Below, piece after piece: positions 1 through 43,621 of a stretch of 43,621 nucleotides of DNA; within the stretch, counting starts at the first letter, position 1, and each line of letters begins with the position of its first letter. The notes below the pieces were generated by a model. The model saw only the letters and a program-made list of their open reading frames with translations, was not told where the DNA came from and did not search any database. Made by a program: the position numbers and the translations under genes. Source of the stretch: a virus; IMG/VR virus record IMGVR_UViG_3300037598_000353, positions 1 to 43,621 of that record. The stretch is one strand, 5' to 3'.

Positions 1-2
1 GG

Positions 3-268
3 CGCCTGGAATGGAAACGGGCGTGGTTCATCGGCAGCAAAGACCGCTACAACGAATACGCCCGCTGGCCCCAAAAGGTAGACCTCGGCGATACCGCCAT
101 CATCTGCCGCCGAGGCGTCACATGGGGCCAGACGGCCACGCCCATGACCCCAAACCCGTCTACGAAGTCCCCATCACCGAAGCGCTGCTGCGCTTCCTGG
201 AACAGTACAAAGAAGGCGTCCCCATCCACCTCCTCGCCAGGAAAGGATACGCCGCCAGGATACGATAA
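3..268 (+). pseudogene. partial gene end, reading frame broken near 145-155
   Basis: The gene enters from the left edge. From base 3 one frame reads a sensible protein (RLEWKRAWFIGSKDRY at its start, then LGDTAIICRRGVTWG). After about base 145 the sensible reading moves to the -1 frame (PVYEVPITEALLRF and HLLARKGYAARIR), which stops at 268. The original frame runs on to 359 as low-quality Ser/Pro/Lys-rich sequence. The switch lies at CCCAAAC, which sits in phase as a slippery heptamer (C CCA AAC). It could be a programmed -1 shift, a real mutation, or a homopolymer error in the assembly. I do not recognise the family. Confidence 0.45.
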
Positions 269-359
269 GGCGATAAGGCAGGCAACAAGGGCAGAGAGAG
301 GGGATACACATGGATTGTCCTTTGGGGACACTCAGGTGGTTTTGGAGGCTTTACAGTGA

Positions 360-661
360 TAGGGTGGAGTAAAGCATGGCGGGGGGCGATTCGACCGGGA
401 AAAAACGGCTCCCCGGTCTTCCAAAACAGCATGGTTAGCCAGGCAAATGGCCTTTCCAGACCACCCAATCAGCTTTTTCTAGACATAAGAGTAATAGTCT
501 GAAGTTTGGTGGGAGACCAGGGAGAAAGACATACAAACGCTAACAGCAAAAAGCGCTTAGTCCCGAATTTACAGTTTATTCCCCCCCCTCTCCCGTCCAG
601 TCCCAAATCGCTCATATGCTGCTATTGCTCATACGATTACGATAGCACAGACCTGCAAACA
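360..661. other. gene-free stretch
   Basis: About 300 bases with no ribosome site followed by a credible reading frame. It contains one GC hairpin (GACCGGG at 397-403 pairs with CCCCGGTC near 411-418 only in part) and runs of C and A. I see no tRNA, attachment site or promoter that I can defend here. Confidence 0.4.
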
Positions 662-694
662 AAAAAGCCAGGCTCCACTTGAGCCTGGCTTTTT
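662..694 (-). terminator. intrinsic terminator for the GHKL gene
   Basis: A perfect inverted repeat GCCAGGCTC / GAGCCTGGC with a five-base loop (676-680) is flanked by A-run and T-run, so it can work in both directions. On the minus strand the stem is followed by TTTTTTG. It lies 14 bases after the stop codon of the leftward gene at 708. Confidence 0.9.
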
Positions 695-707
695 CCTTGA
701 CCTGCTG

Positions 708-2129
708 CTATCGTTTTTTCTGCATCATATCTATTTGAGCAATAATGCTCAGCGCTTGTTTTGCAATCCGGGACATAATCTCCATCCGCCGGGACTCATA
801 TTCCTGCCCATGCCCCGGATTGGTAACGTGAGACAGTTCATGGACAACCGTCTCAAGCACCAGGAAAGCATGTTTGTTCAGCACCCGGTTCGGTTTTACT
901 GCTATGATAATATCGGAGATACTTCCGATGTTCAAACAGATAGCATTGGCATCTTCTGTGTCCAGTAATAGTCCGGCCGTTATGTTGTAGTGCTTTATCT
1001 CCGGGTCTAGCATTTTTACCATCTGCAAAGCATAGCTAATTATCCCTAATGGTTTGCGATACTTCTTTTTTAATCTCCTTTCATGGAATAGCCTAGATTT
1101 TATTGACCGGTTGTGGACTATCGCGTAATCTCCGATATTATCGTTTGTCCGCATATAGTGCAATATCTTAACAGTATCATCTTCTCCTATGGCTGTTTCA
1201 GTCCAATCGCGATTAAAATTGTGTGAACAGACCGTTATGTGTGTTATCTTTGCTTTTTTGTCCAACCTACCTTTCTTTATCTGTTCTAATTCATACTTAT
1301 CTATCACGTCACAAACTTCTCTTTTGACGTGATACAGAAGATAATCGCGATTCTCTGAAAGTATTTTATTGCTTACCTGCTCAAGCTCAAGGTAATAGCA
1401 GTATTCGGATTGAACATGGTCTATTGCTGTGAATAGACCTTTTACGCGTATGTACAATTCGCCGGGCCATTCGTTTTGTCTGAATTTCTTTCCCCGGTAG
1501 ACATACAGCCTACCGTCACCTGCAATGCTATTTGATAGCAGTTTGAGATTCGATAGTGTTCTACCTTGTTTGACTGTCTCCCCATTCAATTTTATCTGCA
1601 TTGGGATATTACTCAAGGACATTATGTGAGCAAGGTGTTTGCCTACCTGTATACTGTTGAACAGCCGTGCACTCTCCTGCTTTTCGGATTCGTCATATAT
1701 AACGGTAAAACCGTTTTTTCTCCCCGGCTGTTCAATACTTACAATATCTGCTGCACCTTGCCCGGTGCAGACAAAATCCAAACTCCGAATCTCCCAATGC
1801 GCCATTGCGAATGTGAGTTCTTTTGCTGCACCAAAGCAGCCGAGGGAGCCGGGTGGTTTTTTGGAGCCGCCCAAGGCAAGATAATACTTTCTAAACTCTT
1901 CCAAACTCATACCACAGCCGTTGTCGCTGGCAATCAACTTGTGTGTGTCTGGCGTTGAAAAGTGCAATGTTGTTGCGCCAGCATCCATAGAGTTTTGTAT
2001 CAATTCCCGGATTAAGGCTCTACAGACATTGTTGTACTGTTGCCTTACACGTTTTGCGAAGTGGAAAGTTGGCAATACGATACTTTCCTTGTGCACTGTG
2101 TTGTGCTCATTCGTCTTTGTGCTGTTCAT
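708..2129 (-). CDS. GHKL ATPase fused to an HExxH metalloprotease domain
   Basis: A 473-residue protein. The start at 2129 (MNSTKT) is chosen because AAAGGAGA lies just upstream; an upstream in-frame start at 2171 has none. The N-terminal 150 residues carry the GHKL (Hsp90, MutL, histidine kinase) ATP site: ELIQNSMDAGA (N box), DNGCGM (G1) and LGCFGAAKE (G2). The last 70 residues carry VVHELSHVTNPGHGQEYE, an HELSH zinc motif followed by GHG and a Glu, as in zincin peptidases. The central 250 residues are unassigned. The gene follows the helix-turn-helix gene in one leftward operon and ends in its own terminator. It is clearly more AT-rich than the late genes, which suggests separate origin. 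The family pairing is seen directly; the role (anti-defence, chaperone-protease, host takeover) is unknown. Confidence 0.8.
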   Translation of the reverse strand: MNSTKTNEHNTVHKESIVLPTFHFAKRVRQQYNNVCRALIRELIQNSMDAGATTLHFSTPDTHKLIASDNGCGMSLEEFRKYYLALGGSKKPPGSLGCFGAAKELTFAMAHWEIRSLDFVCTGQGAADIVSIEQPGRKNGFTVIYDESEKQESARLFNSIQVGKHLAHIMSLSNIPMQIKLNGETVKQGRTLSNLKLLSNSIAGDGRLYVYRGKKFRQNEWPGELYIRVKGLFTAIDHVQSEYCYYLELEQVSNKILSENRDYLLYHVKREVCDVIDKYELEQIKKGRLDKKAKITHITVCSHNFNRDWTETAIGEDDTVKILHYMRTNDNIGDYAIVHNRSIKSRLFHERRLKKKYRKPLGIISYALQMVKMLDPEIKHYNITAGLLLDTEDANAICLNIGSISDIIIAVKPNRVLNKHAFLVLETVVHELSHVTNPGHGQEYESRRMEIMSRIAKQALSIIAQIDMMQKKR

Positions 2130-2176
2130 TTTATCTTTCTCCTTTCTGGCTATATAATGAAAAGACAGCATGATAG

Positions 2177-2198
2177 AAAAGTGTCATGTTGCACTTTT
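2177..2198. promoter_or_regulatory. dispersed palindrome, site A
   Basis: AAAAGTGTCATGTTGCACTTTT matches the AAAGTGYCA-NN-TGRCACTTT pattern seen at four other junctions, with one mismatch in the right half. It overlaps the end of the helix-turn-helix gene and lies about 50 bases before the GHKL start. Confidence 0.5.
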
Positions 2199-2723
2199 TA
2201 CCATGCTGTTTATGCGCTTTTGCAGTTCGGAGATTTGTTTATTCAAGCCAATCAATTGCTGTTCCAATTGCGTCTTTTGAATTATCAAATCGCTGTGCTT
2301 CTCCATAAGTGCTTTCAAATCATTACTTTCGCTGCTATTATTCAGCATAGCTTGAGCAAACTCTTTGAGTTCCACAAGAGTATGTTCCTGTGCAAACTCA
2401 AACAAATCATAGAGTTGACTCATACTTAGCGTATGCTGTTTATGTAGTTGCATGATGTATGCTGTTTTTGCTATGCCAATACTGTCAATCCAATCCCAGG
2501 ATATGTCTAGCAAGACAGCAAAGTTGTAGATGTTCGCTAATCTGTAGAGCTGCTGACGTGACATTCCACATTGTTGAGCAAAACGCTCTACAGTGCAATA
2601 TGCCCTCTCGCTCGCTATCCCTATCAGCGACCGGGCGGCTGTGGCCCGTTCGCTGATAGGTCTGTTTTTATCAGAAGCTATAGCGATAATCTCTATAGTT
2701 GATAATGTCTTATCGCTGTTCAT
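2184..2723 (-). CDS. helix-turn-helix protein with C-terminal coiled coil
   Basis: A 179-residue protein starting at 2723 (MNSDKT), chosen for the AAAAGGAGAG site just upstream; an upstream in-frame start at 2753 lies beyond it. Residues about 45-70 (TVERFAQQCGMSRQQLYRLA) form a clear helix-turn-helix. The last 45 residues are a Leu/Gln/Lys coiled coil (LEQQLIGLNKQISELQKRI), which would give a dimer. It is the first gene of the leftward operon, with the promoter at 2768-2797 and a dyad at 2747-2761 directly upstream. That position suggests a regulator of the divergent control region, possibly autoregulated. I cannot tell a repressor from a partition or replication accessory protein. Confidence 0.6.
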   Translation of the reverse strand: MNSDKTLSTIEIIAIASDKNRPISERATAARSLIGIASERAYCTVERFAQQCGMSRQQLYRLANIYNFAVLLDISWDWIDSIGIAKTAYIMQLHKQHTLSMSQLYDLFEFAQEHTLVELKEFAQAMLNNSSESNDLKALMEKHSDLIIQKTQLEQQLIGLNKQISELQKRINSMVKSAT

Positions 2724-2746
2724 TCTACTCTCCTTTTCTGGCTTTT

Positions 2747-2761
2747 GTCTCATAATGTTAC
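2747..2761. promoter_or_regulatory. CATAATG dyad, copy 1
   Basis: GTCTCATAATGTTAC fits GTNNCATRATGNNAC. It begins right after the -10 box of the leftward promoter, where the transcript would start, so a bound protein would block that promoter. It is the only copy that is not next to a rightward early gene. Confidence 0.55.
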
Positions 2762-2767
2762 ATATAT

Positions 2768-2797
2768 ATTATACCAAATTTGACCTACAAATGTCAA
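2768..2797 (-). promoter_or_regulatory. leftward sigma70-type promoter
   Basis: On the minus strand TTGACA (2797-2792), an 18-base spacer and TATAAT (2773-2768). It faces the helix-turn-helix and GHKL genes. Upstream TTGACAAAT and TGACAAAT half-sites repeat the -35 sequence and may be operators. Confidence 0.85.
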
Positions 2798-2951
2798 CCC
2801 TTTGCACAATATTTGTCAAAATTTGTCAGTGTTGCACAGTTCAGCGGCCCGGAGTGCGCGATGTTGCGCGATTTACGTCGAAAACCATGCGCGTTTCTGC
2901 TCATTTTTGTCCAAATAATGCAGTGAGAATTTGACATTGATTTGACGCAAA

Positions 2952-2983
2952 TTTGAGCACAGTTTGAGCACAGTTTGAGCATA
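2952..2983 (+). repeat. three 11-bp direct repeats
   Basis: TTTGAGCACAG, TTTGAGCACAG and TTTGAGCATAA follow one another with no gap. An 11-base period puts every copy on the same face of the helix. Related copies occur at about 2988 (AAGAGCACAA), 3009 (TTGAGCATG) and 3031 (AAGAGCATG). Confidence 0.85.
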
Positions 2984-3057
2984 AGCTAAGAGCACAATAC
3001 AGCATGTTTTGAGCATGATAGCAGCACCAAAAGAGCATGTTGATTGTGCCGGCCGGG

Positions 3058-3074
3058 TGTAACATGATGTTACA
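3058..3074. promoter_or_regulatory. CATAATG-type dyad, copy 2 (perfect palindrome)
   Basis: TGTAACATGATGTTACA is a perfect 17-bp palindrome around base 3066. It is the most symmetrical copy of the GTNNCATRATGNNAC element and probably the best guide to the consensus binding site. Confidence 0.6.
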
Positions 3075-3128
3075 GTGCAAACCGAACAGCGCCCGCCGGC
3101 CCGCCTGGCCTTCCCTCCTCCGCGGCCC

Positions 3129-3145
3129 CGGCGGCCTGGCCGCCG
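3129..3145. repeat. GC-rich palindrome followed by GACTAGA
   Basis: CGGCGGCCTGGCCGCCG is self-complementary and is followed by GACTAGA, the same join seen at the 3' arm of the hairpins at 5218-5249, 7771-7802 and 8921-8958. It therefore belongs to the same module family. Confidence 0.6.
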
Positions 3146-3156
3146 GACTAGACGAC

Positions 3157-3204
3157 AAACTAGAGTGCAAACTAGAGTGCAAACTAGAGACCAAACTAGA
3201 GCAC
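3157..3204 (+). repeat. four 12-bp AAACTAGAG iterons
   Basis: AAACTAGAGTGC twice, AAACTAGAGACC and AAACTAGAGCAC are contiguous. An inverted relative (GCGCTCTAGACTAGCGC) follows at 3210-3226. The core ACTAGA also ends most early intergenic modules. Confidence 0.85.
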
Positions 3205-3416
3205 AACTTGCGCTCTAGACTAGCGCTCAAATGAATGTCAAATCGCAGCGAAACTAGAGCGAAAACTAGAGACCGAAAACGCGCAAGAGTGCGCAAAAAA
3301 CCGCGCAATATCACGCACCCCCGAAGCCTAAACGCGCAAAACTAGACAGCGAAAACTCGCCAAACGCGCAAAAGTGCGCAGCAATGACAAATTTTGTGCA
3401 AAACACAAATTGGGTC

Positions 3417-3445
3417 TTGACATTTGTCAATTTTTTTGATATAAT
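3417..3445 (+). promoter_or_regulatory. rightward early promoter with operator-like dyad
   Basis: TTGACA (3417-3422), a 17-base spacer and TATAAT (3440-3445) match the sigma70 consensus exactly. TTGACATTTGTCAA (3417-3430) is a perfect 14-bp palindrome over the -35 box and is a likely repressor site. The promoter serves the early genes from 3474. Confidence 0.92.
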
Positions 3446-3473
3446 GGTATAAAATCATATAAGGAGGGGAAAG

Positions 3474-3602
3474 GTGAACAGCAACAAAAAGAAGTCAAAT
3501 TATTACCCGCTCCGCCGGCTGGAGGCCCGCCTAGCGCGGAGGGAGGCCCGCCGGCGCAACCGCCGGGGGGATGCCCCCCGGAGGGAAAAGGAATGGAGGT
3601 GA
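3474..3602 (+). CDS. small arginine-rich protein
   Basis: A 42-residue reading frame that starts with GTG seven bases after AAGGAGG, directly behind the early promoter. About 18 residues are Arg, mostly in the second half (RLARREARRRNRRGD), so the product would be strongly basic and could bind nucleic acid. The coding bases include the GC-rich inverted sequence CGCCGGGGGG...CCCCCCGG type near 3560-3583, so the stretch may instead be a non-coding leader with structure. Its stop codon lies inside the ribosome site of the next gene. Confidence 0.45.
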   Translation: MNSNKKKSNYYPLRRLEARLARREARRRNRRGDAPRREKEWR

Positions 3603-3819
3603 GAATATGTATCGACAATTGCCCGTATTGTGGCGGGCGGCGCTTGCGCATTCCAAACGGTTCAACCCTCCACACCTTTCAATCATTATCGGCGCTAACT
3701 TCGTCGAATGTCTGGAATGCGGGGCCCACGCCCATGTGGAGGAATGGACAGAAGACACGATGTTAATTACCCACAACGGCGGCAATGAACAAAAGAGAAT
3801 CAGTCCGGAAGAGTTCTAA
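3593..3819 (+). pseudogene. zinc-ribbon protein in two frames
   Basis: From ATG 3593 the frame encodes CIDNCPYCGGRRLRIPNG, the first half of a zinc ribbon like those in Lar-type phage proteins. The second half, ANFVECLECGAHAHVEEW, is in the -1 frame, which stops at 3819. A second ATG at 3607 in that other frame has the better ribosome site (GGAGGTGAGAAT) but gives an N-terminus without cysteines. I see no slippery heptamer at the join near 3675-3690. A frameshift mutation or sequence error is the simplest reading; use of ATG 3607 as a normal gene remains possible. Confidence 0.45.
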
Positions 3820-3829
3820 GGAGGTGAAA

Positions 3830-4039
3830 ATGGCAACGATAAAATCTATCGAAAAGAGCACAACGTGGGACTTAAACTTGAAGTGTCCCCGGCATATCGG
3901 AAACAACGTCGTCTCCGTCGTCGTATTTGACGACGGGGATGAAGATGTTTACTGCTGGTGTGGAGTGCTCCTGGCGTTTCGGCGCAATGGAGTGCTCTAC
4001 ACCCACCCCACCACAGACCCCCGAAAAACAGTCACATAA
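3830..4039 (+). CDS. small protein with Cys/His metal-site pattern
   Basis: A 69-residue protein; the ATG at 3830 follows TAAGGAGGTGAAA, in which the TAA is the stop of the preceding frame. Residues LKCPRHIG and, about 20 later, VYCWCGVLLAF give a Cys-x2-His ... Cys-x-Cys pattern that could hold zinc. The TAA stop lies in the CATAATG dyad at 4031-4045. Unrecognised. Confidence 0.65.
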   Translation: MATIKSIEKSTTWDLNLKCPRHIGNNVVSVVVFDDGDEDVYCWCGVLLAFRRNGVLYTHPTTDPRKTVT

Positions 4040-4045
4040 TGCGAC
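4031..4045. promoter_or_regulatory. CATAATG dyad, copy 3
   Basis: GTCACATAATGCGAC; its TAA is the stop codon of the gene ending at 4039. GTC and GAC ends are symmetrical. Confidence 0.55.
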
Positions 4046-4060
4046 AAAGGAGGTGGCGGC

Positions 4061-4225
4061 ATGATATATAGTCTGACCTGCCCCGCCGGCCTGGATGATG
4101 CACAGGCGGCCCTGTGGCCGGCTGTGCTGGACTACCTCTTAGACGGGCAGGACTGGGAAGAATTATCAGAAGAAGAACAAAACAGAATAATAACCGAGGC
4201 CCTGAACATGATTCAGGCAGCCTAA
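4061..4225 (+). CDS. small acidic protein, unrecognised
   Basis: A 54-residue frame behind AAAGGAGGTGGCGGC-ATG. Acidic and helical in its second half (DWEELSEEEQNRIITEAL). The 3' end contains CTGAACATGATTCAG (4202-4216), a degenerate relative of the CATAATG dyad, so the spacing to the next module resembles the other early gaps. Confidence 0.6.
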   Translation: MIYSLTCPAGLDDAQAALWPAVLDYLLDGQDWEELSEEEQNRIITEALNMIQAA

Positions 4226-4354
4226 CGGCGGCTTGCCCGCCGCCGTCTGGGGGGAAGGCGCTTACCCCCAGGCGATGGCGGGCAAGCGCTTTTTCCGCCG
4301 TCAACCGCCACGCCCGCCTGATGGCGGCTGACTAGACAAACTAGGAGGTGGAAG
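4226..4354 (+). repeat. early intergenic hairpin module 1
   Basis: Hairpin A: GCTTGCCCGCC (4231-4241) pairs exactly with GGCGGGCAAGC (4277-4287), and inside it CTGGGGG (4247-4253) pairs with CCCCCAG (4265-4271). Hairpin B: GTCAACCGCC (4300-4309) pairs with GGCGGCTGAC (4323-4332) with one mismatch and runs into TAGACAAACTAGGAGGTGG, the ribosome site of the next gene. TTTTT follows hairpin A, so this copy might also end some transcripts. Confidence 0.75.
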
Positions 4355-5083
4355 ATGGAGAAAAATTTGACGAAAGAGATAATCGCTGAGATGCTGGTGG
4401 AGCCGGTACCTCATAGCTTTTTGGACTCCGGCTATGCTTACGGCTACAATCACGAAAGAAACCTGTTTCGTGAATTTGAGAAAGAGCCAGAGGTCAAGCT
4501 AGAGGTCTGGGAAGATGAGTTCATTGCGCGGGTGCCGCTATATCACTTTCTGACCGCTAACCTGGAGTATGACCGGTTAGCGGACGAGTTGACCGCCGAT
4601 TTGTGGCGGTTCGCCGAGGAGGATAACTGGAGCCGAGAGCCGTGGCATATCGTGATTGAAGAATGGGCCGCCGCGCGGGGCCACGGCCTACTCCGAGGGG
4701 GAAACACCTACAACTTTGATTGTGTACTAGACCAGGATTTTACGTGGTACGAGTTATTTCCGGATGAGCCGGATGCCCTGGACGCGTTTGAGGCAGAGTA
4801 CCTAATTATCCGGGTCCACGGCGGATGCGATATTCGCGGTGGGTATACAGCGCCGCGGATATTCCGGGTCTATGATTTGTATGAGTTCTTTGCGGGAATG
4901 GTAGACCTGGGGGCCATTTGCCAATGCAGCCAGTTTTTTAGTGATGATGCGGGATGGCACTGGTACCCCAACGCCACGACGGAGGACAAAAAGCCGTCCT
5001 GGAGGCTTGACCCGGACAATCAGAAAGTTTTTTGCCGCAAGTGCAACGGGGAGGTGACGTTTGGAGCATATTTGAGCTATTAG
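4355..5083 (+). CDS. unrecognised acidic protein with C-terminal Cys cluster
   Basis: A 242-residue protein with start ATG after CTAGGAGGTGGAAG. Rich in Asp, Glu, Trp and Tyr in the first 200 residues. The last 60 residues carry ICQCSQFF and VFCRKCNGEV, a possible zinc ribbon with an 80-base gap between the pairs. No membrane segment. First larger gene of the early block; function unknown. Confidence 0.75.
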   Translation: MEKNLTKEIIAEMLVEPVPHSFLDSGYAYGYNHERNLFREFEKEPEVKLEVWEDEFIARVPLYHFLTANLEYDRLADELTADLWRFAEEDNWSREPWHIVIEEWAAARGHGLLRGGNTYNFDCVLDQDFTWYELFPDEPDALDAFEAEYLIIRVHGGCDIRGGYTAPRIFRVYDLYEFFAGMVDLGAICQCSQFFSDDAGWHWYPNATTEDKKPSWRLDPDNQKVFCRKCNGEVTFGAYLSY

Positions 5084-5281
5084 TCACATTTAGTCGCATA
5101 ATGTTACACGCTGGCAACCCAGATGCAGGCGCGGCTTGCCCCGCGCCGCCAGGGGGGAGCGCGGCGCTCCCCTGGCGGGGCCGGGCAAGCGGCATAGCGC
5201 CGAGGGGTAGTATCCGCGTCGGGCCGCCGCCCGGCCCCGGCGGCCCGACTAGATAACTAGACCATGAAAGGAGGTGAGGGT
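5084..5281 (+). repeat. early intergenic hairpin module 2
   Basis: Holds a CATAATG dyad, then hairpin A: GCTTGCCC (5134-5141) with GGGCAAGC (5183-5190), inner GCCAGGGG (5148-5155) with CCCCTGGC (5169-5176). Hairpin B: GTCGGGCCGCCG (5218-5229) with CGGCGGCCCGAC (5238-5249), then TAGATAACTAGACC and AAAGGAGGTGAGG. Hairpin B is identical to the one at 7771-7802. Confidence 0.85.
5093..5107. promoter_or_regulatory. CATAATG dyad, copy 4
   Basis: GTCGCATAATGTTAC, ten bases after the stop codon at 5083. A partial copy (AGTCACAT) lies just upstream at 5082-5090. Confidence 0.55.
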
Positions 5282-5572
5282 ATGGACAAGCTGGATAACA
5301 AACTAGAGCTGAGTTTTAAGGATGACGCCGAGTATTTGGCGGCAATCCTTAAGGATGCGGGGGTGCCCGTTGAGGTCGAAGGCAGCAAGGTGGTCTTCCC
5401 ATCGGCCCAGGCGTTGGAAGACTACCTAGAGTTTTGTACAACTATGGGCATAGACGCCTATAGTTATGAGTTCCTCTATGACAATGTGGAAGGCTGCTAT
5501 ACTTGCCCGCTGGAAAATAATTGTCCGGTAGACCTCTACGGGCCAGGTTTCTGCCCGTTTGAGGTTGGATAA
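5282..5572 (+). CDS. small acidic Cys-containing protein
   Basis: A 96-residue protein. An ATG at 5264 overlaps the ribosome site, so ATG 5282, five bases after AAAGGAGGTGAGG, is preferred. N-terminal 60 residues are a mixed alpha/beta acidic segment (DDAEYLAAILKDAGVPVEV), the end holds CYTCPLENNCPVD and GFCPF, four or five cysteines that could bind metal. Unrecognised. Confidence 0.7.
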   Translation: MDKLDNKLELSFKDDAEYLAAILKDAGVPVEVEGSKVVFPSAQALEDYLEFCTTMGIDAYSYEFLYDNVEGCYTCPLENNCPVDLYGPGFCPFEVG

Positions 5573-5593
5573 AAACCAAAAGGAGGTGGAAAG

Positions 5594-6049
5594 ATGAATA
5601 ATAGAATTGAGATTCCCGACTCACTGGGTATCAGCCTGGAGGCTGATGGCGCCGACCTGGACATTTTATTTGACTTTGGCCCCTGGGTTGGGGTTAGAAT
5701 AATCTCAAATCCAGACGCCACTGTAGTTCATGACTACGGCTGGCGCGACGGGCCGGAGGAGATTATTGTATACCCCTCCCTGGAGGAGGCAATCGCCGAA
5801 GAGATAGACGTTTTCGCGGAGAGCTGGCCGTTGGAAGACTGGCCGGAGACGCCGCGAGAATACGTTGACCTCCTGCTGGATTACATCAAGGAGCTAACGC
5901 AACGCGGCTGTGTGGACGGCCTCGGCCAGGAACGCGGCGGCGCCTTGTCTGAGGAAGCAGCGAATGAGCTGCTCAAGGCGCTGGACTACGACGCGCTCAT
6001 AGAATGCGTTAGCTCCTGGCCCTACTATCAGGGAAAGGAGGCAAAGTGA
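5594..6049 (+). CDS. unrecognised acidic protein
   Basis: A 151-residue, strongly acidic protein with start ATG after AAAAGGAGGTGGAAAG. It is rich in Trp-Pro pairs (SWPLEDWPETP) and ends in a helical region. The stop codon overlaps the GTG start of the next gene (GTGA), so the two are translationally coupled. No recognised motif. Confidence 0.7.
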   Translation: MNNRIEIPDSLGISLEADGADLDILFDFGPWVGVRIISNPDATVVHDYGWRDGPEEIIVYPSLEEAIAEEIDVFAESWPLEDWPETPREYVDLLLDYIKELTQRGCVDGLGQERGGALSEEAANELLKALDYDALIECVSSWPYYQGKEAK

Positions 6050-6252
6050 ACAAACTATACTTAAGGCTCGCCACCCTCACCTACCGCGCCGGCAGCCGTC
6101 TCCTGGAGATTGGCTATCGCCACTTAGACCGACGGTGGAGCGGCCCGGCGCGGCGGGCGGGAGTGTGGCTCCTCCATAAGCAGCATGTGCCACTGGCGCT
6201 AGTGAAAGCGCCGGTGGCGTGGATAGAGGGAAGGTGGGAGGCTGTAACATAA
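6046..6252 (+). CDS. small basic protein, unrecognised
   Basis: A 68-residue protein that begins with GTG after GGAAAGGAGGCAAA and overlaps the preceding stop by four bases. It is Arg-rich (RRWSGPARRAG) with short hydrophobic stretches but no convincing membrane helix. Its charge is opposite to that of the gene before it, so the two products could associate; that is inference. The stop TAA is part of CATAATG dyad copy 5. Confidence 0.6.
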   Translation: MNKLYLRLATLTYRAGSRLLEIGYRHLDRRWSGPARRAGVWLLHKQHVPLALVKAPVAWIEGRWEAVT

Positions 6253-6258
6253 TGAGAC
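6244..6258. promoter_or_regulatory. CATAATG dyad, copy 5
   Basis: GTAACATAATGAGAC; GTA ACA TAA are the last codons of the gene ending at 6252. Confidence 0.55.
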
Positions 6259-6424
6259 AGCCAGGCGGCGGCTTGCCCGCCGCCGCCAGGGGGGAAGGCG
6301 CTTCCCTCCTGGCGGGGCCGGGCAAGCTATTAGCCGCCGTTGGCCCGCCACCCGGCCTTGCCCTGTGAGCATGGGGCAAGCGGGCCAACTAGATAACTAG
6401 ATAACCAGAAAGGAGGTGAGGCGA
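6253..6424 (+). repeat. early intergenic hairpin module 3
   Basis: Hairpin A: GCTTGCCC (6271-6278) with GGGCAAGC (6320-6327), inner GCCAGG (6285-6290) with CCTGGC (6308-6313). Hairpin B: TTGGCCCGC (6340-6348) with GCGGGCCAA (6380-6388), and inside it CTTGCCC with GGGCAAG. Then CTAGATAACTAGATAACCAG and AAAGGAGGTGAGG. Hairpin B has diverged in sequence but keeps both pairing and its ACTAGA end, which indicates that the structure matters. Confidence 0.8.
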
Positions 6425-6853
6425 ATGGGATGGACATTTTGCCCCCCACAGCCTGGAGTGCAGCACAAAAAGGAAACGGTGTGCTGTGACTTTTGCGGGC
6501 GTTGCCCGCGCTGCTCACCCACGCCGATGGAGGCAGTCTCGGACGGATACGGGCCGGTTTATTATGTCTGCAAAGACCACCACTTTCGGCCCAAAGTCAA
6601 AGACCCGTCCCGCGCTTTTGTCGTGGACGTGGGGACATATAGCACAGTTGAAGCGCTCCACCGAGCCATCGACCGGAAGCTGGCCCCCAGGCCGGTGGAG
6701 GGGGGAGTGTATAGGATTGTCGCTCCCCACGCCCCGGATTGGGACGGGATGCGGGCAAAGGTCGTGAAAGTCAAGCGCACCCGCGCCATCTGTGAAACCG
6801 TGCGCGGGCTGGCGGATGTACCGTTTACGATGCTGGCCGCTTTGACCAACTAG
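6425..6853 (+). CDS. unrecognised Cys-rich protein
   Basis: A 142-residue protein; ATG 6425 sits four bases after AAAGGAGGTGAGGCGA. The first 50 residues have CCDFCGRCPRCS and a later YYVCKDHH, enough ligands for a zinc site. The C-terminal half (GGVYRIVAPHAPDWDGMRAKV) looks like a small beta-barrel. Unrecognised. Confidence 0.65.
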   Translation: MGWTFCPPQPGVQHKKETVCCDFCGRCPRCSPTPMEAVSDGYGPVYYVCKDHHFRPKVKDPSRAFVVDVGTYSTVEALHRAIDRKLAPRPVEGGVYRIVAPHAPDWDGMRAKVVKVKRTRAICETVRGLADVPFTMLAALTN

Positions 6854-6901
6854 ATTAGTCAATTGACCAAAATTGTTGATATGAGAAAGGAGGTGAAAGA
6901 G

Positions 6902-7486
6902 ATGCCCGGCAATATCACCAGCGCGGAGTGGGAGGCCCTCCCGGAGCAGGCCAGGCGAATGATTGCCGACGGCTTTGTAAAGCCGGAGACAATCATAGAA
7001 GCCTGGCGGCGAAAGTGGGAGCGAGAGGGGCCGCCACCCGGCTTCATGCTTAACCTGGACGGGCGTCTGGAGAAAGCGCCCGCCTACCGGCCCAACCCGG
7101 CGACAATTGGCCTACTAGAGCTGAGCCGGCGGGATGCCCCAGGCGTCAGCCGGCCCCTGCCTCCCGCTCCCACGCCCAAAGCCTCCCCCAGGCCCTCCCG
7201 GCGTGGCCCTGGCGCTGATGGCGACATTTGGCATATCTGCAAGCGCGGCGAGTCTCACCCCTACGCCGGGGCCAGGGTCAGGGTGAGGTGGCTGAGAAGT
7301 TGGGGCAAAAAGGGCCCAGGCTTTGAGGCTGAGGGGGAGTTGGTCATGACGTTCGCAAAGGCCCGGCCCGGCGGGCGGGCTACGCTAATCGGACAAATCC
7401 GATTATCCGATGGGAAGTTGCTCGCTTGCCCCTGGAGCCGGCGGTATCTGAAGGTAGAGATTCTGAAAGGAGGTGAAAGAAGATGA
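6902..7486 (+). CDS. unrecognised basic protein, two-part
   Basis: A 194-residue protein; start ATG 6902 follows AAAGGAGGTGAAAGAG. Residues 1-60 are helical (SAEWEALPEQARRMIADGF), residues 80-105 are a Pro/Arg linker, and residues 110-190 form a basic, possibly beta-rich domain with a KRGESHPYAGARVRVRW segment. The stop overlaps the next start (ATGA). No family recognised. Confidence 0.65.
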   Translation: MPGNITSAEWEALPEQARRMIADGFVKPETIIEAWRRKWEREGPPPGFMLNLDGRLEKAPAYRPNPATIGLLELSRRDAPGVSRPLPPAPTPKASPRPSRRGPGADGDIWHICKRGESHPYAGARVRVRWLRSWGKKGPGFEAEGELVMTFAKARPGGRATLIGQIRLSDGKLLACPWSRRYLKVEILKGGERR

Positions 7487-7662
7487 CCAGAAAGGATTAC
7501 ATACTTCTGGCGGGGGCAATCCGCCGGGCGCGGCTGTGCCCGGATTGCATGAAGAGAATCGTGGACGAGATAGGCTGTGTTCTGGCGGAGGATAATTGGC
7601 GGTTTGATTGGCACCGCTGGCTAGTCGCCTGTTATCCGCCGGAAGACGACGAAGAAGAGTAA
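7483..7662 (+). CDS. small protein with CPDC motif
   Basis: A 59-residue protein, start ATG inside ATGA overlap with the preceding stop and five bases after AAAGGAGGTGAAAGA. Contains RARLCPDCMKRIVDE, a Cys-x2-Cys knuckle, and an acidic tail (PPEDDEEE). The stop TAA is in CATAATG dyad copy 6. Confidence 0.6.
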   Translation: MTRKDYILLAGAIRRARLCPDCMKRIVDEIGCVLAEDNWRFDWHRWLVACYPPEDDEEE

Positions 7663-7673
7663 TATAATGAGAC
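7659..7673. promoter_or_regulatory. CATAATG-type dyad, copy 6
   Basis: GTAATATAATGAGAC overlaps the stop codon at 7660-7662; one base departs from CATAATG. Confidence 0.5.
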
Positions 7674-7830
7674 AGTTGTTGGCTCAAGACCAGGCGCGGG
7701 CGGCTTGCCCCGCGCCGCCAGGGGAGACGTGGCGCTCCCCTGGCGGGGCCGGGCAAGCTATGGCGTCCGCGTCGGGCCGCCGCCCGGCCCCGGCGGCCCG
7801 ACTAGATAGCCAGAAAGGAGGTGAGGCAAG
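7674..7830 (+). repeat. early intergenic hairpin module 4
   Basis: Hairpin A: GCTTGCCC (7703-7710) with GGGCAAGC (7751-7758), inner CCGCCAGGGG with CCCCTGGCGG. Hairpin B: GTCGGGCCGCCG (7771-7782) with CGGCGGCCCGAC (7791-7802), followed by TAGATAGCCAG and AAAGGAGGTGAGG. Nearly the same bases as module 2 although the flanking genes are unrelated. Confidence 0.85.
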
Positions 7831-8223
7831 ATGAGAAAACTGCCCAACGGAGTGATAATCTTTAACTCCACCCCCCACCCGGTGCGCTTCTGGGAGCCGG
7901 GGTGGGAGGCCCCTATCGAGGTACCACCCGACGAAGTGATAAACGCTAAGATTAGCGAGGTGGTAGTGGAGGAAAAGCACTTGCCCGGCGGGACGGTGAT
8001 AACGTTCGTCACCCCATCCTTTGTCCCCACCGTCGAGGGGCTGAGGGTTATCAACCGGGCCCTCCTGGATGGCGCCGACGTGATAGTCGGCAGCCTCCTG
8101 GCGGCCCAGGCATACCCCGGCCAGGTGGCGGCAATGGTGCCGGCGGCGGGATACGAGAGGGTTCCACCGGAGGAGAAAAGGATGAGGCCGGACAAGTTCA
8201 CGGTTTTTGAAGAAAGGAGGTAA
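7831..8223 (+). CDS. unrecognised protein
   Basis: A 130-residue protein with start after AAAGGAGGTGAGGCAAG. Begins as beta strands (GVIIFNSTPHPVRFW) with a Pro-rich segment, then a helical region (RVINRALLDGADVIVGSLLA) with a Gly/Ala mid-part. The N-terminal phrase resembles phage proteins that begin with LVNLTPHPV-like sequence, but I cannot assign a function from it. Confidence 0.65.
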   Translation: MRKLPNGVIIFNSTPHPVRFWEPGWEAPIEVPPDEVINAKISEVVVEEKHLPGGTVITFVTPSFVPTVEGLRVINRALLDGADVIVGSLLAAQAYPGQVAAMVPAAGYERVPPEEKRMRPDKFTVFEERR

Positions 8224-8224
8224 G

Positions 8225-8545
8225 ATGGGTAAGATACGATTAGGCCCGACCCAACGGGCCATAGTTGAATATCTTTTGAAGATGGGCGGCGCGGCCTCCT
8301 CCTGGCGGATAGCTGTAGAGGTGTGCGGCGGCTTTCCTACTGTCAGCCAGCCGGCTCTGTGGAGGCTCGTAGAGCGAGGACTAGTCAAACACGTGGAGAG
8401 TGGACGCGTGTTTGACGGCGAAAGCCTCACCCCGGAGGAGGAAGTGAGACTGAAAACCGCCCAGGTGAGACAACCCCGCGCTTACACGTTTTGGGTGTTG
8501 GCCGACAAGCTGGTCAACGCCCTGGAGAGGGGCGGGGAGAGGTAG
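8225..8545 (+). CDS. winged-helix DNA-binding protein
   Basis: A 106-residue protein; ATG 8225 follows AAAGGAGGTAAG. Residues 8-60 (TQRAIVEYLLKMGGAASSWRIA, then TVSQPALWRLVERGLVKHV) form a winged helix of the MarR/ArsR-like kind, with the recognition helix at QPALWRLVERG. The C-terminal helix may dimerise. It is the only clear DNA-binding gene in the early block, so it is a candidate for the protein that binds the repeated dyads. That link is inference. Confidence 0.65.
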   Translation: MGKIRLGPTQRAIVEYLLKMGGAASSWRIAVEVCGGFPTVSQPALWRLVERGLVKHVESGRVFDGESLTPEEEVRLKTAQVRQPRAYTFWVLADKLVNALERGGER

Positions 8546-8559
8546 TCACATAATGTTAC
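8545..8559. promoter_or_regulatory. CATAATG dyad, copy 7
   Basis: GTCACATAATGTTAC starts in the TAG stop codon at 8543-8545. Confidence 0.55.
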
Positions 8560-8563
8560 ACGC

Positions 8564-8601
8564 TTCCCCCTCTGGGCGGTACATGCCGCCTGGAGGGGGA
8601 A
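8564..8601 (+). repeat. short intergenic hairpin
   Basis: TTCCCCCTC (8564-8572) pairs with GAGGGGGAA (8593-8601), and GGCGG (8575-8579) with CCGCC (8586-8590). The 3' arm merges into AAAAGGAGGTG, so folding could hide part of the ribosome site of the gene at 8616. It is a reduced form of the early module, with no GACTAGA. Confidence 0.7.
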
Positions 8602-8615
8602 AAGGAGGTGTTCAA

Positions 8616-8858
8616 ATGAAAAAAGATGCATATGCGGAGTTTCAATGTCTTCTGGTAAACGACGCGCTGCGAATCTACGGCCTCCCCAAAATGGCGAGGC
8701 TGGAGGGTTCCAGCGTGGTCATTACGCTCCCGAAAGACGAGAATGTCTTGCAAGCTCTAGCGTATGCCGTGGATGCTCTGAATAATATGAGCACTGACGG
8801 CTATTTAGAATACGAAGAGGGCCCGGAGAGTATTACTATCTCCCGGCTCGTTGACTGA
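8616..8858 (+). CDS. unrecognised small protein
   Basis: An 80-residue protein; ATG 8616 follows AAAGGAGGTGTTCAA. Acidic alpha/beta composition (SSVVITLPKDENVLQALAYAV), no cysteine cluster. Last gene before the terminator at 8859. Unrecognised. Confidence 0.65.
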   Translation: MKKDAYAEFQCLLVNDALRIYGLPKMARLEGSSVVITLPKDENVLQALAYAVDALNNMSTDGYLEYEEGPESITISRLVD

Positions 8859-8913
8859 GCGGCCCTTTGTCCCGTGGGATAGCAAACCATTCCACGGGAC
8901 AGGCCGCTTTTTT
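8859..8913 (+). terminator. intrinsic terminator ending the early operon
   Basis: GCGGCC (8859-8864) pairs with GGCCGC (8902-8907) and TGTCCCGTGG (8868-8877) with CCACGGGACA (8892-8901). Six T residues follow. It begins right after the stop at 8858. Confidence 0.88.
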
Positions 8914-8920
8914 ATTCGCC

Positions 8921-8964
8921 GTCGGGCCGCTGACTACCCTAACTATCGGCGGCCCGACTAGACT
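8921..8964 (+). repeat. early intergenic hairpin B, copy 5
   Basis: GTCGGGCCGC (8921-8930) pairs with GCGGCCCGAC (8949-8958), followed by TAGACTACTAGACCGGAGGTGG. The arms equal those of modules 2 and 4, while the loop is different and longer. Confidence 0.8.
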
Positions 8965-8983
8965 ACTAGACCGGAGGTGGAGA

Positions 8984-9346
8984 ATGGAAGAGAGAAAGAT
9001 ACACCTATCGAATTACGCCGTCAGTATGATTTTCCCCGATGCCTTAGAGGTGGCCTACACCTACGAGGATAGGGATATTTATTTCTTCGAGGAGGCAGCG
9101 GAGAAAGCATACCTATTGCTAGAACGCTGCAAGGACATCGTGGTCATTGACACCGGGGACTATATCATTCCCCCCTGTGACCACTTTGAATGCGAGACCT
9201 ACGACGCCAATTACCATATCTACTTAGTCTCCCTGGCCGAGTGGGAGGAAAAGAAGGTAGACGCATTCAGGGTGGACAGCGCATGGAGACAGCGGGCGAA
9301 TCGCTGCATGAAAGTGCCAGATGACACTTCTGACAGCCACACTTGA
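8984..9346 (+). CDS. unrecognised acidic protein
   Basis: A 120-residue protein; ATG 8984 follows CCGGAGGTGGAGA. Many Asp, Glu and Tyr residues (DRDIYFFEEAAEKAYLLLE) and one DHFECETYD segment. Its 3' end overlaps palindrome site B and the -35 region of the next promoter. Unrecognised. Confidence 0.65.
   Translation: MEERKIHLSNYAVSMIFPDALEVAYTYEDRDIYFFEEAAEKAYLLLERCKDIVVIDTGDYIIPPCDHFECETYDANYHIYLVSLAEWEEKKVDAFRVDSAWRQRANRCMKVPDDTSDSHT
9311..9329. promoter_or_regulatory. dispersed palindrome, site B
   Basis: AAAGTGCCAGATGACACTT fits AAAGTGYCA-NN-TGRCACTT exactly. It lies 14 bases upstream of the -35 box of the replication-operon promoter. Confidence 0.6.
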
Positions 9347-9371
9347 CAAGTGTGGTTGATTGTGCTATAAT
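9337..9371 (+). promoter_or_regulatory. replication-operon promoter with operator over -35
   Basis: TTGACA (9343-9348), 17 bases, TATAAT (9366-9371): exact consensus. CCACACTTGACAAGTGTGG (9337-9355) is a perfect palindrome with 8-base arms across the -35 box, so a repressor there would exclude polymerase. The leader then carries ACTATAAGG twice before the ribosome site of the gene at 9419. Confidence 0.92.
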
Positions 9372-9418
9372 TAGGTATAACTTGCTATACTAACTATAAG
9401 GACTATAAGGAGGAGAAT

Positions 9419-9685
9419 ATGGCGCAACCTAGACTCTGGGTGGGCGACATCCGGTGGGACGACGCCGCCCAGACGGAATACAATAGACTTATAGCGGAGG
9501 GGTTGACGGCCCGCGAAGCCTTAGAGAGAGTGGCGTCCTCGCCCACAGATGCCCCGCCGCCAATGGAGATTGTAATTAAGCGGGGCAAGGGCTGGGGATG
9601 CCTCTGGTTTTGGGTGGGCCTTGTGGTGGGCCTCAGCCTTTTTCCGATTTTAGCAGCCATATTGCTATGGATGGGGAGCTATTGA
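9419..9685 (+). CDS. small membrane protein
   Basis: An 88-residue protein after AAGGAGGAGAAT. The first 60 residues are soluble (RLIAEGLTAREALERVA), followed by one membrane helix at about 64-85 (WVGLVVGLSLFPILAAILLW) and a three-residue tail. Single-span, tail-anchored form. First gene of this operon; its 3' end overlaps the next gene by 19 bases. Function unknown. Confidence 0.7.
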   Translation: MAQPRLWVGDIRWDDAAQTEYNRLIAEGLTAREALERVASSPTDAPPPMEIVIKRGKGWGCLWFWVGLVVGLSLFPILAAILLWMGSY

Positions 9686-10131
9686 CGACTACGACTGAAT
9701 ATCCAAGGGCATACATAATCTATAGAACAAGCGCCGCCCTGGAGTTTATACCGGGGAAGGATTGCCTTTTCCTCAAGTTTGCGAAGGCCCTCCCCGGAGT
9801 CAAGGGGCGGCCAAAGAAGGGGCAGAGGCGCTACAACTGGGATGAATTTATTATCTTTGCCCTCAACATCCATGAGATGAATTTCATTGCTCTCCTGGCC
9901 CGCCGGATACTGGCCGGGCGGGAGGTCAATGAAAGCCTCTACCACGAGAAAGCGGGCGTGGCCCGCGTGCTCAGGCTTCAAAGCGGAGGAGAGGGGGCAA
10001 AGGCCCCGGCCTTCCTGAGCTTGAGCTTTGAGGGCGAGAGAATCGTCGTGGCGCTTTCGGGCCCCGATTTATTTTTTATGTCTTCGGTTTTCCCGCAGCT
10101 CAGCGCCAGGCTGCTCAACTGGCCCCTTTAG
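9667..10131 (+). CDS. possible single-strand DNA-binding protein (PC4/Whirly-like)
   Basis: A 154-residue protein if ATG 9667 is used; TTG 9682 after GGGGAG is an alternative start. Residues 30-70 have a basic turn (KGRPKKGQRRYNW) followed by a beta strand and IHEMNFIALLARRILAG; residues 115-135 are LSLSFEGERIVVALSG. This order (basic loop, strand, helix, strand pair) resembles phage PC4/Whirly-type single-strand DNA-binding proteins as I know them. The position in front of the initiator supports a replication role. The family call is inference. Confidence 0.45.
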   Translation: MDGELLTTTTEYPRAYIIYRTSAALEFIPGKDCLFLKFAKALPGVKGRPKKGQRRYNWDEFIIFALNIHEMNFIALLARRILAGREVNESLYHEKAGVARVLRLQSGGEGAKAPAFLSLSFEGERIVVALSGPDLFFMSSVFPQLSARLLNWPL

Positions 10132-10155
10132 ACCCTGACTAGAAAAGGAGACCTC

Positions 10156-10944
10156 ATGACGACGAAGAGCGCTTTGATAAAATTGGCCGAGGCCATCGAG
10201 AAGATGGCGCCTCCAGCGCCGGATATGAACAAACTGGAGCTTCTCCAACGGGAGGAATCCCGCCTGGAGAATGCCCTCGACGCGCTGGAGATGTCCATGC
10301 TGGAGGCACAGCTCGCTGTCTACCGTATCCGCAAGTATGAGCTGTGGCGGGCCGCCACCGGCCCCGATGGGTATGGATACGCCACTTTAGATGAATACTA
10401 TGAACACCGATGGAAACCGCGTTTGTCACGAACGCGGTTCTTTGCTTTGGGGAGCACCCTCCTCCGATTGGAAAGCCTCGGTATCCCGCCGGAGGAACAG
10501 GAGGTCTCCCCGGCTCTCGCCCATAAATTCACGGTGGAGATGGGCAAGTGGGATTATAAATCTCAAGAGCTGGTCGAACCATGCTCCGGCCTGCTCAAAC
10601 TCTCCGAGGACTTGAACAGGCCCGTCGAGGAGGTGGCGAGGGAACTCTATGTGAGAGCGGCTGATGTGGCAAAGGAATATGGGGCCCGCGAGGCCCTCCT
10701 GATGCTGAAAGAGACGCTAGGAAAGCCCATCCTGCAATTCACTAAGCTCAGCGAGGACGATGAGCCGCTCCTCGTCGAGATTTACTACACCAAACTAGAG
10801 GAAGAGACCTTAGAGGATGGGCGCGTGGAGCCCATCCTGAAGCCATATCGCTATTATCTCAGGAGCGATGAGCCGCTGCCCTTCGACCTGCTCAAGCAGT
10901 TGGCTCAGAAGCTCTACTGGAGGGAGGAACCGCGCAAATGGTAG
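10156..10944 (+). CDS. unrecognised replication-operon protein
   Basis: A 262-residue protein after AAAAGGAGACCTC. Residues 25-60 are a coiled coil (LLQREESRLENALDALEMSM); residues 75-115 (DEYYEHRWKPRLSRTRFFAL) look like a helical DNA-binding segment; the C-terminal 60 residues are beta-rich (LLVEIYYTKLEEETLED). It overlaps the next gene by seven bases. Between a putative DNA-binding protein and the initiator, it may be a replication or partition factor, but no motif proves it. Confidence 0.65.
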   Translation: MTTKSALIKLAEAIEKMAPPAPDMNKLELLQREESRLENALDALEMSMLEAQLAVYRIRKYELWRAATGPDGYGYATLDEYYEHRWKPRLSRTRFFALGSTLLRLESLGIPPEEQEVSPALAHKFTVEMGKWDYKSQELVEPCSGLLKLSEDLNRPVEEVARELYVRAADVAKEYGAREALLMLKETLGKPILQFTKLSEDDEPLLVEIYYTKLEEETLEDGRVEPILKPYRYYLRSDEPLPFDLLKQLAQKLYWREEPRKW

Positions 10945-11213
10945 AGGAAGATGTCTATAGACGAGAGTGTCAGATGCTCGACCTCAAGGAGGCAAACGGG
11001 AGGTACTACTTCCGCTTCGGCAGTGGGGAGGATTTCGCCGAGAAGCTGAGCCGCCTCAAGGAGCTTTTCGATTACCGGGAGCGCACCTGGAATCCTGAGA
11101 CCAAGGAGTGGAGCGTCCCGGCCACCATCTCCTCCGAGAGGCGGCTGGAGAAAGTCTTTCCTAACGCCGCCAGATGCTTCCTGATTTTGAAAAGCCAGCT
11201 TAGACTATTTTAG
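10938..11213 (+). CDS. small HARP-like domain protein
   Basis: A 91-residue protein with start ATG overlapping the preceding stop. The core YYFRFGSGEDFAEKLSRLKEL followed by RERTWNPETKEWSVP and LEKVFP follows the HARP (SMARCAL1-type) pattern of a Phe-rich strand, helix, then R-x-W-(N/D)-x-x-x-K-x-W-x-V-P. HARP domains bind branched DNA in annealing helicases; here the domain stands alone. Similarity judged by eye. Confidence 0.5.
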   Translation: MVEEDVYRRECQMLDLKEANGRYYFRFGSGEDFAEKLSRLKELFDYRERTWNPETKEWSVPATISSERRLEKVFPNAARCFLILKSQLRLF

Positions 11214-11239
11214 ATTAGACTATAAAGATAGGAGGAAAA

Positions 11240-12376
11240 ATGGAGACTAAAGATGAAAACACAATGTGGCCTCAAGACGAAAAAGGGCCAACGGACTACC
11301 AAATCTTCGCACCTGCCGAGCCAACAGTCCTTCGGATTATCCCCGATTTGGCGGAGGAAATCGGTCTCAACGAAAGCGTCTTGCTCTTGCAAATAGCATT
11401 TTGGATTAGAAACGCACGGGAAAATGGCAACCGTTTGGTCAGAGATGGTAGATATTGCACCTATCAAAGCGTGCGCAAAATACAACGAAAAGCCCTTAAA
11501 TGGTGTAGTATATCCACTATTTGGAGAGCAATCCACCGCCTGGAAAAGCTCAAACTAATCTATGTAGGCGAATACAATAAAAATGACTATGACCGAACAA
11601 ATTGGTTCGCCCTGAATCCGGAAGGCTTCCGCTTCCTGAAGAGCGTAAGGCTGGAGGCCGAAGAGATTGTAGAAACTGCTCCCAATGAAACAGGGTGTTC
11701 CACGGTGAAACGGGGGGTGTTCCACAGTGAAACAGGGTGTTCCACAGTGAAACAGGGGGCGTTCCACAGTGAAACGACGATACCAGAGACTACTATACCA
11801 GAGACTACTACAGAGATTACTACAGAGACTACCACAAATATTCCGCCTGCGGCGGAAATGAAACAGCCAGAAGAGAAAACTCAAATAGAAACAGCCACTA
11901 ATGGGGGAACTCCCCTTAAAGAGGAGGTCTCATGGGAGGATTTGGAACCCGCTGTGGAGGCCCTCGGTTTGGAAGAGCCGGCGGGAGATGAGAAAATTCC
12001 ATACGCTCTCCCTCTAAACCCCGCCGCTATAGCGGCTTCCCATGAGCCGCCCGGCGGCCTGGAGGATTTGGCTAGAGACCTCTGCTTCCTGGTGGGCGTC
12101 CCCTTTGAGAGAAAGTGGCAAAAGAAGGCCCGCCACGCCGCCAGGGAGCTGCTTGAGCTTTGCGGCGGCGATGTGGTGGGCGTCCAGAAGGCCCTACTAG
12201 AGTACAAGAGGGACGAGAAGAACGCTCGCTGGGCCAGGGACGTGGCCCCAGGCCCCCACGCCATTATTGAGGGGATAGCCAAAAAGTGGGAGCAGATGAG
12301 GAGGGCGCCGCAGACCACGGAAGACCGCAAGCGGCGCTATCTCGGCACCAAGTATGCCGACTATATCTTATACTGA
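11240..12376 (+). CDS. winged-helix replication initiator
   Basis: A 378-residue protein after GATAGGAGGAAAA. Residues 45-130 (ESVLLLQIAFWIRNA, then SISTIWRAIHRLEKLKLIYVG and NWFALNPEGF) are the winged-helix domain found in phage replisome organisers. Residues 150-210 are a low-complexity linker: two 14-residue repeats beginning ETGCSTVK and then ETTIPETTIPETTTEITTE. Residues 270-360 form a helical C-terminal domain (RKWQKKARHAARELLELCG), of the DnaD-like or helicase-loader kind. Four DNA iterons lie inside the linker coding sequence, as in the lambda O gene, whose origin is inside the initiator gene. Confidence 0.75.
   Translation: METKDENTMWPQDEKGPTDYQIFAPAEPTVLRIIPDLAEEIGLNESVLLLQIAFWIRNARENGNRLVRDGRYCTYQSVRKIQRKALKWCSISTIWRAIHRLEKLKLIYVGEYNKNDYDRTNWFALNPEGFRFLKSVRLEAEEIVETAPNETGCSTVKRGVFHSETGCSTVKQGAFHSETTIPETTIPETTTEITTETTTNIPPAAEMKQPEEKTQIETATNGGTPLKEEVSWEDLEPAVEALGLEEPAGDEKIPYALPLNPAAIAASHEPPGGLEDLARDLCFLVGVPFERKWQKKARHAARELLELCGGDVVGVQKALLEYKRDEKNARWARDVAPGPHAIIEGIAKKWEQMRRAPQTTEDRKRRYLGTKYADYILY
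11686..11769 (+). repeat. four iterons inside the initiator gene, candidate origin
   Basis: Units beginning TGAAACRGGG and ending GTTCCACRG occupy 11686-11705, 11706-11727, 11728-11747 and 11748-11769 (20, 22, 20 and 22 bases, two per 14-residue protein repeat). The part TTCCACAGTGAA is nearly self-complementary. A less structured A/C-rich stretch of about 80 bases follows (11770-11850). The lambda origin has four such iterons and an AT-rich stretch inside its O gene. Confidence 0.65.
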
Positions 12377-12405
12377 TACAATATGAGACGAAAGGAGGGA
12401 GGGAT

Positions 12406-12621
12406 ATGAGCGTCTCGGATGCCAGGGCCACCCTGGAGCTTGCCGTCCTGGACGGCCTCTCCAGGCGCTCCAACCTCACGAGGGTAACGGTGGAAGTTGC
12501 TCACATATTGATACCGGATATACTGGATGCCATGTTTCGTCCCTGCATGAGGTGGGCCGTCCAGGCATATCTGGAGGAGCTGGAAAGCCAGGAGGAAATA
12601 GACCTAAACGAAAGGGGGTGA
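12406..12621 (+). CDS. unrecognised small helical protein
   Basis: A 71-residue protein; ATG 12406 follows AAAGGAGGGAGGAT. Mostly helical (DARATLELAVLDGL and RWAVQAYLEELESQEEI). No motif recognised. Confidence 0.6.
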   Translation: MSVSDARATLELAVLDGLSRRSNLTRVTVEVAHILIPDILDAMFRPCMRWAVQAYLEELESQEEIDLNERG

Positions 12622-12628
12622 TGAGGAG

Positions 12629-13171
12629 ATGGGCAAAATCGTATTAGTCTTAATTGAGGGCGGCCAGGCCGCTGCCTGGGTAGCCGATGCGGGGAGGGCT
12701 ACCGTGGCTCAGCTCGCCGAGGTGATGGGGCAACTCAGCTTGAGAGAGGCGAAGGCTCCCAAGAAGGGAGAGGAGGAGGCGGCCCAGGCCGTGATGGATG
12801 TACTGGCCGAGGCGGATTTGGGCAAGGGCCCGGAGGCCAGGGTGCCCAAAGCTCCCCCCTCGCCGAAAGGCGCTCACTCGCCAAAGGCAGTCACGGGCGT
12901 CTCAGACTCCCACAAGCCACACCCCTGGCACCTGTGCACAAATCTCATAAGCAGGGCCAGGAAGGAGATTCCTTACTTTGGGAATAGCGCCCCCGCCATC
13001 ATCAACACCCTCAAGAAACTCGAAGTCGAGGGAGTAATTACCTGGGATGGCATGAGCGTGGATGATGTCTTCGATGCCCTCAACGAATACGCCCACAAGA
13101 AGGCGAACGAACGGGCCGCGAGGTCGGCCCAGCAGGACATCGAAGACCTGTTTGGGCCGGAGGAGGTGTGA
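12629..13171 (+). CDS. unrecognised protein with Pro/Lys linker
   Basis: A 180-residue protein. Ribosome site GGGGGTGATGAGGAG. Residues 1-70 are alpha/beta and acidic; residues 72-100 are a Pro/Ser/Lys linker (APPSPKGAHSPKAV); residues 100-180 are a helical domain (NTLKKLEVEGVITWDGMSVDDVF). The stop is followed directly by the next GTG start. Unrecognised. Confidence 0.65.
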   Translation: MGKIVLVLIEGGQAAAWVADAGRATVAQLAEVMGQLSLREAKAPKKGEEEAAQAVMDVLAEADLGKGPEARVPKAPPSPKGAHSPKAVTGVSDSHKPHPWHLCTNLISRARKEIPYFGNSAPAIINTLKKLEVEGVITWDGMSVDDVFDALNEYAHKKANERAARSAQQDIEDLFGPEEV

Positions 13172-13172
13172 G

Positions 13173-13403
13173 GTGGCTAAACTAGAGATAAGGATAAAGG
13201 ATGGCCTGCGCGTTCGGGACGAGCTGGGCGGCGGGGACAAGGAGAAAAACCCCGTCGAGAGGCTCTTCGCGGCGAAGTCCTCTCTCGATAATCTCCCACA
13301 AAATCTCCGCCTGGCCCAGCTCTTGGCCCAGTACAATAGATATATCAGGGTCAAAAAGGCCATCCAGAGATTAAGGGAAACTAAAGGAGGTGAGGGAAAA
13401 TGA
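13173..13403 (+). CDS. unrecognised small basic protein
   Basis: A 76-residue protein starting with GTG after GGAGGTGTGAG. Basic (IRIKDGLRVRDEL, then RYIRVKKAIQRLRETK). The start of the next gene overlaps its stop (ATGA). Unrecognised. Confidence 0.6.
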   Translation: MAKLEIRIKDGLRVRDELGGGDKEKNPVERLFAAKSSLDNLPQNLRLAQLLAQYNRYIRVKKAIQRLRETKGGEGK

Positions 13404-13789
13404 CAGAGGAAATCACTTATGACGACCTGCTGAATATCTTGAGAGACAAGATGAGGGATTTTATCAGAGTCCGCTTCAATGGCAGGGTGCAATCCTGCGT
13501 CTATTGCCTTGGCGTGAGCGAGAGCACGCTCCGGGCCTTTCTCATGGAGATTAGGCCCGGCACCGGCTGGTCGAAGATTGTCTTCGACACCGGGAGGAAG
13601 CTACGCGGGCATAACTTAGTCCAGCGTATCTTCCATCTCGCCCGCAAGGAGATGCACCCGGATTTAGCCAGGGCCGCTCTGGCGCTGCTGCTGGATGACC
13701 CTGAGCTTTTGAAGGGTGAGGACGCTTACTACGCCAAGGTGCCTCTCATAGACGAGGAAGAATGGAATAAACCCATGCCGCACGGATAG
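13400..13789 (+). CDS. unrecognised protein, last of the replication operon
   Basis: A 129-residue helical protein after AAAGGAGGTGAGGGAAA. A segment SCVYCLGVSESTLRAFLMEI could be a helix-turn-helix. Ends 9 bases before the next promoter. No confident family. Confidence 0.6.
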   Translation: MTEEITYDDLLNILRDKMRDFIRVRFNGRVQSCVYCLGVSESTLRAFLMEIRPGTGWSKIVFDTGRKLRGHNLVQRIFHLARKEMHPDLARAALALLLDDPELLKGEDAYYAKVPLIDEEEWNKPMPHG

Positions 13790-13797
13790 CGGCTCGC

Positions 13798-13826
13798 TTG
13801 ACAAATCGTATGGACAATGCTATACT
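13798..13826 (+). promoter_or_regulatory. promoter for virion decoration genes
   Basis: TTGACA (13798-13803), 17 bases, TATACT (13821-13826). The transcript would have a leader of about 80 bases with an 8-bp hairpin. Confidence 0.88.
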
Positions 13827-13867
13827 TAGGCCCGAATCGAATACATGCTCCCTGTGAGCGCCACATG

Positions 13868-13889
13868 AGCGCCGCAATCACGCGGCGCT
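13868..13889 (+). promoter_or_regulatory. leader hairpin
   Basis: AGCGCCGC (13868-13875) and GCGGCGCT (13882-13889) with loop AATCAC, 20 bases before TAGGAGGT. No T-run, so it is more likely an mRNA 5' structure than a terminator. Confidence 0.65.
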
Positions 13890-13915
13890 TATCTCATCTA
13901 TCATAGGAGGTAAAA

Positions 13916-14362
13916 ATGCGAGAACGAGAAACTCTTGGTGTCAAGGGAAGAGTCTTGGTGGAGCTTTTCGGGCCTGATGGCGGGCTGAAGTGCGTGCGAG
14001 AGGCGGAGAACCTGGTCGTCACCGCCGGCAAGAACCACATCGCCGACCAGCTCTCCTCCTCCCCTGGCGAGGCTGCGATGGGCTATATGGCTATCGGTAC
14101 AGCCACCAACGCTCCGGCAGCCGGCGATACCGCCCTGGGTGGGGAGATTGACCGGAACGCCCTGACCAGCCGCACCGATAGCGGCAACGTGGTCACTTAC
14201 GTCGGCGACTGGGCCGCCGGGGACGGCACCGGGGCCATCACCGAGGCCGGCATATTCAACGCCTCCACCGGCGGGACGATGCTCTGCCGCTCGACCTTCA
14301 GCGTGGTGAATAAAGGTGCGAACGACACCCTGAAAATCACGTGGGACTTGACCATAGGCTAA
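13916..14362 (+). CDS. phage structural protein, fibre-associated
   Basis: A 148-residue protein after ATAGGAGGTAAAA. Residues 30-60 (ENLVVTAGKNHIADQL then MGYMAIGTATNAPAAGDTAL) and 95-148 (GDGTGAITEAGIFNAS, then CRSTFSVVNKGANDTLKI) match a beta-rich phage protein that I know from many tailed-phage tail regions. It probably builds part of a fibre or decoration. It leads the rightward virion operon with glycosyltransferases and the large fibre. Confidence 0.7.
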   Translation: MRERETLGVKGRVLVELFGPDGGLKCVREAENLVVTAGKNHIADQLSSSPGEAAMGYMAIGTATNAPAAGDTALGGEIDRNALTSRTDSGNVVTYVGDWAAGDGTGAITEAGIFNASTGGTMLCRSTFSVVNKGANDTLKITWDLTIG

Positions 14363-14375
14363 ACCATAGGCTAAA
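14352..14375 (+). repeat. 12-bp tandem duplication over a stop codon
   Basis: CCATAGGCTAAA occurs twice in a row. The first copy contains the stop codon of the gene ending at 14362; the second forms the leader of the next gene and shortens the room for a ribosome site. Confidence 0.9.
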
Positions 14376-14377
14376 GT

Positions 14378-15523
14378 TTGAAAATACTCTATCAGGCCAA
14401 CGCCCCGTGGCTCCCCACGGGGTATGGCATACAGTCGAATTACCTGGTGCCCGGCTGGCAAAGGCTTGGGCACCAGGTGACTATATTCGCCTTCGATAGC
14501 CTCTTCCTGGGTAGCCTGAATCTCGGAAACGTCCAGATACTCCCGACGAGGGGCTTCGGCGACCGCTTCGGGAACGAGATAATTGACGAGTATGTCAGAC
14601 TCCTCAAGCCGGATGTGGTCATCACCCTCATGGACGTTTGGGTGCTCAAGGATTACGGAAAGCGGGGATTCCGCTGGGTGCCCTGGCTTCCGGTAGACCA
14701 CGACCCGGTGCCGAAGATAGTGGCCGAGGCCCTGGAAGGGGCCTATCTCCCGATAGCCTACTCCCGCTTCGGGCAGAGGAAGCTCCGGGAGGTAGGGATA
14801 GAGGCCGAGTATATCCCCCACGGCGTGGACACCAAGGTCTATAGACCCTTGCCCAGGGAGGAGGCGCGGGCGTCCCTGGGCCTGCCGCAGGATGCTTTCA
14901 TCGTCGGGATGGTGGCCGCCAACGTGGACTATCCCTCCCGAAAGGCGTTTCCTCAAAACATGGAGGCATTCGCCCGCTTCTACAGGAGACATCCCGAAGC
15001 CAGGCTCTACCTCCACTGCGACCTGGTGCCGCCCAGGGGCAGAACCGCCTACAATCTCATCGAGCTGGCGGAATTCCTCGGAATCAGGGAGGCGCTCCTC
15101 GCCTCAGACCCGACGCTGAGACTCCTGGGCTTCCCGCCGGAGCAGATGGCCCTCCTCTACAACAGCTTCGACGTGCTCCTGGCGGCCTCGATGGGAGAGG
15201 GGTTTGGGTTGCCTTTGATAGAGGCCCAAGCCTGCGGCACCCCCGTCATCGCCACCGATTTCACCTCGATGACGGAGCTGGTGAAGGCCGGGTGGCTTGT
15301 CAGGCCAAAGTGCAAATTCCTCACCAACCAAATCAGCTATCAAGCCATCCCGGACATAGATTCCATCGAGGAATGCCTGGAGGCCGCCTATCGAGCCTCC
15401 GCCAGCGAGGAGGCGAGGGAGAGGCTGCGCCAGAAGGGAAGGCTTTTTGCTCTCGTGTTCGACTGGGAGCTTCTCATAGAGACGAAGTGGCGCCGCCTGT
15501 TAGAGAACATGGAGAGAATATAG
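14378..15523 (+). CDS. glycosyltransferase, GT-B fold, family 4 type
   Basis: A 381-residue protein beginning MKILYQANAPWLPTGYG. It would move a sugar from a nucleotide sugar to an acceptor. The C-terminal Rossmann domain has the family-4 signature GEGFGLPLIEAQACGTPVI (Glu-x7-Glu) at about 275-293 and the IPHGVDTKVYRP linker at about 147. Length is usual for the family. The start is TTG at 14378 with no good ribosome site, so expression may depend on coupling to the preceding gene. A phage copy could modify virion proteins, host envelope or DNA; proximity to fibre genes favours the virion, by inference. Confidence 0.9.
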   Translation: MKILYQANAPWLPTGYGIQSNYLVPGWQRLGHQVTIFAFDSLFLGSLNLGNVQILPTRGFGDRFGNEIIDEYVRLLKPDVVITLMDVWVLKDYGKRGFRWVPWLPVDHDPVPKIVAEALEGAYLPIAYSRFGQRKLREVGIEAEYIPHGVDTKVYRPLPREEARASLGLPQDAFIVGMVAANVDYPSRKAFPQNMEAFARFYRRHPEARLYLHCDLVPPRGRTAYNLIELAEFLGIREALLASDPTLRLLGFPPEQMALLYNSFDVLLAASMGEGFGLPLIEAQACGTPVIATDFTSMTELVKAGWLVRPKCKFLTNQISYQAIPDIDSIEECLEAAYRASASEEARERLRQKGRLFALVFDWELLIETKWRRLLENMERI

Positions 15524-15536
15524 AGAAGGAGGTCAC

Positions 15537-15941
15537 ATGAACTATCAAACCCTGTACGACGAGATAACCAACGACCCCCTGGGGGTCGGCTATGCGACGA
15601 TGACCGACGCCCAGATAGCCGCCGCCCTCAACAACAAAACCAGGTCTCGCGTCAAGGATTCCATCGAGGCCAGCGAGCTGGTGGCGGCTATCGAGGCCAC
15701 AGATTTGAGCGGCCTCACCGCTGACCAGAGGGAGCAATTGCACCTTCTCATCTCGGCGGGAAAGGTGAAAATCAGCAACAAGAGGGTAAAGGATTTGCTG
15801 CAAGCGCTATTCTCCGGCACCACCACGATTAGCAATCTCCTCGCCCTGGCGACCGAGGCCATCAGCCGGGCCGAGGAGCTGGGATTGGGGAAGGTGATGG
15901 AGGAAGATGTGGCGGCAGCGAAACTATGGGCAACGATATAG
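15537..15941 (+). CDS. phage protein of unknown function
   Basis: A 134-residue helical protein after AGAAGGAGGTCAC. The opening (LYDEITNDPLGVGYATMTDAQIA) is a phrase I know from small hypothetical proteins in phage tail regions. The middle (SGLTADQREQLHLLISAGKV) and end are helical. No enzymatic motif. Confidence 0.7.
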   Translation: MNYQTLYDEITNDPLGVGYATMTDAQIAAALNNKTRSRVKDSIEASELVAAIEATDLSGLTADQREQLHLLISAGKVKISNKRVKDLLQALFSGTTTISNLLALATEAISRAEELGLGKVMEEDVAAAKLWATI

Positions 15942-15950
15942 GAGGTAGAG

Positions 15951-16439
15951 ATGCCAGCAGCGACATATAAAGTAGTAAAGGTGAGAATACGCAAGGGGGG
16001 AGTCGGGGAAAACATGATGGTCTATCCCGCCCGATATGATGCCCTTGAGGTGGATACGAAGGGAATCGGGCCGTTGAACGTGGCTCAATATCACGCTTAT
16101 TCCGGCCATATCGGCCTGGGCGGGAACGAGGAGTGGTGTCTTATCGTGCTGCCATCCGCCCTGGCGGATGAATACGCCCTAGACCCCGACATGGAGATAG
16201 TCTCCGTCCATCAGGCCAATGCCCTGATGGAGAAATGGCGGATAATGCGAGGCGACCCCGAAATCGTAATAAGCAATCCTGAGCGATTGCAAAACATCCA
16301 GCTCAAGAAGCAGTTGGGTCTTCCCCTGAGCGACGAAGACCAGAAGGCCCTAGACCCCGACGACCCGACCCCAGGCGTAAACCGCGCTTTTTACCCCATC
16401 CAAGTCCTGGTCTCCAAGATAGGTGGCACAATTGAATGA
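15951..16439 (+). CDS. unrecognised virion-operon protein
   Basis: A 162-residue protein after TAGGAGGTAGAG. Beta-rich first 80 residues, then an acidic helical part (LGLPLSDEDQKALDPDD). Stop overlaps the next start (ATGA-type overlap at 16436-16439). Confidence 0.6.
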   Translation: MPAATYKVVKVRIRKGGVGENMMVYPARYDALEVDTKGIGPLNVAQYHAYSGHIGLGGNEEWCLIVLPSALADEYALDPDMEIVSVHQANALMEKWRIMRGDPEIVISNPERLQNIQLKKQLGLPLSDEDQKALDPDDPTPGVNRAFYPIQVLVSKIGGTIE

Positions 16440-17038
16440 AGCGGAAACGGAAAACAAAGGTCTGTATCTCCATAGCCACGAAGGGCGATATAAGGGCCGA
16501 GACCGTTGCCTGGCTGCTGCGCACCTTCGTTCAGTTGCGAGGGCAGGCGGAAATCCACATCGTCTGTACCCGCAAACCCCTGGAACATGCTCGCAATGAG
16601 CAGATTCTACGCTTTTTGAAGACCGATTGCTCCCATATCTTCTTCCTCGACTCCGATTGTCTCCCCCAAGACCGCACCATCCAGAAATTGCTTGCCCATA
16701 ATCTCAAAATCGTCTCAGCTCCCCATACCGCTATAATCAATGGCGAGAGGGGGCTGATGGTCGTTGACCCATCTCCCGATAAAGATGGCTATATCCAACA
16801 CAGGCCGCTACGAGGATTGCAGGGGCCGGATGTGCGCGTCGGCTGTGCCGGCCTGCTCGTCGCCAGGGAGGTTTTTGAGAAACTCGGCCCTCCCTGGTTT
16901 AGGTTTATTTACGATGAGTATGGCTTGCTCGCCTGCGGGGAGGACTTCGACTTCTGCGAGAGGGCCCTTGCACTCGGATATGAGATTTGGGCCGATTGCG
17001 ACTTATGGCAAAGACATCTATGTAGCGAGTGGGTATGA
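16436..17038 (+). CDS. glycosyltransferase-like protein, GT-A fold
   Basis: A 200-residue protein. It shows the GT-A order: N-terminal strand VCISIATKGDIRAE, the metal-binding DSD (IFFLDSDCLPQD at about 69-80), and GEDFDFCERALALGYEIW near residue 170, where ED-type acidic residues act as catalytic base in family-2 enzymes. It is shorter than most free-standing members. It lies directly before the giant fibre and shares its operon with the family-4 enzyme, so the two may act on the same virion surface. Confidence 0.8.
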   Translation: MKRKRKTKVCISIATKGDIRAETVAWLLRTFVQLRGQAEIHIVCTRKPLEHARNEQILRFLKTDCSHIFFLDSDCLPQDRTIQKLLAHNLKIVSAPHTAIINGERGLMVVDPSPDKDGYIQHRPLRGLQGPDVRVGCAGLLVAREVFEKLGPPWFRFIYDEYGLLACGEDFDFCERALALGYEIWADCDLWQRHLCSEWV

Positions 17039-17106
17039 ATTCATAGAGAAAACTTTTAATGACTATAGTCGCTTGTGTTACTCGGCATCAACCGGAGGGA
17101 ATATAA

Positions 17107-20100
17107 ATGGCAAACGTCCTCAGTGCAGACTTCAGTGCTGACAAGCATTATAAACATAGCGGCTTTTCAGCGACTATTGTTTCCAGCTATGCTTCGCCAT
17201 CTAGTATCCCTACGGGGCTCACCTGGGACGGCACGAATGTTCTCAGTGCAGATACCAACACTGATAAACATTATAAACATAGCGGCTTTTCAGCGACTAT
17301 TGTTTCCAGCTATGCTTCGCCATCTAGTAGCCCTAGAGGAATTACCTGGGACGGCACGAATGTTCTCAGTGCAGATAGCGACACTGATAAACATTATAAA
17401 CATAGCGGCTTTTCAGCGACTATTGTTTCCAGCTATGCTTCGCCATCCACCCTTCCTAAAGGAATTACCTGGGACGGCACGAATGTTATCAGTGCAGATG
17501 CCACCGCTGATAAACATTATAAACATAGCGGCTTTTCAGCGACTATTGTTTCCAGCTATGCTTCGCCATATAGTAGCCCTGAAGGAATTACCTGGGACGA
17601 TACGAATGTTCTCAGTGCAGATACCACCGCTGATAAACATTATAAACATAGCGGCTTTTCAGCGACTATTGTTTCCAGCTATGCTTCGCCATCTAGTATC
17701 CCTTCGGGGCTCACCTGGGATGCGCGATATGCTAATCAAGCCCCCTCTGCTCCCACCTCCCTCCTCTGCGAGCAACAAACCAACCCCGTAAACGTCACCG
17801 ACCCCACGCCGGAATTCTCGGCCATCTATAACGACCCCGATACGGGAGACATCGCAAATAAATACCGCATTCAGGTAAGCACTGATTCCACTTTTTCCAC
17901 AGTTACCCATTGGGACAGCGGTGCCGCAGGCACCACTATGGCGGACACCTCGGAGGGCACCCGCTCCCCCGACATCGTCTACGCAGGGTCAACGCTCACC
18001 GAGGGCAATACATACTACTGGCGTATCAAGTTCTGGGACGACGATGGTGCCGAGGGAGCATGGTCTACCGAAGAGGCATATTTCTATGTACCTAATCAAT
18101 TCCAAGTATCATTGGCGGATACAAGCACGACCTCCGATGCTGTCAAGAAACGCGCTTCCCTCAAAAGGACAGATAGCGCCACATTATCCGATGCCCCTAA
18201 GAAGACGGCCTCCCTCAAGAGAGCAGATAGCGCCGCTCTCTCCGATAGCGTGGAGAAAGCGCCTCGGCTCAAGAGGACGGATAGCGCCGCGCTCTCAGAT
18301 GCTCTCAAGAAGAGAGCCCAACTCAAAAAGACGGATAGTGCCGCTTTGTCCGATGCTCTCAAAAAAGCGCCTCGCCTCAAGAGAGCAGACAGCGCCGCCC
18401 TCTCCGATAGCGTGGAGAAGGCGCCTCGGCTCAAGAGGACGGATGCCCTCGGCTTGAGCGAGACTCTATGGCGAGCCATGCAATCCAAGCTGGCCGATAG
18501 CGTGGGAGCCACGGAATCGCTGTCCAAGGATTTCAGGCTCTCTCGCTCCGATACCCTTGCCCTGGCCGATGCCCTGAGCAAGACGCTTAAAATCCCCTTC
18601 AGCGAGGCCCTCTCGCTGGTGGATGCCCTCAAAAAGAGGCCATCGAAGAAACTGTCGGATACCGCCGCGCTCTCCGACGCCTTCGATTTAACAATCACCA
18701 TAAAAGCCCTCGATAGCCTGGCCCTGAGCGAGGCGTCCTGGAGGGGAATCGGCCTCTCTCCCGCCGATACCCTCTCGTTAACTGAGGCTCTCAAGAAAGA
18801 TATATCCACTTTCCCCACCGATACTCTCGCCCTGACCGAGGCCCCGGAGAAGACAATCGGCCTCTCTTACACCGATACCTTGTCCTTAACTGAAGCCTTG
18901 GTTAAAGATGTTAGCTTGCTTCGTGCCGAGACGCTATCCCTCTCCGACCTCCTCAAGAAACGCGTCTCATTGCCGTTGGCGGAATCCATCGCCCTGACCG
19001 AGGCCCTGAGCAAGGGAGTGACGCTTCCCTTCGCCGAAAGCGTGGGCCTCACGGATGCCTCATGGCGAGGCATTGGCCTCGGCCCGACCGATACGCTGTC
19101 TCTGGCCGAAGCCCTTAAGCTGACGATAGACCTCTCCTACGCCGATACGGTATCTCTGGCTGAGGCCATAGCCAAGGATGTCACCCTGCCCCGTGACGAT
19201 ACCCTGACCCTTTCCGACTTGCTCAAGAAGCGCGTCTCATTCCCTCTGGCCGATGCCCTCGCTTTAGCCGACAGCATAAGCAAGAGGCCAGGCCCAGAGC
19301 TGGCTGATACCCTCGCCCTGGCGGATGCGCTGACCAGGACAATCGGCCTGGGCCCCAGCGACGCCCTCGCTTTAGCAGATGCCCTCAAGAGGGACGCCCA
19401 GCTCCTTCGGGCCGACAGCCTGGCCCTGGCCGATACTGTATCAAAGCTCTCATCCCTCTTCCCGGCTGAAGCAGTATCCCTAACCGATACCCTTAGCAAG
19501 GGACTTACCCTGCCCTTCAGCGAGGCCCTCTCCCTCTCCGACTTGGCGAAATTGGGCATTGGCCTCTTCCCCGCCGAGGCGCTTGCCCTCACCGATGCCG
19601 TCGTCAGGGATATGGAGCTATCTCAGGCCGACTCCCTCGCCCTGGCGGAGGCCATAGCCAAGTCGTTCACATTGCCCACCGCCGATGCCCTGACCCTGGC
19701 CGACAGTATCAGCAAGGAGCCTCAGCCTGGCCTGAGCGATAGCCTGGCCCTGGCGGATGCGCTCATCCGAGCCATCGGCGTCGGCCCGACCGATGCCCTG
19801 GCTCTTGCCGATGCCCTCATCAAGGACATCGGCCTCTCTCAGGCGGAGACGGCCTCCCTCGCCGATACCCTGCTCAAAGATATAAGCTCCAAGCTGCCCG
19901 ATTCCGTAACTCTCGCCGACGAGGAGACCAGAGATGTAGGTCTCTCTGCGACCGACACCATCTCCATCGCCGACGACATACTCAAAGCCTTCACTCTATC
20001 CGCCGCCGATACTCTCGCCCTGGCGGACGCCATCTCCAAGACCCTGCAACTGGCTCAGGCGGAGGCCCTGGCTCTCAGCGATGCCCTGAGTAAACTCCTC

Positions 20101-21267
20101 TCCCTTTCCTACGCCGATAGCGTGGGCCTCAGCGACCTTTTGGAGTTGACCCTTGGCAAGGGCGTCGCCATCGCCGATAGCCTGGCCGTCAGCGAATCTC
20201 TCGTGAGGGACATCGGCCTCGGCCTTACGGCTCTGGTCTCTTTAGCCGAGGCGCTGCGCAGGGACGTTGACCTCTCGGTGCAGGATACCGCAGCCCTCGC
20301 TGATACTCTCTATAAATACCCCGCCAAAGCGCTGGCCGATACAGCCGCCCTCGCCGAGAGCCTGAGCAAGCTCCCCGGCGTCCAGCTATCGGATGTTACT
20401 ACCCTGGCCGATGCCCTCGACAGGACAGCCGGACTTGGCCTGTCGGATGCCCTGGCTTTGATTGATGCGCTCATCAAAGCGCCCTCCCTGAGCAAGGCGG
20501 ACTCCATAGCCCTCGATGAGGCCCTCAGTAAGGATGCAGATGTAGCCTTATTCGATACTATGGCCCTGGTCGAGGCCCTGCGGACAACGACAGGGATTGG
20601 ACTGGCCGACAGCCTTGCCCTCGCCGAGGCGCTGATTCAGGACATTGGCCTGCGCTCCACCGATACGATTGCGTTGACCGATGCCCTAGCCAAGGGAATC
20701 GAGCTATCCGCTGACGATGCTCTCTCCATAAGCGAATTGCTCAGCAAGAAAGCCGAGGTGAGGGCCGAGGATGTCCTCGGCCTGGCGGATGAGCTTATCA
20801 GGGAGGCAGCCCTCTCCCTCGCCAGTGCGATAGCTCTCGCTGACGAGCTATCGAAGGCGATGGAGGTCTTCAGGGAGGATGTCGCTGGCCTGGCTGATGC
20901 CCTCGCTGCCGAGATAGGTTACATTCTCTCATTGGACGATACGGCGACGATTAGCGATGCGCCATCGTTGGGAGTGGCGCTATCCATCCTGGATTCTGCC
21001 TCCCTTGCCGATGTGCTATCGCGAAGCATAAGTCTGTATGCCTCAGACCTGCTCTCCGTCCTGGATGCCATTATCGAATTCAGGTGGTATATCTATCTCC
21101 TCCAGGCGCTCACCCTCACCGACAGCATATCCAAGCCCGTTCTCAAAGGGCCACAGGCGCCAGAGGAGAGGCACTTCGTCGTACCCGCCGAGGACAGAGC
21201 GCCAAAGGTGCCGGAGGATACCCGCCTGTTTGTGGTACCCGCCGAGAACAGGGTCATCTATGCCTAG
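17107..21267 (+). CDS. giant repeat tail fibre or adhesin
   Basis: A 1386-residue protein after GGAGGGAATATAA. Residues 1-210 hold five 41-residue repeats (TWDGTNVLSAD ... HYKHSGFSATIV), probably beta-propeller blades. Residues 212-325 are a fibronectin/Ig-like domain (YRIQVSTDSTFSTVTHWDSG, then YYWRIKFWDDDG). Residues 330-1335 are roughly fifty copies of an 18-residue repeat of the form ADSLALADALSK-x5-L, which could make a long alpha-helical or coiled rod. The tail ends with two VVPAE(D/N)R phrases. The arrangement suggests a receptor-binding head on a long stalk. It is on the opposite strand to the main tail operon. Confidence 0.85.
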   Translation: MANVLSADFSADKHYKHSGFSATIVSSYASPSSIPTGLTWDGTNVLSADTNTDKHYKHSGFSATIVSSYASPSSSPRGITWDGTNVLSADSDTDKHYKHSGFSATIVSSYASPSTLPKGITWDGTNVISADATADKHYKHSGFSATIVSSYASPYSSPEGITWDDTNVLSADTTADKHYKHSGFSATIVSSYASPSSIPSGLTWDARYANQAPSAPTSLLCEQQTNPVNVTDPTPEFSAIYNDPDTGDIANKYRIQVSTDSTFSTVTHWDSGAAGTTMADTSEGTRSPDIVYAGSTLTEGNTYYWRIKFWDDDGAEGAWSTEEAYFYVPNQFQVSLADTSTTSDAVKKRASLKRTDSATLSDAPKKTASLKRADSAALSDSVEKAPRLKRTDSAALSDALKKRAQLKKTDSAALSDALKKAPRLKRADSAALSDSVEKAPRLKRTDALGLSETLWRAMQSKLADSVGATESLSKDFRLSRSDTLALADALSKTLKIPFSEALSLVDALKKRPSKKLSDTAALSDAFDLTITIKALDSLALSEASWRGIGLSPADTLSLTEALKKDISTFPTDTLALTEAPEKTIGLSYTDTLSLTEALVKDVSLLRAETLSLSDLLKKRVSLPLAESIALTEALSKGVTLPFAESVGLTDASWRGIGLGPTDTLSLAEALKLTIDLSYADTVSLAEAIAKDVTLPRDDTLTLSDLLKKRVSFPLADALALADSISKRPGPELADTLALADALTRTIGLGPSDALALADALKRDAQLLRADSLALADTVSKLSSLFPAEAVSLTDTLSKGLTLPFSEALSLSDLAKLGIGLFPAEALALTDAVVRDMELSQADSLALAEAIAKSFTLPTADALTLADSISKEPQPGLSDSLALADALIRAIGVGPTDALALADALIKDIGLSQAETASLADTLLKDISSKLPDSVTLADEETRDVGLSATDTISIADDILKAFTLSAADTLALADAISKTLQLAQAEALALSDALSKLLSLSYADSVGLSDLLELTLGKGVAIADSLAVSESLVRDIGLGLTALVSLAEALRRDVDLSVQDTAALADTLYKYPAKALADTAALAESLSKLPGVQLSDVTTLADALDRTAGLGLSDALALIDALIKAPSLSKADSIALDEALSKDADVALFDTMALVEALRTTTGIGLADSLALAEALIQDIGLRSTDTIALTDALAKGIELSADDALSISELLSKKAEVRAEDVLGLADELIREAALSLASAIALADELSKAMEVFREDVAGLADALAAEIGYILSLDDTATISDAPSLGVALSILDSASLADVLSRSISLYASDLLSVLDAIIEFRWYIYLLQALTLTDSISKPVLKGPQAPEERHFVVPAEDRAPKVPEDTRLFVVPAENRVIYA
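17113..17727 (+). repeat. five 123-bp tandem repeats with 55-bp identical core
   Basis: The 55 bases from CATTATAAAC to CTTCGCCAT start at 17146, 17269, 17392, 17515 and 17638 and are identical in all five copies, silent positions included. Differences are confined to two short patches: the codons after GCAGA(C/T) and the codons after CGCCAT. The stretch is more AT-rich than the flanks. Confidence 0.92.
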
Positions 21268-21269
21268 AC

Positions 21270-21298
21270 TTGCCCTCTTCGCTCAATCGTGGTATAAT
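21270..21298 (+). promoter_or_regulatory. promoter behind the fibre gene
   Basis: TTGCCC (21270-21275), 17 bases, TATAAT (21293-21298). The -10 is perfect, the -35 weaker. It would drive the genes at 21341 and 21881 independently of the 4-kb fibre. Confidence 0.7.
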
Positions 21299-21340
21299 CT
21301 CAACAAATATCTCAGCAAATCTTAAAAAAGGAGGAAGGAT

Positions 21341-21871
21341 ATGAATATACCCCCAGTACGGAAGACACAAATCCCTATTGTCATGAACGAATATCTCTCG
21401 GAGTGGGCCTCCCAAATAGAGGAGAATACCTACCTCTACGTGATTGGGTGGGCATATCAGCCTGGCGATAACCCCAGCCTGGAGTGGTTTATCTCGTATA
21501 ACGAGAAAGAGTGGCAACGCCTCATCGAGGAGGAGCTTCGAGCGGAGCTTGAAACTCAAATCGCCAAGGGCTATACCTCCCTCCTCAAAGCGGCCATGAA
21601 CGTGGGCGACATAAAGACGGTCATAGTGACCATGCTTTACCCCAAGCCGATGGAGGTAAGGGAGGGCATGAATATCTACCTGGTCTCCTATCAGTATGTC
21701 TTCCCCCAGGAAGACATACAGGAGTTTTTCTCCCTCCCCGCCCATTCAAGCCCTCACGAGGCCGCTATGGATGTCGGGATTTTCTTTGGAAAGCACCTCA
21801 ACATCCGTATGCAGGAGCTAATCCAGAAGTACGGTATAGCCATCTACCCGACCTCAATCACATGGTATTAA
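21341..21871 (+). CDS. unrecognised protein
   Basis: A 176-residue protein after AAAAAAGGAGGAAGG. Alpha/beta with a helical middle (EEELRAELETQIAKGYTSLL). Placed between the fibre and a fibre-tail adaptor-like gene, so it may belong to the virion; no motif proves that. Confidence 0.6.
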   Translation: MNIPPVRKTQIPIVMNEYLSEWASQIEENTYLYVIGWAYQPGDNPSLEWFISYNEKEWQRLIEEELRAELETQIAKGYTSLLKAAMNVGDIKTVIVTMLYPKPMEVREGMNIYLVSYQYVFPQEDIQEFFSLPAHSSPHEAAMDVGIFFGKHLNIRMQELIQKYGIAIYPTSITWY

Positions 21872-21880
21872 GGAGTAGCT

Positions 21881-22144
21881 ATGTTTACCAAAGACCCTGA
21901 TGCCACGCTCGACTATACAGTGGATTGGCAGTACTGGCTGCAAAGCGGCGAGAAGCTGATAGCCTCTAACTGGGATGTCCCCAGCGGTATCACGAAGGAA
22001 AAAGACTTCTTCGACGATACCAGCGCCACCATCTGGCTATCCGGCGGCACCGTCGGCACCACCTACAGCCTGACCAATCAAATCGAGACCAATCACGGTC
22101 GAAAAGACGACCGCACCATACGTATCAGGGTGATGGAACGCTAG
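21881..22144 (+). CDS. fibre-tail adaptor-like protein
   Basis: An 87-residue protein. DPDATLDYTVDWQYWLQSGE, then ASNWDVPSGIT and ATIWLSGGTVGTTYSLTNQI, is the pattern of the small beta-sandwich phage proteins annotated as fibre-tail adaptor. It would link the rightward-encoded fibre to the tail. Ribosome site AAGGAGTAGCT. Confidence 0.65.
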   Translation: MFTKDPDATLDYTVDWQYWLQSGEKLIASNWDVPSGITKEKDFFDDTSATIWLSGGTVGTTYSLTNQIETNHGRKDDRTIRIRVMER

Positions 22145-22230
22145 AGTACAACGCTAGAGTACTATGCCAGTTGGCATAAGAGCAGCGCTGCCTCCTCCTA
22201 AACAGATGCTCCCCCCATGCAGCGCTGCGC
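22141..22230. promoter_or_regulatory. cluster of short repeats, includes palindrome site C
   Basis: CTAGAGTAC occurs at 22141 and 22154. TATGCCAGTTGGCATA (22163-22178) is a perfect palindrome that shares the GCCA-NN-TGGC centre with sites B, D and E but lacks the AAAG flanks. GCAGCGCTGC, a perfect 10-bp palindrome, occurs at 22182-22191 and 22219-22228. All lie between the last rightward gene and the shared terminator. Confidence 0.6.
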
Positions 22231-22234
22231 AATA

Positions 22235-22264
22235 AAAAAGAGGGGCAAAGGTGCCCCTCTTTTT
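22235..22264. terminator. bidirectional terminator between converging operons
   Basis: AAAAAGAGGGGCA and TGCCCCTCTTTTT with a four-base loop; A-run and T-run on both sides. It separates the rightward virion genes from the leftward late operon. Confidence 0.92.
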
Positions 22265-22282
22265 ATTTTGTCTATCTCTCTG

Positions 22283-23767
22283 CTAATCCTTTGGCTCCCA
22301 TACGAGGGTGTAGAGACCCTCCTCGCTTGGGGTGAGCGAGGGCTTCGGCCCCAGGTATATCGGGTAGAGGGCCGTCAGCCCATGCTCCGGATGGAGGAAG
22401 ATGAGGTTTTGGGTTGGACGGCTGGCCTCCTGGAGCTGGGCGATGGAGAACTTACTCGCCCCCATCCATGAGCCGTTCACCAGGAGGTTTCCATGCGCCA
22501 CCTCTATCTTCGCCGCCTTGTGATGGTGGCCGATGTGCACCACGTCCCAGAAGACGCCTGAGAGCTGCACCATCTTGGCGGTGAAGGTCTCCAGCCCATA
22601 GTACGGCGTGCGATAGTATCTCCGTATCTGGTCTCCATGCGCCAAGAGGTGGCGGTGCACCGCCCCGTTCTCCAGCCGCAGCTCATACCCCATGAAAGGC
22701 ACCAGGCTCAGTCGAAACTCTATATTCTCGTTCGCCTGGAGGAGTATCCTCAAGTTATGGTAGAAGAGGTAGTCGGCGTTCGACCTCATATGGTACGTGC
22801 CAGGCTTCCCCAGGCGACCGTGGTTCCCCCAAACGGCGTGCACCGTCACTTTCTCCACGAAGGAGGCCAGCGGGACGAGTACCCGCTTCGACATCTCATA
22901 CGACCCTTCGATTACCTGGTCGGCCAGTATCCGGTCGATGTCGCGAGCCTGGCCCTGATAGATGGATTCGTTCGTCACTATGTCCCCCAGGAAGTTGATG
23001 ATGAGGGACTTGATGGGGATGCCAGCCGCTCTCCGCTCATTGATGATGGAGCACACTCTATCCCTCAACTCATCCATCCTGGTCATGGCCGTATCCCAGT
23101 CATACCCTCCGAGGCCCGGCGACCCCAAATCCGCAGGCAGCTCGCACTGGCCCAGGTGGGCGTCGCTTATGTCCAGCACGGCTATCTGGGGCCGCTTGTC
23201 CTGCTTGACCTTCGGGCGCGGATACCTCGGCATGGGAGGGAGTCGAGGGAGGAGGGACTCCAGATGTTGCACGAAGAGGCTGTCAATCGCCCTTATGTTC
23301 TCCAGCTCCCGCCGGAGCTTCTCGTTCTCCTTGATTACGATGACGAGCTGGCGATTCAGCCTCTCCTCCGTCTCCCGCGTCATCTCGAAGGGCAGCTCAA
23401 AGTCTTTGAGAGCCTTCAACCGCTTGAGCTGGCAATGGAAGGCGTCGTAAGACCTGTCGTGCCCCAGGGCGCGGAAGGCTTTATAGATGTCCTTCGCCGC
23501 CTTGAGGTTTCCCTCCTCGGTGAGGGCCCAGAGGTCTCTCAGCTCCTCGTCCGTCCACCGAGGGCTGACCTCCCTCGTCGCCTTGGGCGTCCCCTCCTGC
23601 ATCTCCATCTTCAGCCTCTTCAGGCGAGCCCGCGTCGCCTCGAACGTCCGGGAATATCCCATCCCCAGGAATTCCCGGTAGAGCTGGCGGGTCAAGGGGC
23701 GCGTGCCCCCCTCTGTCAGCTCCCAGAGGTCGCGTATCTCCTGCTCCGTCCAGGGTTTTGTTGACAT
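22283..23767 (-). CDS. metallophosphoesterase with two N-terminal Myb/SANT-like repeats
   Basis: A 494-residue protein after AAAGGAGGAAAAA. Residues 1-55 and 68-120 are two similar helical repeats (WTEQEIRDLWELTEGG and WTDEELRDLWALTEEG), of SANT/Myb-like helix-turn-helix type. Residues 130-165 are a coiled coil. Residues 195-440 are a calcineurin-type phosphoesterase with LDISDAHLG, NFLGDIV, VWGNHGR, LLAHGD and HIGHHH, that is all metal-binding motifs. Such enzymes include SbcD/Mre11 nucleases and 2',3' phosphodiesterases. Substrate unknown; the DNA-binding-like front suggests nucleic acid. It is the last gene of the leftward block and has palindrome site D next to its ribosome site. Confidence 0.85.
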   Translation of the reverse strand: MSTKPWTEQEIRDLWELTEGGTRPLTRQLYREFLGMGYSRTFEATRARLKRLKMEMQEGTPKATREVSPRWTDEELRDLWALTEEGNLKAAKDIYKAFRALGHDRSYDAFHCQLKRLKALKDFELPFEMTRETEERLNRQLVIVIKENEKLRRELENIRAIDSLFVQHLESLLPRLPPMPRYPRPKVKQDKRPQIAVLDISDAHLGQCELPADLGSPGLGGYDWDTAMTRMDELRDRVCSIINERRAAGIPIKSLIINFLGDIVTNESIYQGQARDIDRILADQVIEGSYEMSKRVLVPLASFVEKVTVHAVWGNHGRLGKPGTYHMRSNADYLFYHNLRILLQANENIEFRLSLVPFMGYELRLENGAVHRHLLAHGDQIRRYYRTPYYGLETFTAKMVQLSGVFWDVVHIGHHHKAAKIEVAHGNLLVNGSWMGASKFSIAQLQEASRPTQNLIFLHPEHGLTALYPIYLGPKPSLTPSEEGLYTLVWEPKD

Positions 23768-23782
23768 TTTTTCCTCCTTTCC

Positions 23783-23802
23783 AAAGTGCCATATGGCACT
23801 TT
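23783..23802. promoter_or_regulatory. dispersed palindrome, site D (perfect)
   Basis: AAAGTGCCATATGGCACTTT is a perfect 20-bp palindrome, 16 bases upstream of the phosphoesterase start and just before its ribosome site. It is the best copy of the family. Confidence 0.75.
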
Positions 23803-23830
23803 ACATATATTGATGGCTCCGCTTCGCCCC

Positions 23831-24454
23831 CTAGATGTCTCCGCAGCGGCTCTCCCTCAATACCCTGAGCCGCCCGATGAGCGAATCCAGGAGGCGGCAT
23901 AGCCACGACTCCCCTATCTGCGCTATATCCGTCTCCTTATAGTAATATGTGGCGATGGTGCGCCAGGGCCACCCCCAATCAGCATAGGTCTTCAGCCCCC
24001 ACTGGCAGGCCCCGACCCCATGCCCGAATATCTCCTCAAACCCGCAAAAGCAAAGCCTGGCCCTGAGATATGGCCTCTCCTCTCCGAAGACCTCCTCGGA
24101 GTTCAGCGTCATGCCATCGCAATGGCTGAAGTAGAGGGCCTCTATCGGGGCCAGGCCGGACGGATAGTGATAGAGATATAGGCCCCTCGTCCTCTCTATG
24201 GCCTCGTCCGTTCGGGCGTGGGTCTTATCGGGGGCCCACATCTGGCAGTGCGTGGTGTCGCAGACATGGCACCCCTCGTACTCATGGCGCGGGTGCTTAA
24301 TCGCGTAGAACGCATACGTGCGGGCGATGACCGCAAAGGCGGCCAGCGCCTCATCCGGCCAGCTCGCATATATCTCCGAGGGAAGCACCCCCCTGAGATA
24401 TTCCTCCAGGTCGAGCTGAAATATCCCCCGCCGGCTGAATATCCTTATGTCCAT
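23831..24454 (-). CDS. SpoIID/LytB-domain protein, probable lysis enzyme
   Basis: A 207-residue protein. Residues 10-45 (LDLEEYLRGVLPSEIY, then DEALAAFAVIARTYAFYAI) are the SpoIID signature; later GHGVGACQWGLKTYADWGW fits the conserved GHGVGMSQWGA of the family. SpoIID proteins cut denuded peptidoglycan glycan strands. There is no signal peptide, as expected if a holin lets it out. The cysteine pairs CHVCDTTHC may form a metal site. The preceding gene codes for a coiled-coil membrane protein, which supports a lysis module. An exit role at the tail tip is a weaker option. Confidence 0.85.
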   Translation of the reverse strand: MDIRIFSRRGIFQLDLEEYLRGVLPSEIYASWPDEALAAFAVIARTYAFYAIKHPRHEYEGCHVCDTTHCQMWAPDKTHARTDEAIERTRGLYLYHYPSGLAPIEALYFSHCDGMTLNSEEVFGEERPYLRARLCFCGFEEIFGHGVGACQWGLKTYADWGWPWRTIATYYYKETDIAQIGESWLCRLLDSLIGRLRVLRESRCGDI

Positions 24455-24458
24455 CTAC

Positions 24459-24707
24459 CTATATCCCTAACAACCTGATGATAATGCCGACCACCAGCGA
24501 GCCGATTATCAGTCCCAGGAGCATCTTATTGAGATGCTGCTCGTTTCGGGCTATATATCTCACCTCCGAGTTCAGCAGCGCTATCTGCTCACTGAGTCGG
24601 CTCTCTACCAGCGCAAGTTCCTGCCTCAAATCCTGGCGCAGCGCACCCATCGCCACCTCTAACTGCGTGAGGCGATGTTCAAGCTGTATGCGGTTTTCCT
24701 GTTCCAT
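24459..24707 (-). CDS. XhlA-like coiled-coil membrane protein
   Basis: An 82-residue protein: a coiled coil over residues 5-55 (LEHRLTQLEVAMGALRQDL) and one C-terminal membrane helix (MLLGLIIGSLVVGIIIRLLG). This form and length match XhlA-type lysis accessory proteins. It lies directly upstream of the SpoIID-like gene. Ribosome site GGGGGATATAG. Confidence 0.7.
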   Translation of the reverse strand: MEQENRIQLEHRLTQLEVAMGALRQDLRQELALVESRLSEQIALLNSEVRYIARNEQHLNKMLLGLIIGSLVVGIIIRLLGI

Positions 24708-25241
24708 CTATATCCCCCTGAGAAGATTATACTTAGGAAGGTAGCTCACTCTCAGCCTCGTCGTGTAGCAGGCCGCGCCAAGATTCCTCTCCCTGTTTAT
24801 GGCTCTAAAGCAATTCTCCAACCTCGTTGTGAGATATAGTCCATCTTCCAGCTCTTGCATGGATGGCACTCCCTGCGGGAAATAGTCCGGCACGGGAGCT
24901 ATCTGGGAGACCTCTGGCCTGTCCTCAAGCATCCGGCAAAGCTCCTCCGCCCAGTTGGGCTTCCCTAAAGGAGGCAACCAGCAGTCGTCCGCCAGGATGA
25001 CGTAATCGCTTTGGGCCATCTCCAGCAGCACCCCCACAGGCAGCGCCTCGGCGGTGAACACCTCCGCAAACGCCAGGCCGTCGTTCACCAAATCCCCCAT
25101 GAAGGCGGCCAGCAAGTCCCATGCCCTGGCCTCCTCCTTGGAGGCGTAGACGTAGAGCCTGGCGTTGGGAAGGGTGCACAGCTCAGGTATCACCTGGGCC
25201 GCCCTATCCCATCTGGTTATCCTCAGTATCAGGTCTATCAT
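24708..25241 (-). CDS. small glycosyltransferase-like protein
   Basis: A 177-residue protein. SDYVILADDCWLPPLG (about 77-92) has the acidic pair and spacing of the GT-A metal site (DDD/DxD), and the N-terminal 60 residues (LRITRWDRAAQVIPELC, then ARLYVYAS) fit the first strands. It lacks a clear catalytic-base motif, so it may be a short or inactive member. It overlaps the preceding gene by 38 bases. Confidence 0.5.
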   Translation of the reverse strand: MIDLILRITRWDRAAQVIPELCTLPNARLYVYASKEEARAWDLLAAFMGDLVNDGLAFAEVFTAEALPVGVLLEMAQSDYVILADDCWLPPLGKPNWAEELCRMLEDRPEVSQIAPVPDYFPQGVPSMQELEDGLYLTTRLENCFRAINRERNLGAACYTTRLRVSYLPKYNLLRGI

Positions 25242-25506
25242 CTTTACCCTCAGCGGAAGCCTTCGCCATGAGTAACGCCTGGCGCGTCAGCTCACGGGCC
25301 ACCATCTGGCAGTTCTCCGCCGCCTCCAGGAAAGCCTCCGGCAATCTCGGTATCCCGATTAAGGAGAACTCCAGGTTTGTCCGCCTCCAGACGATGGTGA
25401 TGGCGGAGGCCCTCTCCTGGAGGAGGGCAGCGATTCGCCCCAGCACCTCCTCCTCCTGGCATCCCAGGAGCTTTGTGACTTCCTGTAACACTTTTTTCTT
25501 AGCCAT
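25204..25506 (-). CDS. unrecognised small helical protein
   Basis: A 100-residue protein after AAAGGAGGGATT. Helical and basic at the front (MAKKKVLQEVTKLLGCQEEE), acidic at the end (KASAEGKDDRPDTED). It sits between fibre and lysis genes. No known family. Confidence 0.6.
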   Translation of the reverse strand: MAKKKVLQEVTKLLGCQEEEVLGRIAALLQERASAITIVWRRTNLEFSLIGIPRLPEAFLEAAENCQMVARELTRQALLMAKASAEGKDDRPDTEDNQMG

Positions 25507-25518
25507 AATCCCTCCTTT

Positions 25519-26814
25519 CTAGGTAAAGTATCCCCATACCCTTATCCAGCACTGCATAGTCCCGGCGCCCGAAGCATTGATGGTATAGTAGACATCCCCC
25601 TGGAGGTCGGTATTCACAATCCCCAACTGGCTCACCGTCACCGCCCCAGGGGGCCTGGCGACTATCTGATATGCGTTAGAAGACGAGGGCCCCATCGAAA
25701 ACTCCAATCCCGCCGTGCCCCAGGCGGCGCTGTCCTTTGCGATTAGCTCTATCAGGTATGCCCTGATGTGGCTGGTATCGCTCGGCGCCCCGCTGAAGGT
25801 GGACATGTCGAGCTGGGTGGCCGCCGTATCCGAATAGGCATCCCCGTCCCAGCTCGTATGCGTCCAGGGGGCATCGAGGGGATGAAACCGCGCCCCGGCG
25901 GTCATGTAGCCCCAGACCTCTATCCAGACATCCAGCGTGCCCGTGCCGGACGCATCTATCCTGTAGAACAAATCCCCCTCCGGGCTGGCCGGGCAGAGCA
26001 GCGACTTGTAGACCATCAAGTCCCCGCCTGGCGGCCTGACCGCCGCCGCATACCAATACGCCGAGGACGGCCCCAGGGCGAGATAGAGGCCATCCGTTCC
26101 GGCTGTTGCGCTGTCTCTCGCCGCCAGCTTCAGGAGATATGCCCTGATGTGACTGGTATCGCTCGGCGCCCCGCTAAAGGTGGACATGTCGAGCTTGGTG
26201 GATGTCAGCACGTCCGACTTGGCATCCCCGTCCCAGCTCGTGTGCGTCCAGGGCGACTCCAGCGGGTGGAAGCATGGCGAATCATATGTAAAGTACCCCC
26301 AAATATAGATATGGGCATCGAGGGTCAGCGAGCCGGAGGCGTTTATCGTGTAATACAAATCGCCGTCCTCGTTCGCCGACACGATGGCATCGTTCTCCGC
26401 CCATATATCTCCTCCCCAGGGCCTCACGAGGGCCTGGTCCCACTCGGCGCTGGATGGCCCCAGGGCGAGGTAAAGGCCATCCACAGGGAAGGTGGCGCTA
26501 TCCCTGGCGACCATGCGCACGGCATATGCCCTGATGTGGCTGGTATCGCTCGGCGCCCCGGTGAAGGTGGATATGTCGAGCAGCGCCGGGGTCAGCACGT
26601 CCGACTTGGCATCCCCATCCCAGCTCGCATGTGACCAGGGCGATGGCAGGGGATGGTAGTAGAGCAGCTCATCCCCCATGACCACCCGCTTATTGCCCTT
26701 CGCCGTGCCGAGATAGAACTTAAGCGAGTCGGTGCAAAGGGCCGGCTCCCCCTCTTGCAGGGAGGGGAGGTTGGCCTCGACCCCCCGCTTAATCTTGAGA
26801 GATGCTACCGCCAT
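25519..26814 (-). CDS. tail fibre with three tandem domains
   Basis: A 431-residue protein. Residues 1-50 (LKIKRGVEANLPSLQEGEPA, then DSLKFYLGTAKGNKRVV) form the N-terminal attachment domain also found in the next gene upstream. Residues 55-431 are three copies of a domain of about 120 residues marked by SPWTHTSWDGDAKSD, FSGAPSDTSHIRAY, DGLYLALGPSSA and a final INASG-x-WGY(F/M)T. Beta-sandwich folds, probably receptor-binding or carbohydrate-binding. All copies differ at loop positions. Confidence 0.75.
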   Translation of the reverse strand: MAVASLKIKRGVEANLPSLQEGEPALCTDSLKFYLGTAKGNKRVVMGDELLYYHPLPSPWSHASWDGDAKSDVLTPALLDISTFTGAPSDTSHIRAYAVRMVARDSATFPVDGLYLALGPSSAEWDQALVRPWGGDIWAENDAIVSANEDGDLYYTINASGSLTLDAHIYIWGYFTYDSPCFHPLESPWTHTSWDGDAKSDVLTSTKLDMSTFSGAPSDTSHIRAYLLKLAARDSATAGTDGLYLALGPSSAYWYAAAVRPPGGDLMVYKSLLCPASPEGDLFYRIDASGTGTLDVWIEVWGYMTAGARFHPLDAPWTHTSWDGDAYSDTAATQLDMSTFSGAPSDTSHIRAYLIELIAKDSAAWGTAGLEFSMGPSSSNAYQIVARPPGAVTVSQLGIVNTDLQGDVYYTINASGAGTMQCWIRVWGYFT

Positions 26815-27654
26815 CTAGAAAGTGCCTCCGTCAATTATGCAATCGCCCAGCTCCGACGTGGAGAGGATGCTCAGCATCACGGAGTTTCCGATGTAGAAGA
26901 GGTATTTGTTGTTGGTCTCATCCCACCGGATATAGTCTCCCGACGCAAACCTGATGTAATACCCCGGCACCTCCAGCGTCCCCTGGACGGTGAGGTTACT
27001 CGATATGCGGGCATCCCCTGAGATGTCGAGGTTATACGACGGGGATAGCCCCACGCCCAGCCGTTTGTTGAGCATATCAACGACGATTGTGGACGCGCCG
27101 CTATCGTCGTAGAGAACCAGGGAGTATGGGATACTTCCCGTCGCCCCGGAACCTGGGACGAGCTTGAAGTACGGCTCCAGTACGGCCTCCTGGGCCAGGC
27201 TCGTATCCCACCCCGAACCCTGGAATGTCAGGGCGTGGCTGGTATATTGCACGGTGGATGTAGCCGTTCCCTCCTTAACTATGGTCACGTTCTGCAAGTT
27301 GAGGGTCGGCTCCGCCTCTATAGCCCCTATCGCCTCGGTATCCGAATACCGCGTGTGGTGCTGGGATGAGGTGACGCCTCCCAGGTCATCGTGCTGGAGC
27401 TGCGCCCACGCGAAGGTTGTCGTGCCAGTGGCCCGAATCGTATACCCCACCGTCAGGCCGCTGGCGGAGTGCTGTGCCCCCACCAAGGCGTGGGTCGGCA
27501 TACTGGTCACGTCATCTTTCATGGTGACTTGTTTGTTCGCCGTGCCAGTCCCCATGAAGAGCTTGTATGTATCCGTTGTCCAGGCGAATTCCCCGGAGGC
27601 AAGCGTCGGCAACCCCGCCTCCGCTCCCCTCTTCACCTTAATGGTAACTGCCAT
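26815..27654 (-). CDS. tail fibre with shared attachment domain
   Basis: A 279-residue protein. Residues 1-48 (IKVKRGAEAGLPTLASGEFA, then DTYKLFMGTGTANKQVTM) match the N-terminus of the fibre at 25519. The middle resembles fibre shaft sequence (HHTRYSDTEAIGAIEAEP), the end is beta-rich and finishes DCIIDGGTF, which recalls the IIDGGSF end of the gene at 27654. Confidence 0.75.
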   Translation of the reverse strand: MAVTIKVKRGAEAGLPTLASGEFAWTTDTYKLFMGTGTANKQVTMKDDVTSMPTHALVGAQHSASGLTVGYTIRATGTTTFAWAQLQHDDLGGVTSSQHHTRYSDTEAIGAIEAEPTLNLQNVTIVKEGTATSTVQYTSHALTFQGSGWDTSLAQEAVLEPYFKLVPGSGATGSIPYSLVLYDDSGASTIVVDMLNKRLGVGLSPSYNLDISGDARISSNLTVQGTLEVPGYYIRFASGDYIRWDETNNKYLFYIGNSVMLSILSTSELGDCIIDGGTF

Positions 27655-28079
27655 TAGAAGCTACCTCCATCTATTATATCGCCATCGCACAGGACGGCGG
27701 CCCCATCTCTCTGGATGATGGCCTTTCCTGCGCCTATATTCGTCACGTTTAAGATACAGTCCGAAGCGTTGTTGAACTGCATCTTTTTCAGCGTTTGTTG
27801 AAAATGAAAATCTCCCTGTAAGTCCAGATGACAGATGCCGCCGCCGGAGTTCTTGATGTAGAGCGTGGTATCCACCGTATCGGTGGCATCAATGGTCATA
27901 TCCCCGCCGTAGCTCCAGGTGGCTCCCCCGATGGTTCCCACCACGTCTACAGCGTGAATCTCCTTAAACCTCTTCGTGGAGGAGCCGAGCGATAGCTCGT
28001 TATCGTTCTCCGGTATCCAGCTCCTTCCCCTATCTACAAAGTATGGAATTAGCCTGTCCACTAAATCCGACAGCCTCAT
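27654..28079 (-). CDS. tail fibre fragment-type protein
   Basis: A 141-residue protein: an N-terminal helix (RLSDLVDRLIPYFVDRG), then ENDNELSLGSSTKRFKEIHA, a fibre repeat phrase in which each structural unit is placed at a grid of known positions, then beta strands, ending IIDGGSF. The stop overlaps the next start by one base. Confidence 0.7.
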   Translation of the reverse strand: MRLSDLVDRLIPYFVDRGRSWIPENDNELSLGSSTKRFKEIHAVDVVGTIGGATWSYGGDMTIDATDTVDTTLYIKNSGGGICHLDLQGDFHFQQTLKKMQFNNASDCILNVTNIGAGKAIIQRDGAAVLCDGDIIDGGSF

Positions 28080-29216
28080 CTACCATCTCGCTCCCAAATC
28101 AGCCCTCGCCAGCATGATGTCGGCGCTTCCGCCCGGCCAGTCCGGCACGACGGTGAGCCTCCATCGGGCGGCATCGAATTCGGTCTCTTTGATGTGAAAA
28201 ATCCTTAACGTCTCCAACTCCGGGTTTCTCACTATCTCCGGCTCAGGTATCAGGTCATCTATCTGTATCAAGTCCCCCGCCCTCACCTCCCAAAGGTGAT
28301 GGGCAGCTCCGGCTTCGTCCTTGACGTTGCCGGTGATGACCAGCTCCCCCTCCTGCATCGGGGAGGAGTGGTCTCTCAGATATGCGTTCCTCACCCACCG
28401 GGCAGTATCAGTCCCCCCCTGTCCCATCGAGAAGACCCCACGGCGGGTGATGTTCCACTTCTCCTTGCTGTCGTCATCGCTCTTGAAGGGGGTGATGACC
28501 TGCATCCCATCGTATGTGGTATAGATGACGGCCACCTCGTTCCACATATCCCTGGCCGAGCGTCGGAGGTTAAAGCCCGCCTCCAAATCCAAATCCGCTT
28601 TCGAGACATGCCAGTCTGGGACGCCCACCTTCCTCCTCTGGAAATAGGGCATCCTGTTCTCCCAAACTGCGAAATACCAGGGGTGGGAGGTCTTCCCGTC
28701 CCCAATCTTCCCCAATCTCTTGAAATGGTCTCCAGGGAAGCCGTTATTGGTGAAGGTAATTGGCGCCAGGTTAAAGTTCGGCGATTCGATATATCTAAAG
28801 TCGGGATAGATTTGGTCGCAGGCGGCCCGAATGATGTCCTTGATTATCTCATCGGCGTAGTGCGTCCCGGAGGTATAGCTGGTGGTATCGTTAAACGGGA
28901 TGTCATAGCAATTCCTGAAGTATCCGTAGAACGTCAAATCCACGCCCTCAGCTCGCAGCTCTACGTCCTCCAGCCGTCCCTCCCAGACCACCTTCTCCGC
29001 GTAGCTGACCACTATCCGATAGAAAAACCTCTCCGCATACCACCTCCAGGACTCGGTGAACGAGCACGGCCAGAAGAAGCTCAGGGTGGCGAAGCCCCCC
29101 GGCACCGTCGTCCCGAAGGTCAGCCCCTCCGCCTTGGCCTCCATGCCGGCCTCCACCAGCCGAGGGGTGAAGAGGTCATTGTTATAGAGCTGCAATCCCA
29201 ATCCCCTATAAGCCAT
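28080..29216 (-). CDS. baseplate or tail hub protein
   Basis: A 378-residue protein. The N-terminal 120 residues (GFATLSFFWPCSFTESW, then RIVVSYAEKVVWEGRLEDVEL) look like the beta-barrel of siphovirus hub proteins; the rest is mixed (ARDMWNEVAVIYTTYDG). Position right after the distal tail gene fits a tail-hub role. No catalytic motif was seen. Confidence 0.6.
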   Translation of the reverse strand: MAYRGLGLQLYNNDLFTPRLVEAGMEAKAEGLTFGTTVPGGFATLSFFWPCSFTESWRWYAERFFYRIVVSYAEKVVWEGRLEDVELRAEGVDLTFYGYFRNCYDIPFNDTTSYTSGTHYADEIIKDIIRAACDQIYPDFRYIESPNFNLAPITFTNNGFPGDHFKRLGKIGDGKTSHPWYFAVWENRMPYFQRRKVGVPDWHVSKADLDLEAGFNLRRSARDMWNEVAVIYTTYDGMQVITPFKSDDDSKEKWNITRRGVFSMGQGGTDTARWVRNAYLRDHSSPMQEGELVITGNVKDEAGAAHHLWEVRAGDLIQIDDLIPEPEIVRNPELETLRIFHIKETEFDAARWRLTVVPDWPGGSADIMLARADLGARW

Positions 29217-29223
29217 CTCTATC

Positions 29224-31533
29224 TCACGGCACCAGGATGTATCTCGGCCTGTAGCGCACTATCGTCCCCATGCGGGCGTGGATGTCATGCCCTCCGTAAC
29301 TGAATCTAAACAACCTATCATACGTCCCAGGGGAGAACCACGTCGCACTGGTGTAATACGACCCATGATAGTCGTCCCACCAGTAGTACTCATCGTCGCT
29401 GGTCGTCCCCCACTGGATGTAGTTATCCGGGTCCTCAGCGGTCTGGTCGCTCCAGAGCGTTATGTGATACCTCGTGCCGCCGGTGAGGCTGGGCGGCGTG
29501 GGGAAGCTGAAAGCGACCCACTCCCAGTCGGTGTCAATGCCCGACATCGCCACCGAACTGCTCGTGCCGTTAGTCACCACCGTCCCGCTGGGGAGGCCAG
29601 CTCCATCGTCGGTCATTATCTTCACGGTGAGATTGTTGGTCGGGCTTCCGACCCTCCGCAGGTAGAGCCAGACGACCTTCGGGGAGCAGTTAGCATCGCA
29701 GTGAAACGCCTGCCCCAGGCTCTCATCCCCCGGCCCAAACCACAAGTCCCCCGTAGCCTCGACGGCATCCTCGGCATCGAAATCCGGTAGCGGCTCCTCC
29801 TGGGCCTGTATCAGGAAGTGCCCCACCTCTCCAGGCTTCAGCCAGGCGTGGGTGCCGATATACTCCAGGCCCCTCACCCCCTCGACATACCTCGCCGCCG
29901 CCAGCGGCGACTCCTCCACGAAGAGCGCCGGCGGGTCAACTATCGTCGAGATGGAGAGGTAATCCGAGAGGGCCTTCTCCTGAGAGAAATATGCCACCCC
30001 GCCGGTCTCCAGCGGGCAGAGGAAGAAGTAATCCATATCTAAAGTGCCAGTACCGGCCAGGGATTTGGCCTCGATGCCGACATACAGCTCCTCGGCGTAG
30101 AGGTCATCCGGGACGTTGAACGGCGGCAGCGTAATCGTCCCCAGCCGCACTATCCCCCACTCCCCCATCGGGAGTTTGGTGACGTAATCGCTCCAGTCCC
30201 CCAGCCAGGTCTTGACTACCCCCGCCTCCGGCCTCACCCTCATCTTGAAGTTCTGGTCGGTGTCGTTCACCCTCACGCGGGCGTAGACGGTGTACTCCCC
30301 CTTATGGGTCTCAAATCCCTTGGAGTCCGCCGTCCCGACGACCAGGAACTTCCCGGTCGCCTTCTGCCCTCCGCCGGTCGGACTGAAGCGGGAGAACGCC
30401 CCCGCCGACGCCTCCGTATCGCTTATATCGGTCACGTTGGTCATGAAGTCCTCGGCCTCGGCAAAGGTGTTCCACATGCGACCTATATCGGCATCTACCG
30501 ATTTGAAGCCCCAGTAGACCCAGCGCGGCGTCTGGCCGATGGGCCACATGGACAGCGCACAGGCGGCGGGGACATCCCCTGGCACTCCCGCCACCTCCAG
30601 CACGCCCGCGTGCTCTATGTCGCTATCATCGTGGTTATAGAGATAGGCGTAGCTGCTCCACGCCTCTGGCGGCGTGGTGTTCTTGTCGCTGAGGTAGACG
30701 CCATCTATATACGCCGTCAGAGCGGTAGCCGTATCCTGGACGAACTCCACCTGCAAGTTTATCGAGCCGACGTTGTTCGTCCAGCTCAGGCTAATCTGCG
30801 TCCAGGAGGAAGCCGTCGAGGTAGTGCTGGCCCGCACGACGTTATTGGTGATGTCTTTTAATCTCATCCGGAGAACTCCAGAGCTTACCCATACCCACGC
30901 GCTCAGCACGATGGTATCTCCAGACGAGGAATACCACCAGTTCAACGCCTGGGCCGCCCCATCCCCAGCCGCGCTCCCAGCTATCTGGAGGCAATATCTC
31001 CCATAGACCCCCGTCTCCCAGCGGCTTATGGTCGCCGTGCCGAGGGCCGACCAGCTATCCGGCGGGCTTCCCCTCTCGAAGTTGCCATTCAGGATTCGGT
31101 TGAACAGCACCACCTCATCCCCACGGGCAAATGGCTTCGCCGGAAGGGTCACTACCACCCTCTCTACCAGGCGGGCCACCCACATCCCATCCGGGGCGGC
31201 GGCTACCTCCGCCGTGCCCGTGAATGTATCGAAATACAGGGATTTGGAAGACCCAGGCGGTCTGTATTCGAGGACGTTCGTCTCCTTGAGCACCTCATCG
31301 TAGAGGTCTCTTATGGCCGACCTGAGCTGCGCCTCGGTATCGCAGAGTATCGCCAGCGTGAGCTGGATGGTGCGATTCCCGAAGCGGTGCTCGGTCATCA
31401 GCTCCCCATCCCGAAACATGGTCTCGCCGGCCCACGACCTGGTGATGGGCGGCGGCGGGAGGCTTATATCCTGAATCGCATATGGCGAGCTATTAAGGTC
31501 GAGATTTCCCAGCTTACAATATGTCTTCTCCAC
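29224..31533 (-). CDS. distal tail protein with carbohydrate-binding inserts
   Basis: A 769-residue protein starting with GTG after AGGAGCGTGAC. Residues 1-130 are a distal-tail (Dit-like) domain (RTIQLTLAILCDTEAQLRSA). Residues 145-290 form a jelly-roll module (NGNFERGSPPDSWSALG, then LQIAGSAAGDG), like carbohydrate-binding domains. Residues 340-500 form another beta module and 600-769 a third (NLTVKIMTDDGAGLPSG). The inserts suggest host-wall binding at the tail tip. Confidence 0.7.
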   Translation of the reverse strand: MEKTYCKLGNLDLNSSPYAIQDISLPPPPITRSWAGETMFRDGELMTEHRFGNRTIQLTLAILCDTEAQLRSAIRDLYDEVLKETNVLEYRPPGSSKSLYFDTFTGTAEVAAAPDGMWVARLVERVVVTLPAKPFARGDEVVLFNRILNGNFERGSPPDSWSALGTATISRWETGVYGRYCLQIAGSAAGDGAAQALNWWYSSSGDTIVLSAWVWVSSGVLRMRLKDITNNVVRASTTSTASSWTQISLSWTNNVGSINLQVEFVQDTATALTAYIDGVYLSDKNTTPPEAWSSYAYLYNHDDSDIEHAGVLEVAGVPGDVPAACALSMWPIGQTPRWVYWGFKSVDADIGRMWNTFAEAEDFMTNVTDISDTEASAGAFSRFSPTGGGQKATGKFLVVGTADSKGFETHKGEYTVYARVRVNDTDQNFKMRVRPEAGVVKTWLGDWSDYVTKLPMGEWGIVRLGTITLPPFNVPDDLYAEELYVGIEAKSLAGTGTLDMDYFFLCPLETGGVAYFSQEKALSDYLSISTIVDPPALFVEESPLAAARYVEGVRGLEYIGTHAWLKPGEVGHFLIQAQEEPLPDFDAEDAVEATGDLWFGPGDESLGQAFHCDANCSPKVVWLYLRRVGSPTNNLTVKIMTDDGAGLPSGTVVTNGTSSSVAMSGIDTDWEWVAFSFPTPPSLTGGTRYHITLWSDQTAEDPDNYIQWGTTSDDEYYWWDDYHGSYYTSATWFSPGTYDRLFRFSYGGHDIHARMGTIVRYRPRYILVP

Positions 31534-31534
31534 G

Positions 31535-34500
31535 TCACGCTCCTAAAGCTGCTCTCTGGCGGGCCCTTCTCCCGACGAGCCTCGCTATCTCGTTAGCCAG
31601 CCGATAGATGTCGGCCTCTTCTCTTATCACGGCCTGTTGAATGACGACCAAGGGGGCCTCTCTCCTGACCTCCCTTGCCGGAGATACCGGCAGGCGGGCC
31701 AGCGGGCGAAGCAAGCCCCTCCAGTCCCTCTCCGTCAGGACGAACTCCCCCCTATGGAGCCAGAACCGCCCCGTGAAGGGCACAAACCCACCCTTCTGGA
31801 ATTCCACCGGCAGGTGGCGAGGCACGATGTAATCCGGCTCCGCAGGCTTCGGCTCGACTATATCCTTCCAGATGGGAGGCATGTATGGCGCCTCTGGCGC
31901 CTCCGGCTCCTCCGGCACCTCTGGCTCAGGAGGAGGAGGCGGCGGATGGGGAATGGGAACTGCCCCCAACCCCGGAATTAACATTATCTCCGGATGGGAC
32001 GCTATCCAGTCCCGAATCTCCTTAAACACCTGCAATACGCTTTTCAGGGCGTTTTTGAGGTTTCGGAGGGCATCCACCAGCATATCAATCACAAGAACGG
32101 CCCTGAGCCAGGGGTCATCCGTCTCCAGAATCAAATGCAGCTCTTCCCAACGGCTCTTGGCGTCCTTGGCGAACTGCTTGAAGCGGTTGGCTATGGCCTC
32201 TCTTCTCTTCCATATCTCCCAGACGCCCCAGATTGCCAGGCCGACGAGACCCAGCACGAGTATCAGCTTGCCGAGCCAGAAGAGCAAACCTAACGCCCCG
32301 CCGATTCCCACCCCGGCCAGTATCGCCTTGAGGATGAGGAAGGCTGTGCCTAGATTGATAAAGCCCTTCACCACCGGCATGATGACCTTCTGGAGGGGCG
32401 TGATGACCTCCAAGAGGGCCACAAACTTCCCGGCAGCCCTTCCGAGCCTCTGTATGTCCTCCTCGCTGAACTGGTCGAAGAATTCCTTTATCTTCTCGAC
32501 CAGAGGCTCCGCCTCCTCACGGAGTTTCTCCATGCGCGTCCTCAGCTCATCGAGGGTCTGGCGAAGCATCATGCCTCGCCTGAACGCCTCCGGCATAGGT
32601 TCCCTCCCCAGCCAGGGCTCCCCCCTGAACCCTCTCATGAACAACTCTATATCTCTCCTGAGCTGCTTAAAGCGCTCGGAGAACTCCACCATCGGAGGCT
32701 TGAGCTTCTCAAAGCGCTCCTTGAAGGCATCGAGGACGCTCTTGCCGGTCTCGCCGAGCTTCGCCAGGCCCAAGTCCATCCCGCTCAGGAGGTCTTCCAT
32801 CGCCTCGCCCACCTGTCTCGCCCTGCGCTCCAGGGACTCTAAGATGGCCTCCTGGCGGGCCCAGATGTCGAAGCCCCTCTGTATCTGGGTGGAGAGCGCC
32901 CTCTGCTGCTGGGCCTCCTCCTCGGCGGCCCTCAGCTCCAGGCGGGCCTTCCTCATCTTCGTCGCCATCTCCTCGGTGACGAAGCCCTTTTCCGCCTCTT
33001 TGTTATACTCCTCCTGGACTTCGGTCATCCTGGCCTGGGCAGCCGATAGTCTCGCCAGGGCCCTGACGTAATCGAGGACATCCTCCCCGGCCCCCTCCAT
33101 CAGCTCGCCCAGCTCGGTCAACGTCTCCTCGCTGAGCTTGCCCTGCTCCTGAAGCTCCTTACCCAGGCGGGCCACAAGCTCCTGCGCCCTCAGCATGACC
33201 TCGGCATACCTCGTCTCATCGAGATAGCCGATGTCGAAGAGCGTCCTGAGCCTTTCCTCCACCGGCCTGAGAGCCTGCTCCATGAAGTCGAACGAGGCCA
33301 GGGTGAAGCCATAGAAGTACTGCTCTATCAGCCTGCGGCCCCACTCGATTATCTTCCGCAGGGGCCCCACTCTGGGAGGCGAGCTGGCCCCTATCCACAT
33401 TTTGATGAGGTTCCCGACGAACCCCAAAGCACTCACCAATACCGAGCTGGCCCCCTCGACGAATCCACGGGCGAAGTTCGCGATGAGGTTAAAGCCCCAG
33501 GAGAGGAACCCACCGCTCCACTCGTCGAATTTCTGATATACCCTGGTGGCCCAATCCCCCAGCACCATCAGGCTATAGGTGAGGCCGAGTTTCGCAGCCT
33601 CGCCGAGATTGAGCCAGAAGTCCTCCCAGTCGCCCTGCATGGCTTTGAGGGCCGCCGAGAGCACCAGCCTCAACGTCGAGAGGCCCGTGGCAGCGGCGTC
33701 GCTCAGCCACGTCCATTTCTTGCTGCCCTCCAGCAGCCTCAGCCCCAGGGTGTCGAGATAGGCCAGGATGCGGGGCATATTTCTATCCACCTCGGCCACA
33801 AACCATCCCAGCGTCTCCCCTATCCCCCTGAGCGTCCTGGCTATTATCCTGAACGGCGTACTGCGGGAGATGACCTGGGCCAGCCTCCTCACTATCCTGG
33901 TGAAGTGCTCCAGGAGAGCTGCCGATACCGCCAGGCCAAATCGCAGCTTCGGCCCCGCTGCCTCCACCAGCCGCCCCAATCCCAGGGCTATCCCCTTGAG
34001 CACCGGCATGAAGACCTGGAACCCTATCGCCGCCAAGTCCTTGAACTGCGCCCGCAGCATGGCGAGAGCGTCCTTGGCGGTAATCGAGACCTCTCCCACA
34101 GCGCGGGCCTGCATCCTCAAGAACGCCAGCGTCGCCTCCAGAAAGGCGGCCTTTCGCTCGGCCTCCGTCAGCTCCGCCGCCGTCTTGCCCAGTCTCGCGG
34201 CGAAGGCCCGATACGCGGCGTTGGCGTTGAAGACTATTCCTATGTTATCGAGTATCTTCTTGGATGTGCGGGCCAGGCCGTTAATCAGCGACTCATAGGC
34301 GTAGGCCATATTCACGCCGAGAATCTTGCTGGCCCGCCTGGCCCCAGCTATCAGCTCCGGCAGATATTGGACGATGTTCTTGCCGTAGACCAGGACGGCG
34401 TAATTGGCCTTCTGCATCAAGTCGAGGTGGGAGAGCGTGCCAGCCGCCGCCTCCCTCATGGCTTCGAGCAGTTTCCTCCCGGCCACCCCCGCCGCGCTCG

Positions 34501-35116
34501 CCAGGGCGTGGAACGACCGCTGAATCTCCTCGAAAGCGGGAGCCGTCTGCATGAGCGCCCGCGTCATCCCGGTCACAAACTCAAGCACCTGGTCTAAGAC
34601 GCGATACAAGACATACCGCACCGTGACCACCCTGAACGTCCTCCAGACGGCCCGTGCGGTATCTCTCAGCGCGTTAAGAGGATTGATGGCCGCCATAGCC
34701 CGTCGGCCCAGATTGAGGAGCGCCCTCCCCATCCTCCAGGTGACGGGGGTGATGCGGAATCCCAATAGCCTGCTCAGCCCTGCCCCCACAGCTCTCAGGA
34801 TTCCCACCTGCACCGCCGCCCTGCCCAGGGCAGTGCCCCACCGCCTCCACTGAAGCTCCTGCTCCCGAATCTGGCTGGTCAGCTTCGCCTCCAGCCAGGA
34901 GAGGTTGGAAATCTCATGGCGAAGCTGCCCCAGCCTGGTGAGCGTGCCGCTCACCATCTGCTGGCGGTAGCGCTCTGCGGAAGCCTGGCGGCGCAGCTCC
35001 GCCCTCATCCGGCGGAGTTCCTCGCGAGCGGAGCGCAAATCCCTCTCCGCCCTGCGGGCGCCCTCCCTCTTGAATTCGCTTATCAGCCTGATGAATACGT
35101 TTCTTACCTGTTCCAT
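31535..35116 (-). CDS. tape measure protein
   Basis: A 1193-residue protein, sets tail length. Residues 1-85 are coiled coil (REELRRMRAELRRQASAERY); long helical stretches follow; residues about 600-760 are heptad-rich; residues about 912-966 are hydrophobic (AILAGVGIGGALGLLFWLGK); a Pro-rich stretch is near 1053-1085; the end has QKGGFVPFTGRFWLHRGEFV, a usual C-terminal motif of these proteins. At about 0.15 nm per residue the tail would be near 180 nm, by general rule. Its start codon is preceded only by AGGTGG, which lies inside palindrome site E. Confidence 0.92.
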   Translation of the reverse strand: MEQVRNVFIRLISEFKREGARRAERDLRSAREELRRMRAELRRQASAERYRQQMVSGTLTRLGQLRHEISNLSWLEAKLTSQIREQELQWRRWGTALGRAAVQVGILRAVGAGLSRLLGFRITPVTWRMGRALLNLGRRAMAAINPLNALRDTARAVWRTFRVVTVRYVLYRVLDQVLEFVTGMTRALMQTAPAFEEIQRSFHALASAAGVAGRKLLEAMREAAAGTLSHLDLMQKANYAVLVYGKNIVQYLPELIAGARRASKILGVNMAYAYESLINGLARTSKKILDNIGIVFNANAAYRAFAARLGKTAAELTEAERKAAFLEATLAFLRMQARAVGEVSITAKDALAMLRAQFKDLAAIGFQVFMPVLKGIALGLGRLVEAAGPKLRFGLAVSAALLEHFTRIVRRLAQVISRSTPFRIIARTLRGIGETLGWFVAEVDRNMPRILAYLDTLGLRLLEGSKKWTWLSDAAATGLSTLRLVLSAALKAMQGDWEDFWLNLGEAAKLGLTYSLMVLGDWATRVYQKFDEWSGGFLSWGFNLIANFARGFVEGASSVLVSALGFVGNLIKMWIGASSPPRVGPLRKIIEWGRRLIEQYFYGFTLASFDFMEQALRPVEERLRTLFDIGYLDETRYAEVMLRAQELVARLGKELQEQGKLSEETLTELGELMEGAGEDVLDYVRALARLSAAQARMTEVQEEYNKEAEKGFVTEEMATKMRKARLELRAAEEEAQQQRALSTQIQRGFDIWARQEAILESLERRARQVGEAMEDLLSGMDLGLAKLGETGKSVLDAFKERFEKLKPPMVEFSERFKQLRRDIELFMRGFRGEPWLGREPMPEAFRRGMMLRQTLDELRTRMEKLREEAEPLVEKIKEFFDQFSEEDIQRLGRAAGKFVALLEVITPLQKVIMPVVKGFINLGTAFLILKAILAGVGIGGALGLLFWLGKLILVLGLVGLAIWGVWEIWKRREAIANRFKQFAKDAKSRWEELHLILETDDPWLRAVLVIDMLVDALRNLKNALKSVLQVFKEIRDWIASHPEIMLIPGLGAVPIPHPPPPPPEPEVPEEPEAPEAPYMPPIWKDIVEPKPAEPDYIVPRHLPVEFQKGGFVPFTGRFWLHRGEFVLTERDWRGLLRPLARLPVSPAREVRREAPLVVIQQAVIREEADIYRLANEIARLVGRRARQRAALGA

Positions 35117-35135
35117 AAAGTGCCACCTGACACTT
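35117..35135. promoter_or_regulatory. dispersed palindrome, site E
   Basis: AAAGTGCCACCTGACACTT touches the tape-measure start codon and contains its only ribosome-site-like bases. Protein bound there, or pairing of the arms in RNA, would affect expression of this gene. Confidence 0.6.
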
Positions 35136-35140
35136 CCGGG

Positions 35141-35174
35141 AAACTAAAAGGGGAATGGGCCAGGCCCATTCCCC
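35141..35174 (-). terminator. intrinsic terminator between tail chaperone and tape measure
   Basis: GGGGAATGGGCC (35150-35161) and GGCCCATTCCCC (35163-35174) pair perfectly; on the minus strand TTTTAGTTT follows. It lies inside the late operon, so it must be leaky or antiterminated for the tape measure to be made from the far promoter. Confidence 0.8.
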
Positions 35175-35190
35175 AGTTGCGCATACATGT

Positions 35191-35571
35191 CTACTCTTGC
35201 TGCTGGCGAGCCTTCCGGAGAAGGTCGCCGAAGGTTTGTGGCCGACGGCCCGGCTCTCTTCTACAGAAGTCCTGAATCGCAGCGGCGGCCTCCTTACTTC
35301 CCATCCCCGCTGCCACCGCCACGCTCACGGACTCCAGCTCCCAGGCTTTCTCCGCGTGCTGCCATTCCCTCGTGAGGATGGCGGCATGGAGGGCCTGGGG
35401 CAGTGTAAGTTTGTCCAGCGTATAATCTGGTGCAAAGAAAAACGGTGGCCCCGCCAGGAGCAATATCAGCTCGTCGAGGTCGTCTCCCCAGCCGAGGTCT
35501 CTCCAGCCCTCGCGAGGATGCCCTGCGCCAGGACGCTTTGCAGCGCTGGCATCAGAGGGGCGAAAAAATTT
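35191..35571 (-). CDS. tail assembly chaperone, -1 frameshift extension
   Basis: This frame has no start with a ribosome site and begins inside the preceding gene. It is reached by a -1 shift at AAATTTT (35565-35571), which gives ENFFRPSDASAAKRP and runs to 35191. The joined product has about 243 residues. The fused C-terminus (WGDDLDELILLLAGPPF, then LPQALHAAILTREWQHAEKA) is helical, as in lambda gpGT. It would bridge the tape measure during assembly. Confidence 0.85.
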   Translation of the reverse strand, partial: KFFRPSDASAAKRPGAGHPREGWRDLGWGDDLDELILLLAGPPFFFAPDYTLDKLTLPQALHAAILTREWQHAEKAWELESVSVAVAAGMGSKEAAAAIQDFCRREPGRRPQTFGDLLRKARQQQE

Positions 35572-35921
35572 TCTATCAGCGCCTTGGCCCACTTGCCCCC
35601 GTTGATGTCTATGCATACTTTGAGGGCGTGTTCTATCTCCGGCTCAGGCGCGTCGAGAAGGTGCTCCCTCTCTAAGTCGGGGATGACGAGATTGAGTATC
35701 CTGTAGAGGATGTCAAACCCGACCCCCAGGACGGACGCACCCTCATCCATCCAATCCGGCTTTGGAGCATCCGACTCGGCGAAGTAATCCACTATGCTCT
35801 TCAGCTCCTCCTCGAACTCCAAATACCGGCGGAGGGGCTGGGGCCTGACCTCATATTCGACGCCCCCGACGGTAATTATCACCGTTTCGGGTCGCCATAT
35901 CTTCTTGCGCTTTTGGGCCAT
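35466..35921 (-). CDS. tail assembly chaperone, short form
   Basis: A 151-residue protein (MAQKRKKIWRPETV), gpG-like. It has the usual size and the usual place between tail tube and tape measure. The ribosome site GGAGG lies at 35927-35931, inside the 3' end of the IsrB frame, and the start overlaps the IsrB stop (TAATG). Near its end the codons GAA AAT TTT TTC contain two overlapping slippery heptamers, A AAT TTT and T TTT TTC. Confidence 0.85.
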   Translation of the reverse strand: MAQKRKKIWRPETVIITVGGVEYEVRPQPLRRYLEFEEELKSIVDYFAESDAPKPDWMDEGASVLGVGFDILYRILNLVIPDLEREHLLDAPEPEIEHALKVCIDINGGKWAKALIENFFAPLMPALQSVLAQGILARAGETSAGETTSTS

Positions 35922-36940
35922 TAAACCTCCATATTGACCCGTCTTACCATAAGTTGGCTACTTATCCAGGCGGGCTGTTTAGTTTGACGCAACTTGCCAT
36001 AGACATTTCGGTATCTATAAGAATTCCTATATTTTCCGCATAATTGTCCTATATCGCCGTCCGGGGAGCCAATCAGGATGCCTTTCCTTAAGCCGAAAAC
36101 TATACCTCCGCCATAAGGTTTTCTTATGCCGCCCTTGTCAGGGGATGCACGTTGAAGTTGCCGTCTGACCGCACGGTAAGAATCATCAACCACCAAAAAG
36201 ACACCCGGCTCCACTTTAAGCCCCATCCCCACTTCACAAGCCAAGGCTAATGCATCAGAGCAATGGGACTCAAAAGCATCAATAGACTTATCACTAACCT
36301 TGGGATAGCAATACTTTTCACGAAATGCTGCTGTCTCCCAACCGCGAAATTCATGCAAAGTAACGCCACGCTCGGCAAAGAAACAGCGCAATTTTTTCTT
36401 TCCAACCTCTGCCGTAGTAACATCTACGTTCCGGTATTGTTTCATAAAGCTAAAACGAACGTCCTCTAATCCCACTATATGAATTGGATACAGATAAAAT
36501 AACTCACGTAAAATCTTCAAGCGTGAGTTGACGATTACCAATTGCGATGGTGTTATTCCCTCCTTATATTTACGATTTCGATAGCGATGCTTCCGGCGAC
36601 GACATTTACGTTTGCGTCGTGTTCTGCGCAATTTATGCCGTTTCTTTATCTTGCGAGCAATCTCCTTTTTGTTGGGTAGATTTAGTTTGATTGCTAGATT
36701 ATTTTCATTTCCACAAACCACTGCATAGCCTTCATATTTTGAACCAGGGTCTATACCTAGGGTAGTTTGTGGAGTTTCCCGACGGGTCTCAACCAGCAAT
36801 TGAATACCAAAGGTGCCAAACTTACTCCAAGTGGGCTTGGCAACGCCGCCCTTTAGCAACTTACGTGCTTTAGCTGGAGTCGTAGGCGTCAATGGTGTTC
36901 CATCTTTCGCCAAAACGAAGACGGTGTGCTTTGCCGACAT
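35921..36940 (-). CDS. isrB: IsrB-type RNA-guided nuclease (HNH-less IscB relative)
   Basis: A 339-residue protein; the start at 36940 (MSAKHTVFVL) follows AGGAGGCCGA; an upstream in-frame start has no ribosome site. Residues 1-50 are the PLMP/RRXRR domain (VFVLAKDGTPLTPTTPAKAR). RuvC-I is TLGIDPGSKYEGYAVV, with its Asp. An Arg-rich bridge (KIKKRHKLRRTRRKRK, then RRRKHRYRNRKY) follows. RuvC-II is IVGLEDVRF (Glu) and RuvC-III ESHCSDALALA (Asp). The gap between RuvC-II and III is about 55 residues, too short for an HNH domain, so this fits IsrB (about 350 residues, nickase) rather than IscB. More AT-rich than its neighbours. All three catalytic acids are present. Confidence 0.88.
   Translation of the reverse strand: MSAKHTVFVLAKDGTPLTPTTPAKARKLLKGGVAKPTWSKFGTFGIQLLVETRRETPQTTLGIDPGSKYEGYAVVCGNENNLAIKLNLPNKKEIARKIKKRHKLRRTRRKRKCRRRKHRYRNRKYKEGITPSQLVIVNSRLKILRELFYLYPIHIVGLEDVRFSFMKQYRNVDVTTAEVGKKKLRCFFAERGVTLHEFRGWETAAFREKYCYPKVSDKSIDAFESHCSDALALACEVGMGLKVEPGVFLVVDDSYRAVRRQLQRASPDKGGIRKPYGGGIVFGLRKGILIGSPDGDIGQLCGKYRNSYRYRNVYGKLRQTKQPAWISSQLMVRRVNMEV
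35949..35965 (-). repeat. right-end subterminal hairpin of the isrB element
   Basis: On the minus strand ATAAGT-AGCCA-ACTTAT, a perfect 6-bp stem with a five-base loop. IS200/IS605 ends carry small hairpins of this kind near their tips. It is still in the isrB reading frame. Confidence 0.6.
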
Positions 36941-36944
36941 TCGG

Positions 36945-37185
36945 CCTCCTATTTGGAGTATTCTCTCCTCGACAATGCCAACAAGAGGCGTGTCGCCCAC
37001 CATGCAGAGGCGGGCCTCCCAGGGCGAGGCTGGGCGCCTTCAGAGCTTGGAGCTGGAGAAGCACCCCAAGGTGAATATCCTCTTGTGGCGTAGTGCCCAA
37101 AGCACTTAGTCTAGTCACCTCTTAACGGAGCCTCGCCTCTCCGCGCCGCCTGTTTAAGCAGCGGCAGGTAACTCATAGCAATACA
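36945..37185 (-). ncRNA. probable omega-RNA of the isrB element
   Basis: IscB/IsrB guide RNAs are coded just upstream of the protein gene, with guide first and scaffold after it. Here the 240 bases upstream of isrB have no gene but dense pairing. GGCGAGGCT (minus, 37137-37129) pairs with AGCCTCGCC (37031-37023) over 9 bases. AGTGC/GCACT (37106-37092), CTTGG/CCAAG near 37070-37047, CCCAG/CTGGG near 37033-37016, and GCCGCTG/CAGGCGGC (37165-37145) are further stems. The guide would lie near 37166-37200, close to the tail-tube stop. Boundaries are estimates. Confidence 0.65.
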
Positions 37186-37200
37186 GTCCACCTCATGTTA

Positions 37201-37821
37201 TTATTGTTCGATGTCATACGCATACACATACTCGCCCGTCTCCGGGTCCTGGATTGCCTCATCCGGGTAGACGTTCCACTCCACAGGGAATCCCTGTGGG
37301 TTGTCCCTGTCCCAGGCGATGGCGCTATCCGACCCAGAGCGTCGCACCTTCGGGAAGACCGTCATTATCAGCTTGAACGGCGTCGGCGCCGTCTCGTCCA
37401 GGTGAAGCACCGCCAGCCGTCGGTCGCCCATCTGCTTGGTGACGGTGTAGTACGTGACGGTCTCGGCAGCGGCATTGGTCTTGGTGGTCAAATCCACTCC
37501 CGCCACTGCCTCTTTCACATCCTTGGTGCGCTCAGCGAGCGTGGTGGCTACTCTGATATTGTAATCGCCCACATAGTCCGCCACCCGACCGTGTTGCTGC
37601 GTCCGAACCGGGATGGCATCCCAGCCATGCGTCATGGTGACGGCCTCGATGGTATCGCCCAGGCTCGTCCATCCGGTGGCAGCGTTATATGTGGCGAGGT
37701 TCACCACGTCGCTGATTTGCGTGGGCGGCTCTGTGGTATCGAAATCGGCTATAAAGATTCGGGCAGGCCCGATTTTTATAGCTTCGGGATTGTACTTGTA
37801 AACGGTTTCTCTTGTAGGCAT
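37201..37821 (-). CDS. major tail tube protein
   Basis: A 206-residue protein after GGAGGAATAAT. ETVYKYNPEAIKIGPARIFIA and later AVTMTHGWDAIPVRTQQHG, then FKLIMTVFPKVRRS, fit siphovirus tail tube proteins in length, beta content and place (before the chaperones). Many copies per virion are expected. Confidence 0.75.
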   Translation of the reverse strand: MPTRETVYKYNPEAIKIGPARIFIADFDTTEPPTQISDVVNLATYNAATGWTSLGDTIEAVTMTHGWDAIPVRTQQHGRVADYVGDYNIRVATTLAERTKDVKEAVAGVDLTTKTNAAAETVTYYTVTKQMGDRRLAVLHLDETAPTPFKLIMTVFPKVRRSGSDSAIAWDRDNPQGFPVEWNVYPDEAIQDPETGEYVYAYDIEQ

Positions 37822-37840
37822 ATTATTCCTCCACTGAGTA

Positions 37841-38356
37841 CTATCCTTGAGCGATGATGATTGTCATTTCCGTAGCCAGGCCACGAAACTTCGCATCAAT
37901 CTCATCGCTCATAAGCTCAAGGGCTTTGAGATGAGTCTCCGCACCGGGCATCGAGGGATGTACCACCTGACGCGCTCCATACACCCAATCCCAGTCTATG
38001 GCCTCCCAGGGGAAGCTCATCCCCTTGGGGGTCTTGGCCTGTATCAGCCAGGGGTCTTCGCGTCCGAAGACGATGGCCTTGGCGGCCGGGTGGGTGTTTA
38101 TCAGCTCCCCGATGACCCGTCCCCGCTGCCTGGTCACTTCCGCCTCCCAGAGCGTGTAGAACTGCGGGCCGGTGCGTCGAGGGTCGTGTTCCCTCCACTT
38201 GTCGCCACGAGGCGACTCCTCGGCTGCCTTCTCGACGAACTCATCCATCAGCTCCTCCATGACAGCCTGCATTTTGGACTCGACCCACCTCACGCTCTTG
38301 CCTATCGCGGCGATGGCCCTGTCCAGGTCAACGGATTCTATTCGCCACTCTTCCAT
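37841..38356 (-). CDS. HK97-gp10-like neck or tail completion protein
   Basis: A 171-residue protein. A helical front (AIAAIGKSVRWVESKMQAVM, then EFVEKAAEESPRGDKW) followed by beta strands (YTLWEAEVTRQRGRVIGEL), then a TPKGMSFPW segment, is the pattern of gp10-like proteins. Placed between terminator and tail tube genes, as usual. Confidence 0.65.
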   Translation of the reverse strand: MEEWRIESVDLDRAIAAIGKSVRWVESKMQAVMEELMDEFVEKAAEESPRGDKWREHDPRRTGPQFYTLWEAEVTRQRGRVIGELINTHPAAKAIVFGREDPWLIQAKTPKGMSFPWEAIDWDWVYGARQVVHPSMPGAETHLKALELMSDEIDAKFRGLATEMTIIIAQG

Positions 38357-38851
38357 TTACTCAGATTGTATCGGTATGGTAAAAACCGCTGGTACGGCTA
38401 TCTGAAACATGCTCTGCCGCAGTATCACTCCCCGGCTCCTCCCCCAGGCGAACTCCGCTATCGGGCCAGCGGCCTCGCCCTCCAGGGTCTCGTAAGCCCT
38501 GAGAAACTCCCAGATGGCCTCTCGGTATCGAGACATCATCTTCGATAATGTCTCCGGCTCGCTGTGTCTCAGTTCAAGCACTAATACCAGCTCCAGAAGC
38601 CATCGCTCCCTCCGGCCCTGGGCGAAGGACATCCTCTCCATCGCCCCATCGAGGATGAAGAGGGCCGGAAAGCGACGTGCCTGGACGTGCTGATACTGTC
38701 CCGTCGAGAGGAGGTGATACTCCTCTATATCATATAGCTTGAACTTATCGCTGGCGTAGACCGCTTTGTTCTCGACGGTATCGAGGTAGTCCTTGAAGTG
38801 AGTTTGAAACAGCGTCTTCAGCTTTTTCTTGATGGTCTCAGGAGTCGCCAT
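38357..38851 (-). CDS. tail terminator-like protein
   Basis: A 164-residue protein. An alpha/beta fold with N-terminal helices (IKKKLKTLFQTHFKDYL) and strands (ALFILDGAMERMSF, then LELVLVLELRH) in the place of the tail terminator. Order suggests the role; the sequence alone is not decisive. Confidence 0.55.
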   Translation of the reverse strand: MATPETIKKKLKTLFQTHFKDYLDTVENKAVYASDKFKLYDIEEYHLLSTGQYQHVQARRFPALFILDGAMERMSFAQGRRERWLLELVLVLELRHSEPETLSKMMSRYREAIWEFLRAYETLEGEAAGPIAEFAWGRSRGVILRQSMFQIAVPAVFTIPIQSE

Positions 38852-38854
38852 TCG

Positions 38855-39382
38855 CTAGACCCTTTGGGCCGCGGCCTTCCAGGAGGCAATTATCTCCTTG
38901 AAGTCGGTATCATCCTCGTATTGCCACTTGGCGGCCAATCGCCTGGGCGAGAGCCGCTGCTCCATAGACTCGTAGCGGCTGTCGCCGAAGAGCGTGGGCA
39001 GCATGTTGATGCGCGGCGACGTTTCCCTGTCGGCGTCGTACAGGTGCTCCCCTCCGTGCGCCAGAAGAAGCCCCACGCTCCTCTCAAACATATCCCACCA
39101 TCTCCTGAGCCTAGCGTTATCGGACTCGGTGGGAGCCTGAGAGGTGAGGGCCTCCAGCGCCAAGGCGCTGGCGCCCCAAAGCACCGCCCCCTGCACCAGT
39201 TTCTTCGAGGCCGTATCATCCACCGGCGTCTTGATACCCAAACGCCTGAGCCGAGCCTCTATCTCAGCCTCGACCCACTGGATGAATTGCTCGACCTCAG
39301 CATCCGTCGGGCTGGTGGCGGAGCTGAAGATTATATCACCCAGCATGGCCTCAATATCGGCCACGGAGATATACGTCGCCAT
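38855..39382 (-). CDS. head-tail connector protein
   Basis: A 175-residue protein. ISVADIEAMLGDIIFSSATS and EVEQFIQWVEAEIEARLRRL are the small helical repeats of gp6-like connector proteins. Lies directly after the capsid gene. Confidence 0.65.
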   Translation of the reverse strand: MATYISVADIEAMLGDIIFSSATSPTDAEVEQFIQWVEAEIEARLRRLGIKTPVDDTASKKLVQGAVLWGASALALEALTSQAPTESDNARLRRWWDMFERSVGLLLAHGGEHLYDADRETSPRINMLPTLFGDSRYESMEQRLSPRRLAAKWQYEDDTDFKEIIASWKAAAQRV

Positions 39383-39406
39383 ATATATCGCTGTCCCTTT
39401 CCCTGA

Positions 39407-39431
39407 AGGGGGCGGCGTAGCGCCGCCCCCT
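39407..39431. terminator. strong hairpin after the capsid gene
   Basis: AGGGGGCGGCG (39407-39417) and CGCCGCCCCCT (39421-39431), 11 bp, three-base loop. No T-run follows on the minus strand, so it may protect the 3' end of capsid mRNA or weaken read-through instead of ending transcription fully. Confidence 0.55.
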
Positions 39432-39447
39432 CCCTAGCTGCTATCTA

Positions 39448-40491
39448 TTAGGTGGCGCTGGCGAAGACTTTGCACACTGCCCAGCGGTTCAGGTCTTCGA
39501 TGGCTGGGAAAGCGTAGATACCCACGCCCGTCTCAACCGTCCACGGGTCAATGGTCTCCTTATTCCAGGTGAACTTGCCCGTGCGCAGCCCATCCGGCCC
39601 TGGAGCAGTCTTCATTGAGCCAACCGCCCCCTGCGGCAACAGCAGGACTAAGTTGTTGGGCAGGAAGCGATAGGTCTTGCGAGTGACTTTGCCCGTGCTG
39701 GTGTTGTATGTCCGCGTGGTGTATTTGGCGTCGTAGACGATGACCTCAGTCAGACCCGTCATCTTAATGGATTGGATGACGAACTGAGGCGGCAGGCTGG
39801 TCTGAGCAGCGCCAAATTGCCCGGTGACCCAGAGGTTTTGCACCTCGGTCAGGTCGGCAATCTCCCGCAGCACCCTTCGGGAGCAGACCATCACTTTCGG
39901 GTCCTCGCCGCAGTGGTCTCCCACCTCCTCAATCCACTTCAGAAGGTCGGTGATGGGCTTGGCGGTGGATTGGTCCCAATAGGTGCTGGCAACTCTCTGG
40001 TTGGTGCCGATGAACGGGCCAGGATATTTGACGCTTATCTTGACCCCGCCATCGTCCACTGTGATTGAACCCCGAAGGGCATTGATGGCAAGCCACTCCA
40101 AACGTGCATCCACGGCCTGATTTAGCTTGTTGACGGCTTTCAGAATTTGCTGCCTGCGCTCGAACTGCATCCTGGCGATTTCGCTGTTTTGGGAGCGGGC
40201 AATCTCGTCGAAGATTCTCAGGTCGCTTGACTTAAAGACCCGCTTATAGCGGATATAAGCCACGCTCGCAGAGAGCCGTGAGTAGATGTCCCCGCTCATC
40301 TTCGGCGTCTCGCCATCCACTGAGACGAAAGGCGCCAGTGGGTTCTCGTCCAGCTCGACCCAGGTCAGAAATTCATCCGTCGAGGTATCCTCGAAGGGAA
40401 ACAGGCGCGGGAAGAGATAATTTCTGTTGATGGGTGCAATACGTACCAGGCCCGTGAGGGCTGGTTCCCTCATCCAGGTAGGTAATGCCAT
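39448..40491 (-). CDS. major capsid protein, lambda gpE type
   Basis: A 347-residue protein after GGAGGTTACA. The usual order of the E family is seen: YLFPRLFPFEDTSTDEFLTW near residue 25, YIRYKRVFKSSDLRIFDEIA near 78, RARLEWLAINALRG-type central helix (DARLEWLAINALRG), the VMVCSRRVLREIADL segment near 205, and LLPQGAVGSMKTAPGPDG near 290. Length and position confirm it. No N-terminal delta domain, in agreement with a separate scaffold. Confidence 0.92.
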   Translation of the reverse strand: MALPTWMREPALTGLVRIAPINRNYLFPRLFPFEDTSTDEFLTWVELDENPLAPFVSVDGETPKMSGDIYSRLSASVAYIRYKRVFKSSDLRIFDEIARSQNSEIARMQFERRQQILKAVNKLNQAVDARLEWLAINALRGSITVDDGGVKISVKYPGPFIGTNQRVASTYWDQSTAKPITDLLKWIEEVGDHCGEDPKVMVCSRRVLREIADLTEVQNLWVTGQFGAAQTSLPPQFVIQSIKMTGLTEVIVYDAKYTTRTYNTSTGKVTRKTYRFLPNNLVLLLPQGAVGSMKTAPGPDGLRTGKFTWNKETIDPWTVETGVGIYAFPAIEDLNRWAVCKVFASAT

Positions 40492-40514
40492 TGTAACCTC
40501 CCTATGCTATTAGA

Positions 40515-40922
40515 TTAGATGCGCTTGGCGAAAACGATTCTCTTGTCCAACGCGCTTATGGTGGTTGAAGTGACCGTACCGAACGTGCCGTTGTCGAAGA
40601 TGAGGTCGCTGTCGAGCCAGGCATTGTCCACTACGATGCCCACAATCTCGTCGTGCGTCCCCTCCTCGTTCTCCAGGCTGACCGGCCCAGGCAGAACCCC
40701 AATCACGCCGAACCCATAACTGGTGTAGTGAGGCACGATTTTCTCGGTGCTGGGGTCTAGGGCCATGACCCAGCCCTCCTTCAGCCACTTCCGCCCATTG
40801 CGGTCTGTCGTGGAGACGTAGTCCTTGTCAATGGTGTAGGTGGCGAAGACGGCATGTTCCGGGTCGGTCAGGAATATGTCGTTTACCACATCGTATGTGG
40901 AGATTGCTGTGTAATAAGCCAT
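40515..40922 (-). CDS. head decoration protein
   Basis: A 135-residue beta-rich protein after GGAGGTTAGAAA. Position between the protease-scaffold and the capsid is that of lambda gpD. Strands such as AVFATYTIDKDYVSTTDRNG and HDEIVGIVVDNAWL agree. Family judged by size and place. Confidence 0.7.
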   Translation of the reverse strand: MAYYTAISTYDVVNDIFLTDPEHAVFATYTIDKDYVSTTDRNGRKWLKEGWVMALDPSTEKIVPHYTSYGFGVIGVLPGPVSLENEEGTHDEIVGIVVDNAWLDSDLIFDNGTFGTVTSTTISALDKRIVFAKRI

Positions 40923-40953
40923 TTTCTAACCTCCGTTTAGGTTTCTAGGACTC

Positions 40954-42666
40954 TTAATCCACGGGGAAGAGTCCATGTTCCTTGGCAAGTTTCTTAGCCA
41001 GCTCCTCGCCCTCCTTCAGCTCCTCCAGGCGATTATCCTCCTTGCTCTCCGCCCTGGGGGACTCCTTCGGAGGCTCGGTGATGGCTCCCAACTTACCAGG
41101 ACAATCCTCAAGGAGCTTTACAAGCGCCTCGAAGATATTGACCTTCTCCTTGCCCTCCTCCAGCTCGATTGTCCTCTCCGCCTCCGGATTGAGCGCCAGG
41201 AGGATGGGCTTCAGGGCATTCACGATGACGGGCGGCACACCACGCTCGGTGGCAGCCTCAAGGTGTCGCCCCACGAGAAGCTCATGGTGCTTGCGAAGCA
41301 GCTCCTTGTATTGCCCCTCAAGGGCGCTATACTTCTCCTGATATTCTTGTAGCTTGGAATCCATTGGTTCCGCCTCCTGTTTCATTTTTTGCTTGGCCTG
41401 TTCCGGTCGCTTGAGCACGTCCTCATGCTTCCGCAGGTGGGCCCAGGCCCGCCGCCTTAGCTCCTCCGTCGAGATGGAGTCGGTGACCGGCTTGATTTGG
41501 TTGGCCCTGGCCCTGGCGTTTCGATAGTGGGTGATGTCCACAGACTTATCCTCGTTCGGGTCTTTGACGTTCTTGTTGTGATGCGGAAGATGTCGGGCGT
41601 TTTTGTTCTCAGTCTTGCCCTGCTTATAGGCAGGCTCGATGACTGCAAACGCAGCGTCCGGCAGAGTGTTGATGAACGCCCTCGTCCACTTGGCAAGCTC
41701 CACCAGGGACTCAGGCAAATCATCCTCGAAGGCCAAAGCATAATATAGGTTTATCTTCTGATTTGGAGAAAGCTCCCCAAAAGTCTCCTCAGTTAGTTGA
41801 ATCATAGCTCGCTCCTTGTCGTCTTTATTGTCATCCCCCTCCAGCTTCACGACGGTGCTGGTGGTGAGGGGAGTTACCGAGATTTGCCAAACACTGTTGC
41901 CCGGCGATGTGAAGTGCGTATCGGTGCCATCGCTGTCATACGGCGGGCGGAAGGTCGTCCAAAAGCTGAGATTGCGAAACTCCTCGACGGGCGGCATTCT
42001 CAGGAAATCCCTGTTGGTGAGGGCCACCTCCTTGATGATGACATCATCATCCCTCTCCACATAGGCCGGACTGATGAAGCGATAGTATCGCTCCTTGATG
42101 AGTTTCTTCCCCAGGCTAGTCCAGTTCACCTTGGCGACGAGATAATCCCCCTCCAACCTCATCATCTCCAGCCAGCCGCACGCCTCATCCCCGCGATGGC
42201 GGGTATCCACCGGCACCTGCGCCTCCAATGGGGCGCGGGGGCGGTTGCGGCAGGAGTAGAAGTTGGCGATGGCGTTCATGGCCTTTTCCTCGGTGAAGGT
42301 GAACTTTCCATACCAGGGGTGCTTGTACTCCCCCAGCATGTGTACCGGAATCCACGCCGGCATGTCGGGGTCGTAGTCCCGGCCCTCCTCCAGCTCGAAG
42401 CTCAGCTCAAACTCCAGCTCCAGCGGGATGGATGTCCCCAGGAACGACGCCTGGCCCTGGAGGTCTTCCTCCTGATTCTTCTGCCGCTTGAGGTAGTTAT
42501 TCACGGCGTGCCAGGCGATGGCATAGGCGTTCCCCGCCGGGCCATCATCCTTGTTCCCGTTCCGCCGATACACGTTATTGAAAGTCCGCACCCAAATCTC
42601 ACGGGCGCGTTTTGGCAAAGCCTTGACTTTTTCCGGTAGCTCCGGCGAATTGACCGTATACATCAT
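40954..42666 (-). CDS. prohead protease fused to scaffold, with N-terminal ChaB-like domain
   Basis: A 570-residue protein; ATG 42666 follows GGAGGGTG. Residues 1-65 are ChaB-like (LPEKVKALPKRAREIWVRTF, then AYAIAWHAVNNYLKR). Residues 75-230 have the Mu-I/serine-type prohead protease pattern (RYYRFISPAYVE, then IKEVALTNRDFLRMPPVEE). Residues 290-420 are another helical part (LPDAAFAVIEPAYKQG, then RNARARANQIKPVTDSIS and RRRAWAHLRKHED). Residues 430-570 are coiled coil (LQEYQEKYSALEGQYKELLR) and an acidic C-terminal scaffold. A fused form would cleave itself out during capsid maturation. The ChaB-like front is an unusual addition. Confidence 0.8.
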   Translation of the reverse strand: MMYTVNSPELPEKVKALPKRAREIWVRTFNNVYRRNGNKDDGPAGNAYAIAWHAVNNYLKRQKNQEEDLQGQASFLGTSIPLELEFELSFELEEGRDYDPDMPAWIPVHMLGEYKHPWYGKFTFTEEKAMNAIANFYSCRNRPRAPLEAQVPVDTRHRGDEACGWLEMMRLEGDYLVAKVNWTSLGKKLIKERYYRFISPAYVERDDDVIIKEVALTNRDFLRMPPVEEFRNLSFWTTFRPPYDSDGTDTHFTSPGNSVWQISVTPLTTSTVVKLEGDDNKDDKERAMIQLTEETFGELSPNQKINLYYALAFEDDLPESLVELAKWTRAFINTLPDAAFAVIEPAYKQGKTENKNARHLPHHNKNVKDPNEDKSVDITHYRNARARANQIKPVTDSISTEELRRRAWAHLRKHEDVLKRPEQAKQKMKQEAEPMDSKLQEYQEKYSALEGQYKELLRKHHELLVGRHLEAATERGVPPVIVNALKPILLALNPEAERTIELEEGKEKVNIFEALVKLLEDCPGKLGAITEPPKESPRAESKEDNRLEELKEGEELAKKLAKEHGLFPVD

Positions 42667-42676
42667 CACCCTCCAC

Positions 42677-42703
42677 AAAAAGAGCGCCTCACAAGAGGCG
42701 CTC
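42677..42703 (-). terminator. terminator or attenuator before protease gene
   Basis: GAGCGCCTC-TTGT-GAGGCGCTC then TTTTT on the minus strand, a textbook intrinsic terminator. Only two bases separate the T-run from the ribosome site GGAGGG, so read-through decides how much head and tail mRNA is made. Confidence 0.88.
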
Positions 42704-42751
42704 AGGACGCTCTAAAAGTTGAGAGTATTCGTTTGTCCGAGCCTTTTAAGG

Positions 42752-43090
42752 CTACTTCACTTCCCAGCTCAGGATGGTGGCCTGTTGCACCGCAAAGATG
42801 GAGTTCCACAATTCCCAGGCCAAGTCTTGCACGTGTTTCTTGGGTAGCAGGAATTCGAGTATCAGCCTCAATAGCGAGGGAACATGGGACATGGCGATGT
42901 CATAGAAATAGCCCACGACGTTATCCACATCCTCCCTGCTGATGTCGGCTATCTCATCGCGAATCCAGCGCTCCATCCACTGGAACGCATTGTGGATGAT
43001 TTGGTTCAGCGTCCGGGTTCTCCAGGCATATATGAACAAGGCCAACCCGGCCGCGAATACGAGCCAGTACTCCAGCACAAAGTCTACCAT
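42752..43090 (-). CDS. small membrane protein, holin candidate
   Basis: A 112-residue protein after AGGAGGTACG. One membrane helix at residues 4-22 (FVLEYWLVFAAGLALFIYAW) and a helical soluble rest with a hydrophobic stretch (PSLLRLILEFLLPKK). It sits before the terminator at 42677, separate from the main late genes. Holin-like form, but the SpoIID-like enzyme is 18 kb away. Confidence 0.55.
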   Translation of the reverse strand: MVDFVLEYWLVFAAGLALFIYAWRTRTLNQIIHNAFQWMERWIRDEIADISREDVDNVVGYFYDIAMSHVPSLLRLILEFLLPKKHVQDLAWELWNSIFAVQQATILSWEVK

Positions 43091-43111
43091 CGTACCTCCT
43101 GTTCAAGCCAT

Positions 43112-43264
43112 TCAAGGAATTCCAAACGCTCCCCAATGCCAGTATTCCATGAGCAGGTCATGGGTAGCCTCCGGGCCGAGGAGCAACGCAAGCAGCGTTA
43201 TCAGAATAACGAGAATGGCAAATATTCTGAATGTCCACTCCATAACTTGAGGCAACTTGTCCAT
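43112..43264 (-). CDS. short single-span membrane protein
   Basis: A 50-residue frame with one strong membrane helix (FRIFAILVILITLLALLLG). ATG 43264 lies directly at the -10 box of one promoter, so the transcript from that promoter would start inside the gene, while the upstream promoter would include it. ATG 43243 is an alternative. No good ribosome site is seen at either. Confidence 0.5.
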   Translation of the reverse strand: MDKLPQVMEWTFRIFAILVILITLLALLLGPEATHDLLMEYWHWGAFGIP

Positions 43265-43293
43265 AATATAGCATCACTTTCGCTTTTTGTCAA
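43265..43293 (-). promoter_or_regulatory. late promoter, downstream of two
   Basis: On the minus strand TTGACA (43293-43288), 17 bases, TATATT (43270-43265). Faces the small membrane genes and the head and tail operon. Confidence 0.85.
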
Positions 43294-43297
43294 GTCA

Positions 43298-43326
43298 AGT
43301 ATATCACCTTCTCGCCAGTTTGTCAA
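43298..43326 (-). promoter_or_regulatory. late promoter, upstream of two
   Basis: TTGACA (43326-43321), 17 bases, TATACT (43303-43298) on the minus strand. Lies at the 3' end of the partial gene at the right edge. Confidence 0.85.
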
Positions 43327-43621
43327 ATAGGGAAAGCCAGTAGTACGCCCCGGACTGCCTCAGCCCAGGCCCAAACCAGTCCGCCACCCACACCTGATGC
43401 CACCTCTGCCACAGGCAGAAGGCGAAACCCTGAGCATAAGCCTGATATATCACCCTATGCCCCTCCCACTCGATAATCGTCTCGTTACAGAGGGGGAAGC
43501 CCAGCCGGGCGGCGCGGGCCGCCTTGAACAGGGCCGCGTCGGGATTCCAGGCCACCAATTCCGATATGCGCCGCCGATTTGTCCATAGCTGCGGGCGCAG
43601 CCAGTTGGCGAACTCATCGGC
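43304..43621 (-). CDS. partial gene at right edge, unrecognised
   Basis: The C-terminal 105 residues of a protein that begins beyond the window. Trp-rich alpha/beta sequence (EFANWLRPQLWTNRRR, then LCNETIIEWEGHRVIYQAY and LWQRWHQVWVADWFGPG). No family recognised. The two late promoters overlap its end. Confidence 0.6.
   Translation of the reverse strand, partial: ADEFANWLRPQLWTNRRRISELVAWNPDAALFKAARAARLGFPLCNETIIEWEGHRVIYQAYAQGFAFCLWQRWHQVWVADWFGPGLRQSGAYYWLSLFDKLARR

Follow-up and report, generated by a model that had tools for sequence, protein, structure and literature searches.

To our knowledge, the function of rIIA has been unclear since the classical work on T4. A survey of jumbo phages places rIIA orthologs among poorly understood counter-defence systems and notes their variable C-terminal domains; in the portion of the survey considered here, no GHKL-zincin fusion is described (PMC7824862). 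Zincins are known from phage polyvalent proteins, whose description makes no mention of GHKL, HSP90 or WLM (PMC5512222). Here we describe a viral protein that, judged from its sequence and from structural models, joins a GHKL ATPase to a zinc metalloprotease. The original prediction had proposed this fusion, and it is now supported by motif invariance, a zincin model, profile matches and the co-divergence of the two halves. Both halves belong to known superfamilies, and it is their pairing that apparently has not been described, in that we found none in the literature searched, an absence that is no proof of an undescribed family.

The fusion gene and its protein

The window, by which we mean the whole stretch of DNA analysed, is a virus record of 43,621 nucleotides (43.6 kb) with tape-measure, head-protease, exonuclease and DnaD-like helicase-loader genes. 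The DnaD-like loader, together with strong AGGAGG-type ribosome-binding sites, hints at a Gram-positive host. A search of the record, which may be incomplete, for a tyrosine integrase, serine integrase/resolvase or large recombinase gave none, and lysogeny is therefore doubtful. The rightward gene block includes a glycosyltransferase-like gene (14378-15523; phrog_2170, 1.3e-33), and a 1,386-aa protein (17107-21267) matches, in four stretches, phrog_12240 (function unknown) and nothing else.

The fusion gene occupies 708-2129 on the minus strand (stop codon 708-710) and encodes 473 aa. We place its ATG at 2129 because of the AAGGAG ribosome-binding site at 2139-2144; a longer ORF from 2171 offers a less likely start. 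The N, G1 and G2 boxes that mark the GHKL superfamily, read from the bare sequence in the original prediction, are all complete, with catalytic Glu and Asp: ELIQNSMDAGA (residues 42-52; 1974-2006, minus strand, as are all features of this gene), DNGCGM (residues 69-74; 1908-1925) and GCFG (residues 97-100; 1830-1841), the last being GGFG in most relatives. Pfam HATPase_c_3 matches above its gathering score (E = 5.5e-7). An NRD motif at 1344-1352 lies in the transducer (S5-like) domain. The predicted C-terminal zincin (WLM/Wss1-like) domain spans residues 331-473 (711-1139); the HELSH that had been claimed for it is present at residues 430-434 (828-842), and HGQEY, running from H440 to Y444, is at 798-812. 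Pfam returned nothing convincing for this C-terminal part, the matches in PHROGs, PADLOC and NCBIfam were weak and concerned GHKL only, and no model in the four family libraries covers the fusion as a unit.

Relatives and conserved residues

Used as a single query, the window protein retrieved just one viral relative, an identical copy on a different contig (L001), along with weak matches in plasmids; INPHARED and the genome contigs gave no match. Because these single-sequence searches found so little, alignment-based searches were needed, which yielded L006-L014 and in the end 38 viral loci. Two of the weak plasmid matches are Pseudomonas megaplasmid proteins of about 560 aa that begin with GHKL in the same way and have HHELTH-x5-H near the C-terminus. 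On Pseudomonas megaplasmids of ~1 Mb (L003, L004 and L005) similar uncharacterised genes come after the fusion gene, first one of ~380-420 aa and then one of ~294-313 aa.

The loci were retrieved by GHKL-motif patterns, a selection biased toward close GHKL relatives, and most of the confirming matches spanned the GHKL part alone. An HExxH motif lies downstream in the same reading frame in 31/31 of the new viral loci fetched through these patterns, while as controls eleven HtpG-type proteins and nine rIIA proteins (that of T4 and eight others) have no C-terminal HExxH. Identity to the window protein across the 38 sequences is 14-34%, and 13 residues are invariant among them: E42, Q45, N46, D49, A50, D69, G71, G97, G100, R261, H430, E431 and H434; the linker region of the alignments is unreliable. 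Absence of the metal ligands from homologues had been set beforehand as a finding that would overturn the proposal. We looked for it and found H430, E431 and H434 invariant in 39/39 sequences, the third His (H440) kept in 34/39 and F/Y444 in 38/39; the third His is missing from its usual place in a few members, for example L036, L043 and L044. A chance HExxH motif was ruled out because the residues are invariant. The downstream Glu named beside HELSH in the original prediction is unlikely to be the third ligand; conservation points instead to His440, within GHG, as the probable third metal ligand. One might still suppose that the protease domain has lost its activity, or has only a structural role, and that the protein works purely as an rIIA-like or Hsp90-like ATPase, but with the three catalytic-motif residues unchanged in sequences that share little else we consider this extremely unlikely.

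Distances between members measured on the two halves are correlated (Mantel r 0.79, 0/5000 permutations), and the fusion is therefore old and has been inherited as a unit. The recurrence of this joined protein in dozens of very different phages marks it as an old family of phage enzymes, apparently undescribed, and not as a motif arisen by chance. In the tree the window protein pairs with L006 (support 100/100), and the copies within giant proteins lie on one side of a branch (86/94).

The fusion takes the form of stand-alone proteins, of longer proteins and, in one group, of a part of giant 'polyvalent' proteins: fourteen members (L036, L039, L040, L042-L048, L050-L052 and L011) are embedded in proteins of 1,590-3,445 aa. 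Such embedding would suit a self-processing zincin that cuts its carrier polypeptide, as proposed for the zincins of polyvalent proteins (PMC5512222). We nevertheless find this very improbable, given that the window protein and many relatives stand alone, with nothing to release, and that the domains of our fusion go unmentioned in that proposal. In three near-identical contigs (L007 at 5986-7497, also L008 and L009) an in-frame TAG follows DAGAS in the N box, reflecting either stop-codon readthrough or recoding, or a common lesion.

The fusion is biased toward mobile elements. A full-length match was found in 1/399 Pseudomonadota genomes, namely the query's own genome, on a megaplasmid; among the remaining Pseudomonadota matches listed, only GHKL positions are covered, with HtpG-type proteins making up the best eleven. 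INPHARED held no close match with the window protein, P0003, L023 or L014 as query, in a search that evidently works because an rIIA control query matched 2,865 records; the giant-protein branch matched rIIA proteins there at 25-35% over the GHKL part. None of the PHROGs covers the fusion, with matches to phrog_6203 and to the rIIA families ending within the GHKL part.

The predicted ATPase and protease halves

The N-terminal half has Hsp90/rIIA affinity. Profile-profile comparison of the GHKL part gave rIIA at 1.1e-21 over 174 columns and HtpG at 8.9e-19, and Foldseek with a full-length model built from seven sequences gave Hsp90/TRAP1 at 1.7e-12. That full-length model is weak (pLDDT 56) and for this reason does not establish an Hsp90-like arrangement or dimerisation. 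The invariant R261 of NRD sits where HtpG has NVSRE and rIIA has PSRE, an equivalence drawn from the motif rather than from structure superposition. The corresponding arginine in Hsp90 contacts ATP. A basic residue of this sort has been described in S5 domains (PMC2292703). The window protein thus has an rIIA-related GHKL domain; similarity to rIIA is confined to that part, and the partner gene encodes a helix-turn-helix (HTH) protein, not rIIB, and on these two grounds we rejected filing it as rIIA. It likewise has no Hsp90 C-terminal dimerisation domain, the zincin occupying that place.

For the C-terminal half, a model from 37 sequences reached pLDDT 93.6 and pTM 0.88. A non-zincin fold for the HELSH stretch had been named in advance as evidence against the fusion; the model gives a zincin instead. 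Its top solved fold matches are selecase and Wss1, with leishmanolysin and the DPC-repair protease entry 6mdw (SPRTN-type) lower down; the E-values are modest (0.008-0.08), and the best matches are all zincins. Among the viral fold matches of the domain, many are SprT-like proteins and one is a WLM protein. The profile of the domain found Wss1, a yeast protease of DNA repair, in the PDB at E 2.7e-5, and the spacing of its HExxH-x5-H is as in Wss1. Among the 38 members Pfam WLM matches 11/38 (3.8e-4 or weaker) and YgjP-like 6/38, and the window protein itself has no WLM match, so that 'Wss1-like' denotes resemblance rather than family membership. HExxH in a modelled zincin fold, with a third His in most sequences, and these fold, profile and Pfam matches lead us to place the domain among zincins, as predicted, and among these in the WLM/SprT neighbourhood.

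With Wss1 its best profile match, and with both Wss1 and 6mdw among the best folds, the protein might serve DNA-protein crosslink repair or replication clearing. It would then be a one-chain counterpart of Cdc48-Wss1 or p97-SPRTN, closing around phage DNA and removing by cleavage, before replication arrives, the proteins bound there covalently or tightly. Some GHKL ATPases, MutL among them, act on DNA, and in L014 (4834-9751) the fusion gene has a recA/UvsX-like gene on one side and a 5'-3' exonuclease gene on the other, with an SSB-like gene close by. We rate this reading as somewhat unlikely. DNA-repair neighbours occur at only a few loci, the sporadic distribution and fast divergence are better fitted by conflict genes, and no DNA-binding element was identified.

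Control, possible function and known counterparts

The fusion gene is the second in a two-gene operon, after a gene (2184-2723, minus strand) for a 179-aa protein with helix-turn-helix and, by eye, a probable coiled-coil tail, for which only weak HTH matches were found. The operon promoter, TTGACA-18-TATAAT at 2768-2797 (minus strand), matches sigma-70 at 12/12 positions, and an intrinsic terminator hairpin at 661-695 (minus strand; -30.4 kcal/mol, z -5.7) ends the operon behind the fusion gene. Its GC is 0.40-0.45, whereas most of the early region has 0.55-0.64 and the region taken together about 0.53-0.64. The description of the gene as AT-rich, with promoter and terminator of its own, is thus borne out, whereas the idea that it stands alone in the manner of cargo or anti-defence genes is borne out only in part: the promoter is mirrored by a perfect promoter of the rightward early operon at 3417-3445 (plus strand), and by this the fusion gene looks wired into the early programme. 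TGACAAATTTTG and TTGACATTTGT are common to both promoters, in mirrored arrangement, which suggests one regulator. The control region between these two perfect divergent promoters (2740-3480) is partly mirror-symmetric, its arms at 2801-2846 and 3367-3402 being 80-94% complementary, and contains an array of 12-nt AAACTAGAGTGC repeats as well as GTTTGAGCACA repeats, possibly operators or iterons.

An operon of HTH and protease genes beside divergent mirrored promoters could also be a switch, in which the HTH protein represses those promoters until, on a signal, it is destroyed by the fusion protease, in the way that ImmA cuts ImmR. A repressor and an ImmA-like protease take such a position in some Gram-positive temperate phages, and in L007 too an HTH gene lies upstream of the fusion gene. 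We regard a switch as quite unlikely, however, with the HTH protein conserved among the other loci at L001 only, with lysogeny doubtful for the (possibly incomplete) record, and with a zincin that is WLM-like; the 22 families that matched the 38 members do not include an ImmA-type (M78) peptidase model.

On balance we favour, as the more probable reading, an ATP-gated metalloprotease of early infection that acts on host, defence or DNA-bound proteins. The N-terminal half would be a GHKL ATPase and transducer as in Hsp90 and rIIA, presumably dimerising and closing in response to ATP, and the WLM/Wss1-like zincin would supply the protease. The closing driven by ATP, which the protein would also hydrolyse, would trap a protein and present it for proteolysis, so that regulation of the cutting by the GHKL half, as first suggested, is a reasonable prediction. 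The fusion is probably made early with the HTH protein, its promoter sharing control sequence with the early operon. The trapped protein is probably DNA-bound, or a target in host defence or takeover. A constant partner gene was sought at the relatives' loci and none was found; since the neighbourhoods vary in this way, the target is not readable from context, candidates being host or defence proteins, DNA-crosslinked proteins and the HTH partner. More tentatively, and with considerable doubt, we raise the possibility of a widespread, undescribed phage enzyme class: on a single chain, a clamp of Hsp90/rIIA type would directly power or gate a protease of Wss1 type, making it a one-polypeptide prokaryotic equivalent of Cdc48-Wss1 and p97-SPRTN that frees phage DNA of host or defence proteins.

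The nearest phage kin of the window ATPase is rIIA, likewise phage-encoded, which shares a profile-related GHKL ATPase and an S/NRE/D arginine motif in the transducer; some fusion members match rIIA PHROGs. The rIIA proteins differ in having no C-terminal HExxH in the nine we compared, and several adjoin rIIB, which the window gene does not. The fusion suggests a possible biochemical activity for rIIA relatives. Hsp90, HtpG and TRAP1 share the GHKL and transducer fold, with a dimerisation domain where the window protein has its protease. With Wss1/WLM proteins, SPRTN and YgjP the likeness is in HExxH-x5-H-xxx-F/Y and in the predicted fold; the Wss1 type works with separate Cdc48/p97, whereas here the zincin is fused to GHKL, and a predicted ATP-gated protease on one short chain might serve as an accessible model of Wss1/SPRTN-type proteases. 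One group of relatives shares with phage polyvalent proteins a place in giant multidomain polypeptides, unlike the window protein, which is stand-alone, has two parts and carries a WLM-like zincin. Finally, prokaryotic MORC and paraMORC proteins similarly combine GHKL and S5 domains with C-terminal effectors in a context of conflict, but their effectors are nucleases, and a peptidase is not mentioned (PMC2292703).
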